From Paraphaeosphaeria minitans (lineage: Eukaryota; Ascomycota; Dothideomycetes; Pleosporales; Didymosphaeriaceae), in assembly GCA_015832175.1 (NCBI GenBank), contig WJXW01000011.1, forward strand, positions 992,001-1,056,000: a stretch of 64,000 bases of DNA, written 5' to 3'. The notes beneath the pieces were generated by a model, which saw nothing but the letters and a program-made list of their open reading frames with translations, had not been told where the DNA came from and did not search any database. Every line of letters starts with the position of its first letter. Position 1 is the stretch's first letter. Both the position numbers and the translations under genes were made by a program. Below, piece by piece: positions 1 through 64,000 of this stretch.

Positions 1-441
1 TGCCTCCTTCCGCATCACTCAAGATGGGCACCTGCAATTGGTAAGACTCTTGCGTCGCCACTCCTACGCTTCGTCGCCTCAAAGGCCATAACATCGTGTA
101 GCCAACGAGCTTGCTCTTGTGAGCGGATGCACGCGTTGATGTGGCATTGTACTCACATAAAGAGTTTTGTGTCTCATAGGTAATGCGTTCAAGTTTTGAG
201 GGTGCTGTCTTGTCCAATCAGATCAAGCGAGTTCTTCCACGCGAGATGCGAGATGCACCCCGCGATTGTAACAACGTCGTCATCGAATATTATCTCAAGC
301 TACTTCCTATAGAAAAGGACTGCTGGCAGTCCTTTCATAAACCTTTTCCACATTCCCAATCTCTACAGAAATATCGCGGCCAATTCACCGACTGTACTCT
401 TACTTTATTCACCCTAAAATCATCAAATCACATCTTTCAAG
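1..441. other. 5' flank of the SDR gene, no gene seen
   Basis: I see no supported gene. The last 120 bases before the SDR start are pyrimidine-rich with short A/C-rich runs, as is usual for a fungal core promoter and 5' leader. An 88-codon open frame here overlaps the SDR start in another frame and has no recognisable content. Confidence 0.5.
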
Positions 442-1496
442 ATGGGTGAACAGGAAGGCCCCATCACGGCCTACCCGTCGACAGAAATAAAGCCTCAGAA
501 CCAAGAGGGCGGCCCTGGACTGGACAAGAACATGGACCCATACGCGAACTGGACACAGCTCGAGTTCTGGGACGACGACGGCAAACCCTACCTCAAGGAG
601 TACGAGGGCAGAGGCCTTTTGGAGGGCAAGGCTGTTCTGATCACCGGTGGAGATTCCGGGATCGGAAGATCAGTTGCTATCTTGTTCGCGCGAGAGGGAG
701 CCGATGTCAGTATCGTCTACCTACCCGAAGAGGAAGAGGACGCGCAATACGTGAAGAAGAAGATCGAGGAGGCAGGACGAAAGGCGAATTTGATGGTATT
801 CAACTTGCGGGATAGGAAAAATTGCGAGAAGGCCGTCCAGGGGCATATCAAGGCTTTCGGGAAGCTCAATGTCCTGGTCAACAATGGTATACATAGATCC
901 TGCTCGGTTGAACCATGCCTCATGCTAACTCCGCGCAGCTGCAATGCAGGAAGGGTGCGAAGATATTTCTGATATTGACCTCGATGTTACAGAGAAGACT
1001 TTCCAGACCAACGTCGTTTCCATGTTCGCCATGACCAAGTACGCTATCAAGCACATGAAGCGCGGCGATTGCATTGTCAACAGCAGCTCTGTCGCAGCTT
1101 ATATGAGCAATCCACAGTTACTCGACTACGCGTCCACAAAGGGTGCAATCGCGACATTTACTCGAGGTCTTGCGCAGCAGCAAGCAAAGAATGGCATCCG
1201 TGTGAACGCTGTCGCCCCTGGCATTATGTGAGTTCCCTATCGGCGTGCTTCGCCGTGCGCAAAAGCATTACCAAGGTTAATATTGACTATGATGAAGTTG
1301 GACTCCTTTGCAGCCAGCCACTAAGAATGTCTCCGACGACGCAATGAAAGGACTGGGTGTGGGAGCGTGCCCGCTCAACAGACCAGGCATGCCCATTGAG
1401 ATGGCTACGCTTTACGTGACCCTGGCTTCTCCCTTTGGTTCTTACTGCACTGGAGAAGTCCTTCATGGATCGGGTGGCATTGAGATGCAGGGTTGA
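442..1496 (+). CDS. SDR-family NAD(P)-dependent oxidoreductase, 310 aa
   Basis: Three exons: 442-886, 939-1227 and 1298-1496; the joined frame gives 310 residues. The cofactor-binding loop TGGDSGIG is at residues 68-75, the NNAA motif is re-formed exactly across intron 1 at about 147-150, the catalytic Ser lies in NSSS near 197, and YASTK gives Tyr212/Lys216. The second acceptor (AAG at 1295-1297) was chosen because it restores the family motif PG.IWTPL; the closer CAG at 1311-1313 breaks the frame. The roughly 60-residue N-terminal arm with PYANWTQLEFWDDDGKPY resembles the bacterial YghA/general-stress SDR group and its fungal homologues. The enzyme is probably cytosolic and the substrate cannot be told from sequence. 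All catalytic residues are present. Confidence 0.92.
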
Positions 1497-3290
1497 ATGA
1501 GTACGTACTGAACAAAGTAATGAACAGACACATTTGCAATAGACCTACCCCAACTAAGCGGCTTAAATTCTAGAACATATTGATTGAACACTTACATGCT
1601 CACTGCTTAGGAGACCAAAACGAAGCTCATCTCGAACACGCGTTCTGCAGGGTAAATATAAACAGCGCAGGAGATAGACCGTGTGAATCCTTTTGTAATC
1701 AACAATTGATTGTTTAAAATAGAAGGAAGACAATGCAGTTAAAAAAAAGTAGTAGTAGTACTATAAATATATTTTATAGTTCTGTGCTATACTTAGAAGT
1801 AACAGGCTACTTAATACTTAGCCCTGTTGTCCTATAGATCTCTACTCTAACTAGTATCTAGTCAATTGCTTCACTGTAATACTTCCTCACAACATCCGTT
1901 AACCCAAGATGAAAAGCGGTATCGATGAATCGCTTGCACTTGGTCTTAACTAGGCGGCCTGTATAGGCCGCATGCGTAGACTGGAGCTCGACATACTTTG
2001 CACATAGTCGATGGTACGGGTTTATCCGACAGTTGATCCAAGCTTCGAAGTTGCGTTGGGTACTACTAAATTAGCGAGGTCGTGATTGAGAGTTGGGGAT
2101 TGATAGAGTCAATCGCATGATGCATGGGTGCATGCATAACCTGATGTAGAGAGCTCCACCAACGTGAGGCGTCCAGTCCGGTCTATGGATCACGCCCTCA
2201 ATTTAATTAGCACCCTGTTGGTTTGGCTCAATCTGCAATTAAGCATTTGAGGGTTGACAGTATACTATCGTGCAAAGGGTGAGAAGTAGGTTCAATTGAT
2301 TACGTCTGGTCTATCGTACAAAGGGGCACTGAGGACCTTATGAAGTCTCTGCCTCTTGGCGCTGATCTAAGCAGTGGGTCCTTGTGCGGGTCCCTATAGG
2401 TAGGCAGGCCCCTATTTCACTCAGTGCTATTTGTACGATAAACTGTACGGACAACCCAGTGGTTTTCACAGCACATGTCCTGCATCCTACCACGATGTCA
2501 CCCAAGTGGGCGGTCCGGCCATGTAGTATCAAATTGCAGATCGTTTATTCTTCAATCATTATACGCAAGGGTGCAGGGTATGAAGAAACGCTCTCACCGC
2601 TGCGTCTATTTGCCACTCCAATGCCAGAAAAAGTTGACCACCTCACCCGCATCATGCTTTCAAAGTCCAAATGGTGTAATTACCAGTTTATGGTAATCAC
2701 ACTTTTCCGCAGAACTGATCGTTGGAATGACTCGAGTGCAAGGACGTTGCTCGATGGGATGCTTTCTTCTGAAGACCTCTATGTCTTCTCCCGCTTCCCT
2801 CGCCCGAGAGAGAAAATTCTCGCAGTCCTTGCTAGTCGCCGTGGTGACAGTACATGCGCAAGGGATGTGGAGCGTATTTAGGTAGATCCTGCACATGTTG
2901 TGAAAGCTGGTGCGGTTTCTTTCTATGTTGGGCTCGTGTTCGTAACGAAGATCTGGGGTTCGAGATAGAATGCCCATGCAATGTGGAAAGAAGCGATATA
3001 TAAGAACAGAGAAGTTTTTTAGCTATCATGTGGTCCTCGTTTGCAGATATCTCCTCGTTTGTAGACGTTGCCCCGTTTGCAGTCTATTCACCGAAAAGAA
3101 CTTGGTGTCACAGTGCCTCGACTGTGAAGTGAAATGAGGCTACTGGCGACTAAAACATCGATTCTTTGCGATGCTTACAACATGAAGGAGCCGCAAAGGT
3201 AGAATATACACAATAAGAAATTGGCAGGCGAGAGCAGTGTCAGTAACAAGCTGTATTCAAAGTCTTGGTTGGCACACTGAGAAATAGTCT
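1497..3290. other. Intergenic, AT-rich repeat and no convincing gene
   Basis: Holds the decayed repeat copy at about 1665-1890. Around 3033-3088 there is a short imperfect tandem array of about 20-bp units built on CCTCGTTTGCAG. A 165-codon open frame at 2384-2881 has no family signature or compositional bias that I recognise, and overlapping frames on the other strand are equally open, so I do not call it. Confidence 0.5.
1665..1890 (+). repeat. Decayed (RIP-like) copy of a dispersed repeat of about 220 bp
   Basis: Aligns along its length with 3812-4027. Shared blocks include GTGTGAATCCTT, ATAGAAGGAAGAC and TTGCTTCACTGTAA. By eye there are some 35-40 transitions, nearly all with T or A here where the other copy has C or G; for example TCGAGGAAGG there reads TTAAAAAAAA here. 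Transversions are far fewer, and an 8-bp insertion sits near 1780. One-directional transition decay of one member of a duplicated pair is the expected mark of repeat-induced point mutation. Confidence 0.75.
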
Positions 3291-3799
3291 TCACCCCGCC
3301 AGCACATCTCTAAAGTAGACCATCATCGCGCCCTCATGCACACTCTTCGCAAATTTCTTTAATTTCGCATGGGTTTCACATCCATCATCGTAGTACCTCA
3401 TGTCGTCCTCATTTTTGAACCTGCTCTTCGTCAGTTTTTTAATCGCTCCCTTCTCACCCTCATCGCCTATCATATCGCCGACATAAGGTTTGCATGTAGA
3501 CACGACCTTTCCCATTGCCACCATCCAGGTCGCAGTTACCCCTGCGGGTTTAACAAACGCTCTTGTTCATCTCCAGGGTACTAAATCAACGAATGTAGTG
3601 CTTACTCCGTAACCGCCGCAACCGTGAACCCCTGCCTCCTTTGATCCTCAAACGTCGGCCCCGCCCGCGCAGACAGGATATACGGCTTCCCGTTTTTCGT
3701 CGCGGTTGCGGCGAGGGGGCGGTAGTATTCAAACAACTTGGCTTGGTCGGCAGGAGAGGCGATTTTGAAGAGCACGACTCGCGTTATTGGGGCAGCCAA
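3291..3799 (-). CDS. Stress-responsive A/B-barrel (Dabb) domain protein, 107 aa
   Basis: Two exons on the minus strand: 3799-3606 and 3420-3291, joined across a 185-bp intron (donor GTAAGC, acceptor GCAG), giving 107 residues. The junction yields VTEFKNEDDMRYY, the usual core of this small ferredoxin-like alpha/beta family. The N-terminus (ITRVVLFKI) matches the first strand, and the end (EGAMMVYFRDV) matches the last strand of the barrel. The family is about 95-110 residues, normally a cytosolic homodimer; members include stress-induced proteins and polyketide or olivetolic-acid cyclase-like enzymes. I can see no active-site evidence for cyclase activity. The less-decayed copy of the dispersed repeat starts 13 bp upstream of the start codon. 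Confidence 0.85.
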
Positions 3800-3811
3800 G
3801 TTGTTGGATAG

Positions 3812-4027
3812 CGGAGGAGATAGTCAGTGTGAATCCTTCAGTAATCAACGGATAATTGTTTCGAATAGAAGGAAGACGATGCAGTCGAGGAAGGTTGTGG
3901 TAGTGCTGCGGAATGGTTCCGCGCTGTACCTAGAAGCGACGGGCTACTTGATACCTCGCCCCGTCGTCCTACGGATCTCTACTCTGACCAGTCTCCAGTC
4001 AGTTGCTTCACTGTAACACTTCCTCAC
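3812..4027 (+). repeat. GC-preserved copy of the repeat of about 220 bp
   Basis: Partner of 1665-1890 in direct orientation, about 1.9 kb apart. Keeps C/G at almost all transition differences and so looks like the less-mutated copy. It lies immediately upstream of the Dabb gene and could contain part of its promoter. No terminal inverted repeats or coding capacity are evident. Confidence 0.75.
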
Positions 4028-4632
4028 ACGACCGCAGGAGGATTAACAACATTGGAAAGTGCGCGCTGTCATGATTCAAACGATACCCAAGTCGGAACTC
4101 CTTATCGAGAGGGGAAATGAGCTAGGTAAGGTACGGGAGGAGGTACCTAGGTACCTACCTAGTGTCGAAGGGAATGCGCGTGACAAAAACATTGTCGCGA
4201 TAGAGGTAGGTATCGTAGAGAAACCGACTCGAGATCCATCTCAATCATGCTTGGGCTACACAATTGGCGTTCTAGGTCTCTGAGCGTCCAGTTATCTTAT
4301 TTCACATCTCAACTCAAATGAAAGGAGCTCTCGGACGTTGGTACGCGAGAATTTACCGCCAGCAAACGAGATGTAGACGATAGCTAGAGGATTCCCGGCC
4401 GTGTCCCGCAAGCCACCCACGTCGTGTGGGGTTCGTCGGCACGTTCCTGGCTAGCATCGCAGTTTTCGAGCCGCGTCGAATGCCCACCTCCGCGAACAGG
4501 AACTCGGAACCGTTGTGGACTTACCGTAGCCGAGGCAGGATGGCAGCGTACCTACCGGAGAATGTCCGACCATAAGAGGGCGGGCGATTCCAGCATGGCT
4601 CTGCAGCTTCTCCAGCTCCATCGCTCTCCGAT
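4028..4632. other. Intergenic, short palindromic GGTACC/CCTAGG cluster
   Basis: Around 4125-4163 there is a run of AGGTACC/TAGGTACCTACC motifs, the same self-complementary word that recurs in several other gaps of this window. Otherwise this is the promoter and leader of the C69-like gene. I see no gene. Confidence 0.5.
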
Positions 4633-6276
4633 ATGGCGCCTCCCTCCAGGTATATCCCACTGGCAGCAGTACTAGCCCTCCTCGTTCCCGCCACAAGCGC
4701 CAGCTACGCCTTCTATGTCGGACGGGACCTCACGGCTCTCAACGCTACTCTTGTAGGCGGCACCGGGGAAGAAGTCTCATCCCACTGGCTCCAGATATTC
4801 CCCGCGGCTAACCATACCTCCAACGCCACCATCACGGTTGGCGTGACAGAAGATGCCGTTCTTCCAGGCAAACTAATCCAGATCCCGCAGGTAAACCGCA
4901 CAATGCGGTACATGTCCATGGAGTACTCGGATTTCGAAGGTTTCCCGGCGCCTTTGACGAATGGTGGCGTTAACGAAAAGGGCGTCGCTGTGAGAGATGT
5001 GTGGGCAAACAGTAGACAAGAGCTCTACGATATGACGCCTGATCCGCAGATTGGCTTGCAGTATTCTGATCTCGCACGCGTAGTCCTGGAGCGCGCAAGC
5101 ACGGCGCGGGAAGGTGTCGAGATCATCGGGGACATGATCAAGAAATACGGATACGCTGACTACGGAGGTAACTCGCATCTGATCGCCGATGCGAACGAGG
5201 GCTGGGTCGTGTGGGAATTCTCCGGTGGAAAGGGGCTTTGGGCTGCCGAGAGACTGGCAAGTAACGTCGTAAGAGTGCTGTATCCCGGGTACATAGAAGA
5301 GTTCCCGGTCGATTTCCAGAATAGCACAGACTACACGGGGTCCAGCAACATCGTCAGCTTTGCTGTCGAGCAAGGCTGGTGGAATCCGAACGGGAGCGAG
5401 CCGTTCAACATCTTCAATGCCTACGGATACCAGGTTGCGGGTGAGAATCTGACCGCGCGTGACGGCGGGAACAAGTACATGAGCCAGGCCACACTGGAGG
5501 AGGCTACGCTTGCCATGGTACCAGTCACCGAAGCTGATATGCGAGAGCGCGTACGCGACCCCCGGATATCCGACGACGAAGCTGGCTATGGCCAGGTTGT
5601 GAGCTTGTTTCAGGATATGGATCCGGTCACCATTCGTATCTGGAACGCACCGACAGGATCTGTGGCAGCGCCTTTCATTCCTTGGTGGTTGGGTGTAGAG
5701 TCTGTTCCGCCAGAGTTTGGCGAGCACCGATACCTTACCACCGGCGCCTCGTCATCCTTCCTCAATCCTGACTTCCAGCTGCAAGAAGCATCGCAATTTG
5801 CTGGTCGCTTGTTCAAACGGATTTTGTACTATATGTGCTCAAACCCAGACGTCTTTCATCCACTCGTAACGCAGATGTACTCCGCCTTCGAAAACCAGTC
5901 GGTGAGCGACTTGGAGTGGGTAGAGAAGAGCGCGCAGACTCTTATCAGTAACGGCGAGAGAGATGCTGCAAAGAGCCTGCTGCAGTTCTACTCGCACACC
6001 AGAGCAGAAAAGGCTCTCGATCTTGGCAGGACACTTACGGATGCGCTCGATGGATACATCAAATTGAGTGGACAATGGGGAAATCCCATGGGCTCTCAGA
6101 TCAACGATGCAGGCGAGGGAGCAGAAACTGTGAACTGTCTGGTAGGATTTGATCCCGACCAGCCTGCTTGGAAGCAGCCCTCCAATGCCACTAAGAGGAG
6201 GAGGCGTACAGTATCTAGACCTGATGCTAGCAAGCACGACAGACGGCCAGTCCAGCAAAGTATCATAAGCGGTTAA
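4633..6276 (+). CDS. Secreted peptidase family C69-like (dipeptidase A-type) Ntn hydrolase, 547 aa
   Basis: Single-exon gene of 547 residues. Residues 1-23 form a clear signal peptide (hydrophobic LAAVLALLVPATSA), with the predicted mature protein starting at Ser24 in SYAFYVG. The following segments VGGTGEEVSSHW, YSDFEGFPAP, NGGVNEKGVAVRD and GYADYGGNSHLIAD...EGWVVWEFSGGKGLWAA match the layout of C69 dipeptidases, whose mature N-terminal Cys is the nucleophile. Here that position is Ser, so it would be a Ser-type N-terminal nucleophile enzyme or an inactive one. Many N-glycosylation sequons (NAT, NHT, NRT, NST, NGS, NLT) fit an extracellular protein. The C-terminus ends in a basic Arg/Lys stretch. 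The start was chosen for the signal peptide. Confidence 0.82.
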   Translation: MAPPSRYIPLAAVLALLVPATSASYAFYVGRDLTALNATLVGGTGEEVSSHWLQIFPAANHTSNATITVGVTEDAVLPGKLIQIPQVNRTMRYMSMEYSDFEGFPAPLTNGGVNEKGVAVRDVWANSRQELYDMTPDPQIGLQYSDLARVVLERASTAREGVEIIGDMIKKYGYADYGGNSHLIADANEGWVVWEFSGGKGLWAAERLASNVVRVLYPGYIEEFPVDFQNSTDYTGSSNIVSFAVEQGWWNPNGSEPFNIFNAYGYQVAGENLTARDGGNKYMSQATLEEATLAMVPVTEADMRERVRDPRISDDEAGYGQVVSLFQDMDPVTIRIWNAPTGSVAAPFIPWWLGVESVPPEFGEHRYLTTGASSSFLNPDFQLQEASQFAGRLFKRILYYMCSNPDVFHPLVTQMYSAFENQSVSDLEWVEKSAQTLISNGERDAAKSLLQFYSHTRAEKALDLGRTLTDALDGYIKLSGQWGNPMGSQINDAGEGAETVNCLVGFDPDQPAWKQPSNATKRRRRTVSRPDASKHDRRPVQQSIISG

Positions 6277-7226
6277 GCCCGCTCTGGAGTAGACAATATT
6301 GGCCACACAACCAAGACCGATCCTGGGATTCCACCTTCGTAGAAGATCTTGCGTATCTACGCGAGGATTTGGACTGTCTTCGCATGAGATTGCAATTCTT
6401 CCAATTCAAGACCATCGACCATCAGCAGCAAAGAGTCTCAGGCTGCATTCGAGTGCACCTCAGGTTGAGCGACCAATCCTATGCGATACGAAACCTACAG
6501 AGCTCAAGTGTCAGTTCGTATCCCATGACTTTGCACGTAATTGCAGGACGGGGTCGGGAGAGTAGACCATGGGTAGACACTTTGTAGATATCGGACAGCC
6601 GGGCATTTCAGAAAGACAGAGTTATCGGCTGACCATGGTTTCCGCAGTCATCTTGACCAGCATATGGCGAAGGAGTGGCGAATTATTATACACGACTACC
6701 TATACTGCAAGGGTACTAGATAAGCTTCCCTTCAGATCGTATCATCGCGATGCGGGCCTCGCACAGAGGTTTGCAGAAATTACCGGGTATCAATATATTG
6801 CCAGGCATTGGCTGAAAACCTTGCCCGTAAGTCTCATGTGGAGAGTGTTGCCGAAGAGTACAGAATTTCAGTGGGAGACTTCCGACCAGGTCATGGACAT
6901 CCGTCGATGCGTCCGTGCGAAGCTTCAGCAGAATTGGGAATTCTCGACGCCCAGTTCAGGGTGGAAGCCCTCCTGGAAATCTGCCCAACAGACGGGAGAA
7001 TAACCGAGGCGTGTTGCTGCCGTTATACCTATGGCATTTGTCGAGAATCATCGAGCTGGCTCTGGCGTCAAGCAGTAGGTCTCATCGCGCCTGCCACATC
7101 TCGACCAAACCAACCTCACCGCTCCAAAAAAAGCCGCGATGTCACTTTTACACATGTGTCATTATATTCAAAACGTGTACGCTATCAACGCTCCCCCATC
7201 ATCGTACAACATCGCTTCCACATCCT
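6277..7226. other. Gap between convergent genes, no confident gene
   Basis: Contains open frames of 70-240 codons on the plus strand, none with a recognisable domain. A plus-strand frame near 6340-6585 (LREDLDCLRMRLQFFQ) has a helical look but no start, partner exon or family match. Part of the stretch at 7130-7226 is probably 3' UTR of the permease on the minus strand. Confidence 0.35.
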
Positions 7227-9171
7227 CTACGCCCTCCACCTCTTCCAAAACTTCCACCCAATCTTTTCGTCGTCCTGCTCTCCCACTCTCCTAAATCTCG
7301 ATGCTTGTTTCCCTCTCTTCCTCCCCACCCACGCAAACCAGATAGCCAAACCCGCAACCATAAACGCCACCACAAGCAGCGTCTGTACCGGCTCCGCAAA
7401 CACCGCCCGACTCAGCAGAAACAAGCTGACGCAGCAGAAAATTATGGGCGTGGTGATCCACGTCTTATACGGGCGCTCCAGCTCGGGCTCCTTCACGCGC
7501 AGGATGATCAGACCCAGGACAGCGAGGAAGTAAAACGAGTAGCCTGCGACGCCGTAGAACGTGACCAGCGTGTCGAAACTGCCGACGAAAATGTACACGG
7601 CGGTGAGCAACGCATTCAGCCCCATCGCCGCAATGGGCGTGAAGAAGAACCCTGCGTCTGCATCCGCGAACCAGTCCACCATCTTCCGCGGTATCCGACT
7701 CTTGCTCGTCCCCGCATTGATGCTGTGCAGGCGGATGGCGTGGTGCGACTTGCCGAGGCCGATGGTGCCGAAGATGGCGGGGAAGTAGCCCTCCTTGCCT
7801 GCGGCGTAGACGAGGCGGCCGGATGTGAAGGTGGTAGCGTTCAGGGCGCCGAAGCAGCTTCCACTAACAAGGAGGGCGAGGACAAGGGAGCCGATGGGGC
7901 CGAAGACTTGGTGACCGAAGGCGACGGCGATGGTGTTGGAGGACTCGATGATGGAGGTGGGGAGGACGAGGAAGTAGGCGACGTTGGCGAGGACATAGCA
8001 GAGGATTACGAGAGGGAGGGAGGTGTGGATTACGCGGGGGAGGTCGCGCGTGGGGTTTTTGAACTCGGCGGTCACGTAGTTGACCTGGTGGGTGTTAGTC
8101 GTGCTCGCACGCGTGATCAAAGAGTCGTACATTGTCCCAGCCATCGAACGCCCACAACCCGGCATAGAGGGCTACTGCCCAGTTGCTGACGTCGGTGCTC
8201 GTCGCGTCGAACCAGCCCTGCTTCTTCCAGTCGTCGTTCGCGGGGCCGTTGTAGGAGAAGCCCGTCGCGGCCACGACGATGCCTATGACGGTGACGCCAG
8301 TCAAGGCGAAGAATTTCAAAAACATGAAGACATCAGCGCTCCTCGTGCCCAGCTTGGTCGAGACGCAGTTCAGCAAGGTGACCAAGACCAAGCCGGCCAG
8401 AGCAATGGCCTTGCTGATCCATTTGTTATTCTCGACGGCCTCGACTCCTGCTGCTGCGCTCACAATGTACTCGCCAAAGATGATGGCAATAATGGCCGCG
8501 GAGCCGGGTTTCAGCACAACCACGGCGCACCAGGTAAACAAGAAGCCTGCCCACTCACCAAAAATGTGGGAGAGATAGACCTGCGCGCCACCGTTCAAGG
8601 GTATCGCGCCTCCAAGCTCCGCATAGCTCGCCGCGCCCGTCCAGGCCAAAGCTCCCGCTACGACCCACACCAACAGCGACGCGCCCGGACTCCCTGCATT
8701 TCTGTTGACCTGCGACGGCGAGGAAAAGATTCCGCTTCCTATTATAAGCCCAATGACGAGGGACAGTCCGTTGAGGAATGTCAGGCTCTTGTTTTTTTCC
8801 AGCGAGCCGCCGTTAAGCGCCGTAGACGGGTCTAGCGCTGGGTTGGAGGGCGCGCCGAGGGCGGTGTAGCCTTGTGCTGTGCTGGAGAGCGGGAACAGGT
8901 TCGGTGCGAAATCGAAGGCGGAGGAGACGCTGTAGGAGCGGTGGCGCAAACGGTTGTCGCCGGCGGGATTGAGCTCGGAGAGGGGGTCCTCATCGTCAAA
9001 CGACAGCCTCTGCGAAGAGCGCGCTCCGGCGCTGGAGGATTCAATCGAGGTGCGCTGCGAGGCGTGCGACGACGAGGCCAGCGAGGCCAGTTCGAGCGAG
9101 TCGCGCATCGGGGGTGGTGGACGGTCGGTGGTGGAGTATGGTATTAGGGTTATCGAACGCGTGAACTTCAC
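7227..9171 (-). CDS. APC/LAT-family L-amino-acid permease, about 611-632 aa
   Basis: Two exons, 9171-8131 and 8084-7227, with a 46-bp phase-0 intron (GTACGA...CCAG) that joins AFDGWDN to VNYVTAEF, the conserved helix-8 region of L-type amino-acid transporters. A Ser-rich cytosolic N-terminus of about 110 residues precedes the first membrane helix, which carries GLIIGSGIFSSP, the typical APC substrate-binding break in TM1. Around twelve hydrophobic segments follow. ELERPYKTW precedes the last pair of helices, and the tail is basic. A second Met at 9108 (MRDSLELA) may be the true start and gives 611 residues; I list the longer frame. The closest relatives by motif are fungal high-affinity methionine/LAT-type permeases; the substrate is an inference. 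Confidence 0.9.
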
Positions 9172-13153
<3,982 letters not shown>

Positions 13154-13520
13154 AGGCCTAGGAGCGTACGCCAAAGCCGAAAAGGACTTGAGCAGCGGGG
13201 AAAGCAGGAAGCGCGGAAGGGCCATGGTTCTTTGGCAGAGCTTGAGCTGTTTTTGAGAAGCGGAGAAAGTATAGATCAAGGAGGTAGGGTGGCTAATGGT
13301 GAAGAGGGATGGTTTGGCCAGGTGTATGAATATAAGTGTTCTTGGGTTGTATATTATGTATGTTGATGTATGTATCTGTTGTACAAGTATGCGGTCTAGT
13401 CGAGTCGCGAATATAGACGGGGTGGTATCTCGCTGTGATGCAATGCTCTTGCGCACCGCGGTGCCTCCCCACAACGCCTGCACCGTTCACATCTCTAACT
13501 TACATGCCCACCCTACCACA
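13154..13520. other. 3' spacer between convergent genes
   Basis: Short gap between the stop codons of the LeuRS gene (plus) and AIM32 (minus). Holds only their 3' UTRs; TATATTATGTATGTTGATGT near 13350 is the kind of AT-rich stretch used for polyadenylation. Several overlapping frames run through it but none has recognisable content. Confidence 0.5.
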
Positions 13521-14586
13521 CTACGCCCTCGCCCTCGCTTTCGGTCTCAACTTCAACCCCTCCTCCTCCCTCGGCGGCTCCAACATCCTCGCAATGTCTC
13601 TCCCATCCCGCGTGATTCCTCCACGCAGCAGCTCAAAGATAACCTTCCCACCCACAACCGTCTCCTCCACAACATCCTCGGCGTTGTCCGGTCCAACGCG
13701 CCCATACCAGATCCCACTCCCTGCCCACGCATTTCCTTCCATTCCAGGCGGCAAATACACAATTACGTTGCCCGCGTACTTGTGCCCGCCAATATGGCTG
13801 ATCAGCCCAACCTCTGCATCAATATCCCTCTTGGCAAACGCCTCGCGGAATCGCGCATGCAAAAGCGGCCCGAGGACCCCGCAGCGCGTGTCGCGCCCGC
13901 CATGGCCGCAGATCAGGACCGTGGGCTTGACTAGGGGCTCCGCGGGTGGGAGGCGCGTGGCGAGGCTCTCGTCGCGGGTCAGCACAGCTTTCTGCTCGGG
14001 TGTCAGGCCCGCGTGGGCGGGGTGCAGGGTGCGCGCTTTGAGGTAGGCGGTTGCGAAGGCGGCGTAGGCATCGCTCGTGTTCGGGATCGCGGAGATGCGC
14101 TTGAAGCTCGGGAAGAGCAGGGCGGTTGTTGTGTGAGGTGTTGTGCTAGCGGGGAGGGAAGATAGGGTTGTTAGGACGTTGGTGAAGGGCTAGATGGCCG
14201 GCCACCTTATCAGCACCAGGTTTCACACACTCTGAGGGGTTGGGCAGGGGAGAAGGACAGGAGAACAAACAAACATCAAAGCCCTTTCCTCCTCGTCCGA
14301 TCTCTGCTCCGAGCCCGCGTACAAAGTCGCCTGCCGCGGAGTCTTCGTCGTCGATCCGGCTCGACCAGTCGTCTTTCCCGGTGCACAAGACGACTTGCTC
14401 GGTGTAGGGCGCCATTGTGTGGAGGAGGGGCGTTGTGCGGTCGATGTCGAGGTCTGGGGGCGTGCCGGCGCAAGCGCATGTTGGGCTGCAGGTCGTCGGG
14501 GGTGTTTGGCGGCGGTGTGTGCTTGTGGTGAAGGTTCGTATGCGGGAGGCGCGGGGGAGCAGCCGGTGGGAGCGGCTGAGCGACAT
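13521..14586 (-). CDS. AIM32: AIM32/sucrase-ferredoxin-like protein (thioredoxin-like [2Fe-2S] ferredoxin), 326 aa
   Basis: Two exons, 14586-14275 and 14189-13521, joined in phase 0 across an 85-bp intron (GTTTGT...CTAG), giving 326 residues. The N-terminus is Ser/Arg-rich with RRLLPRASRIRTFTTSTHRR, a good mitochondrial presequence. The N-terminal domain has closely spaced Cys residues (CSPTCACAG). The C-terminal thioredoxin-like domain carries HGGRDTRCG and HIGGHKYAGN, the His/Cys motifs of the Apd1/Aim32 family, which bind a [2Fe-2S] cluster. Yeast Aim32 sits in the mitochondrial matrix and intermembrane space and affects thiol quality control of imported proteins. The GHKYAGN motif settles the family. 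Confidence 0.9.
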
Positions 14587-16010
14587 GGTGTGTGGTTGCG
14601 TTGGAGAGACGCGTGTGGTCGGAGATATATTTTGGATCGGAATGGTTCCGGCTGATGACGCGCGAGATGTGCACCCTGGACACCTTCCTAGGTACCTCCT
14701 ACCTGGGACCTTATTCATCACGAACAGCAATTTCGACTCTACCATGTTGTAGCTCACCATGGCCATCGCATAGCACGCGCATCTGAGAAGCGTGTGTACA
14801 GTCACTCCGGACAATCCGAATTGCTCACAATCCGCCCATTAATTGGCAATGTTAAGCCAATTCTTCTTGAGCAATCGCGGCTCCTTTAGACAAGTCGCGA
14901 ACATAGTTCAGACGAATAGAGACCTCTAGGTACCGGTAGTATCGCATCGTAAAACATGTGTTTGATGCGTAACCATGCACTCAATGCGACGTGGTTTCAG
15001 TCACCACCACGGGGACGTCAGACACATCTACAGAGACGGAGAGTTGTCCATGAAGAACTGAACAGTACCTAGGCGGTCTGCTTCGAATAGAATAAAACGA
15101 GTCTACTACCGTAGATGTAGACGTAAGTATAAAGTTTCAGATCAATGCAACACTAGGTACCAAGTAAGATGGAAGCTTCACGTTAGCGCAAAGATTTATG
15201 CAGCCCCTGCTGGTACGGTAGGTATACGTGGCGCACTGCACATGATGAATAACCAAAATCTTACTTTGTGAGTTGCAAGTGTGCTTTGTCAGGTGATCGT
15301 CGTTGGTGTAGCTACATGCACTGGCTGCGGAGTCCGGCTCACCTGGCGCCGGAGCCAGCTCCGGAGCCTAACCCCCATCACTACCCGCCCCGCATCAGCA
15401 ACGGAACTTTGCTTCCCGGCCCCGTGGGACTTGTGACAAATGTACGGCTACGAGCACAACGATGTACTCACGACGTACTACACATACATTGCTTTGTCAC
15501 CTCTATTCCTTTGAGGTGCCAAGTGCCGAGTCTTGTGGCCATTGGTTAGACGACGGTTAGGTACCTAGACAATGGCTAGAATGGTGTCAAATCGGTCGGC
15601 CTGCTGCGAGGATGAACAGTATGCCCTGGCTAGGCACTTCAGCTGAACAACAAACGACTCTAAAGCGGCGAGAGATGAGTGTGTGCTCTTGCACGAGCGT
15701 TCGAGACGACGAGTGGATAGGTAGATGATGACTTATCGAGTCTTTCGATTGGCCACCTTATTGAGGGATCCGGTGTTCTTCCATAGGGGAAGTGTGCGCA
15801 GAAACGCCGCATGTAGGCTAGGCGCCAATCGTGCTCTTTCGAGGCTGCAGCTCTGGAGACATAATGTAGGTATATAAGTTGTTGGAGCGTAACGAGACAT
15901 CACTTCAATAGTTCTCTCTTTGTCCTTCATCCCCTCACCTGCACTTCTCCGCCTCTCCATTCAAAAAGCCACACCCAATCAGCCCATTTACACAAGATCT
16001 AGTCGCAAAA
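14587..16010. other. Intergenic, no gene recognised
   Basis: Divergent spacer between AIM32 and the NmrA-like gene. Contains short TAGGTACC words near 14690, 14930, 15070 and 15560. A 93-codon frame at 15268-15549 has no signature. The final 100 bp before 16011 are C/T-rich, a typical leader. Confidence 0.45.
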
Positions 16011-17084
16011 ATGAGCAAGACCATCGCTGTCATCGGTGCTACTGGTGCTCAGGGTGGCAGTGTAGCCCGAGCCTTCCTCAAGCTCGATGGCTGGAAAGTT
16101 CGCGCCATTACCCGCAACATCAGCAGTGACAGCGCCCAGAAGCTCGCATCTGAGGGTGCCGAGATAGTTTCTGCCAACGCCGACGACGAAGCGTCTCTCG
16201 TCAAGGCTTTCCAAGTACAACTTCTCCTCCCTGGTTCTTGCTCTCAAATTTCATGTAACATAGGACGCCACCGCCGTCTTTGCCGTCACAAACTTCTGGG
16301 AGCACCTCTTCACCGGCAGCTCTCCGAACGAGTCTGGTGAAAAGGAGGCCGAGCAAGCCAAAAAGCTCGCTCGTGCCGCCTCCCAGACAGCCTCGCTCGA
16401 TCACTACGTATGGTCCACGCTTCCCAGTGCCAAGGGGGCGACCGACGGCAAATTCCCTGTCCCTCATCTCGATTACAAGGCTGAGGTCAATGACTGGATC
16501 CAAAGCCATCTGCCAGCCCTGCACACCAAGACGACATATCTCGTACTCGGATTCTACCCTAGCAACTTCGCCAACTTCCCCAACCTCAAGCCGTTTGAGC
16601 TTGTAAGTAGTATACCCCGTTGTCCAAATATATACAGGGTCAATCTATTGATGCTATGTAACAGCCCGGCTCATGGGGAAAATGGGTCCAGATCATGCCC
16701 ACGCCGTCCTCAGCTGTGATCCCCGTCTGCGGTGACATCAACATCACACCCGGAGTCTGGACCCGCCAGATCATCGCGAAGCCCGAACTCACCAAAGGCA
16801 GGTTCGTCGACATCGCGCCGGAGGTGTTGAGCTTTGGCGAAATGCTCAAGATCTACGGCGAAGTCACCGGCCGCCAGACGGGCTACCTTCAGGTCAGTGT
16901 CGAGGATTTCGCCAGCGTATGGGGTGTTGCTGGAAAGGAGATTGCAGATCAGTTCACCTTTGGCGAGCAGTTCAAGGAGGGCTGGGGCTCGGTTAATTCA
17001 ATTCGCAAGGAGGATTTGGGCATCAAGGATGATGAGTGGCCGGGTTTCAAGCAGACGTTGGAGAGTCTCAAGGACCAGCTGTAA
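16011..17084 (+). CDS. NmrA-like NAD(P)-binding protein, 320 aa
   Basis: Three exons, 16011-16214, 16264-16602 and 16665-17084; both introns (49 and 62 bp) are phase 0 and begin GTACAA and GTAAGT. The joined product has 320 residues. GATGAQGG at residues 9-16 is the NmrA-type dinucleotide-binding loop, followed by RAITRN, the basic stretch that usually selects NADP. DATAVFAVTNFWEH, HYVWSTLP and the LGFYPSNF segment are conserved in NmrA-like/isoflavone-reductase-like proteins. Neurospora/Aspergillus NmrA is a redox-sensing regulator of the GATA factor AreA, but most NmrA-like paralogues are uncharacterised; I call only the family. No Tyr-x-x-x-Lys pair is evident, as expected. Confidence 0.9.
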
Positions 17085-17499
17085 GATATTCGGACTGCTC
17101 CGCTTTGCGATATATAGTCAGATGAGGTTATCTTAAAAACGGTCTTCACTGCAGCCGTGCTCGACCCTCGCAAGGTAGCTTTGTGAATTTTGTCAGTCCT
17201 GAAATGGTCATTGCGTTGAAGCCTCAAACACGCGTCCGATTTGGGGTAAGTTGCAGAGTGAATGCTAGTGGACACGGAACCCTTCACGTGACCCAAACCA
17301 CTCGAACGTCACCGCCCTAAATACGAAACCTCCGCGACGACTCTTCGTCACGATTAATGAGCCTAATCAGTTCACACGTCCGAATGCTCTGCTGCTTGAG
17401 CTACACGCTACTCCAGACACCCACAGACTCTTGCGATCCCACAAAACCCTGCTCCCAAATCTCGACTAGTCAAGCCTCGTCGCTGTCTCTCTCGACGGC
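17085..17499. other. Intergenic, no gene seen
   Basis: Contains the 3' end of the NmrA-like transcript and pyrimidine-rich DNA leading to the next weak open frame. Nothing else is recognised. Confidence 0.4.
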
Positions 17500-18022
17500 A
17501 TGCCACTCATGACAACTGCATACCGAACGATCACCCTCACCATGCGCGCTGTGACTGTAATCGCATGCGTTACATCGCTTTTCGCCGAAGCCCTGCGAGC
17601 AATCATGGGAGAAACGTACACGGATACGCCCATAGCGCAGGCTCATCCGCTGGAGTCATCCTCAGTAGACTCTTCTAGTCAGGTGCTCGATATCCCCACA
17701 CCCAACGACCTGGAGAAGCTGGCCCAGGCAAAAGACGACCAGTCCTGGAAGAAGCGCGAGTTCGAGACTGTGAAGGACATGTTAAATGCCCAATCCGAGG
17801 CAATCTTTTCCCGCGACATGGAAGCCCACGCTCGATACTCGCGACCATATTCGCTTTCGAGAGCAACGCAGTCATGACCTTGAGACGGCGATCGAATTCC
17901 ACGAGCGTGCACACGATTCAACCACCGAGGCCCTCGGCGCTCTTAAACGAGTGGAGCATTATCTTGCCCAGCTTGAAGTTTCTAAGCGCAACTTCGCTGG
18001 TGGACGAGCTGAAGAAGACTAA
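17500..18022 (+). pseudogene. Possible frameshifted small coiled-coil gene
   Basis: A 125-codon frame (17500-17877) starts with a hydrophobic stretch (TMRAVTVIACVTSLFAEALRA) that could be a signal or membrane segment. It continues into charged helical sequence (DLEKLAQAKDDQSWKKREFETVK). It then stops, while an overlapping frame continues with equally helical sequence (ETAIEFHERAHDSTTEALGALKRVEHYLAQLE) to 18022. After that stop a near-copy of the local DNA (CTTGAACTTTGTAAGCG, compare CTTGAAGTTTCTAAGCG) opens a third frame (LQLELCKREHEADAKRHE). No good splice sites join the pieces. I read it as a decaying gene or an unrecognised multi-exon gene; there is no family match. Confidence 0.3.
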
Positions 18023-18942
18023 CGACGATAACTCGCCTCCAGCTTGAACTTTGTAAGCGTGAACACGAGGCAGATGCGAAGCGACACGAGTCAACCGGGC
18101 CCGAGTGCTCTAGCGCCGGCCAGACCATCGTCGGGGAGTTGATCAAGGCAACGTATGTTATTCTTGGGACTTGGTGGACGAGTCGACGCCCACGATTGAC
18201 GTGCTGCTGGTCGAGACGTCAGATGCCATTTGAACGGTAGATGCCTGGCGTTCTCCAGTTCCGCGGGGCACTCGTACCTCTTCCTTACGCGGAATTAACC
18301 GATATCAGGAGCAGCGAACCCGGCTCGCGCTGGATCCACTGAGGAATACTTTCATATGATGGATGGGAAATGATATTGCATGCAAGCGTTATCAGCGGAG
18401 TATTAGATTCACGGACTTCGTACATCACGGAAGCATCTACACCGACATTTGCGGACTGAACGTAAAGACCGTCGGGGAGACGTAATTCATGGAGAGATAA
18501 TTTTCTTCTGCCAGTTCGTCGAACGTTCAATGTCAACTTGCTTCGCTCGGTAGGGTGAAAACAACAGGGATATCTACTTTAACAAGCCAAAACCAATCAA
18601 TTTCCTCACATCCAGCGTCCTTGCGGAAAGGCTCTGCGTGGAGTACAAAACGTACGTCCCGCAGGCAAGCGCGAGAGAGCGTGCTGAGCATCTCCCGGAG
18701 AGCACTCGGTGTACGTCAATGAGATGTGCTATGGGGACTCTGAATCTCCCGCTTCATCAATTCACGCCATCGACGAGCCCTTGCAGTCGTGAACAGAACA
18801 CGATCGTCCCCGCAACAACGGTAAAGTATCTCTCTCAACGAGCTGAAAATGCCGTTCGCCCCTCCTCATCAACGCGATGTATTCATCATCATCAAAAGTT
18901 CATGATTCACCGCCTAACATGCCCTTGCGCACTTCAACCTAT
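18023..18942. other. Gene-poor stretch, possible minor remnants
   Basis: No intact gene. On the minus strand, 18285-18536 is open for 83 codons (RRTGRRKLSLHELRLPDGLYVQ); LPDG preceded by basic residues loosely recalls a fungal P450 C-terminal segment, but nothing else supports it. The rest is non-coding as far as I can see. Confidence 0.3.
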
Positions 18943-19260
18943 CTAGAACGGGTTCCGCAGAATCATGACCTCCTCCTCCTCCCCAATCGACCTTCCCATC
19001 TTCTTCCCATAGATATTGATCGGATACGGCGGCTCAACATCCGTCTCCCGCCAAGACTTCATTTAATACGCACGATTCTCCTGGAACGGGTAGAACCGCT
19101 GATGCGGCACCTTGTAGTCGTTGGTATCCAGCACTTGCGCCTTCTCCATGGCTTCCTGGACGAGCTTGTGATTGTACTGGTGGATAAGGGAGGCGCGATC
19201 CATGACCACGAAGAAGCCGCCAGGGACACGCATGTGGGAGGTGAAGCCGTGCTCGAGCAT
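18943..19260 (-). pseudogene. Broken coding remnant of unknown family
   Basis: Minus-strand frame reading MLEHGFTSHMRVPGG...KVPHQRFYPFQENRAY, a TAA stop at 19065-19063, then in the same frame KSWRETDVEPPYPINIYGKKMG and a second stop at 18945-18943. The sequence before and after the internal stop looks protein-like, so one coding region interrupted by a nonsense mutation is the simplest reading. I do not recognise the family. It lies directly downstream of the helix-turn-helix/GH5 fragment and on the same strand; upstream in this frame the codons read SPKPAPLPPY, so the original start is probably lost. Confidence 0.45.
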
Positions 19261-19322
19261 GTACGGAGGGAGAGGTGCTGGTTTTGGCGAGCGAGGTTGC
19301 GGTTTTCTTCGACTTTAAGACC

Positions 19323-19688
19323 TTAATCCAAGGCCACGTCGATGCCGAAGGTAAGTCGCACACAGTTGAAGCCTTAGTCTGCGACCCACTTCGCGAGCGT
19401 GTCGACAGGTTGGTGTTGCAAACCTTCAGGGACGTGACCTTTCATATGACCGGCCCAATAACCAGCAATCGCCTGCTTAGACCACCCAGCTTTGAAAAGC
19501 TGTACGAGCCGTCTGTGCTGCACTTCATCGAAGACTCTCCTACCTTCGCCACCCCGCAGAGGGATCAAGAGACGATTCAAGGTTCTGAAAAAAGTGATAC
19601 GAGAGATTCCCAGAGCGTCTGTAATTTCCCGTATCTCCCACCCATCCTCGTAGTATTGCGCAAGCCGATTTTGCTGCTCTTCAGTCAA
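19323..19688 (-). pseudogene. Chimeric remnant: helix-turn-helix segment fused to a GH5 cellulase N-terminal fragment
   Basis: Opens with MTEEQQNRLAQYYEDGW and continues with a good helix-turn-helix (IREITDALGISRITFFRTL, residues 19-37), then the start of a second similar helix pair (RRLVQLFKAGWSKQAIA, 59-75). From residue about 77 the sequence becomes WAGHMKGHVPEGLQHQP and, past a TAA stop at 19376-19374, GFNCVRLTFGIDVALD. These are the characteristic N-terminal blocks of fungal GH5 endoglucanases (WAGH...PEGL.HQP and G.NCVRL). A second in-frame TAA follows at 19325-19323. The GH5 catalytic domain itself is absent. This is a recombined, inactivated fragment rather than a working gene. Confidence 0.55.
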
Positions 19689-19808
19689 AGTCGCTGTAGA
19701 TATTCCTCATCTGCATTTCGCCACTCAGTTTATTCAAAATCGTGAGCTCCTGTTGCGCCGGGCCCACCGTCGCTTGTACCTACCCGTTGGGCTCGAGCTG
19801 TTTCTTCT

Positions 19809-21297
19809 TTAAGGCCGTCCTACTGGTGCCTCTGAACGCTCGGTCTCGGGAGTCGCGGTTATTTCGAGACCTCGGTTCTTTGGTACTTTGGGATGCACTT
19901 TCGCAGGAGCTACGGTTGTATCGAGGCCTTGCCTCCCTGGTGCCCCAGAACGGTTCTGCTTGCTAAATGCGTTTGTCCCCACGCCTCGCCCTACGTTGTG
20001 CTTGACGGCGAGTTGCTCTTGGTTCAGATTGTTGACCCAGTATGGGAATGCCTCAGTTTGGTGAGATACTCTGACAGGTCCGATCTGAAATTGTGCTCGG
20101 CACGATGGGTCAGGGAAAGCAACATCCTCATACGCGGATGTTCGCTCCCTCTTCCCGAGCCAGGCAGCACCTGTACCGCGCCAGCAGACAACAGATCGCG
20201 CATTTCCTTGGCCGAGTACGTGGAATCCCGCAGCCTCGGGAGACGGAGAGTCAGGCTCGTCCGGCTGCTCCCGCCAGATCTCGACGCCGTCGAACACATG
20301 TAAAGCCTGCGCAGCACGGGCGACGCGCAGCGCTTGGTCGAGGTCTGCGACCTCCAGCAGCACAATCTTTGCTTCGACCTCATTCGCAATGCCAAGGATG
20401 GGCGGGTAGAAGCTATCGCCTTGCGCGATACCGCTGTTGCTGGTTGGCGGCGGAGGAACCAAGGCGAGCTTTGGCTCGAAGACACGCACGGAACGCGTCG
20501 TGGTCTTCCAGTATGCTGAAGGCGAAATGTATGGCGGGTTCGAGATGAGGATGTCCCATATATGCGGGAGCATGGCATGGCGCAGAGCGGTGGATACTGC
20601 AATGTGGCCTGGGCCTCCCCTGGCTTCTACGAAAGGGTTGGCAAGGACATCTGCCTGCAAGAAGTGTAAGGAGCCCTTGTCCGCCAATGTCTTGTCCCCG
20701 CGGAGGCGGTTGAGGTTGTGATCAGCGAGCTGCAGTGCTTTTTCTGAGATGTCGATGCCGAGGGCGCGTAGCTCGACATCAGCGCGCGCGGCGTAGAGTT
20801 CGTGGTGGAAGAGGAGAGGGATGCACCCCGTGCCGGTGCAGAGGTCCAGCACGCGCAGTTCGCTCGGGGAATTGTGTGCCTTGCGGACCAGACGTGCGAG
20901 GCGCTGCACTGCGGTCGCTGTATCCTGCCTGTCTGCGTGTTAGTCTTTCGCTGTCATGCATGCGCCGCCGCTGCGAGACTCACCGCGGGATGAGCACGCC
21001 AGGCCAACAGTCTATCTCCAGGTCGCCAAAGAACTCTGTGCCCACCAGATACTGCAGCGGCTTTCCAGACGCCCTCTGCTTCACCAGGTCGTGTAGAAAC
21101 GCGCTTTGGGAGATGGTGTCGCCCTGCGCGCGCCGGGCTTCGGCCACATTGCCGACGTGCTCGCGCAGCCAGCGCAGCTCATTCTGGGCGGCGCGCAAGT
21201 CGCGACAGGGAGAAAGGAGGCGTGGCAGAAGTGGATCTATCGCATACGCTTTGCGAAGTGCAGATGTAGAGATGCGCGGCATGTCAATCGGATGCAT
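19809..21297 (-). CDS. MTQ1: PrmC/HemK-type mitochondrial release-factor glutamine methyltransferase, about 477 aa
   Basis: Two exons, 21297-20984 and 20928-19809. The 55-bp intron (GTGAGT...ACAG) re-forms LIPRQDTA, the family version of LIPRPET; 477 residues from the first Met, or 472 from the Met at 21282. The SAM-binding motif DLCTGTGC is at about residues 133-140 and the substrate-Gln motif NPPY at 235-238, so catalysis should be intact. The N-terminal helical domain (LREHVGNVAEARRAQGD...SGKPLQYLVG) is the release-factor-binding domain, present in mitochondrial Mtq1 and absent from cytosolic Mtq2. The enzyme methylates the GGQ glutamine of mitochondrial release factor. Homology appears to end near residue 364; about 113 further residues, with an internal RSGAPGRQ/RSEAPVGRP echo, are unusual. 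Confidence 0.87.
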
Positions 21298-21430
21298 CAG
21301 ATACCTACGGTAGGTACGGTACGGTACCTAACGTGGGGCGCGGGATGGATCTAGGAGCAGCCTCTTGCGTAGGTAGGTAGGTGCCTACAGGGACTCCCCC
21401 AGCGCCTTTCCAGACCATCCTGTACATCAA

Positions 21431-21710
21431 ACGCACTCGTTACTCGGTTCACAGTTGCACTGGTTCCAAGGAGTCGGAATTTTCAGGTAGGTGCCTATGA
21501 CATTTTGATCTAATTCATCTAGAAAATTAAAAGTCGTCTACACCCTGCACACCTTGCTTGCACCAGTTGGCAACATAGTATATTACGCTGCGTTAATCGT
21601 ACGCACTCGGTACTCAGTTCACGGTTGCACTGGGTAGTTCTAAGGAGTTGGAATGGTTAGGTAGGTATAGCATTTTGATCCAATTGATCTACGGTAGGTA
21701 TTTGAAGTCG
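21431..21710 (+). repeat. Diverged direct duplication, about 108 bp, copies 21431-21536 and 21601-21710
   Basis: Both copies start ACGCACTCG.TACTC.GTTCAC.GTTGCACTGG and continue through AAGGAGT.GGAAT, AGGTAGGT, a CATTTTGATC.AATT.ATCTA block and a final AAGTCG. The 64 bp between them are unique. Differences include both transitions and small indels. No coding frame is conserved between the copies. Confidence 0.7.
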
Positions 21711-21802
21711 ACTGGCGTTAGCTCAATCGAGGGTAGGTAGCTGCCCGCGCGGAATATCCATCACCCGTGCTTAAAGACGGCCTATTAAGTATTAAGTATT
21801 CA

Positions 21803-21877
21803 GTGTCGAGTGTCGAGTGTCGAGTGTCGAGTGTCGAGTGTCGAGTATCGAGTGTCAAGTGTCAAGTGTCGAGTGTC
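21803..21877 (+). repeat. GTGTCGA 7-bp microsatellite, about ten units
   Basis: Near-perfect tandem GTGTCGA units with a few TGTCAAG and TATCGAG variants. Since 7 is not a multiple of 3, all three frames read through the same VSSVECR-type peptide, which explains three overlapping artificial open frames nearby. Confidence 0.9.
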
Positions 21878-22346
21878 ATCCGCGCGAATGTGGGTTGCGG
21901 ACAAGGCCATGGTTCATTCAACAGACAATGTCACGAACAGTACCCTGCGCCTTCTTATACCTATGGCCGCAGATGCACGGATCATCTTTCATCTATTCCA
22001 CCCTGTCGATTCGGGCATATGGCGATACGCTCCTTGCCCCATCCTCAAAGGCTCAATTGACTTGCATTTCCACCCACTACATTTTCCCCACATGTACCCT
22101 GATAGAGTGCCAAGTCGTCTCCGCTTCAACAACACGTTAGCATACTCCCTTTGTGGGGTCCCTTCAGCTGCTTTGCCTATGGATCCACAGGCAACTTGGC
22201 TGGGCGTTCGGCAGATGGCTAAATGCATTCTGTATCTCTGGCCTGGGCACACATGATCCTGGCTGATCGACACCTTTAAAGGGCTGCATCCGCGAAGCAG
22301 TGCAATCTCATCTACCACCGAGTCTGTCATCATCCTCGACGTAGAA

Positions 22347-24070
22347 ATGGCAGATGTCAGAAAAGAGACATGGACGACACATTGGCGGTTGTTCCTCGCT
22401 TGTGGAGTCATGATCTTGAGTCCCTTCCAGTATGGGATTGATTTCGGAATGATCGGTGGGCTGCAAGCCATGGTGGGCTTTCTGCAGGTATGAAGCTTTT
22501 TGCCTACGTTGCGACGTGTGCCGACTCCATCCAGATTTACGGGTACCCCACGCCTTCGTCCCCCACAGGCTGGAACATCACGACGGAGAGACAGCAGTTG
22601 ATATCGTCCCTCATGACGCTAGGGGCCTTCCTCAGCTCTGGTACGGCAGGTCTCGTCGCCAACAGATTTGGTCGAAGAGCTTGCCTTTGGGTCGCTTGCT
22701 TAACCTGCTGCGTTGCCAATATTATCATGATGACTACGATTCACATCGGCGCGCTCTATGCTGGTCGACTTGTCATTGGATTCGCCAACGGTTACTTTAT
22801 GACCTTCAGTCAGCTGTATATTCAAGAGAGCAGTACGGCCAAGTTCCGTGGACTGTTCTTGACCGGTTTCCAGTTCTTCACTTCCTTCGTATGTGCCTTG
22901 AGTTCAGCAGATGATACTGGCTCACACTGTCTAGGGTACTTTGATCGGTACTATAGTGGACTGGGCCACTGCAAAACGTCCAGACAAGTCCTCATACCTC
23001 ATTCCGCTCGGACTCATCTACATTGTCCCTTGCTTTCTCTCCGTCAGCATGCTATTTATTCCGGAGTCGCCGCGGTGGCTCATTCTACAAGGACGATATG
23101 ACGAGGGAAAGAAGTCACTTGATTGGCTAAGGCCCGACGGTCATGATACAGCCTCTGAAGCAGCGGAGATCAGGGCAGCCATTGACAAGGAAAAGGAGAT
23201 GAGCTCCGGGGTAGGATGGATTGATATGGTGAAGAATCCCATTGACCGCAGGCGGACGCTCCTCGCCATCGGCGCAGTCTCACTACAAGCTTCGTCAGGC
23301 GCAATGTTCATCATTGGTAAGGAGTGCATGTCTATGAATAGCGTGATACCTTTACTGATTTTTGCTCAGCGTATAAAGCCTACTTCCTGACCATGGCCAA
23401 AGTCTCAAACCCTTTCGCCATGTCGAACGTGCTTAGCTGTATTGGCATCCTAGCCATCCTCGCGAACTCCCTCATCATCGTCAAATTTGGCAATCGTCGT
23501 GTCCTCCTCATGACCGGCCTTCTCGTCTGCGGTATCCTCCAAATCATCATCGCGATCGTACACGATAAGCAACCAGGAACAAAAAATACGGGCAAAATCA
23601 TCGTCGCACTTTCGTCGCTGTATATGTTCAGCTACAATGGTCTCATCGCAACCTATGCTTGGCTAGCAGGCGGCGAGATTCCTACACAGCGTCTTCGCTC
23701 ACACACCTTCGGCATGGCCGCAGCTGTTGGGTTCGCTGGAGCTTGGCTCACAACCTTCACTGCTCCATACTTCATCAACCCAGCTTCGCTCAATTGGGGA
23801 CCGCGCTACGGGTACATCTGGTTCCCATCCTGTGTCTTGGCTGCTGCCTGGGTGTTCTTCTTCCTGCCCGAGGTGAAGAACCGAACGCTCGAGGAGATCG
23901 ATGAGATGTTTGAAGCACGTCTTCCAGCAAGGAAGTTCGGGGCGTACGAGTGTGTTGGTGTGCTGAACACGCTAGATGCAGACACCAGGAGGAGCATCGA
24001 GAAAGAGCACACCGTAGAGGTGCTCATGAAAGAGAAAGTACAGACCGAGACAAGTGTAGTAAAGGAGTAG
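22347..24070 (+). CDS. MFS sugar transporter (sugar porter family), 525 aa
   Basis: Four exons: 22347-22487, 22535-22888, 22935-23316 and 23370-24070. Introns of 46-53 bp keep the frame and re-form QIYGYP, SFGTLIG and IIAYKAYF; 525 residues. Sugar-porter marks: NRFGRR in the loop after TM2, the PESPRWL motif after TM6, GGEIPTQRLRS in the second half and VKNRTLEEIDEMFE after the last helix. About twelve hydrophobic segments are visible. It lies in the plasma membrane and moves a hexose or oligosaccharide by proton symport or facilitated diffusion; the exact sugar is not decidable. The fungal family usually has 500-560 residues. The first exon starts MADVRKETWTTHWR, a normal short cytosolic N-terminus. 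Confidence 0.93.
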
Positions 24071-24974
24071 ATTGTGTGCGATGTCTCGCATCCTTCCCGA
24101 GAGAAGTAGAAATCTAACATCGTTCACTGGTGCTGAGCGCGCCTTGCCTGTCCAGGGTAGATTTGCGCTAATCCCGTTACAGACTAGTCATGCTCTTTTG
24201 CTGTATAAACACAATGTATCCACAGGTATTGGAGTGAAGCTAATATCATCTTAAAGACATGGGTTGCAGCTCTGTAGCCCTCGGGCCGATATGTACCTAG
24301 GGATGCGTTGAACTTTGCAGGCAAAGTCAAGAGATATCCGCCTCTGGCCGGAGCCGGCGCCGTTCTTCGCATGGCGCATGAACCGCCACACAATTGCGAA
24401 CAAGTGCTTATCTAGTCGCAGTAGAATCTTGGATGAGACCTCTGTGGCCAAACTGTATATCTATGGCTTATATCAAGATTGGTCGTTGTAAAGGTACCAT
24501 CGATCTAGGGTTGCCTGCAAGTTTACCGTTGCTTGAGAATCTCCATTTTCTCTAAACACTGCATATCCAATTCTTCCGATAAACATCACCATGACCATCG
24601 GCCTATTCAATCAATGTAGTCCCAGGTTCGCTGGTGTTGCGATTTATTTTCATGTCGCTTTAATGGGTCCGCGGGCTGTGTCAGTGGGTTTGCAGACTAA
24701 GTCTCGTTCCTCGCATGCCTAGTACATACGGCTATCGACCTCTCGGCCTATTTCTAGGTTGGACTTATGAGAGATTGCGCCAATAGCACCAAGGGTACTG
24801 CTCTAGACTGTTTCCTCAATGACCCTGATGTGAAGCCTCATATAAGCCTCCGAGCCTGTCAACCCCCTTTCAATTTGCTTTTACCTGCTTTTTCCTCCCT
24901 CCTCCAGTTCCCTGGTAGAAACGAGTGGAACCCAAGTGGCACTTTTTACCGCAGACGCGAGTTACACATCTAGA
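24071..24974. other. Intergenic, no gene recognised
   Basis: 3' region of the sugar transporter and promoter of the next gene. C/T-rich from about 24860 (CCTGCTTTTTCCTCCCTCC), consistent with a core promoter and leader. I see nothing else. Confidence 0.45.
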
Positions 24975-25986
24975 ATGCATCTCCACATACAAAGTGTCGT
25001 CCTCCTCGTAGCACTCCCATACACACTAGCAACTTGCTACTACCCCAACGGCACTTCCGTCTCAGAATGGTCCCCCACCTTTTCCGCGCAGCCCTGCTCG
25101 AACGATACGAACTCACCGGTTGTGCACGTCTGCTGCGCCATCCTCCGGGATAACCCTTCTGGTGGATCTCGGAACGATGGACTCACCGCGGACAAATGTC
25201 TTCCAAACGGATTGTGCAAGAATGTAGTGACTGAAGTCGACGATAAAGGTATACAGCTATTGGAGGGACTATTGCACGGATGCGGAGTGGAGTTCTGGAA
25301 ATTGTTTGAAGAATGTGTGTACGGGCACTGGTGTAAGGTCTCCCTTGGTTCCAAGCTATACCTACACCATGGCTGTACAGGTCCCGCCGCCAAACTTGGA
25401 TACCAAACACCACACTGTGATGATGCTGATCAGCACTATACCCATGCCCACGCACTGACACTACGCAGCAATACTCTGACGACGGTAGCGCAGAGCTCAC
25501 TCCCTGCGGCGACTCCGCGACCGCAACAAAATGGTGCTGCGGCAACGCCACCGACTCCTCGGAAGCCTTCACGATCCCCGTTTCTCTCGGCGCCAATCTG
25601 CGCTCTTCTTCCTCCACCACCTCCTCAGCGCTCCCCGCCACCTCCTCCGACGCATCCAGCCTCTCCACAGGCGCGAGATCCGCATCGGCGTCGGTGTTGG
25701 TGTCGGTGCGATATTCATCATTAGCGTTATTGCTGGCCTGTGCTTGTATCGCAGACGCCAGTCCAAAGCGTACAGTAGGACGGACATGAAGAATTCGAAT
25801 GCGTATGACGCCGGGGGCTCGACAGAGTATCCTGAGGCGAAGGGTTCGATTGCGATACCACCCGGTTATGCGATGGTTGACGGAGGGCACGGAGAGCCTA
25901 CTGAGATGGAGGGACACGCGATTAGTGAGATTGATGGAGCGGTGAAGTACATGATGGATGGCGTGGATCCGGTGGAGTTGCCGTAG
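24975..25986 (+). CDS. Cys-rich, single-pass membrane protein with signal peptide; exon structure uncertain
   Basis: Starts MHLHIQSVVLLVALPYTLA, a signal peptide, then a Cys-rich extracellular part (CYYPNGTS, CLPNGLCKN) running to about 25316-25332. A second coding block starts at the acceptor CGCAG before 25469 and reads QYSDDGSAELTPCGD...KWCCGNATDSSEAF, followed by a Ser/Thr-rich stalk. A transmembrane helix (GVGVGVGAIFIISVIAGLCLY) with the basic stop RRR and an acidic tail to 25986 lies in a different frame. Known fungal members of this pattern have signal, Cys-rich domain, Ser/Thr stalk, TM and short tail in one frame. So either a weak intron (for example 25580-25659, donor GTTTCT) or a one-base frameshift near 25670 separates stalk and TM. 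Function unknown; a cell-surface sensor or wall-associated role is only a guess. Confidence 0.55.
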
Positions 25987-26548
25987 TCGTTGGAATGCGA
26001 TTTTGGGTGCTATGGGAGTGTGGGAAGAGGTCACGATGATGAATGCACAACGAGACATAATAATGCTGAAGCCAGATTGTCTGCCCACACTGATAAGAAA
26101 TAATGGTACACTCGCGCCAATCGATCACGTAACGTGTCCCTTTGGCCAGGCCGTCGACAAGATTTCCGACTTTGTAGCAGGCTGCAATAATTTGGGCCAA
26201 GCCTGGATTGCCAATGGAAAGTATAAAACCTGATTGCAGAGCAGAGTCATACTCTGCGTGTACAAGCACACAAAGCCAATACTAATGTGACATTAAATTC
26301 AAAGATGGCCAACTTCTCTGTATGCAAGATATGCTTGCTAGCGGTGTTCGTGGCAATGTCAGCACTTCACATCCAAGTGGTATAACCTACGCTCACCGCA
26401 ACCCCAAAGAGTACATGCTCGAGTCCTCTCTATCTTACCTTAATCATTGAAAAGCTGTTTCGCTCCGTGACCTCGAACTATCGCTAGCCCTAAACCCCAG
26501 CAAACACACTCCCAGCCCACGCTCCTACCAGGCATCCCCCAAACCACG
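25987..26548. other. Intergenic, no gene seen
   Basis: A 91-codon frame at 25958-26233 partly overlaps the preceding gene and has no signature. The rest is leader sequence for the small Cys-rich gene. Confidence 0.4.
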
Positions 26549-26785
26549 ATGTGCGAGTACTACGAAGGCCCCTGGACGATTTGCCGAAAGGAAGGCCGCA
26601 CGGGCTGCTATCCTGCGATGCACTCCTTCTCCATACCCTGTGGGAAAGGCTGCCCGAAACAACCAGGCAATGTGAAATCGAGCATTGACCATGAGCGAAG
26701 GTGTGAACTGCATCAGGCGGAGCACGAGAAGGCAGTGAGGGATGCTGCGAGGAAGGCAATGAGGGGGAATCTGGTGAAGAAGTAG
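26549..26785 (+). CDS. Small Cys-rich basic protein of the MC-Y type, 78 aa
   Basis: Single exon of 78 residues starting MCEYYEGPWTICRKEGRTGCYP. It has six Cys in the first two thirds (positions 2, 12, 20, 31, 35, 52), including CGKGCPK, and ends in a basic Arg/Lys helix. There is no signal peptide, so it is likely intracellular. Small proteins beginning MC followed by aromatic residues, a central Cys/His cluster and CxxC are common and uncharacterised in Ascomycota; a zinc-binding fold is plausible. A second such gene lies 0.7 kb downstream. Alternative: a spurious frame, but the start, the spacing of Cys and the neighbour argue against that. Confidence 0.6.
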   Translation: MCEYYEGPWTICRKEGRTGCYPAMHSFSIPCGKGCPKQPGNVKSSIDHERRCELHQAEHEKAVRDAARKAMRGNLVKK

Positions 26786-27450
26786 GTGGCGTTGGGGAAG
26801 CCATTTGGGACAGAGACACTGGGTGGTCGAGGTGGAAGGAGCTGAGGTATGGTGTTGGATGGTGTGTTTGTCGTTTGTGACGTGTTTGTACTTGTGAATC
26901 CAGGGCATGAACCTTTTGCTATAGGTTGTGATATTAACCCAGCATGATCTTTCCATTTCACTTACTAGATAAAATTCCTTCAAGCGTTCGCTACATTTTC
27001 CCGTGGTCTTCAAACCATTCTTGCTTTTTCTTCTTCAAAGAAATTCACCCAAAGCTATGTTCCAGCCAACGGCTTTGAATGCGTCAATCAACCCCGAGAA
27101 AATTACTGAGCAATCATTTACATATTAGTGAGCTGCAAAAACAGAATTGTACTACTCGTGCCTTTGCAAAATCACGCTGACTGAATAGCGATGTGATCCG
27201 AGGACTTCATCCAATGTGCGAAGTCAAATCTCCATTCAATACGTGACACACCTCCTAAATATATATACTTCCTCAGCAGAACCCCATCCACCAACCAGTC
27301 TACGGTCCTCAATTCTTCCACAACCGGCTCACAGCACACACAATTAAATCAATATCAACCAGCCGCACACACATCCACGCTACACATCCATCCATCACAC
27401 CATCACCAAAACCTGTCCATCCTCCGTCCAACGACATCAGACTAGCGACA
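26786..27450. other. Promoter region with TATA-like box
   Basis: CTAAATATATATACTT at about 27255-27270 is a good TATA-like element, followed by C/A-rich leader sequence (CACACACATCCACGC) directly before the next ATG. No gene. Confidence 0.5.
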
Positions 27451-27618
27451 ATGTGTACATACTGGACCTACAAATTCAACATGTGCGGATGTACCAGGCG
27501 ATATGTTCGCTTCAAATGCCGAACCCCCCCGTATTGCACGGATGACAATGTGGAGCGATGGGGACCTACTATATTCGATGGAAGGTGTCCGAAATGCCGT
27601 GGAGAAGAGTATATATAA
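27451..27618 (+). CDS. Tiny Cys-rich putative zinc-ribbon protein, 55 aa (or 94 aa if spliced)
   Basis: Reads MCTYWTYKFNMCGCTRRYVR and ends CPKCRGEEYI; 55 residues. Cys pairs CGC and CPKC plus CRTPPYC could hold one or two zinc ions. The N-terminus matches the neighbouring 78-aa protein in its MC-aromatic start. Alternative model: a GTATAT donor at 27609 and a CTGCAG acceptor before 27874 would replace the last residues with a 41-residue exon (EMFDSRKDHLDNDHS...) ending at 28000, giving 94 residues in frame; the 265-bp AT-rich intron would be long for this genome. Too short for standard gene finders. Function unknown. Confidence 0.55.
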   Translation: MCTYWTYKFNMCGCTRRYVRFKCRTPPYCTDDNVERWGPTIFDGRCPKCRGEEYI

Positions 27619-28340
27619 ATCATCAAGACGGCTAGCAGACTTTCCATTGAACCGCGATACTATTCAGGAAGTCTGCCTGTGTTTCCAGTGGCTAGCGTTT
27701 ATTCAACTGGGTTTCCAAATGCGCATTTTAATTTTGGTAGAGATGTCTTCAATTTGAAAAGTGGCGAGGTTAATACACTCTTTCTATGTGCTTAGGATGA
27801 AAATTTACTTTTTATACAATTAACAAGCTATCCATGTTTTCTTAAAACTACTTAATCGGATCTTATCCTGCAGAATGTTCGACTCGAGAAAAGACCATCT
27901 CGACAATGACCACAGCTTCGACGTATACGCACATGAAGGACTCGACCGACACTTCATCTACCACCCAGCTCTAGTATACACTCGTCGATACTCCGCCTAG
28001 CTCACTGTATCTATGTACTCGATATCCCGTCATTAATACTACCAAGCACCACTCATTTCCGACGCAACACGCAGCCAAAAAAAAAAAAAAAATCGCGGAC
28101 TTTGGAATTTAAGGCAGATGGATAAGCTGGTATGTATAACCGACCTGCTAACTCTAGGATACTCATCCACTGTGCTGAAACCCTAGGACATGTGAAGGAG
28201 CGCTGTGCACTTGACGCCATCTCATCCTCCCAACACCAGAGCGAGATGATCGCCACATGAACAGAGCCTTTGGAAACAGCAACAACACGCAATGCATTCC
28301 TTTAGGGTATACTACTACTACTAAATCTCCACATCTCAAT
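27619..28340. other. AT-rich gap with possible last exon and a poly-A run
   Basis: 27875-28000 is an open 41-codon frame preceded by CCTGCAG, the possible second exon of the tiny Cys-rich gene. A run of about 16 A lies at 28077-28092. The rest is the 3' flank of ECM16. Confidence 0.4.
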
Positions 28341-31300
28341 CTACCCAATCACCCTCTCCACACTCCACACCTTCGTCACCCCATCCCTCTTCTGCACCAC
28401 CCGCTTAACCCCCAACCCCCACCCCTGGCTCCCCTTCTCCCCCTGCAACGCCATCTCAACCTCGCATTCCCGCCTCTCCACGCCGCCCTCCCTGCCCATC
28501 TCCCCAATCTTGCCCTTCGGTTTGCCCACCTGCAGCAGCGGCGTGTTCAGCGCGATGTTGATGATCTGCGGACGCGTTATGGGCGTCAGAGGATGCATGC
28601 GTGTTTTGGGCGTCGCGACGGCGTCGACGGTGGATGGTGCTGCGCGCTGGAGGTGCGAGTAAATGATGTAGGCGGGGAGTTTGGCGGGCGGCGTGCGCGC
28701 GAGGAGGGAGGAGGGGTGGATGTAGACGTATTGGCGGGCGGGATCTTCTTTGCTGGCTCTCTGGGAGGTCGAGGAGAAGAGCGTGAGGTAGGGGACGTCG
28801 ATTGCGGTTTTGGGCTTGCGGGCAAGTTCGGGTGGGATGGGCGCTAGGTCTGCTCGAAGCGCGATTTGGTCGATGAACCCAGCGGCGCAGATCTGCGCGA
28901 GGAGGTTGATTTCCGAAGTGGAGGGCGCGGGTAGCTTTGCTTGGTATGCGGAGAGTGCTGTCGGTCGGTGTGCGCGGACAATGGATGTGAGTTGCTGCCT
29001 TAGCTGGCCCGCTTCTCGCATGCCCTTGGCATTGAGGAACATGTCCTCGCAGAACGCATCGCCGTCCGTCTCGTAAGCATATGCGCAGACAGCGTTGTTG
29101 AGCTTGATACAGTCGCTGTGCTTAGCGTTGACCGCGATTTCTGCGAGCGCTTTGTTGTATGCTTTCCTGAGGCGAGACCGCTCTTCCGCCTCGATGTTAT
29201 CCTGTTCGGTGCGGATGTGGGAGGGATCTACAGGAGGAGGCTCGCGGAGACCTAGTTTGTTTTCTGGAGTGATGAGTTCTGGGACAGAAAGGGCGGCTAC
29301 GAGGGCGATCGTTTGAGCAGTGAGGTTCTGGGCTACACCCATGACCAGTATCCGTGCGAATCGTGGGTTGAGAGGGTACAAAGATAGCTCATGGCCTAGC
29401 TTCGTTACCTTGCCGTCGAGTGATACGGCGCCAAGGTACAGGAGGAGGTTCTCTGCCTTCTGCAACTGGGCGCGATCGGGTGGAGTAGGGAAGGGAAAAC
29501 CCAGTACAGGAGCGCCCATGCTCTTGAGTTGAAGGACGACGCCTTCGAGCGGTGTTCGCATAATTTCCGGCTCGGCGTACTCGTCGAAGTCGCGCTCGAA
29601 GACGGCAGATGAATAGAGGCGGTAACAATGACCTGGTCCAGTACGGCCGGCACGACCAGCTCTCTGGTTCGCACTTGCTTTACTGATCCAGCCGACTTCG
29701 AAGGTCTGGACACCAGTCGTGAGATCGTACTTTTTCTCCTTTGCTCTTCCACAGTCGAACACATAACGAATGCCAGGGATAGTCAGACTGGTCTCGGCAA
29801 CATTGGTGGCCAATACGATGAGACGAGATCCTTCGGGAGGCTCATCGAAGACTCGCATTTGTTGGTTGGTAGGGAGTTGAGAATAGAGGGGCAGAACGTG
29901 GACCTTCAACTCCTCTGGTTCAGGGTCCTCTTCTCCTATGTTAAAACCGCCCTTGTCTTCGAATTCGTCCTTCTCTTCATCCTCATCAAGACCTGTGATG
30001 ATAGAGTCATCGGAATCTGACCCATCGTCGTCTTCATAGTCTTTTTTGCTGGTGCCCAGCTCAATATCTTCAGTTTCCAGAGACGTCTGCTCCGGTGAGA
30101 TCTGCACCTTTCCGGCTGTGATTTCCTTCCCTTGGGTGGACGTGAAAGTCTCTCGTAACCGCTTCGCTAGATGTGTGATCTCGTTCTGGCCAGTCAAAAA
30201 CACTAGCATGCCTCCACGCGGAAGCTTTCGATGTCCGCGGCAGACCTTCCGGTACATTTCCTCGACGTAGTCTCTCTGCGTCTTTCGAGCGAAGTGATTC
30301 GTGACCTCGAACTGTCGCCCCTCGGCTTTCAGCAGTGGTGGTGGTCCTTGTCTGAACAGTCGCGCGTTGTCGGTGAAATCTGATATCCTCAGCGTAGCAG
30401 ACATGATGATGAGCTTAAGCGGTTTGTTCTTCTTCGAGTCTTTCTTTGCGAGATCCGCCCGCAGATCGACAATCCTGCTAAGCATGCCGATCAAGATGTC
30501 TGTGTTTACACTACGCTCGTGCGCTTCGTCGATGATGATCGCAGAGTACTTGGTCAGGATGAAATCTTGCGAGATTTCGCGCAGCAACACACCATCCGTC
30601 ATAAACTTGACCGCTGTCTTTGCGTTCGTTGAAGTGTCGAAACGAATCTGGTACGCGACTTTCGCCTTCTCGCTGCCCAGCTCATCGCCTACACGTTTCG
30701 ACATGCTCACAGCAGCGACTCGTCTCGGCTGCGTGATTCCAATCATGCCTGGTGTTGGTCCGTCTGGCGAGCCATAGCCAGCCTCGTACAGGAACTGCGG
30801 TACCTGCGTGGTCTTACCACTACCCGTGGCACCCCAAACCACGACCGCGTCATTATTGTGTATCGCCTCCATGATCTTCTGTTCCTCGGCCACAACTGGA
30901 AGTTGTAGTCGTGCCTCTTGGATTCCGGGCGTTCTCTCCACCGCGACGCTGTATGCTTTCCGTGTCGCGTCCGTCGCAGTTTTTGTTTCTAGTTCGGGAG
31001 GCAGAGGGTCCGATTCTGGCGCGCGAGGAGTGAAGTCTTTCGATTTCGGCGGGACTGCGTACGTGAGATTGTTCGTAGGTACGAACCCAATCGCTTCGTT
31101 TCGTTGCGCTGTCGCCCATGCCTTGAATGCGTTTGAGCGCTCTTTTCGCGCGGGCTTGTCGTCATCGTCTTCGCTTGTGTCGCTGCCACTCTCCTCTTCC
31201 GAGTCGCCTTCGGAGTCGTCGGTCGCTGACGCCGATCCATCCTCTTCTTCGGAAGCTGATGCAGACTTGGAGCTAGCCTCATCTTCGTTTTCGTCCTCGT

Positions 31301-31964
31301 CTGAGTTGAAGCCCTCCCAAGGAACCTCCTCTTCGATGACAACCGATTTTCCCTTTGCCTTCCTCCTCTTCCTGACCTGTATGACCGGCTTTCCACTCTC
31401 GTCCATTTCCAGCGGCCTTTTCAGACCAGCCCCAAACAACCCCGCGCTTCCCACAGCCTTCACCTCAGCGCTTGACATAGTCTGCGCTGCTGGTGTCTCG
31501 ACAGCTACTTTCGTAGGCAGGAGAGTCTTCTCATTCTCAGCCCTCGGCCGTTCTTTCACCTCATCCTCGGACCCCGACCCCTCCTCTGAATGAAACTCCT
31601 CCGGCCCCTCAACCACCCTCTCCCTCCTCTTGTGCACATTCTTCCCCATATTCTTCGAGCTCATCAGCCCACTCGTATCCATCTTCGTGCTCGCCAACTT
31701 CTTCAGGAGTATCAAATTCTCCTCCTTCTTCAATTTCGTGTCGATGTATTTGTCCAGCCGCTTCTTCTTCTTTCCCGACATCTTCCCCTTGCTCTCGGCG
31801 ACCAGCTCATTCTTCAGCGCGGCTTTCTTCTCGGCGCGCAGGCGCTGCTCTTCCGGGATGATCTCGGTCGCGTTGGCATCGGCGGAGACATCTTCGGCGG
31901 CGGTGTGTTGATTCTGGCGCGCAATGACCTTGTGCTTGCGCTGGCGGGGCGTGAATTTCGGCAT
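28341..31964 (-). CDS. ECM16: DEAH-box RNA helicase Ecm16/Dhr1 (DHX37-type), 1207 aa
   Basis: Intronless, 1207 residues from the Met at 31964 (MPKFTPRQRKHKV); an upstream in-frame Met at 32000 exists but gives no conserved sequence. A long charged N-terminal region with acidic Ser/Glu/Asp stretches is followed by the helicase core: GATGSGKT at 378-385, DEAH at 479-482, SAT at 522-524, then QRAGRAGRTGPG (motif VI) and the HA2/OB C-terminal domains. LKSMGAPVLGFPFPTPPDRA is the ratchet/winged-helix segment of DEAH helicases. Yeast Ecm16 is a nucleolar helicase that releases U3 snoRNA from pre-18S rRNA. It is divergent from PAC3 with only 195 bp between start codons. Confidence 0.95.
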   Translation of the reverse strand: MPKFTPRQRKHKVIARQNQHTAAEDVSADANATEIIPEEQRLRAEKKAALKNELVAESKGKMSGKKKKRLDKYIDTKLKKEENLILLKKLASTKMDTSGLMSSKNMGKNVHKRRERVVEGPEEFHSEEGSGSEDEVKERPRAENEKTLLPTKVAVETPAAQTMSSAEVKAVGSAGLFGAGLKRPLEMDESGKPVIQVRKRRKAKGKSVVIEEEVPWEGFNSDEDENEDEASSKSASASEEEDGSASATDDSEGDSEEESGSDTSEDDDDKPARKERSNAFKAWATAQRNEAIGFVPTNNLTYAVPPKSKDFTPRAPESDPLPPELETKTATDATRKAYSVAVERTPGIQEARLQLPVVAEEQKIMEAIHNNDAVVVWGATGSGKTTQVPQFLYEAGYGSPDGPTPGMIGITQPRRVAAVSMSKRVGDELGSEKAKVAYQIRFDTSTNAKTAVKFMTDGVLLREISQDFILTKYSAIIIDEAHERSVNTDILIGMLSRIVDLRADLAKKDSKKNKPLKLIIMSATLRISDFTDNARLFRQGPPPLLKAEGRQFEVTNHFARKTQRDYVEEMYRKVCRGHRKLPRGGMLVFLTGQNEITHLAKRLRETFTSTQGKEITAGKVQISPEQTSLETEDIELGTSKKDYEDDDGSDSDDSIITGLDEDEEKDEFEDKGGFNIGEEDPEPEELKVHVLPLYSQLPTNQQMRVFDEPPEGSRLIVLATNVAETSLTIPGIRYVFDCGRAKEKKYDLTTGVQTFEVGWISKASANQRAGRAGRTGPGHCYRLYSSAVFERDFDEYAEPEIMRTPLEGVVLQLKSMGAPVLGFPFPTPPDRAQLQKAENLLLYLGAVSLDGKVTKLGHELSLYPLNPRFARILVMGVAQNLTAQTIALVAALSVPELITPENKLGLREPPPVDPSHIRTEQDNIEAEERSRLRKAYNKALAEIAVNAKHSDCIKLNNAVCAYAYETDGDAFCEDMFLNAKGMREAGQLRQQLTSIVRAHRPTALSAYQAKLPAPSTSEINLLAQICAAGFIDQIALRADLAPIPPELARKPKTAIDVPYLTLFSSTSQRASKEDPARQYVYIHPSSLLARTPPAKLPAYIIYSHLQRAAPSTVDAVATPKTRMHPLTPITRPQIINIALNTPLLQVGKPKGKIGEMGREGGVERRECEVEMALQGEKGSQGWGLGVKRVVQKRDGVTKVWSVERVIG

Positions 31965-32159
31965 TGTGGACGTGGGAGGCGCTGCGACGCTGCACTGCAC
32001 ATGCTCGTGTGGCGCGAACTTTGGGGTTCAAGAATTTTGGTGGGGCCAGCTTAACTCCGTCAGCTCACCGCCCGGCAGAATCGTGGAGGGTATCACGGCT
32101 GCGACCAGAGCTTCTGTATGCTACGTAAAAAGTGTCCGAGGAACGGCGGAGAAAATATA
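31965..32159. promoter_or_regulatory. Compact bidirectional promoter between ECM16 and PAC3
   Basis: 195 bp separate the two start codons, so both transcripts must initiate within this short GC-mixed stretch. No TATA box is visible. Co-expression of a ribosome-biogenesis helicase and a proteasome chaperone is plausible but not shown. Confidence 0.6.
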
Positions 32160-32752
32160 ATGACGACGACGCTTGCAGAAGATCAAAGTTATGAGGTGGT
32201 TCCCTCGCCCTTCCCAGCGCCTTCAAAAACTCACACGACAGCCATCGCCGGCCATCCCACCACAGCAACAACCCTCTACTTCGCCGACAAGATCCTCATT
32301 ACAATCACTCAGAATGGACGGTTAGCACACTGGGTAAGTCAATCTTATATCAGTCAAGCTCTCTCATTTGCTCATGCCCACACACTATTCATCCACACAC
32401 TCTTTACCCACACCCTGTGGCCAAGCTAACACCACATGCACAGGTCTACGTCCCCCTAGACGTGTCTGCCACAGATTCCTCCCTTACCTCCCTCTCTCAC
32501 GATCGTGACTCGGACGCTCCTCCCACCGACCTCCTGCCTATGCACCAGCTCACCGCGACCACCATCCTCGGCGGCACCATGCCCGAGGTCGATGTCCTAG
32601 CCCAAACGCTTGCAACCAACATAGCGAGCGCCATCAAGACGCGCAACGAGCACGAGCTGAGGACAGTCGTGCTAGGTACCTGCCTAGACACGAGTATGAA
32701 AGGGAGGGCCGAGTTCAGCGAGCTGGTGGGGCTGGTGCTGGACGTGTTGTGA
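32160..32752 (+). CDS. Proteasome assembly chaperone 3-like protein, 160 aa
   Basis: Two exons, 32160-32333 and 32444-32752 (110-bp intron, GTAAGT...ACAG, phase 0), 160 residues. The junction gives TLYFADKILITITQNGRLAHWVYVPL, the conserved strand pair of the fungal PAC3 family; the ending (ELVGLVLDVL) is also typical. PAC3 forms a heterodimer with PAC4 and helps build the 20S alpha-ring in cytosol and nucleus. The length agrees with the family. A Ser/Thr/Asp-rich insertion of about 30 residues (VSATDSSLTSLSHDRDSD) lies between strand and helix, common in filamentous fungi. Confidence 0.8.
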
Positions 32753-33238
32753 AGGACACTGGCAGACAGAAGGCTGGCAGTTGTTGGGCATTCGTTGTTC
32801 ATTTGCTAGGCCATCGTTTACGAACCGCATGATGTCACGATGCATGCAATGCACATTCTGAAAATCTGGGTCTGATGGCGAAAGTTTACGTTTGACATGG
32901 GGCAACGGCTGAACGCTTCACGATACCCAGCAGCCAATGAATGTAGATAATCAACAAATTCTCGAGGATGTGGAATGTCCAGGTTTCTAAGCTACAATCT
33001 TAACATCCTCGGGCATACCACCCACGAGCCCAAACTCATCCATAGCGGCATTATCCGTCCCCTTGCGCGAGTCGCCATTTTATGAACCTTCGTCGCGATC
33101 AAATCCTGGTGATAACAGAGCGCCAACATGATGTCTCCGCTACTAGGCTTGCCATCATGTCCGAGACCGTACGCTGGAGCATGCTGTGAACCACCGTCAG
33201 CCGCCAAATCTTGATACAATCGAGCCATGTATGGTACC
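32753..33238. other. 3' spacer between convergent PAC3 and actin genes
   Basis: Contains both 3' UTRs. Short frames on either strand show no conserved content. An actin 3' UTR of several hundred bases would fit here. Confidence 0.5.
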
Positions 33239-34817
<1,579 letters not shown>

Positions 34818-35114
34818 GTTGACGGATTAGATGGGGGTGTGAGGTTTGAGGGTCGAGAGATTCGATCGAGGTCGCTGCGGGGATTGAGGGTCAGCGTGGG
34901 CTCGCGACGAGAAGGACAGTCGAGAATCGGTAGGAGTGGAGGATGGCTCAGTACGTACAGGTTGCGGGTAGAGGTGATGTGGTAGGTGTGTTCGGTGCAA
35001 AGAGAGGCAAGTGTCGGTGGGTGCTAAATAAGCGGGTCTTGCCCTTAGCGGGGGGCGGCAGGTGCCAGGAGCGACGAGGTTGGTGAAGAAGGGGCACTGC
35101 CACGGGCTTCGCAG

Positions 35115-35145
35115 ATGCGGAAGCGGAAGCGGAAGCGGATGCGGA
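35115..35145 (+). repeat. GCGGAA hexamer run
   Basis: Four to five copies of GCGGAA/GCGGAT in a row, followed by unique sequence. Position is approximate by one or two bases. Confidence 0.8.
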
Positions 35146-35504
35146 TTGACGGATTCCAGCCTCAGGTTTCTCGTGTTTTGCAGAGCGCAGTGGCATTGTT
35201 TCTGTGCCGAGCGTGCGGCGACTTATTATACAGGCGGCTAGGCTGCAGCTGTTCTTCGACTCCTCACCTGTGTGCGCAAGCTCTCCGCCGCAGACGAGGG
35301 CCGCCAAGCACGTACGGCGCTGCCTGTTGACTGTTGAGCGGTTCGGTGTGTGGCCGTGGTCTCGTCTTGTCTCGCAGTGCAGGACACAGGCCCGCTCCGC
35401 CAGCACGACGTATCCGCCTCAGCGACGTGTCGGCGGCAAGTGGGCAGAGGGACTGTTTGGATGTGACAGCGGGCTGCCCGGCGGTGATGCCCCTGGACAT
35501 TCTC

Positions 35505-35534
35505 GCCAGCCGCCAGCCGCCAGCCGCCAGCCGC
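35505..35534 (+). repeat. CGCCAGC heptamer run
   Basis: Four near-perfect 7-bp units (CGCCAGC) about 100 bp before the minisatellite. Confidence 0.8.
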
Positions 35535-35616
35535 ACGCGCAAGCCGCACGCACGCTCACCGCCTCACCTCGCATCGTCCCCGCGAGAAGATGTAGATACA
35601 GAGCAAGCTCCGATGG

Positions 35617-36000
35617 TAACGGGTCTAGTCTCGGGTATGGTCACGAGTATGGTGACGGGTCATAAGTCACGAGTGTGGTCACGGGTGTAGTCACGGGTGT
35701 AGTCCCGGGCATGGTCACGAGTGTGGTCTCGGGTGTAGTCACGGGTATGGTCACGAGTGTGGTAACGAGTGTAGTCACGGGTGTAGTCTCGGGCATGGTC
35801 ACGAGTGTGGTCACGGGTGTAGTCACGGGTATGGTCACGAGTGTGGGCTTGGTGTGGTCTCGGGTCATAAAAAGTCACGAGTCAAGTCTCGGCTCTGGTC
35901 TCGGCTCTGGTCACGAGTCAAGTCACGAGTCAAGTCACGAGTCAAGTCACGAGTCAAGTCACGAGTAGTCAAGTCACGAGTCAAGTCACGAGTCAAGCCT
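35617..36000 (+). repeat. 12-bp minisatellite (GT.GTCACG.GT), about 30 units in two blocks
   Basis: From about 35617 to 35865 the DNA is built of 12-bp units such as GTGGTCACGGGT, GTAGTCACGGGT and ATGGTCACGAGT. From about 35873 to 36000 the unit shifts to CAAGTCACGAGT. The unit length of 12 keeps the frame, so both strands stay open (Val/Thr/Ser-rich on plus, Thr/Arg/Asp-rich on minus), which is an artefact rather than a gene. The invariant core TCACG[AG]GT is repeated throughout. Confidence 0.92.
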
Positions 36001-36379
36001 CGGGCCCGGGAGGAGGGCGCAGGTCAAACCCGGTCACGTGCAATGAGGGGCGCGTGGGGTGTCCAGTCGACGCTGCACTGCACAATGGCAAGCAACGAGA
36101 CGCTGCGAACAACTCCCCTTGATGGAAGGCCATCTTCTGCATAGCTCCCTGACAATCTCCTCGTCGTGACCGTCTAACCCAGCAGCCATTGTCGTTTTCT
36201 TGGCCCCGATCCAGTCAAGGTGGTAGACTACCTACCGAAGCCCCTCGAATGTTCGCGTCCCAACCCGCGTCATCCACACTCGCGCCAAATCTTTGTGTCC
36301 ACGCCTAAATACTTTGTCGCATGCCCGCCCTCACCCTATCCTGCCTCGACCAACCCACTCGAATCACCGCACACGCACA

Positions 36380-37078
36380 ATGAGCAACCCCAAATTCAAC
36401 GACCTCCTTAAATGGGGCATCGAAAACTCGGAAGCCTCGCGGAACGACCCCAATGCGCCCAAGCACCCAAACACCCAGCTCGACCCGCAGACGCTGCAGG
36501 AGATCCTGAGCGGCATGTCCGGGCCGTCGGATGCCGACATGATGAAATACAAGATGGAAGTCATCCAGCACCCAGACGCCACGCTCGACCAGAAAGTAGT
36601 TGCATTCGAGGATTTCGAAATGATGATTCAGGGCATTGACAACGCGAACAACTTGGAGCCCCTCAAGCTGTGGAAACCCCTCATCGAGCAGCTGGAGCAT
36701 GAAGAGGCCGACCTGAGGAAGTATGCCGCTTGGTGTGCCGGTACAGCGGTAGAGAACAACGTCAAGGCACAGGAACGGGTAAGCAACCTAGGTGAAGGAG
36801 AAAACATGGTGTCTGTTGCTAACAGTCCGTAGCTACTCTTGCTTGATGCGCTGCCCATCCTCGTCAAACTTGCGACCGAAGACACGAACGAAGCAGTGCG
36901 CAAGAAGGCCGTCAGGGCTCTTTCGTGCGCCACTCGCAACTACCAGCCAGCGCTAGACGCTGTAGTCGACAGTGTACCCGCTACATTCAAGCCTGAAAAG
37001 GAACTAGACGCCGCAGACATGGAATCGGTTGACATTCTGATCGATAAGTTGAGGACGGATGCCACGCGCGCTCGCTAA
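36380..37078 (+). CDS. FES1: Hsp70 nucleotide-exchange factor Fes1 (HspBP1 type), 214 aa
   Basis: Two exons, 36380-36778 and 36833-37078, with a 54-bp phase-0 intron (GTAAGC...CGTAG); 214 residues. The N-terminus MSNPKFNDLLKWGIENSE and the segment LDPQTLQEILSGMSGPSDADMMK are diagnostic of fungal Fes1. Armadillo-like repeats follow (FEDFEMMIQGIDNANNLEPL, LRKYAAWCAGTAVENN, AVRKKAVRALSCATRNY). Fes1 releases ADP from cytosolic Hsp70 and helps send misfolded proteins to degradation. The start is the only Met that gives the conserved N-terminus. Confidence 0.95.
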
Positions 37079-37913
37079 AACATTGGGTTGGGTGAGAACA
37101 CATGGGCATTTGTATGGCGTTGGTGGAACTGCAAAAACTATCATGATACCACGAAGAAGACATGCATTGGGACATTAGAACAGGCAGCAGCCGGAGATAC
37201 CAGAAGTGTTTATCAATACGCAGGGGCGTTTGCAAAATCACAGTGCAATTCTGCCACGAGGCGTGACTCGCTCAACTTGCTGCCTAGTGCTTCAAGGACT
37301 GTTTACACGCATGGTAACACAGGAGCGACAGGTTCTGATTGCAGAGTGTGGTACTGTCTCCATGCGACGTGCCTTGCTATCATCATCTGAAACTTTTGCT
37401 GCTCCCAATTCTTGTCTCTATGCGATAGCTCCCACTGCCGAATAATACATCAAGAGACAGTCCTCGGACATTGTCAATCCGCGAAATGTTGCCAGAAGTA
37501 CGATACTTGGATGCCTGATGGCATGCGATGTGATAATCTTGATGCCTGGAGCAACAGCTTGTGCTCGCCCGGTTCGTGCACAACGACTAAGCGCAGAATT
37601 TGCCGGCGTTGGCTGGACTGCACAAATGGCAGGTAGCAGGATGTCGCGATAGGGCATCAGGGTTGTCCTGCGGTTCGCGTGGACGAGCAAAAAAACACGT
37701 TTCGGCTCAAACGTGACCACAATGTTCGAGGTTTGCTTCCGTGCTGAGGACGGTATCAGTGGGTCACTAGCGTTGACGCGTCGCGGCCTGGGAATAAAGA
37801 CTTCGTCTCTAATCGCGTAGAACTGCTTCGATGCTTGCATGAGCGTTCTCCCTGCACCCCCCATCGCTTCCTCATACTCGCACTCTCGACAACGTCGTAT
37901 CCACTATCGAAAC
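37079..37913. other. Intergenic, no gene recognised
   Basis: Spacer between FES1 and the next MFS gene. Overlapping frames up to 148 codons on the minus strand show no signature. I see nothing else of note. Confidence 0.45.
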
Positions 37914-39674
37914 ATGGCGTCTTCCAAGGAGGTACTTCGCGGCCTCCTGCAAGCCGCGGCTCCCTCAACATCAATAAGTCGATCCCAAGGCGACCACTCA
38001 CTGATCAAAGCCAACGATGAACGAACCCCGTTACTCACCGCCGTGGCTTCTGCGCCCCTGGCTGAGGCAGGAGAGGCTGAAGTCTCCGCCAATGCAGCCC
38101 ATCATGAAGCGGAATCAGACGAGGCCAAGACTTTGGACATGACGCAGATTATTCTGCTATGCTACACCCGTGTGGTCGAACCAATCGCATTCTTCTCCAT
38201 CTTCCCGTACATCAACTATATGATAGAAAAGACGGGCGGCATTCCAAAAGATTCTGTCGGTTTCTACTCAGGAATGATTGAGAGTTTGTTCTCATTAACG
38301 CAAATGTGTGTCATGATGTTTTGGGGAATCGTAAGCGATTGTGAAGCTGTGAGGGCAGTGATTCAAGTCCTACTGACACTTGCAGGCTGCCGATCGGTTT
38401 GGAAGAAAGCCTGTACTTGCTCTGTCTCTCTATGGAGTTGCTTCGTGCACTGCACTCTTCGGCCTCAGTCAGTCACTATGGCAAATGATACTTTTTCGTT
38501 GCTTGGCTGGCATGTTCGCCGGCACAGTAGTCACTGTCAGGGCAATGCTCACAGAGAATAGCACCAAGGCCACCCAGGCTCGTGTGTTCAGCTATTTTGC
38601 ATTTGCAGGCAACATCGGTATCTTTGTGGGACCTCTCATCGGTGCGTCTTCCTACAATCGTCTCAGATCGTCACCATCTAACCAACCCTATAGGCGGTGC
38701 TTTGGAACGTCCCGCTGTGAAGTTTCCATCGATATTTGGACACGTCCAGTTTTTCAACGACTACCCTTATGCGCTCCCCGGATTCGTCTGCTCCTTGGTT
38801 GGACTCAGCGCTGCTGTGCTTGTAACGTTCAATGTCAGAGAGGTTTGTATTGCTCCGTATCTTACAAAGAGCCCTCGTTGACAATGATCCCAGACTTTGC
38901 ACATTCATCAAAGCAAAAAGACATCAAACGGGCCCGCTATGACGACGTGGGAACTGATCCAGTACCCTGGTGTTGCTCGTGTCATGCTCATCTACAATTA
39001 CTGCATGCTTCTGGCTTTCGCGTTCACCGCCGCTTTCCCCGTTTTCATGTACACTCCTGTCAATCTGGGTGGGCTGGAGCTGTCTCCTGAGTGGCAATCA
39101 ATCTTCATGGCCATTGGAGGGCTGTCACAGGCGTTCTGGTTGCTTTTCTTGTTTCCATATCTGCACAAGCGCATCGGAACCGGCAGTATCCTCCGTTTCA
39201 ATGCCATCACCTGGCCCATTTTCTTCTTATCGCATCCGGCCAGCAACATCTTGCTCCGTCACGGACTGAAGGTTCCCTTCTGGATACTTTACCCAGTATT
39301 CAACATCTTAGGCAGCTCTGTGGCGATGGCCTTCAGTAAGCTTGTCTGTCTCGAACTGTGATGAGCCGTCTAATATTTGTGTAGCCGGGGTACAACTTGC
39401 ACTCAACGACATCTCTCCTTCGCATGAGAGCTTCGGTACGCTGAATGCACTTGTGCTGGCTCTCCAGTCTGGGATTCGAGCCATCGTTCCCGCTGCATCC
39501 ACGACTTTATACGCCATTGGGGTCAAATACCATATTCTGTCTGGGCTGCTTTTCTGGCTTGTCGTTATTCTGGTGGCCATCGGATTCAATTTTGTGCTCA
39601 CGCTCTTGCCAGAGGAGGCCCAAGGCAAGCCGAAGTCCTCGCTCCATGGTGACGAAGAGACAATCGTCCGATGA
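37914..39674 (+). CDS. MFS transporter, DHA1-like, 517 aa
   Basis: Five exons: 37914-38330, 38386-38641, 38694-38842, 38894-39335 and 39385-39674. All introns are 49-55 bp, and the joined frame is 517 residues. The N-terminus carries ERTPLL, a dileucine-type sorting signal often found in vacuolar transporters. DRFGRKPVL after TM2 is the major-facilitator loop motif, and RCLAGMFAG and FAGNIGIFVGPLIGG follow the DHA1 pattern. About twelve helices can be seen, with a cytosolic linker between the halves (ETLHIHQSKKTSNGPAMTTW). The family contains drug:H+ antiporters and vacuolar zinc- or amino-acid-related carriers; the substrate is unknown. The fourth exon start (38894) was set because it alone keeps the frame and gives the usual ETL after TM6. 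Confidence 0.88.
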
Positions 39675-40956
39675 TGCTACAAAAGCGTGTACGCTTTCTG
39701 CCCAATCGGCCTTCCCGGCGACACCGTTGTGCAATCGCCAGACTTTATCAAATTAGGCCACAAATCAAACTAATGCATATCAAATTCATCAATTCAGTTC
39801 CTTGACGTTGCCCGTCGCCACCGTTAACCGCTTGATGAAAGGACGTCCAGCATAAGGGGTGGGGTTCCGACCAGCGAGCTGTATTCTTCTCTATCTAGTG
39901 CGCATGATGATAAGGCTCGGAGGTCCACAGGCTCTCCTCGAGGGGCACAACGATACGCCTTGAACGACCAGGACAGCGTCTTAACCCACGACAGTCCAGT
40001 CAATGGACCCACCTTCGATCACACCCCTCAACCTGCCGCCGATACCCCCGAGGGTGTTTTCCAATCGTGACAGCAGCCTCCCTCTGCTGCACCTGTTTCC
40101 AACGCTGCTAATGGGAAAAGCGCGGCTCAGGGTCAGCAAGAGAACAGGCAGAAGGGGAGAGAGGGCAGGTGACGAAGAGGAAGAGGAAGAGAGGGAGACT
40201 GAAAAGTAAAGGCAATGGAAAGGGTTAAAAGACTCTTATAGAGCAGCATCACGGCGGACACGGATCACCATTCCATGATAGACTTTGCTCCATCATTTCA
40301 AGACGTACGATCTATCAGTCATTAGTAGGTAGGAATGATCGCGCTTTTTGTCATTCAAACTTCCAGCCTACTTAAATATGACTTCACGGCGATGATGTTT
40401 GTTCGGTGGTGTACAGGGGTTGGGACTATGCATCAGCGCCATTACTCCGTTTCGTCAGCACTCTTTTCTGCATTTGTATCACTTGACCTATTCACCGTAA
40501 GCACGTGTATCTTGGAATCTGCAATACCTAGTCCCTCATCATCTGCTGGGAGAGGTAGAGGGAGAAAAGGTGATTCAAGTCATTCTTGTTATTCGTGCCA
40601 TGAGCCCCAGATTTAGCAGCTCGATGGCAAGCATCCTGACCGAGCAAATTTTCGATTACGGCTTGGTCTCCTGGTACGATAGGTACGGGTGACGATCTAA
40701 TCGACACGCCCCTTAGCTTGTCACTTCAGTTGCTGAAGTGCTCACAATCTATTTGGTATCTGGTACAATCAGACCGACACATGAAATATAAATACGAGGG
40801 TTTGGGCTCCGCTTGCAGGTACAAGCACAACTATTGGCCTTACTCGTAGACTCACCTTGCTTTGTACTTTTACTTCTCGCGCTGTAGACGCACGTGTCGA
40901 TCTGCCAAACCGCGGGCGCTTTGAATAGAAATCATAGCGTTACGATTCTCCCAGCT
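39675..40956. other. Intergenic with an unexplained protein-like open frame
   Basis: From about 39821 to 40072 one plus-strand frame is open without a start codon and reads TSSIRGGVPTSELYSSLSSA and later RYALNDQDSVLTHDSPVNGP. It stops with TGA near 40073 and stays open beyond it for 35 more codons (Gln/Ala-rich). It may be an exon or relic of a lost gene. The rest is non-coding as far as I can see. Confidence 0.35.
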
Positions 40957-41676
40957 ATGTCACAACAACTCATCAAAGACAGAGTTGTTGTCTGCCGCAG
41001 TGCAGACGCTGGAGTGATCGGAGACGAGAGGTGGAGTTTGTCAGAGGGGACGTATACTCTCCATTTACCCGCGCAGAGAGTAAGTGACCTTCGCCATTCC
41101 ACTTGAAGCTTGGCTTCCACCCCTCCATGCATCCATCCATTCTCAACGATTACCTGGGAGATCTGACTGTCCCTGCAGCATACCCCTCCCAGCATCTTCC
41201 TCGCGCCAAGGACTGCATCTACTCTCTTCCGACAGGCGATCACCGAAATCTTGCAAGAGCGCCTGCATATCGACTTCGAAGATGCGCGCGACACCGCCCG
41301 AGGCATGTGGAAGGTCGCAACCGAAGAGGAGCAGAAGCGATATTCGCCAATTGCGGAAGACGACGAAAAGAGGTGGAAAGCCCACGTCCAACGGGTAGAA
41401 GGCGGGGGCGTCGTCCGGCAGAAAGTCGACGAGCAATCATGTGACAACATCGTGCGGGCTGCGCAGAGCGTAAGACTGCCTCGTGTCGTACGAACTACGC
41501 TGAAGCCTGTGCTTGAGAACGGACACCCGTGGCTTTGTGAAGACGATGGTGGAGCGGAACGATTCGAGGGCGGGGCATTGGCATCGGGGTCAGCGATGGC
41601 AGCAAGGGGTGAGAGAGCAGTCACCAGGGATACCGGCGCTGGAACGACGGACGGTGACGTGCTATTTCGCGACTGA
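40957..41676 (+). CDS. Divergent HMG-box-like DNA-binding protein, 206 aa
   Basis: Two exons, 40957-41079 and 41179-41676, joined in phase 0 across a 99-bp intron (GTAAGT...CTGCAG); 206 residues. The region 42-112 reads HTPPSIFLAPRTASTLFRQAI, then ILQERLHIDFEDARDTARGMW and ATEEEQKRYSPIAEDDEKRW. This follows the HMG-box pattern (Pro-rich start, LF.., central Trp, E...Y...A..D..RW), the layout of MAT1-2-type and other fungal HMG proteins, but with weak identity. The C-terminal half is low-complexity and poorly conserved in look. Likely a nuclear DNA-binding protein. The alternative acceptor at 41234 would shorten the box and lose its first strand. Confidence 0.55.
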
Positions 41677-42091
41677 CTGAGAGTTGGCATGTGGTACTGG
41701 AGAACAGCAGGATTCGATTGGCTCGCGTCATTTTAGTATTCATATGCATAGCTTGACGTATTCATTATAAGATGCGTATGTGTGCTCAGACTTGCATGGC
41801 ATCTACAACTCATGGACGATATGGGAAAATGTCTCCCAGTTCATCTCTATGTCCGTGCATGAAACCAGATACCAGTACTAGGTGCAAAGTCGAAGGACTA
41901 GGGAATTCGAAGTCCCCGATGCGGCAGGGGAGTCGCAATGTGAGCCGGTTAAATCAAACGCCTTTATCCGTGAGGGTATTTCGGAAATACAGGAGGACCC
42001 TTCAAAACGCCTTGTTGCGCCAAAGCAAGTGCTTCCCATACCTTAGTTACCAACTATTCCGGCGGCGCATGCAAGATTCCAGTTGCGGTAC
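41677..42091. other. 3' spacer, no gene seen
   Basis: Between the convergent HMG-box-like gene and ELP5. Contains UTR-like sequence only. Confidence 0.45.
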
Positions 42092-43465
42092 TCAGATCTC
42101 GTCCTCCTCCTCATCGAAATCATCCTCCTCGCCCATGTCGTAGAGAATGCGACCACCCTCACCACCCTCCTGCTTCTGCGCATCGAAGTACGGGAGGACA
42201 ACACCCTCACGCGCTGTCTTCTGCTTGTCCGTCAAGCCCAGGTTGAACGACGTCTCCATCTCATTGTCCGCGGCAGCCACCATGCCAACAACATTCTTGT
42301 TCGCAAAAGCGGGGTGCTGCTCGAGCAGAACGACGAGCTCTTGCTTCAGCGTGCCGTAGTGCTGTTGCGGGCCGATCGGCTGGTGGAAGTCGGAGCCACG
42401 GACAGGGCGGAGGAAGTACGTCTCGGACTCTGGGCGGCCGGACTTGCGGCGGAACTCGGCTTCGAGGACGATGCCGCGCTGGTCGTTGGCGTGGAGGCAC
42501 TGCACGATGCCCTCGGCGCCGGTTTGCATGCCGAACGTGGGCTCGGCAAGGGAGCGCTCCCGTGCGGCTTTGGCGGCCAGCACGTGCGCCAAGGAGCGGC
42601 AGGTGATGATGGAGGTTGCCATGAACTTCAGCAGCTCCAGCGGCGGCGGGGCATAGGCGTCGGCGCCGGAGGCAGAGGGCTCGGGGAGCACGTCGCCGTG
42701 GTAGACGCCGACGAGGTTGGAGGCGTACTTCATGACGACGAGGTTGAATAGCGCGGCGGTGTCGATGTTCTTGGTGGCCAAGGCGTCGTACATGGAGTCG
42801 ACGATGACGAGGCTCTCCTTGCGGTCGCTGAGGGCTTTCTCGATGTCGGCAAGGATGGTGGCGGCCGTGCGGTTGCCCCAGGCGGATACATTGCGCACGG
42901 CAGGATGGAAGCGCGTGCCCTCGAAGGAGACGACGACGACATTGATGTTGCGGGAAAGAGCGCGAACGACAAGCTGCTGGAGGAAGGGGATGGCACGCTG
43001 GTTGAGATCGTCCAAGACCAAGGTGAATGGTGAAGCATTGGCGCGGGTGTTGAGCACGCTGGACATAAGCTGAATGGCATGGCGCTGGTATTGCACCGCA
43101 TTGATTGGGCGTGGCATGGCGTACTTGGACTTGCGCACGCGCGGGCTTGCGATCTCAGACTTGCGCTTGCGAACACCCCCTTTGGACTGTGAGCTGTTGG
43201 TGTGCTTGATCCAGTTCGCGGCGTCCACAGAACGATCCTTGGACTTGGGTCGCTGGCGGAGACGGCTCTCGGGCTTCTTAGCTTTTGTGATATAGGCGTA
43301 GAGCTCACAGATCCACCTGGGTAGCGGGGTCGCTCCGGTGGCTGCTTCGAAGTCCTGGATGAAGGTGGGATGCGCAAGCGCTGCCGAGAAGCTCATATTA
43401 GCGAGGTGCCTTCCGAAGTCGTCGTACAAGGGGTCGTTGGGACCGGTACTGAAGTCGAGAGACAT
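42092..43465 (-). CDS. ELP5: Elongator complex protein 5, 457 aa (341 aa from an internal Met)
   Basis: Intronless. The region from the Met at 43117 (MPRPINAVQYQRHAIQLMSS) gives 341 residues with the Elp5 RecA-like fold: ASPFTLVLDDLNQRAIPFLQQL, NINVVVVSFEG, ESLVIVDSMYDAL. It ends in the hallmark acidic tail GGRILYDMGEEDDFDEEEDE. Elp5 pairs with Elp4 and Elp6 in the hexameric ring that supports wobble-uridine tRNA modification. The frame is open upstream to 43465 and adds 116 residues of basic, protein-like sequence (LPRWICELYAYITKAKKPES, RKRKSEIASPRVRKSKY) not usual for the family. I list the longer frame because no stop or splice site separates them. Confidence 0.85.
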   Translation of the reverse strand: MSLDFSTGPNDPLYDDFGRHLANMSFSAALAHPTFIQDFEAATGATPLPRWICELYAYITKAKKPESRLRQRPKSKDRSVDAANWIKHTNSSQSKGGVRKRKSEIASPRVRKSKYAMPRPINAVQYQRHAIQLMSSVLNTRANASPFTLVLDDLNQRAIPFLQQLVVRALSRNINVVVVSFEGTRFHPAVRNVSAWGNRTAATILADIEKALSDRKESLVIVDSMYDALATKNIDTAALFNLVVMKYASNLVGVYHGDVLPEPSASGADAYAPPPLELLKFMATSIITCRSLAHVLAAKAARERSLAEPTFGMQTGAEGIVQCLHANDQRGIVLEAEFRRKSGRPESETYFLRPVRGSDFHQPIGPQQHYGTLKQELVVLLEQHPAFANKNVVGMVAAADNEMETSFNLGLTDKQKTAREGVVLPYFDAQKQEGGEGGRILYDMGEEDDFDEEEDEI

Positions 43466-44052
43466 TGTGGGTAGGGTTGAAAAGAGTTGGAGGTAATAGT
43501 CTGAATAGCAAAGCTGTACGAGACGATAGGATCGAGGAAATTGGTGCAAGTGTAAAGGTGAGAAAGTGCGACATTCGCGGCTTTTACCTCCCGCGAAAGT
43601 TGGGAGGCTAGGAGCAAGCATTGTGGCTAGGAGCATTTGGGAGGCTGGTAGACGGACTACGAAGGTGAAAGTTACACATACCTATACTGGAGTTGAAGTG
43701 AATGGGTGTGATGACGATGGCGGAGCCCTTCGATGGGAACTATTCCGTCCACAGCAAGATCGATATGTTGTCTGTCTTTGCATACGCATCCTATCTCTTT
43801 CTGTGGATTCAAATGGTGTTTGGCGAGTATCTGGCAAGTTTCTCACCAACGTGGTGGTTGTGGTGAGAGTGAACGTCTGGGGCGAATCAATTTCGGTGCG
43901 CGCTAGCGAAGAAAACGGACTAGCGCGATACGGACTTGGGCACATGCTTCTGTCGTTTGCAACCTGGGGTTGGAAGAATCATAAACCCCAAAGGCCCATC
44001 TCAAGTCGCTCGAGATGCTGCCTTCGATCGCTTGTCTAGGTCTGTTACCATC
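43466..44052. other. Divergent spacer between ELP5 and an atypical SDR
   Basis: Shared upstream region. Frames on the plus strand run into the SDR start without a splice signal. No gene is recognised. Confidence 0.45.
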
Positions 44053-45378
44053 ATGACCCAGCAGGGCACGCAGTCGTCGCGCGCGCCACGGGCACGATCC
44101 CCGCATTTCCCTCCGCATAACGCGCCCCGCGTATGGTTTTTGACAATTGGCTCGTCACCCATCGCAATCGCATTGGCCCACCAAGTCCTCGATCATGGTG
44201 ATTATGTAGTAGCTGGCGTTGTCCCTCAAGAGTTCGAGAAGAGAGAGGGTCAAAGCGAGGACTTCCGAGCGTTTCTCGAGGATGTGAAACACACTGAACG
44301 ATGGAGAGAAAGATTGAGGGTTGTCGGGTTAGATGGGAGGGTTGTTGGGCAGTGTCAGGCGGCGATCGCAGAAGCTGTTGAAGCATTCGGGCGCGTCGAT
44401 GTGCTACTTGGCAACACTGGCGAAGGTACTTCCTTCGAGAATCATCCCATGCGCAGGACCTGACTGAAATGTCCGTATAGCTGTCATTGGCGCCGTAGAG
44501 GAACTGGCCCAGAGTAGCCGGACGATCACCCTTGTGCAGGACACATTCGAAACCAATTTCTTCTCAAACGTGAACATCATCAAAGCGGTCCTGCCAACGA
44601 TGCGCGAAAGGAAAAACGGCCATATTATCATGTTGACAGGTGTCAGTAAGTTGCTCTACGAACCTCGATGTGAACCAGGGATTGACAGTCTGTAGCTGGC
44701 CATCTTGGGACCCCAGGTCTGGCCATGTATTGCTCATCACAGTGGGCAATCGAAGGGTATTGTGATGTACGTATCTACCTTGACCCACAGGCATGTCTGA
44801 CCAGAAACCAGAGTCTGGCGTATGAAATCGCTCCATTCAACATCAAAATGTCTATTGTTCAAGCAAACATGGAAGTCAACGTTCTCACCAACAAGATGAC
44901 TTCCGTTCCTCCGATGCGCGAGTATCTCCAAGCCGAAAACCCCGCACCTATTGCTCGCGACATCTTCTCCAACCTTCTCGATAAACTTGATCGCGTCAAC
45001 AATCCGTTGCCCTATCCGGAGGAGAAGTCCCCCACGGACAGCATCTCGACAACAAGCCCCGATGCTACTACGGTTCATGAGCCGACCATGGGTGATCTAC
45101 TGAGCTCGGACACCATCACATCACTGTATGCACCTCTGCCATCAATCGTAAAATCATCTTTGATAGCAGAGACTGTGCATGCGCTGACGGCTATTGGTGG
45201 TCATGATAATCCACCTGCGAGACATATCGTTGGGTTAGAGGGAGTGACCGCTGTGAAAGAGAAGTTGAAGACGACAAGTGAAGAGCTTGAGGATTTCATC
45301 GAAGTCAGTAATGCCGTAGATATCTCACGGCAATACGATCCATCATCGATGGCCTCGCTGGACGCTGGAATATCATGA
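44053..45378 (+). CDS. Atypical SDR-like protein lacking the catalytic Lys, 391 aa
   Basis: Four exons: 44053-44425, 44481-44645, 44696-44766 and 44812-45378. Introns of 45-55 bp keep the frame; 391 residues. The dinucleotide loop is degenerate (TIGSSPIA at 31-38 instead of TGxxxGIG). The active-site helix reads MYCSSQWAIEGYCDSLAYEI, so Tyr191 is kept but the Lys four residues on is Gln195, and the preceding strand reads IIMLTGVTG without the usual Ser. Downstream blocks IAPFNIKMSIVQANMEVNVL and NPAPIARDIFSNLLDKL match a fungal SDR subgroup. I infer a binding or regulatory protein, or an enzyme with altered chemistry. Its stop codon abuts the stop of the NLR gene on the other strand. Confidence 0.85.
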
Positions 45379-48300
45379 AGATTGGAGTATAGCTTTAGAC
45401 CTGTATGTTGTCTCCGATAGAATTACTTCCCCGTGCAGTTTGTCTTCCGCCGTCAATAAAATCTTCCCTGTCTCGAGTAGCTTCTTGACTACCTCATGGT
45501 GGCCATTGGCACTTGCCCACATTATCGGTGGCTGTGTGGTCCAGAGGGCTGCTCTGGGTTTGACGTTAACGTCCACGTTCTGATTGAGGAGCATCTCTAC
45601 CACGTCGACCCTGCCACTGCCGGAAGCGTACGACAGCGGAGTGCGATTAAACCTGTCCGGTTCGTCCGGCTTAGCTCCGCTCTTTAGAAGGAGGTTCACA
45701 GTCTCATAGCGTCCATGTTCTGCTGCGAAAGACAGCGAGGATCGTTGGTCGACTGTTAGAGCATCTACATTTGCACCTTCTTGAAGCAGAAGTTTCACAA
45801 TTTGCGTGTGCCCAAGCTGCGCAGCATATGCCAGAGGCATCCAGGCCTCTTCATCTCTTGTGTTTCGATCAGCACCGAAGGCTAGAAGCCGCCGGACGAG
45901 TTCAAGATTACCATACTGCGCTTCATACGAGAGCATCGTACGTTCTTCATCGTCTTTCCAGTCTAGTGCAGGGTATGTGAGCAACGATCCGACAATGGTT
46001 TCGTGGCCATTGTTTAGAGCCCAGTCAACAGGTCTCCGGTTGTACACGACGTCCTTCCTTCGAGCGGAAGCCGGGTCAGCCTCTATAAGAAGCTCGACTA
46101 TGCTTGCATATCCTTGTTGCGAGGCAAACGCCAATGCGCTCATGCCATCGCCATCAACCATACTCGCGGTTGCTTCTCCCTTCCGGAGAAGAAGTTTAAC
46201 CACCTTCTTATGGCCATTGCAGGCTGCTAGCATCAAGGCCGTGCGGCCTATGAAAGGTCCATCTGAGATCGAAGCGTCTACCTGGGTGTTGTCTTGGGCC
46301 AGCAGGTACTCGACCACGGAAAAGTGACCATTGCCAGACGCCCACGACAGCGGTGTACATCCTCGATGAAAGGGAGTTGTGCTTTTGGAATTTGAATCCA
46401 CTCCATAGGAACCGACGAGAAGTCGAACAGCGTCAAGCTGTCCGCATTCTGCTGCTAGAGACACCGGCGTGCGCCCGTCGTCACTAGGGCGATCTGCGTC
46501 CGATCCGTGACCGAGTAACTTTGTCATAACGGCGACGTGACCTTCACGTGATGCCGCGTGTATAGCTATTTCTCCATACATTTTCTCTTCAATGGCATGC
46601 GGATCTTGCGAGAGAAGGTCATTGACAGCTTCGAGTAAACCTGATTCAGCTGCAAGGTAGCATGCAGAGACCGAATCAGGGTTCGTGAGTTCCACCGCTT
46701 GCACCACGGATTTCAAGTTTACTTGATCCTTTAGCAACATGACGCAAGTTCGTACTAATTCTTCATCTTTTGTTCTGCGAGCATGCTGGGCCCAGTTCAC
46801 GGCAGCATAGCGTAGAAACGGCAATTCTTTGGTACGTGCGTGTATTTCTTCAGGGGTCTCGATTGCGATCTTCACATCTTCGAATTGTAGATATCGTAAG
46901 CAGGCAATTGCCAGATGTTTGTGGGCTTGCTGGTTGTCGAAGTAGGCTTCGAAGTGGGCTTGCGCTGTTGGGTGGATCAACCGCACGTTGCATGGTTCGA
47001 CTTGATGGTCCGTAACGACTAGACCCTCACATACGTCCAGAATTCGCTTCTCGCTATACATGTAGCCTTCTGATTGATGCATGTTGCTGACATTCTCGTT
47101 CACAGCTAACGCGGACCGCAGTTCCTTGGTCGTCATAGAACGCATTGCGAACGTAAGCCACATCAGCACTCTCTCGGCAAGCGATCGATCGCCAGATGAC
47201 ATTCTTTCCATAGCTTTCTCGTAAGTATGCTTGATGTCGGTTGGAAGACTCTTGAGTGCAGACTGGATGCCTGTCGAAGTGTGTTGCGCAGCGATGGCAT
47301 TAATATGAAGGCGCGAAAGTAGCAACATCCCTCGAGCCTGTGAAGTGATCACTTCAACAAGTTCCTTATGGTTTGATTCAGCAAGAAGCTCATTGAAGGT
47401 GCAGTGCCTTTGTAATTGAGCTTCCAAGTAGCACCGAAAGTCCTCTTTTGTTGGCGAATATCTTAATTCGACAACCGCTCCTAAATCGTGTATCTCGTTG
47501 TAGGGCGCTCGAGCAGTGAACAAAAGATTTGTTTCCGGTGTCAAACCGCGAATCATGCTGAGAAACTCGGCCCTGGCGTTTCCAGAGGCATTTGCAGGGC
47601 ACTCGTCTAGCCCGTCAATGATAAGTCGTGCTCTGGCGAAACGTTTGCTTTCCTGGTTGACAAGGTTCAGTAGCTCAGGGATACTAGGTGGCGTACTTAA
47701 GTATTTCAGTTCCGTGTACATTTTTCGGACAGGCTCTGAGAGATTGGATTGCTGCTTGACTAGTTGCTTTAGTATATTCACAGCGATGTTGTAAGGTGTT
47801 TGGGTGTCCTTCTGTAGGTAGTCAAAGAAGACGAAGAGACATGCCGACCCATCTTTCCTTGTCTCGAGATATTCGATGATATTCGATCTAGTGAAATTGA
47901 GTACAACTGTCTGCTGTGTAGTATTTGCAAATCACCTACGCAAGGATCGTTTTTCCGCATCCGACTGCATCATGATAAGTTGAGCACGAACGTTGTGATT
48001 TGCCTACTTACGAATGCCATGTATCCAGAGAGTTCGACAGTTTCCGTCAAACCATTCTTGGTATCGCTCGTCTTCGAGCACCCAGGTACCGACTTTATCG
48101 CATCTTTGTGCCAAGTTTGCCCGGTGAGCTGGAACGAAGTCCAAATGGGCTAAGTCATCGAGCCATGACGCGACCTGCAATGGATAGGATGAGCGATGAT
48201 TGGCTTGATTCACGTTTGAGTCGGCATAGGCTTACCTGCAGAACCTTCCGTTAGTATCCAATTCAAGTAACAATCATATTCAAATACCTCAATTCGCTCG

Positions 48301-48583
48301 TCGCTGGATCCTTGGTGAATGTTTAAGACTGCGCCCGCTTCGAGTGAATAGTTGTTGCTTGTCTCAATGTCTGGTCGAAGTTAAACAGGTGATACATATA
48401 CGAACATGAACACCCACTGATTCCACCATCCCCGAGATTGACTACATGCCCATCAACACGTGATCCATAGTTTGGACTAGCAACTGTGTCGCCTGTCTTG
48501 TCAACATCCCCTAGGCTCAGATGCCCGCCAGGCCATCCCGACTCGATGCGCGTTAACGAAGCTTCTTCAAGGGATGTAATCAT
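45373..48583 (-). CDS. NLR-type STAND protein: N-terminal amyloid-like motif, NACHT domain, ankyrin repeats, 983 aa
   Basis: Five exons: 48583-48418, 48370-48288, 48174-48012, 47964-47940 and 47887-45373; the joined frame is 983 residues. Residues 20-55 carry a Gly/Asn-rich motif (HLSLGDVDKTGDTV, NYGSRVDGHVVNLGDGG), followed by NNYSLEAGAVLNIHQGSS (61-78). A segment typical of fungal NLRs comes next (GTWVLEDERYQEWFDG). Walker A GILGCGKT (136-143) is formed across a 25-bp exon, and Walker B LIIDGLDE lies at 234-241. From about residue 552 to 960 there are about twelve ankyrin repeats (for example GRTPVSLAAECGQLDAVRLL, NRTPLSYASGSGRVDVVEML). Such proteins are cytosolic nucleotide-controlled receptors for non-self or incompatibility. 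The 113-bp intron after exon 2 (GTATTT donor) is the least certain. It is divergent from the SesB-like gene carrying the same motif. Confidence 0.88.
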
Positions 48584-49178
48584 GATGGATTGACGAAGTC
48601 ATTATCGAAAGATTCAGCTTGGACAAGGAAAGCAGAGTCGCCTGGGTGCCTGATTCAGATGGTGATCCTTCACGTGACTCCTATCGATAGCGAGAGAAGA
48701 GGAAGAACGATTCGGTTGCCTTCTCAGCCTTGTCGCTCATGTGAACCCTTGAGCTTTTTATCCCCTCATGCCTCGCTTGTGGATTTCAGCCCCCAGTCAT
48801 GCGAAGATAACGCCGCCACTATGCAGGTGTCGTTTCATTGACAGGCCGCCGAAATTGACATCGAGCTCTTCAATTGGCACGGTTACCTAGTGGTTCACCG
48901 AAGCCTGCCCAGCGTCACCCAAGCCCTTTAGCTAGGTATGCCTGATAGGAACCACTATCTTGTATCCCCGTGTTGCAATGCACTCGCAATAAGCATGCGA
49001 GGCTGTCTTCCAATCAAACTCCTGATGACTAGGGGCGGCACACGTACATCTACAGTATGTCAAGCTACTGCCGACAGATCCCGAGGGTTAAGATGCACAG
49101 CCTTTTGCACGCTGGGTGCCATTTCTGACTGCTCCACTTTGTGTCCATGTTGTTCCCAGTCTGGTCAGACAATTCAAA
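48584..49178. promoter_or_regulatory. Shared divergent promoter region of the NLR and SesB-like genes
   Basis: 595 bp between the two start codons, with no credible gene inside. A head-to-head arrangement allows co-regulation of receptor and effector, which is common for such fungal pairs. I see no clear TATA box or factor-binding array. Confidence 0.6.
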
Positions 49179-50574
49179 ATGATGCACTTTGAGGCCACGA
49201 GCGATCAATTTGACAAAATAATTCCAGATGGTTTGAATCAGTTGCATGATGCTGGACCGGGTGCCAAGGTCGAGTGAGGACCCTTAATCTGATGCGCGGG
49301 CTATCAAGGCTGACCTGGCAGTATTATCTTCGTTCACGGTCTAAGAGGCAATCCCCAAGATACGTGGGCAGCGTGCGATGCTGATGGAGACCGGGTGTAC
49401 TGGCCGAAAGAGCTTCTGCCAGCAACTATCCCGGAAAGTCGAATTTTCAGCTTCGGCTACCCCACCGAATTCGCTACGTTTTACCCCGTGATCAAGGCGG
49501 ATGCAGTTACGCATACTAACATAGACGACAACTCGACCGCTTTGTTAGTGAAGCTCGGAAATCGTCGACGGGAAACATCCACTGTATGCGCTCTTCGTTG
49601 TGACCAATTGCCTCGTACTGACATCTATGCGATCAGACAAATCGACCGATCATATTCGTGGCTCATTCACTCGGTGGCCTAGTCGTCGCGAATGGTTTGG
49701 CCAGCCAGAGTGGCTCTAATGAACAACGTCAAGAGGTCATTAGTAGCACGTGCGGAACCATTTTCTTGGGCACACCGTTCAAGGGCTCCGATAAAGCTGC
49801 ATGGGCCGGTCTTGCTGAAAAGATCTTTGGCATGCTATCCGACAGTAATGACCAGATCATTAAAGACCTTGACACGAAATCTACCAAGTTGCAACAAATA
49901 AGCTCTGACTTTCATCTATTGCTCCAGCAACGATACGAGTCGAAGGAGCTCAATCCAATCCAGGTTGCATGTTTTTTCGAGACCAAATCAACCGTGTTCA
50001 AGAGAAAGAAGGACTTAGGTCTCATCGTGACCAGACAATCTGCAGCTATTGCTGGATATCAACCCATGCCAATCCATAGAGATCACCGTGCCAGTACGTG
50101 TCTTTTGGTCCGATCAGTATGTGTTAGCTGACTAAAACCCGTAAACAGTGTGCAGATTCACGGATGCTCAAGACACTGGATACGTCGATATAACGGACAC
50201 CATGAAATTGATGCTCGAGAACTGGGGACAGAATGACGCTAGCAACCAGGTAGGAGCGCATGAACCTCAGCCTGACTTATCTCAAGGCTCTTCGTACTGA
50301 CTGTCTACTTCTTAGCATGGCAATATATCGATCAGCCTGGGGAACGTCAAGCAAGGCGACAACGTGCTCAATTACGGCATAGTCACGGGTCATGTTGTGG
50401 CAACAGTGAGAAACGCGAACAATCTAAGCGTTTCGCATACAGTGAGTTGGCTGGTTAGAAGATTTTTTATATGTCTAACGGGCAGTGCAGTTCAACTCAA
50501 TTGGCCATGGCACATCGGCATCTGAGGCCGCTGTCAGGGCTTGGACAGAAAAGCAAAGCTCAATAGGACTTTAA
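49179..50574 (+). CDS. SesB-like serine hydrolase with C-terminal amyloid-like motif, 374 aa
   Basis: Six exons: 49179-49273, 49322-49583, 49637-50093, 50149-50249, 50316-50441 and 50491-50574; introns of 48-66 bp, 374 residues. The alpha/beta-hydrolase fold is clear: IIFVHGLRGNPQDTW (33-47, oxyanion region), the nucleophile elbow AHSLGG (Ser130), GTIFLGTPFKGSD, and the late His in IHRDHRAMCRF (His269 most likely). After the hydrolase domain, residues 306-341 read ISISLGNVKQGDNVLNYGIV and GHVVATVRNANN, closely matching the N-terminal motif of the divergent NLR. SesB-type proteins are effectors of fungal programmed cell death, activated by NLR-templated amyloid folding of such tails. All catalytic residues look intact. 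The last exon uses the second of two nearby AGs (50489-50490). Confidence 0.88.
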
Positions 50575-51245
50575 TATTTTGATAGCACCCTGGTTGTCCA
50601 ATCACGGAGAGAACGATCTCAGTCGAATATTGATAGACATTGCGATGTGATATCAATACTGTCTGGTAGTGGTGTGGCAAGCGCGCACACTACAAAGCAA
50701 AGAACAGCGACAGTACCTAACCCAGCTATAGCCTCGTGCTTCGTTACCCGTACCCAATATTACACTGCATCTTATAAACGTTGCGCAAGACTTGCTCCAA
50801 AGCAAAGTTTGAGATACCTGCCTTGCGATTGTCCATGACGAAGGCAACCCCATCTCTTCGCGCCTTCAGCAGCACAGGGCACCGGTTCCACGACGCAAGA
50901 GTTCAGCTGAAGTGGGGCAGTACGGGGATGGAACATGATTTGGACAACCGCGAGTGCCTGATTGCTGCCATGTGCGGGGTTTGGCACCCTTTCAAGCATT
51001 ACCTACGTGCAGGGATGTACGAACCTGCATGTGCAGGCCCAAGGGTGGCGTCTGACGGAATGGAATTGTGAGACGAGGCAAGAGGCAGAGCCTCGCGTGC
51101 TCCGCCCCCCACAAGGCTGAGAAATCAGTCTTACGCCGCAGAAATTGAGCTGAATCATGGTTGTTCTATTCTCTAGTCGCCAGTACCTACACTTCTCTCG
51201 CCATGAGGCACTAGGTACACTCGATCGCCTTGATCGCGAGAACGC
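50575..51245. other. Intergenic, no gene recognised
   Basis: Between the SesB-like gene and a large same-strand gene. Short frames only. Contains the 3' end of the first and the promoter of the second. Confidence 0.45.
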
Positions 51246-54200
51246 ATGCAAACGCGCCTCGATTCGGAGGCCGCCATTGATGGCGTTGCCGAGCTTACGA
51301 AACGTACCAGTCAATTGTCGCATACGCTTTTTGACATTGCTTCCGGTCTCGTTGTGGACACCGATTCCGATTCTTCCGTTCCTCAGTCAATATGTTACGT
51401 TGCGAGTGAATTTGCTGATATTGCTCAGCTATGTATGGAAGCGTGTACTTTATTGGAGAAAAGCAAGGGACGCGGGAAGAATACCGATGCTGGAAACATT
51501 CTAGGACGACTCGATATACTCCTCCGAGAGTTTGAAGGCACGCTCAAGGACTTTGTACCCAACAAAGTCCCGAAGTGGCTCAAAGCAATGTTCCGTAACG
51601 ACAGCGCCAACTTAGTTACCAAGTGTCATTCTGTCAAGGAACCTCTCCGCTTGCTTCTATCAGTACTAAGAATCGCCGAGGTCCATCGATCCAGCAATAA
51701 GACGTATGGTGACCCAGATTTTTACATGTCGTCAGGTACTAACCTAGTCAGGTCCAATCAGAAGAAGAAAAAGAAAGAGGAAAATGCCTTGTCAATGGCA
51801 ATGGAATGCGAGTGCGCGGAGAGCTGGGTGGAAACTAACAGACAGGTTATCAAAGTACTCATGAACGCAGAACGCCGTTTGCAAAAAGGTTTTCCTCGCG
51901 AATTACTTCAGCTCCCCCATTGGCCTGAGTCTCCGGGAGCTACTGCGGCGTGGATCTACAATATGATCTTTGGAAAAATGATAAGCGCACAGCGTGATGC
52001 GCACCGTCCAACCACTAGAGGTGCGCGCGTGAAGACGATTCACACAACTGATGGTAACGGCACGGCGTCCGATAGTGAAGAAGAAGATGATGATGATGTA
52101 TTGGGATTGATTCCACCCGACCTAGAGAGAAAGCTCGACCAAAGCCCTGTCAGGTGTCAGGTGATCAACGAACTCCTCGAGAGGTGGACAGGCCTGAATT
52201 TCCAGGAAGTCAGACAAATCACTGGAACCAATAACAAAGGCCAGTCGCGCCTCCAAGACACGGCCCGCCGAGTCGTCAAGTGGTATCGAAAGAACGAGAA
52301 GTCGTCCGACGATGGAAGCTCACCACCAATACGGAACCGTGACAAAAGGAGAATACATGAGGACGACCCGAACCGTTCTTTTATGCAGGCTAAAAACACC
52401 AATCAAGTGGAAGATGAGCCCGCGGTGCCGGCGCCAACGCCTCCAAGCTCGTCAAAGCCTTCTGCAGATCAGTCAAGAGCTCCTACGCAGAGTATTCCAA
52501 GAAGCAGCGAAGTTACTCAATCCGCTGAAGAGGACATCAATGATCATTGGGGTACTTTCATCGGAGCAAAGAGTAGACAAAGACAAAAAGGCAAGAACGT
52601 GGTTGGTGAAGAGCAAGTGTACGCGAAGGATACTTCTAAAGCGTTCGTTTTCGGCGATGCTCGGATGCCTTCAAAAGCGGCCCTGGAGAAACAAAACGCT
52701 ATTGGATCCAATTCTGGACGTGATGGCAATTCCATACAGAGCCCGGGTGCAACTAGCAGCATATTGGGCCAATTTGGAGAAGACGAGCCGAATCCATGGG
52801 CTGAGACGAACCTCGAACCAGGTCAGAGTTCCAAGGATGCAGAGATATTGGTGGAAGAGATCTCTGAACTTGATCTGGATACGATAACAGCGAAAGGAAA
52901 GGCCCCTGCGCCCGTGGTAAGTCGAGCCCCATCTCCTGATATTATCTTGCCGAAAGAATCGGAGTCCTCCTCAAGCCGACCTATCATACTCCGAAATGGT
53001 ATGAAAGAAACTCAGAGGATAGGAGGACAGGAGGTTAGGATAACCGTTCGACCGGAACCGAAGAAGTCGACCCTTGCAAAAGCGTCCACCAGCGAGAGTA
53101 ATGGTCGCCGTTCACAAAGCGCGAAGAAACACACGAGCCGTCAGACATCGTCCAAAGTTGAGTTCGTGGAGCTAGAGCTGGAGCCGGAGCCAGAGCATAC
53201 ATCGGATCGCCGGTCCCGAGATCAGCATGCCCCGACACGCGAGTCCAGTAGGAACAAAAAAGACGAGGACCTGAATTCACGTGTCTCTACAAGACATAAC
53301 ACACAAAGTACACGACATCGGTCCTCCATTATACCACCAGAGTCTCAGTTGGGCTCATCAATGAATTCTTACAACACAGGCGCCGTCCTACAAAGCGCCA
53401 TCCTGCCTCCCTTGTCATATCCTGCTGGGTCTGGGTTCATTGGGCACTACATGAGTCCTTACGTTAATCACTATCCGATGGGCTTTTATGAGCAGAGTAG
53501 TTCTTCAGGTGGCAGTAAAAGCTCTGACATTGCAGAGAAGCTGAACTTGCTAATAGAAACCGAGAAGGCACGCAGATTCGCAGAGGAAGCGAGGAGAAAA
53601 GGTGACTTGGACAAGGCGCAGCGAGATGAAAAGCTTTTCATGGCTTTGGAAGAGAGGGAAGAGCAAACAAACAAGATCATTCTTGAACTACAAGAAAATG
53701 CTCGACGCAAGGAAGCGAAGTGGGAGGATGAAAAACGAAATATGGAGAACAAAGTGAACGCTCAGGCACGACTGGATGAACAGACTCGACGCCGGATTGA
53801 GCCTGCGGACACACGAACTTCACAGTATAAAGATGAGTTAGATAGGCTTTACGGAATCATAGGAAAGTTCAACGAGGAGAAGCGACGAGATCTGGTGGGT
53901 AGACACTTCCCGTTAATTCTACACGCCCACTGCATGCAGATGTGTACAATTATGTTAGCTGGGAGTTGAGACAATGACTAACCTTTTGCTACGAATACTA
54001 GGATATGGAAAGGGAACGTATGGAGAACTACGCCAACACGGAACTCGAACGCAGGATCGCAGAATGCGAAGAACAACAGCAGGAAGCTTTGGAGGAAGCT
54101 TTGGAGGAAAGTCGGCTGCACTACGAAGAACTTATCAACACGGAACAGAAAAAGGCCCAAGAAGCGATCATCCGTGCTGAAGTATACGTCAAGAAGTACA

Positions 54201-55376
54201 ATGAGGAGTTTGCCCGCAGGTCGAAACCGAAAGAGCCGTCTATAGTATCCGGCACTGCAAAGACTAACAAAGAGAAACTGAACGTCTTCGACTTTTTGGA
54301 GAGACCGGAGCAGAATTCTTCGTTGGCTTCGTCGCACGAGGCAGAAACGGGGACCGAGACCGACGATCTCATCACAGAGAGCGAGCTTCTCGAGAATCAG
54401 TGGCGCGAAAGAGGCCCATACATGCATGCAGTGCCACAGCCTCGCATCAGAAGGTTCACAGCAGCATCTGACGCTACATCTTACGCGGAGGAAACTTCGA
54501 ATATCATCGTTTTCCCACCGCGTGCAGGCTGGAACGACATGGGGCACAATCAACTTGGCAACTACTTATCGATGAGTGGTTTTACGCCTTACTTCGAAGA
54601 GCGAGAGCCTTCTAGCCTTGATCCGACTGGACGACGCGAGAAGATAGGAACGGGTGGCAATGTCCTGCGCGGCACGCTCTTCTGGCAGCCTCCAGCGTCA
54701 ACGGCGGAAGCAGATCTTTACAAGTCCCTTCGCAGCTCTGGATGGAGACCGACCTATGTTAGAACTACAGGTGAGTCCAATATCGCACATGTTACCCAGA
54801 CAACCTGACACCATTAGTCTCCGGCCAGACCTGGTTTTTCGGTGCACAGCCTGTACATGCTCAGTTCTTCAGCGGTAAGACTAAAACCCCGACGCAAGAC
54901 GATTCGTGCCCTAAACTTCCACACAGACATGTACAAGCCTCAAGTCGGCGCATATCGCGTTTCGCACGCGCGGCCCGACACGGAGAAAGAATCTCTCATC
55001 ATCAGTAAAGAACTCGTGGAGATCGAGGAGCTCGAATTCTTGGGCCACATATACAGGGAAATCGAAGGCAAGATCTTCCTAGATCCCACGCTCACGTCGG
55101 TAACGTCACCCTATCCTAGAAGCTTGGTTTCAACGGCTCAGTCGCTAATGAAAGCAATAGGAGGACATCGACCATATCGTAGCACGTTCGTTCCTTGCCC
55201 GCGAAGGAAAATATCGCAAGAGATTCCGCAACACGCAATTGCGCGCATCACAGACCAAGGTCGACATAACGGAGCTTGCGAGCGATGTAGGCGATAGTGT
55301 CAGCGAAATCTCTTTTGGTGGGGGGAGGGAGAGGACGGTCAGTCTTTGGTCGCTGTGGAGTCCTTGGTCGAGATGA
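51246..55376 (+). CDS. Large coiled-coil protein with STAND-like helical N-terminus, 1287 aa
   Basis: Five exons: 51246-53894, 54002-54770, 54818-54874, 54927-55099 and 55161-55376, joined in frame to 1287 residues. The first 150 residues are helical (AAIDGVAELTKRTSQLSHTL, NILGRLDILLREFEGTL) and recall the helical N-terminal domains that precede fungal STAND and ubiquitin-like scaffolds. The middle (about 270-750) is disordered, Ser/Pro/Glu-rich. Then comes a long charged coiled coil (KLNLLIETEKARRFAEEARRK to KKAQEAIIRAEVYVKK). The C-terminus has a conserved-looking block (GQTWFFGAQPVHAQFFS, KPQVGAYRV, ELVEIEELEFLGHIY) seen in fungal hypothetical proteins. No enzyme motif. An adaptor role in the neighbouring NLR system is possible but unproven. 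The start could lie in an unseen upstream exon. Confidence 0.75.
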
Positions 55377-57066
55377 GCACGCTGCCGTTCGCCTGTTGGA
55401 CGAGCTAAGCAGAGGATCGTGACGCACGCTCGAGAGACTTTGACGAAGTCATAGGTGTATTCTGTATAATCATGGTAAAGACAAGCTCAAGCGATAATGC
55501 GAGACATCAATGTGACCAGGTTGATAGCACCTTGGCAAAACGAGATAATGGCATCTTAATTCGCTAGGTATCGCCTCGGGCACCCAAACATGATCTAAAA
55601 TTCCAGAGATTGCGTTAGGTACGACTGTGTGGTTGCAGCCTCGCAGGCAGCACCACAGCCACGATGCGATGACCGAGTTGAACGAGAATCTGGTCCGCGC
55701 ATCCAGCACATGCAAATCAGTGATCCAATCGATAGTGTGCAAAACAAAAACCGTACGATGAATGATGAGGCAGGTTGAGAGGCTGGGTAGGTAGGTAGGT
55801 ACCTAGCGATGCCACACGACCGCCTCGCCCAACACAGCAACCTTCGGGAACCCTCCCATCACGTTCCCTATCTACCTACCGCGATATTTGTCCTTTCTTT
55901 GAACACCAAAGACCACCCAAGCAAGAATCACCACCCCAATCGAGCTCACAGCGACGCTCGCCTGCGCCTAGGTACTCAACGCATCCCATAGATACCTACC
56001 TACGCCCGTCTTCGCACCACATACCTACATGGCACCCCTCCCCCAGAGCACGCACACCTCTCTTGGTACTCGGCCCTCCCGCGACCCAATACCTTACCCC
56101 ACGTGGGCCCCAAAATCGCCCTCCTGCTGGCAATGGTAGGTAGGTACTAGGTTTGGAAGAAGGGCCCAGCGTAAGAAGGTAGGTATCGCCAAGACCAGCG
56201 GAAGCAAGCCTTCTTGGCGATGCATGGGGGCGGAAGCGCGTCGCGTCTTGGGAAAGGTGCGACTCCACATGCATGCACGCACGCGGCGCGGCCTGGATGT
56301 GCGATAGGTATTGATGGAGATGGGGCGCCGATGAGGTGCCAGTAGGTATCCACCTTTGTGCGTCTGGTGTTTGGTGTCGCGCGAAGAAGTTGGTGGACGT
56401 ACCTAGGTAGGTACCTATACCTATACCTACCTACCGTACCGTACCTACGAGCCTCGGGATATCATCGTGCGGGTCTTGGAGATCGAAAAATGGCTGTTTC
56501 TTTCCACTGTCGATCGGCAGAAATGCTTCGCAATGTCAAACGCTTCCTTGCCGTGGTGTGCAATGCCGATGGGTGGTGGAACCCGGGAGTGGAATTGATT
56601 TCGACACCGGAACATGGTTCCGTGCGCCTCCTGCGCGCAATACGTTCGAAGCAATGCGAAGCAACGTGTAAGCAAAACGATTGCTACTACAGCTGCTGCC
56701 ATTTTTCTGCCGAGCAGCCGCCCAGAGCTGAGTGAGCTTGTGGTTTCTTAGTCGCTGTTAGGTAGGTAGGTAATTGAACTTGAAACATCTCTTACCCAGT
56801 CACTCTCAATTGAACTTGGAGACATCATAGAGTCAAGCAATTGTATTTATCATGCCAAGATGGTATGCCTGCCAGGACACGCTTTGCCATGTGTGCATTA
56901 AGTGAAATGATAGACAATGAAGGTCTAACCGAAACAAATCTATAAGCCGCATTTGCGGGAGGAAACCGTAACATGCTCGAAGCCCACAAACAACACCAAA
57001 AACCATCGGGTATCTTAACTTTTCGCTCGTCATCACCCTCTCGCCTCATCGCGGTCCGTTGCTATT
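55377..57066. other. Long gene-free stretch rich in GGTAGGTACCTACC words
   Basis: Clusters of AGGTAGGTACCTAG-type words at about 55785-55805, 55870-55880, 55970-56000, 56135-56150, 56395-56450 and 56757-56772, on both strands because the word is self-complementary. No recognisable gene; the longest frames (about 125 codons) lack signatures. The final 240 bp are the 3' region of the phosphate permease. Confidence 0.55.
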
Positions 57067-58932
57067 CTATGACTTGAAGTGAGGAGCGTTGAGCACGATG
57101 CCCATGAGCACGCCACCAATGGTACCGGCAACGGGAATGGTCATGATCCAAGAGAACACGAGCAAGCCCACACGCTGGAAGTTGACTGCCTTGAGGGTGC
57201 CATTGCAGAGACCGACACCGACCGTGGCACCAGTGATGCACATGGACGTTGAAACTGGCAGCGAGTATTGCGAGAAGAGGAGGACAGTGATCGCGGCGCC
57301 CATCTCCATGGAAGAACCTGCACCATGTTAGTCAAAAGTTATGAGGGATGCTAGCAGAATGAGCTTACCTCGAGACGGCGAGTGGTAGGTAATCTTGTTG
57401 CCCATGACCTTCATGATGTTGTAACCGTACGTGATGAGACCAACAGAAATGGTGGCAGAGAGGACAGCGAGTTGCCAGATGGGGACAGGGGCGTTCTTGG
57501 TAGAGGCTTCACCGTACATCCAGGCGTGGTAAATCACCGCCCAAGGTCCGACAGAATTACCAATATCGTTCGCACCGTGAGCGAATGATGCAGTGCAGGC
57601 AGTGAGAATCTGCACGAACGAGTAGACGTGCTCGACCTCGTTAGGGTACTTCTCTGCGTGGGCGTAGACGCGCTCCATGCGAGCACCTTCGGGGGTACCG
57701 TGTATACCAGACTGAGCGGCGTGGATGTCATAGTGGAGACCGTAGAGGAGACCGACAGTGATCATGGCGGGGAGACGTTTGAAGAAGGTCATGATGTTCT
57801 TGCGCTCGTAAATTTCACCAGCGCCCATTGGGTTGTTGTGAAGGAGTCGCATAGCCCAGCCAATCGGTCCACGCTTCTGCCTGAGCTTCGCACGGAACCT
57901 GGCCTCACCCTCGGCGACAAGTTCCTGGTAGGTGAGCTGCTTGGATTCGGCATGAGCGGCAGCCTTCTCGGAGTCAACAGGCGCAATGGTGTCGTCCGCT
58001 GTGCCCTTCTGCATGTCTTCGTCGCTCAAAGAAGACGACCGGGTGCTGGTCATGGCAACATCGTCCTCTTGCACGACAGCGTAGTTGGGAACAACAGCCT
58101 GTTCACCGTTGGGCACGACCGGTCGCTTGAACAGGAGAGGCCCCATGATAGCGTGATACCACCTAATGTTGGGGTCCTTCTTGATGACCTTGACGTAGAC
58201 GTAGGGAACGAAGAAGATAGCCGCGAGAAGAGCAACACCGGCACCGGTACCCATAGTAACGGAGGCGACGTACCAAGCGGGCTTCTTGTTAAGTCCGAGC
58301 TTTGGGGATCCCTTGTAGACGACAGAGAGCGTGCAAATGGTGCCGGCAACGAGGAAGAAGAAAGGAGCAGTGTAAACACCCCACTTGACTGGATCGCGGC
58401 GCATGTGGACAACAACCTTGATGAGCATGAAGATGCAGGCACCAAATGCAGCAGCAATGGCGGGAGCCATTCCGAGACCAGCGAAAATCGCACCAAGACC
58501 CTTGCCCTTGTTCCATCCCCACTGAACGTTGGAAGCTCCAACCGTGGCAACACCAACACCAGCAATGGACGAGATCAGAGAGTAGGTCGAAGAAACGTGA
58601 GCAGAGTGCCTGGTGCACCACATGACCCAGGTTGAGGCTCCAGCGAGTGCACAGGTAAAGGCAAGCATCTGGACAGCGGCGTCGCCCTTGAAGGCGGCTC
58701 CGGGAATGATACCGTTCTTGATGGTCTCAGCAGTACGGGCGCCGACGGTGATGGCTCCCAACATCTCGAAGATGGTACCGAAAACCATGGCCTGGCGGTA
58801 GGAGATGGAGCGCGAGGAGACACTGGTGGCCCAAGAGTTGGCAACATCGTTGGCACCGTTGTTGTAGGCATCGAGCAAGGCAAAGAAAGTGCCTATGGCC
58901 ATGATGTAGTTGTATTCGCTGAGGACAGCCAT
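57067..58932 (-). CDS. PHO89: PiT-family sodium/phosphate symporter (Pho89/PHO-4), 604 aa
   Basis: Two exons, 58932-57369 and 57317-57067, with a 51-bp phase-1 intron (GTAAGC...GCAG) giving SPSRGSSMEMGAAITVLL; 604 residues. Both PiT signatures are present: GANDVANSWATSVSS at 26-40 and GANDIGNSVGPWAV in the second half, plus the paired SSTYSLISS and SLPVSTSMCITGA segments. A long cytosolic loop (about residues 300-400) rich in Ser/Asp/Glu separates the halves, as usual. Plasma-membrane high-affinity phosphate uptake coupled to sodium; in fungi it is induced by phosphate starvation through the NUC-1/Pho4 factor, though I cannot point to its sites here. The start at MAVLSEYNYIMAIG matches the family. 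Confidence 0.95.
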
Positions 58933-60682
58933 CGTGACGGTTGGCTCCCGGGCTCGTCGATTAGGAGAGAGGAACGAGCGAGTATTGTCGGCAGAGAAAG
59001 AAGGGCCACGGGGCACAGGCGTGCTATTGAATGAATGCGCAGGCTGCAGGAGCCAAATGAGTAGGGCTCAGCAAGATGTTTATAGTCAACGCCTCGGGTG
59101 GTGCAGCATTCACGTTTGATGCCGAAGACCAATGAGGGGCCTGACATGCGACATGTGCGACATGTGCGACATGCAGGCAGACCATGCCTCGTGGCGGGCA
59201 ATCGCTTTTCACACCTACTAGGGAGATATTTTGGATCCATTGCAGGACACCGCGCTCAGTGTAGAGGAAGCTCCGCGAGCTGCCAAGCGCTCCGCCGAGA
59301 AGGACTGTCTTGGTATCCTTGGCGTACGAGCTCCGCAATTCACCAATCACATTGCTTCCTTGCACAACGTGGACCTCCAAAATGGGATGTTGCACCAGGG
59401 CCGTCGAACGCAGGCGGCCTTCGTCTCGATGTAGGAACACGGGCCACGGAGGTCGCGAGCACGCAGTCTGCACGCTTCGTGTTCATCGGATTCGTTGGGC
59501 AGTTGGAACCTCGAGGAGCCCCGAAAGGGCGCCTGTCAATACGCGCCGACGAGCAGCCCTGCTGATTCGAGCCAGGAGGATGGCGCACCGTACCGCTGCA
59601 TGCGTCCGGCGTAGTTGGTATGCGAAGTTGTTCCGCCGTGTCTCGATGCCCAGCCGCCCGGGCCGTCTCCCTGGCCCTTACCTAAGCACTCTTCCGCATG
59701 CTTGTCCTTGCCTAAGTCATTCAAGACTGCTTCGCGTTCTTGACGGGCGTGGAGGTTTGAGATGCGTCGCTGGGCATGCCTCCATAGCTAGGAGATCTCC
59801 ATGGTCTCGTCACTCCAGTCGAAGAGATCGAGACTGTGCCCCCACACGTGCACCGCCCATCGTGAGAAGCATGCGGTGGTGCCGTGGAGTCGAGTGGCAG
59901 TGTCCGAGTGGGTCATGGGCGGGTGATGCTTGGGAAATTGCAGATCGTTTCGTGCGTGTAAAGGCATGAGGTTGGGTTACGCTTCGCGACAAGAACGACA
60001 AGAGTCTTGGGTTGGGGGTCCACCCAGATCCCAAGGACACACAAGAAGCCGAGCCCGGCGCTGTCGCCTTGTCAACTTGGCCGCGTCCAGGGTCGTCGGT
60101 TTGAGCTCGTGCAGCCTGTTCGTACCGGTCCGGCGTGCATTTAGCCCCAGATCTGGGTCGAAGTCAAACAAACGCACCCCGCAATCCCAACGTTCGGTGA
60201 TTGCGTATATATATAGGGCTGACACTTCCCGTGTGTTGGATCTTGAAGTCGTTTCCGCATGTTTCCAGCGATTCGAAGCTCGCCTATTGCGCGCCCTGCG
60301 AGATGAAGCTGTCAGTCCCACGCAGCCTTGGCTGCTTTCGCATTGGATGTCGATCTGACAACTGAAGAATGAACTTAGCGATCGTGTCTCGCAAAGTTCC
60401 AGGTCGAGCGCAAGGGATGAGGCTCCGGCACCTGGAAGTCGGCTCTCGCTAGATGGTGATGCATGCTTCCAAGAAGTCGGTGGATCGATAGAGGATCCTA
60501 GGTTGGCTTGAGCTACCACGAGTCTCCAGAACTGCGAGTAATGTGTATTGCCGACGCCCACATATACGCGAGAGTCAGGTCAACGGGTTTGTCTATTTCA
60601 GATTCGATCGAGATTGCAATAAAGTTCAAAGGGTATCAGTCGACGCCGTCCAACGCCATCCATGCTGCGGGGTTATGCTGCA
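58933..60682. other. Gene-free stretch upstream of PHO89
   Basis: The 5' region of PHO89 and the 3' region of CWC21. A short run of three ACATGTGCG 9-bp units lies at about 59149-59175. GTATATATATAGGGC near 60205-60220 is TATA-like but no matching gene start follows. Overlapping frames up to 219 codons on both strands show no recognisable protein. Confidence 0.5.
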
Positions 60683-61336
60683 TCACTCCGAGTCGTCTCG
60701 GTAGCGGCGAGCCTCCTTGGCCTTCTGCAGTTGGTCCTCATCCTCGCGCTCGCGTTGCGCCAGCGACTCTCGAAGACGCTCCTCCTGCTTTCGCCAGTGG
60801 CTTCCCTCTTCGTAATCGGCAGAGATACCCAATGCTTTTCTCAGCCGCTCGCTTTCTTCGATCTTGGCCTGGGGACTAGATGAGTATGCGGCCTCGCCAT
60901 TGCGCCTCTGGGGGTCACTCACCTGGGCCAGGTCATGCACCTGATGGGATTTCAGGCTGCGAGCATCTGGACCTGCGCCTTTTCCTGCCGTGCGCTCCTC
61001 CTCGAGCTTCTTGCGTAGTCCGTCACAGCGGTCGTCTATCTCATCCTCGTCGAGGCTGCAAAAGTGGTTAGCTTCGAAGCATGTGACCATCAGTGCGCTT
61101 GCATACCCTTCATCCTCGAGTTTGTCTCGTAGCTCTAGCACTTTCACCTCGATCTCGCGCTTGCGGTCGTGCTCCAGGATCTCGGGGTCCGGCTGCCGTT
61201 GGCGGTGCTTCGCTGAGTCCCAATCCTTTGAATACGGCGCCGCTTTGTCGCGCGGCTTCAGTAGCGACCTGTTCTTCTGGACATATCCAGACGTTCCGCT
61301 ACCACGAGGTGTAGACAGTCCGACGTTCGAAGACAT
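60683..61336 (-). CDS. CWC21: Pre-mRNA splicing factor Cwc21/SRRM2-type, 182 aa
   Basis: Three exons: 61336-61107, 61055-60923 and 60868-60683, 182 residues. The N-terminus MSSNVGLSTPRGSGTSGYVQ is the invariant Cwc21 signature that contacts Prp8 and Snu114 in the spliceosome, and HDRKREIEVKVLELRDKLED.GLDEDEIDDRC is the cwf21 domain. Both introns (51 and 54 bp) are multiples of three without stop codons, so the unspliced frame also stays open for 217 residues. The splice sites GTATGC...GCAG and GTGAGT...CCAG and the family alignment (SHQVHDLAQAKIEESERLR) show they are real introns. The C-terminus is Arg/Glu-rich and helical. Confidence 0.92.
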   Translation of the reverse strand: MSSNVGLSTPRGSGTSGYVQKNRSLLKPRDKAAPYSKDWDSAKHRQRQPDPEILEHDRKREIEVKVLELRDKLEDEGYASALMVTCFEANHFCSLDEDEIDDRCDGLRKKLEEERTAGKGAGPDARSLKSHQVHDLAQVSDPQRRNGEAAYSSSPQAKIEESERLRKALGISADYEEGSHWRKQEERLRESLAQREREDEDQLQKAKEARRYRDDSE

Positions 61337-61594
61337 GTTAACTTGGTAGACGCAGCTCTGGTGGTGGACTGGCGGTGGACTGGTCGTGACAGAGGGAAAG
61401 AGGCGAGTGGTTTGATGCGGAGTTGCTCTCGGAGGTGCGGCTTGGCGGAAGCGGCCTGCCCCGCCAAATCTTTTGGGGCCACGCCAGAGAAGACTGATCC
61501 GTGACTGTACCTACGCAATGGAGCCACACACTCGACGCACGCCTCATTCCTCTGCTCGCTCCCGCGATCTATTCTCGCCATCATCGCATCCATC
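61337..61594. promoter_or_regulatory. Compact divergent promoter of CWC21 and CDC123
   Basis: 258 bp between the start codons of two conserved genes. No TATA box seen. Confidence 0.5.
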
Positions 61595-62834
61595 ATGAGC
61601 ATCGAGCATGCGGATTCAGCGGCGTCGGTCGTGGCTGCCCCGCCCGACCAGCCCAAGCAGCTGCCGTTCCCGGCCGTGACCAAACAGCATATCTTGAATT
61701 GCTCGTACCACAACTGGCACCCCAAGTGAGTGCGCACCCTCGACAGTGCCTTGGGAGACTAATTCTTGGAGATATCGAGCCGTCACGCCGAAAGCGCGCC
61801 TCGTGCCTCTGCCCAGCGCCTTCTTGGACTACCTACGCGCAGATGGCATCGTGCTCCCACCCGAAGACAACGAAAACCCCGAATGGTCCGATGCCGATAG
61901 CGGCATATTCTCCGGCGCCGACAATGAGGGCGACGACGAAGGCCCGGACCAAGACCCATCGACTCACTGGAGGGAGACGCACGAAGCCATAGAAACCATC
62001 ATCGAGGAGCTGGGCGGCAAGGTGGCCCCGAAGCTGAATTGGTCTGCACCCAAGGACGCGACGTGGATCGCAGCAACCAACAGCATGGAGTGCCGGACAC
62101 CAAACGACATCTACCTGCTGCTCAAGTCGAGCGACTTCATCACACACGACCTCCAGCACGCCTTCGACGATACCACAGATGGCGACACAGCGACGGAAGG
62201 CGCTGCAGCCATTGCGTACCATCTTGTGCTTCGAAAATGGATCATCCTCAACCCCTCGGTCGAGTTCCGGTGCTTCGTGCGCAATCGCAAGCTGATCGCC
62301 ATCTGCCAGCGCGACCTGAACCATTTCGACTTTCTCTTCACGATGGACGACAAATTGCGACAGACGATTCAAGAGTTCTTTGATGTGCGACTACGCGACA
62401 CTTTCTCAGACCCCAACTTCACGTTCGATGTCTACATACCGCCGCCACATGATCGTGTCTGGCTGGTGGACTTCAACCCATGGGCCCTACGGACTGATCC
62501 GCTCCTTTTCAGCTGGATGGAGCTGCTGACCTTGGAGGAGCCGTTGCTTCCGGAGGCAGAAGACGCTTCGCATAAGGACCCGGAAGATGAGGAGGCAGAC
62601 GAGGTGGTTGAGCTGTGGCAACCCGAATTCCGTCTGATACGCAGAGACGACCCCGAAGCATATGGCTTCTCGACGCCACAATACAGCGCACACAAGCTGC
62701 CCAGGGATGTGGTGGACGCAAGCAGGGGAGGTGAGGGCATGATGCGGGAGTTTGCAGATCAGTGGAAGGAGGCACAGCGGTTAGCAGAGCAGCAAGCAAA
62801 CGAGGAGAGCGAAGATGATCAGCGCATCGTTTGA
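61595..62834 (+). CDS. CDC123: Cell division cycle protein 123 (eIF2 assembly factor), 397 aa
   Basis: Two exons, 61595-61725 and 61772-62834, with a 46-bp phase-2 intron (GTGAGT...GGAG); 397 residues. The junction re-forms [19 protein letters not shown], a D123-family landmark. [30 protein letters not shown] and [20 protein letters not shown] are the ATP-grasp-like core, with Asp and Asn in DFNP expected to bind Mg-ATP. CDC123 binds eIF2-gamma and promotes assembly of the eIF2 heterotrimer in the cytosol. Acidic insert ([13 protein letters not shown]) and tail are typical. Confidence 0.95.
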
Positions 62835-63027
62835 ACTAGAACACAATACATTTCCACGCACGCTGTTCGCAAGATGAAGTACAGTATGTGAAAGTGAAAC
62901 CGTAGTAGTAGTAGTAGAGGAAGGTGACTAAGCTCGGCTACTAGCTCCGCCGAGCTGTGTGAACCTCCGCGTGTCGACATGGCCCCTCCCAAGTCGCATT
63001 GCATTGCGGCAGGTTGCTTTCACAGAC

Positions 63028-64000
63028 ATGACGGCCGAAGCGCCGGATCCACGGACCTTCACAGGCTGGGAGGATGCGTTTCAGTACCCCATCCCCGTGG
63101 TCCGCAAGCTGGAGCAGCAGCTGCGCTCCAATGCCGATGAGAATCGCGAGAAGCTGCGGTCGCTCGTGGGGTAAGGCATGCACCGAGTTGTTCCATGTGC
63201 CCAAGAGCCTTGCTGACGGGTGCTGTGTAGTGCGAGCTATCGTAACCTCCTCGATACAGCTGAGACGATAATTGACATGGAGGTCCGCATGGAGCACGTC
63301 GAGGGCAAGCTGGCACGTGTCGGGCACAACTGCAACTCGACAACGCTGGGCCGGATTACAAGCAGCGCGGTCAGGCTGGATTCGTACATTCGCAGTCGCG
63401 GTTAGCATCCCGTACCGCACACGAGGGCAAGCATGTTGACCGAGACAGACCAGGAGCGCTATACCTTCGCCTCGCAGCTCGCCGTCCTGCGCAGCTCGCC
63501 CGTGGTCATGACACGCCTGATGAAGAGCGAAGCATCCTACCTTCTCATCGCAAAAGTGCTAGTCATATCGCGACTCCTGCACAAAGCCTTGTCGCAGTCC
63601 GCCTGCAAACCTCCCCTCGTGGACCAGCTTTGGGAGCGCCTGCTGTCGGCGCGCCGCAGATTGATAAAGCGGATTGAGAAACGCATGGCCACTTGTGAGG
63701 GCGACCACGCAGATCTGGTGGAGAGCATGTGCGCTTACGCCCTCATAACGAGCTCGACGCCTACAGATGTTCTGCACCATTTCCACAAGATTCGATTGGA
63801 GAATAGTGTCAAGCTACTCCAGCAAGGCAGTGATGAACTAGCGAAGCATGGTACCAGTGCGTTGCAATTGTGCATACAGACGTGTCTGGACACGCAGACA
63901 ATCTTCCCGCGACGGCTAGCAGAGTCGCTAGCCAAACTCAAGGCGCATCCCTTGATCCAAGATCCCGATGTCCGTCTTTTATACGAGCTGAATTTGGACA
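63028..64000 (+). CDS. COG1: Conserved oligomeric Golgi complex subunit 1, N-terminal part (runs off window)
   Basis: Exons 63028-63170, 63231-63400 and 63449 to beyond 64000; introns of 60 and 48 bp. The N-terminus TFTGWEDAFQYPIPVVRKLEQQL, then NLLDTAETIIDMEVRMEHVE and the SRDQERYTFASQLAVL junction match the start of Cog1, a subunit of the CATCHR-type tether for retrograde Golgi vesicles. The third exon acceptor (ACAG at 63445-63448) was chosen because it restores DQERYTFASQLAVL; nearby AGs give the wrong phase. About 288 residues are visible; the full protein is usually 700-900, so this is the 5' third. The start lies 193 bp after the CDC123 stop on the same strand. Confidence 0.85.

What the first reader, a model, noticed from the sequence alone, without database searches (positions are those of the whole stretch)
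45373..50574. Divergent NLR and SesB-like hydrolase share one prion-like motif: probable amyloid-signalling cell-death pair with a possibly new motif
Seen directly: NLR residues about 22-55 and hydrolase residues about 310-341 align as SLG[D/N]V, K, GD[T/N]V, NYG, V, GHVV with only small gaps. A weaker second half follows in both (NN.S......N.I..G.S). The motif is at the very N-terminus of the NACHT-ankyrin protein and the very C-terminus of the serine hydrolase, outside both folded domains. From established knowledge: in HET-S/NWD2 and SesB/NLR pairs, an NLR with an N-terminal amyloid motif templates a clustered effector carrying the same motif in its tail. Inference: this locus is such a pair. 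The motif spelling does not match the HET-s repeats as I remember them, so it may be a new variant or a distant sigma/HRAM/PP type. Ankyrin rather than WD40/TPR repeats on the receptor adds interest.
Basis: partly seen in the sequence, partly recalled or inferred. Interest (0 to 1): 0.93.

Follow-up and report, generated by a model that had tools for sequence, protein, structure and literature searches.

The report
Fungal receptor–lipase pair sharing one motif
Two neighbouring genes of a fungus encode an immune-type receptor and a lipase-like enzyme that carry the same short end motif, which suggests that the receptor switches the enzyme on by passing an amyloid shape to it, through a motif that could not be placed in a known family.

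Summary
In Paraphaeosphaeria minitans a NACHT-ankyrin NLR (minus strand, 983 aa) and a SesB-like hydrolase (plus strand, 374 aa) lie head to head, 595 bp between start codons. NLR residues 22-66 match the hydrolase tail (about 309-350) above chance. The tail is not a local oddity: by eye it recurs in 16 of the 120 listed homologs (of 231), in the three nearest relatives it is as conserved as the fold across an unconserved linker, and the NLR still matches when its partner and the three next tails are removed. The NLR's three best tails of 120 lie in its partner's own subclade. No tested HET-s/HRAM, PP, sigma, PUASM or GDQN signature fits. Best reading: an NLR/SesB amyloid-signalling pair, a known kind, with an unplaced motif. 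Amyloid, templating and cell death are inferred. No second NLR with the motif was found; those searches were weak. The NLR also resembles one other SesB tail type more than shuffles do. The ankyrin receptor is not new: het-eN/sesB has it.

The parts
45373..48583 (-). NLR gene, exons 48583-48418, 48370-48288, 48174-48012, 47964-47940, 47887-45373; 983 aa: N-terminal motif, linker, NACHT (NPHP3_N), winged helix, ankyrin repeats
   Evidence: one residue from P0121 PMIN02_004137
48419..48520 (-). NLR copy of the motif, residues 22-55 (exon 1)
48339..48370 (-). NLR motif continued, residues 56-66 (residue 56 is split by the intron; exon 2)
   Evidence: profile alignments end at residues 65-67
48584..49178 (.). 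595-bp space between the two start codons
   Evidence: coordinates; promoter function not tested
49179..50574 (+). SesB-like DUF676 hydrolase gene, exons 49179-49273, 49322-49583, 49637-50093, 50149-50249, 50316-50441, 50491-50574; 374 aa; candidate triad Ser130, Glu234, His269 (inferred)
   Evidence: identical to P0001 PMIN02_004136
50325..50441 (+). effector copy of the motif, residues 309-347 (exon 5), in a tail of low predicted order
50491..50571 (+). C-terminal end 348-374 with a short predicted helix 359-371; less conserved

Best explanation
The locus is a two-gene NLR/effector amyloid-signalling pair. The NACHT-ankyrin receptor senses something through its ankyrin repeats, oligomerises, and brings its N-terminal motifs together so that they fold into a small cross-beta template. 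The template converts the same motif in the tail of the SesB-like lipase, which clusters and activates the enzyme, probably to damage membranes and kill or wall off the cell. Shown: gene pair, architecture, homology of the two motifs, conservation of the tail in relatives. Inferred from the HET-S/NWD2 and het-eN/sesB systems: oligomerisation, amyloid fold, templating, lipase activity, cell death. The motif (core in this lineage N-Y-G-x-[VI]-x-G-H-V-V) belongs to a tail family of SesB proteins that I could not place in HRAM, PP, sigma, PUASM or GDQN.
For: Homology of motifs; it survives removal of the partner's tail and the three next tails (27.8, 25.6, 25.3, 23.0 against maxima of 16.5-16.9 in 150 shuffles each). 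Ranking: the NLR scores 28.5 with these tails and 15.9, 13.2, 18.8, 13.4 and 7.7 with five other SesB tail sets, sigma (13.2) included. The NLR's three best tails of 120 (P0004, P0001, P0002) form the partner's own subclade, support 100/98 (12 of the 16 tail-bearing proteins were in that tree), as expected if the two motifs evolve together. In the three nearest relatives the tail is as conserved as the fold: P0002 32/39 motif, 244/293 fold, 1/10 linker; P0003 25/39, 184/293, 1/10; P0004 24/39, 183/293, 2/10. Tail 303-356 has pLDDT under 50 beside an alpha/beta-hydrolase fold. The effector motif is poor in charge (6% against 22% in the fold; NLR side 16% against 23%). Sister SesBs carry the known sigma motif in the same C-terminal place. 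Two apparent SesB-NACHT fusions, where no trans signal is needed, show no motif (L042; L044).
Against: No other NLR with the motif was found: N-terminal search, 144 candidates, only itself at E 10; wider search, itself and four others at E 0.01, the two nearest with gene models that begin inside or just before NACHT; 1357 peptides of 40 residues or more from 29 other NACHT-matching loci of the own genome, best 18.1, at the level of chance (1.5-kb flanks only, short exons not scored). So a recurrent pair is not shown. Further from P. minitans the motif falls faster than the fold (P0005 16/39 against 181/293). A profile of the glycine-glycine subtype alone is marginal (16.7 against a shuffle maximum of 15.7). 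The NLR is not exclusive to these tails: it exceeds all 200 shuffles also with a different SesB tail set (18.8 against 15.6) and is reached by 1 of 200 shuffles with the related second tail set. Plain HMM search gives E 3.1. The NLR structure model is poor (5 sequences, mean pLDDT 58.7). No amyloid test was possible.
Confidence: 0.7

Rival explanations
1. The shared motif is a docking module that folds as an ordinary small beta structure or pairs receptor with enzyme without amyloid templating.
For: Homology alone does not prove amyloid. The NLR copy is less charge-poor (16%), and neither copy has the central Gln of the PP pattern.
Against: Position, lack of a predicted fold in the effector tail, low charge, the G/N/aliphatic pattern and the presence of sigma in the same place of sister SesBs fit known amyloid signalling motifs.
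Confidence: 0.15
2. The motif is a far-diverged PP (RHIM-like) motif rather than a separate family: its core NxGxVxGxV has the spacing of the PP core NxGxQxGxN with the central Gln replaced. This would still be an amyloid-signalling pair and so overlaps with the best reading.
For: Spacing match seen by eye against the pattern printed in PMC9815663; PP is already known on SesB proteins (PMC3321046).
Against: PP patterns hit 0 of 16 tails and 0 of 17 second-set tails, GxQxG 0 of 16 and 1 of 17; PF17046, named as PP in PMC12261475, hits none of the 34 pieces. The motif is longer, with a G-[DN]-V block upstream. No PP alignment was at hand for a profile comparison.
Confidence: 0.15
3. The similarity is a relic of a SesB-NLR fusion gene that split, with no present function.
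For: SesB-NACHT fusions exist (P0125 by eye; L042; L044). The local alignment runs on to NLR residue 89, into the linker.
Against: The genes are divergent, not in tandem. The tail is conserved at the level of the fold in the nearest stand-alone SesBs, which a relic would not be. L042 and L044 show no motif between SesB and NACHT.
Confidence: 0.07
4. Chance or compositional similarity of two G/N-rich ends.
For: Plain HMM E 3.1; short region; the NLR also exceeds 200 of 200 shuffles with another G/N-rich SesB tail set.
Against: 0 of 500 shuffles and 0 of 368 pieces reach the profile score, which is about 9 standard deviations above both; the match persists without the partner's tail.
Confidence: 0.04

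Closest known systems
het-eN / sesB (and sesA) of the sigma locus of Nectria haematococca
   Same: NACHT-ankyrin NLR beside a SesB lipase; shared motif at NLR N-terminus and SesB C-terminus (PMC3321046, passages)
   Different: its motif is sigma (GxGxQFN, GGTQN), not found here; no sesA-type partner seen among ten neighbouring open frames (6 of the 10 have no Pfam hit at all), nor a third motif copy in the window
PNT1 / HELLP / SBP (PP motif)
   Same: one NLR, SesB-like lipase with C-terminal motif (PMC5485727, section 7); core spacing similar
   Different: PP pattern and PF17046 do not hit; no HeLo-like partner seen
NWD2 / HET-S (HRAM)
   Same: adjacent NLR and effector, shared N- and C-terminal motif
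   Different: effector is an enzyme; the HRAM position pattern (written strictly) and PF11558 do not hit
PUASM and GDQN pairs
   Same: recently described minor fungal motifs on NLR/effector pairs (PMC9815663, section 24; PMC12261475, section 9 part 1)
   Different: other effectors (PNP_UDP, SesA) and other patterns; the two printed PUASM peptides match no better than shuffles (reached by 283 to 985 of 2000)

Membership tests
NLR/effector amyloid-signalling pair | NLR gene adjacent to effector gene | tested here: met
   595 bp between start codons, divergent
NLR/effector amyloid-signalling pair | NLR with NOD and repeats and a short N-terminus without effector domain | tested here: met
   NPHP3_N/NACHT at 112-273, ankyrin repeats; no Pfam hit in residues 1-91 at E 1
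NLR/effector amyloid-signalling pair | effector domain with C-terminal extension outside the fold | tested here: met
   DUF676 25.0 bits over cut-off 20.3; tail 303-356 pLDDT under 50
NLR/effector amyloid-signalling pair | same motif at NLR N-terminus and effector C-terminus | tested here: met
   plain HMM weak; also some likeness to another tail set
NLR/effector amyloid-signalling pair | pair recurs in other genomes | tested here: inconclusive
   tail recurs in 16 of 120 listed SesB homologs; no second motif-bearing NLR; no other fungal genome could be read for gene context
NLR/effector amyloid-signalling pair | motif forms amyloid, templates the effector, triggers cell death | not testable with these tools
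   needs peptides and living cells
SesB-like hydrolase | DUF676 alpha/beta hydrolase with Ser-acid-His | tested here: met
   S130, E234, H269 invariant in 43 aligned proteins, triad role inferred; relatives named SesB; serine hydrolases head the Foldseek list, E near 1e-8 but query TM-scores of 0.31-0.42
sigma motif (PF17106) | GxGxQFN / GGTQN repeats | tested here: not met
   no hit in 34 pieces, 33 tails and the NLR; pattern absent; positive control in P0081, P0095, P0105
PP motif (PF17046) | NxGxQxGxN core | tested here: not met
HET-s/HRAM (PF11558) | 21-residue repeat with hydrophobic 5, 8, 10, 16, 18, basic 15, Gly 19 | tested here: not met
   (strict pattern; the basic residue is only a preference in PMC4518210); PDB profile searches list no HET-s chain
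PUASM | FxGxGxQxxGxGxF | tested here: not met
GDQN | NxxxGxQYxxxGxGDQN | tested here: not met

The most novel reading that the evidence does not exclude
A further family of fungal amyloid signalling motifs, without the central glutamine of PP, carried by two neighbouring SesB clades across much of the filamentous ascomycetes (33 tails aligned here) and read by cognate NLRs, of which this locus is the first pair seen.
Probability: 0.53. Interest if true: 0.65.

Novelty: new variant of a known kind. Interest (0 to 1): 0.55.

Why it matters
Fungal amyloid signalling motifs are found one family at a time; PUASM and GDQN are the latest in the papers that I read. A family on SesB lipases with no central Gln would widen the sequence space known to carry templated signals, give an independent test of which residues set seeding specificity, and supply a profile to find partner NLRs whose short N-termini are now unannotated. 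P. minitans is a mycoparasite used in biocontrol (recalled), so the trigger could be contact with other fungi (speculation).

Tried and rejected
Tried: N-terminal protein search for other NLRs (only itself) and a wider one (itself and four others, none with a readable motif). Own-genome search with a tail peptide found only the effector. PDB profile searches gave one weak chance-like chain each. Similarity of NLR residues 38-63 to another SesB tail set (for example P0089) is real by shuffles (18.8 against a maximum of 15.6 in 200) but much weaker than the match reported; I did not resolve whether it is distant kinship or shared composition. A third effector nearby: none among ten neighbouring open frames, of which six have no Pfam hit. 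Tandem repeats in the ankyrin region: only two short ones of low score. The promoter scan is a bacterial one and says nothing about a fungus. One search timed out without output; its comparisons were made. One search stopped before its last control, which was made. The 16 tails were chosen by eye, knowing the motif, before the NLR was scored; the 104 others include homologs with truncated models. In the tree, 12 of the 16 tail-1 proteins were included, and its 17 tail-2 proteins are 15 of the 17 in alignment A2 plus P0028 and P0037.
Full report
Where it is. The window is contig C11 992001-1056000 of a 47.45-Mb genome in 30 contigs. The hydrolase protein is identical to PMIN02_004136 of Paraphaeosphaeria minitans, and the contig length 1931927 agrees.

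Gene models. I joined introns by hand. The NLR on the minus strand has five exons and 983 aa, the hydrolase on the plus strand six exons and 374 aa. The hydrolase is identical to the public prediction P0001; the NLR differs from P0121 at residue 975 only. Start codons are at 48583 and 49179, 595 bp apart, divergent.

Architecture. The NLR has NPHP3_N/NACHT, a winged-helix hit and ankyrin repeats; its first 91 residues, scanned alone, hit no Pfam family at E 1. The hydrolase hits DUF676 over its cut-off. Ser130, Glu234 and His269 are invariant in 43 aligned proteins; that they form a catalytic triad is inference. AlphaFold2 gives a mostly confident fold to about residue 298, with low stretches at 82-96 and 177-193, then pLDDT under 50 for 303-356 and a short helix 359-371. 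Serine hydrolases and lipases head the Foldseek list (E near 1e-8), but query TM-scores are only 0.31-0.42. The NLR model is poor (mean pLDDT 58.7 from five sequences) and leaves residues 1-85 under pLDDT 50.

Is the similarity real? Pairwise: score 63 against a shuffle mean near 30; 4 of 20000 (C-terminal 104 residues shuffled) and 0 of 20000 (tail shuffled) reach it. Independent tails: of the 120 listed SesB homologs (231 found) I marked 16 by eye as having this tail. The NLR N-terminus (1-95) scores 49.1 on average with them and 28.1 with the other 104 (rank test p 5e-9; without its own partner, NLR 1-75, 15 against 104, p 1e-8); 14 of 16 pass individual shuffles, P0011 and P0012 do not. 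The tails are related to each other, so these p-values are optimistic. Profile: 16 tails against NLR 1-100 give score 28.5, P 4e-5. Nulls: 500 shuffles, maximum 17.8; 368 pieces of other proteins and window open frames, maximum 18.4. Removing the partner and up to three next tails lowers the score stepwise to 23.0, still above the maxima of 150 shuffles (16.5-16.9); a profile of the glycine-glycine subtype alone is marginal, 16.7 against 15.7. A plain HMM search of 6166 six-frame peptides of the window and 41 loci puts the NLR exon first after the effector but at E 3.1. Other tail sets against the NLR: second set 15.9 (1 of 200 shuffles as high), sigma 13.2 (14 of 200), a third set 18.8 (0 of 200, maximum 15.6), a fourth 13.4 (5 of 200), a fifth 7.7. 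So the NLR end has some likeness to more than one SesB tail type, by far the most to the type of its neighbour. I conclude homology, with the weak plain-HMM score as a caution.

The effector tail is a family. It occurs in ten named species including P. minitans (Bimuria, Cirrosporium, Clarireedia, Glarea, Leptodontidium, Halenospora, Venustampulla, Pyrenochaeta, Nannizzia) and six unnamed metagenome proteins. Motif identity equals fold identity in the three nearest relatives while the linker is not conserved: P0002 32/39, 244/293, 1/10; P0003 25/39, 184/293, 1/10; P0004 24/39, 183/293, 2/10; further out the motif falls faster than the fold, for example P0005 16/39 against 181/293. A second set of 17 tails aligns with the first (probability 95.7%, E 1e-8; 41.2 against a maximum of 19.7 in 150 column shuffles). 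In a tree of the hydrolase domain alone (43 proteins), the 12 tail-1 proteins included form one group (100/100), 17 tail-2 proteins one group (99/93), and the two are neighbours (96/92); three sigma-bearing SesBs lie apart. Two proteins inside the tail-1 fork, P0013 and P0016, lack the tail, perhaps through their gene models. The NLR's three best tails of 120 are P0004, P0001 and P0002, the partner's subclade (100/98). PMC3321046 reports that sigma extensions group by gene cluster (passages).

Is it a known motif? Patterns printed in the papers for PP, sigma, PUASM and GDQN and a strict form of the HRAM position rule hit 0 of 16 tails and not the NLR; the loose GxQxG hits 1 of 17 second-set tails. 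No member of either alignment hits PF11558, PF17046 or PF17106 at E 1; sigma is found in sister SesBs, so that test can work; for PP and HRAM I had no positive control. Paper searches listed no title or abstract that describes this motif, but figures are not held and supplements could not be opened. The unassigned motifs of PMC9815663 (sections read) and the Arthroderma gypseum sesB locus of PMC3321046 (passages; P0011 is from that species) could overlap with it. I call it unplaced, not proven new.

Other receptors. None found. The protein searches need exact shared words, the two nearest NLRs have models that begin inside or just before NACHT, and no other fungal genome could be read for context. 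In the own genome I found the motif once on each side.

Mechanism. By analogy with NWD2/HET-S and het-eN/sesB: ligand binding to the ankyrin repeats, NACHT oligomerisation, folding of the N-terminal motifs into a cross-beta seed, templating of the hydrolase tail, clustering and activation of the lipase, membrane damage and cell death. Only the anatomy is shown here. Two apparent SesB-NACHT fusions without the motif (L042; L044) agree with a trans signal; two cases are few.

Papers, as seen: PMC9815663 outline, sections 6, 19, 24 and passages; PMC5485727 outline and section 7; PMC8086366 outline; PMC12261475 outline and section 9 part 1 of 2; PMC4518210 outline, section 3 part 1 of 2 and section 18; passages only of PMC3321046, PMC4986451, PMC12881547, PMC12258605 and PMC1325252. 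The breadth over ascomycete classes and the biocontrol use of P. minitans are recalled.

Verdict. A real NLR/SesB motif pair of a known kind, with a conserved effector tail and an unplaced motif; amyloid function likely but untested.

Noticed in passing
G000:C9:1828900-1831500 (L042): An apparent SesB-NACHT fusion in the same genome: SesB domain followed in cis by NACHT; no tail motif between them by eye or by HMM (best 2.9 bits).
   Followed up: partly
L044 (JAQNCM010000443.1, 4690 bases): A contig filed under a Mucilaginibacter MAG encodes a fungal-looking SesB-NACHT-ankyrin protein with very similar ankyrin repeats; probably fungal contamination of the MAG.
   Followed up: partly
P0061, P0066, P0067, P0082, P0086, P0089, P0094 C-termini: Another recurrent SesB tail (roughly NxGxIxNLxQxDMxIxxQT) without a named motif in what I saw; the window's NLR residues 38-63 resemble it above shuffles. 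Possibly a further amyloid motif.
   Followed up: partly
P0068, P0072, P0074, P0076, P0080, P0083, P0100, P0102 C-termini: A further SesB tail type (several with a GKAVNV block and a final Gln-Asn stretch), distinct from the one studied.
   Followed up: partly
G000:C15:922571-922960 and G000:C19:465588-465977: Two SesB-like matches with the same score and extent and one stop each, each about 9 kb from an NPHP3_N (NLR-type) match; looks like a duplicated region.
   Followed up: no
window 51234-54805 (+): Long open frames without any Pfam hit at E 0.01 beside the pair; function unknown.
   Followed up: no
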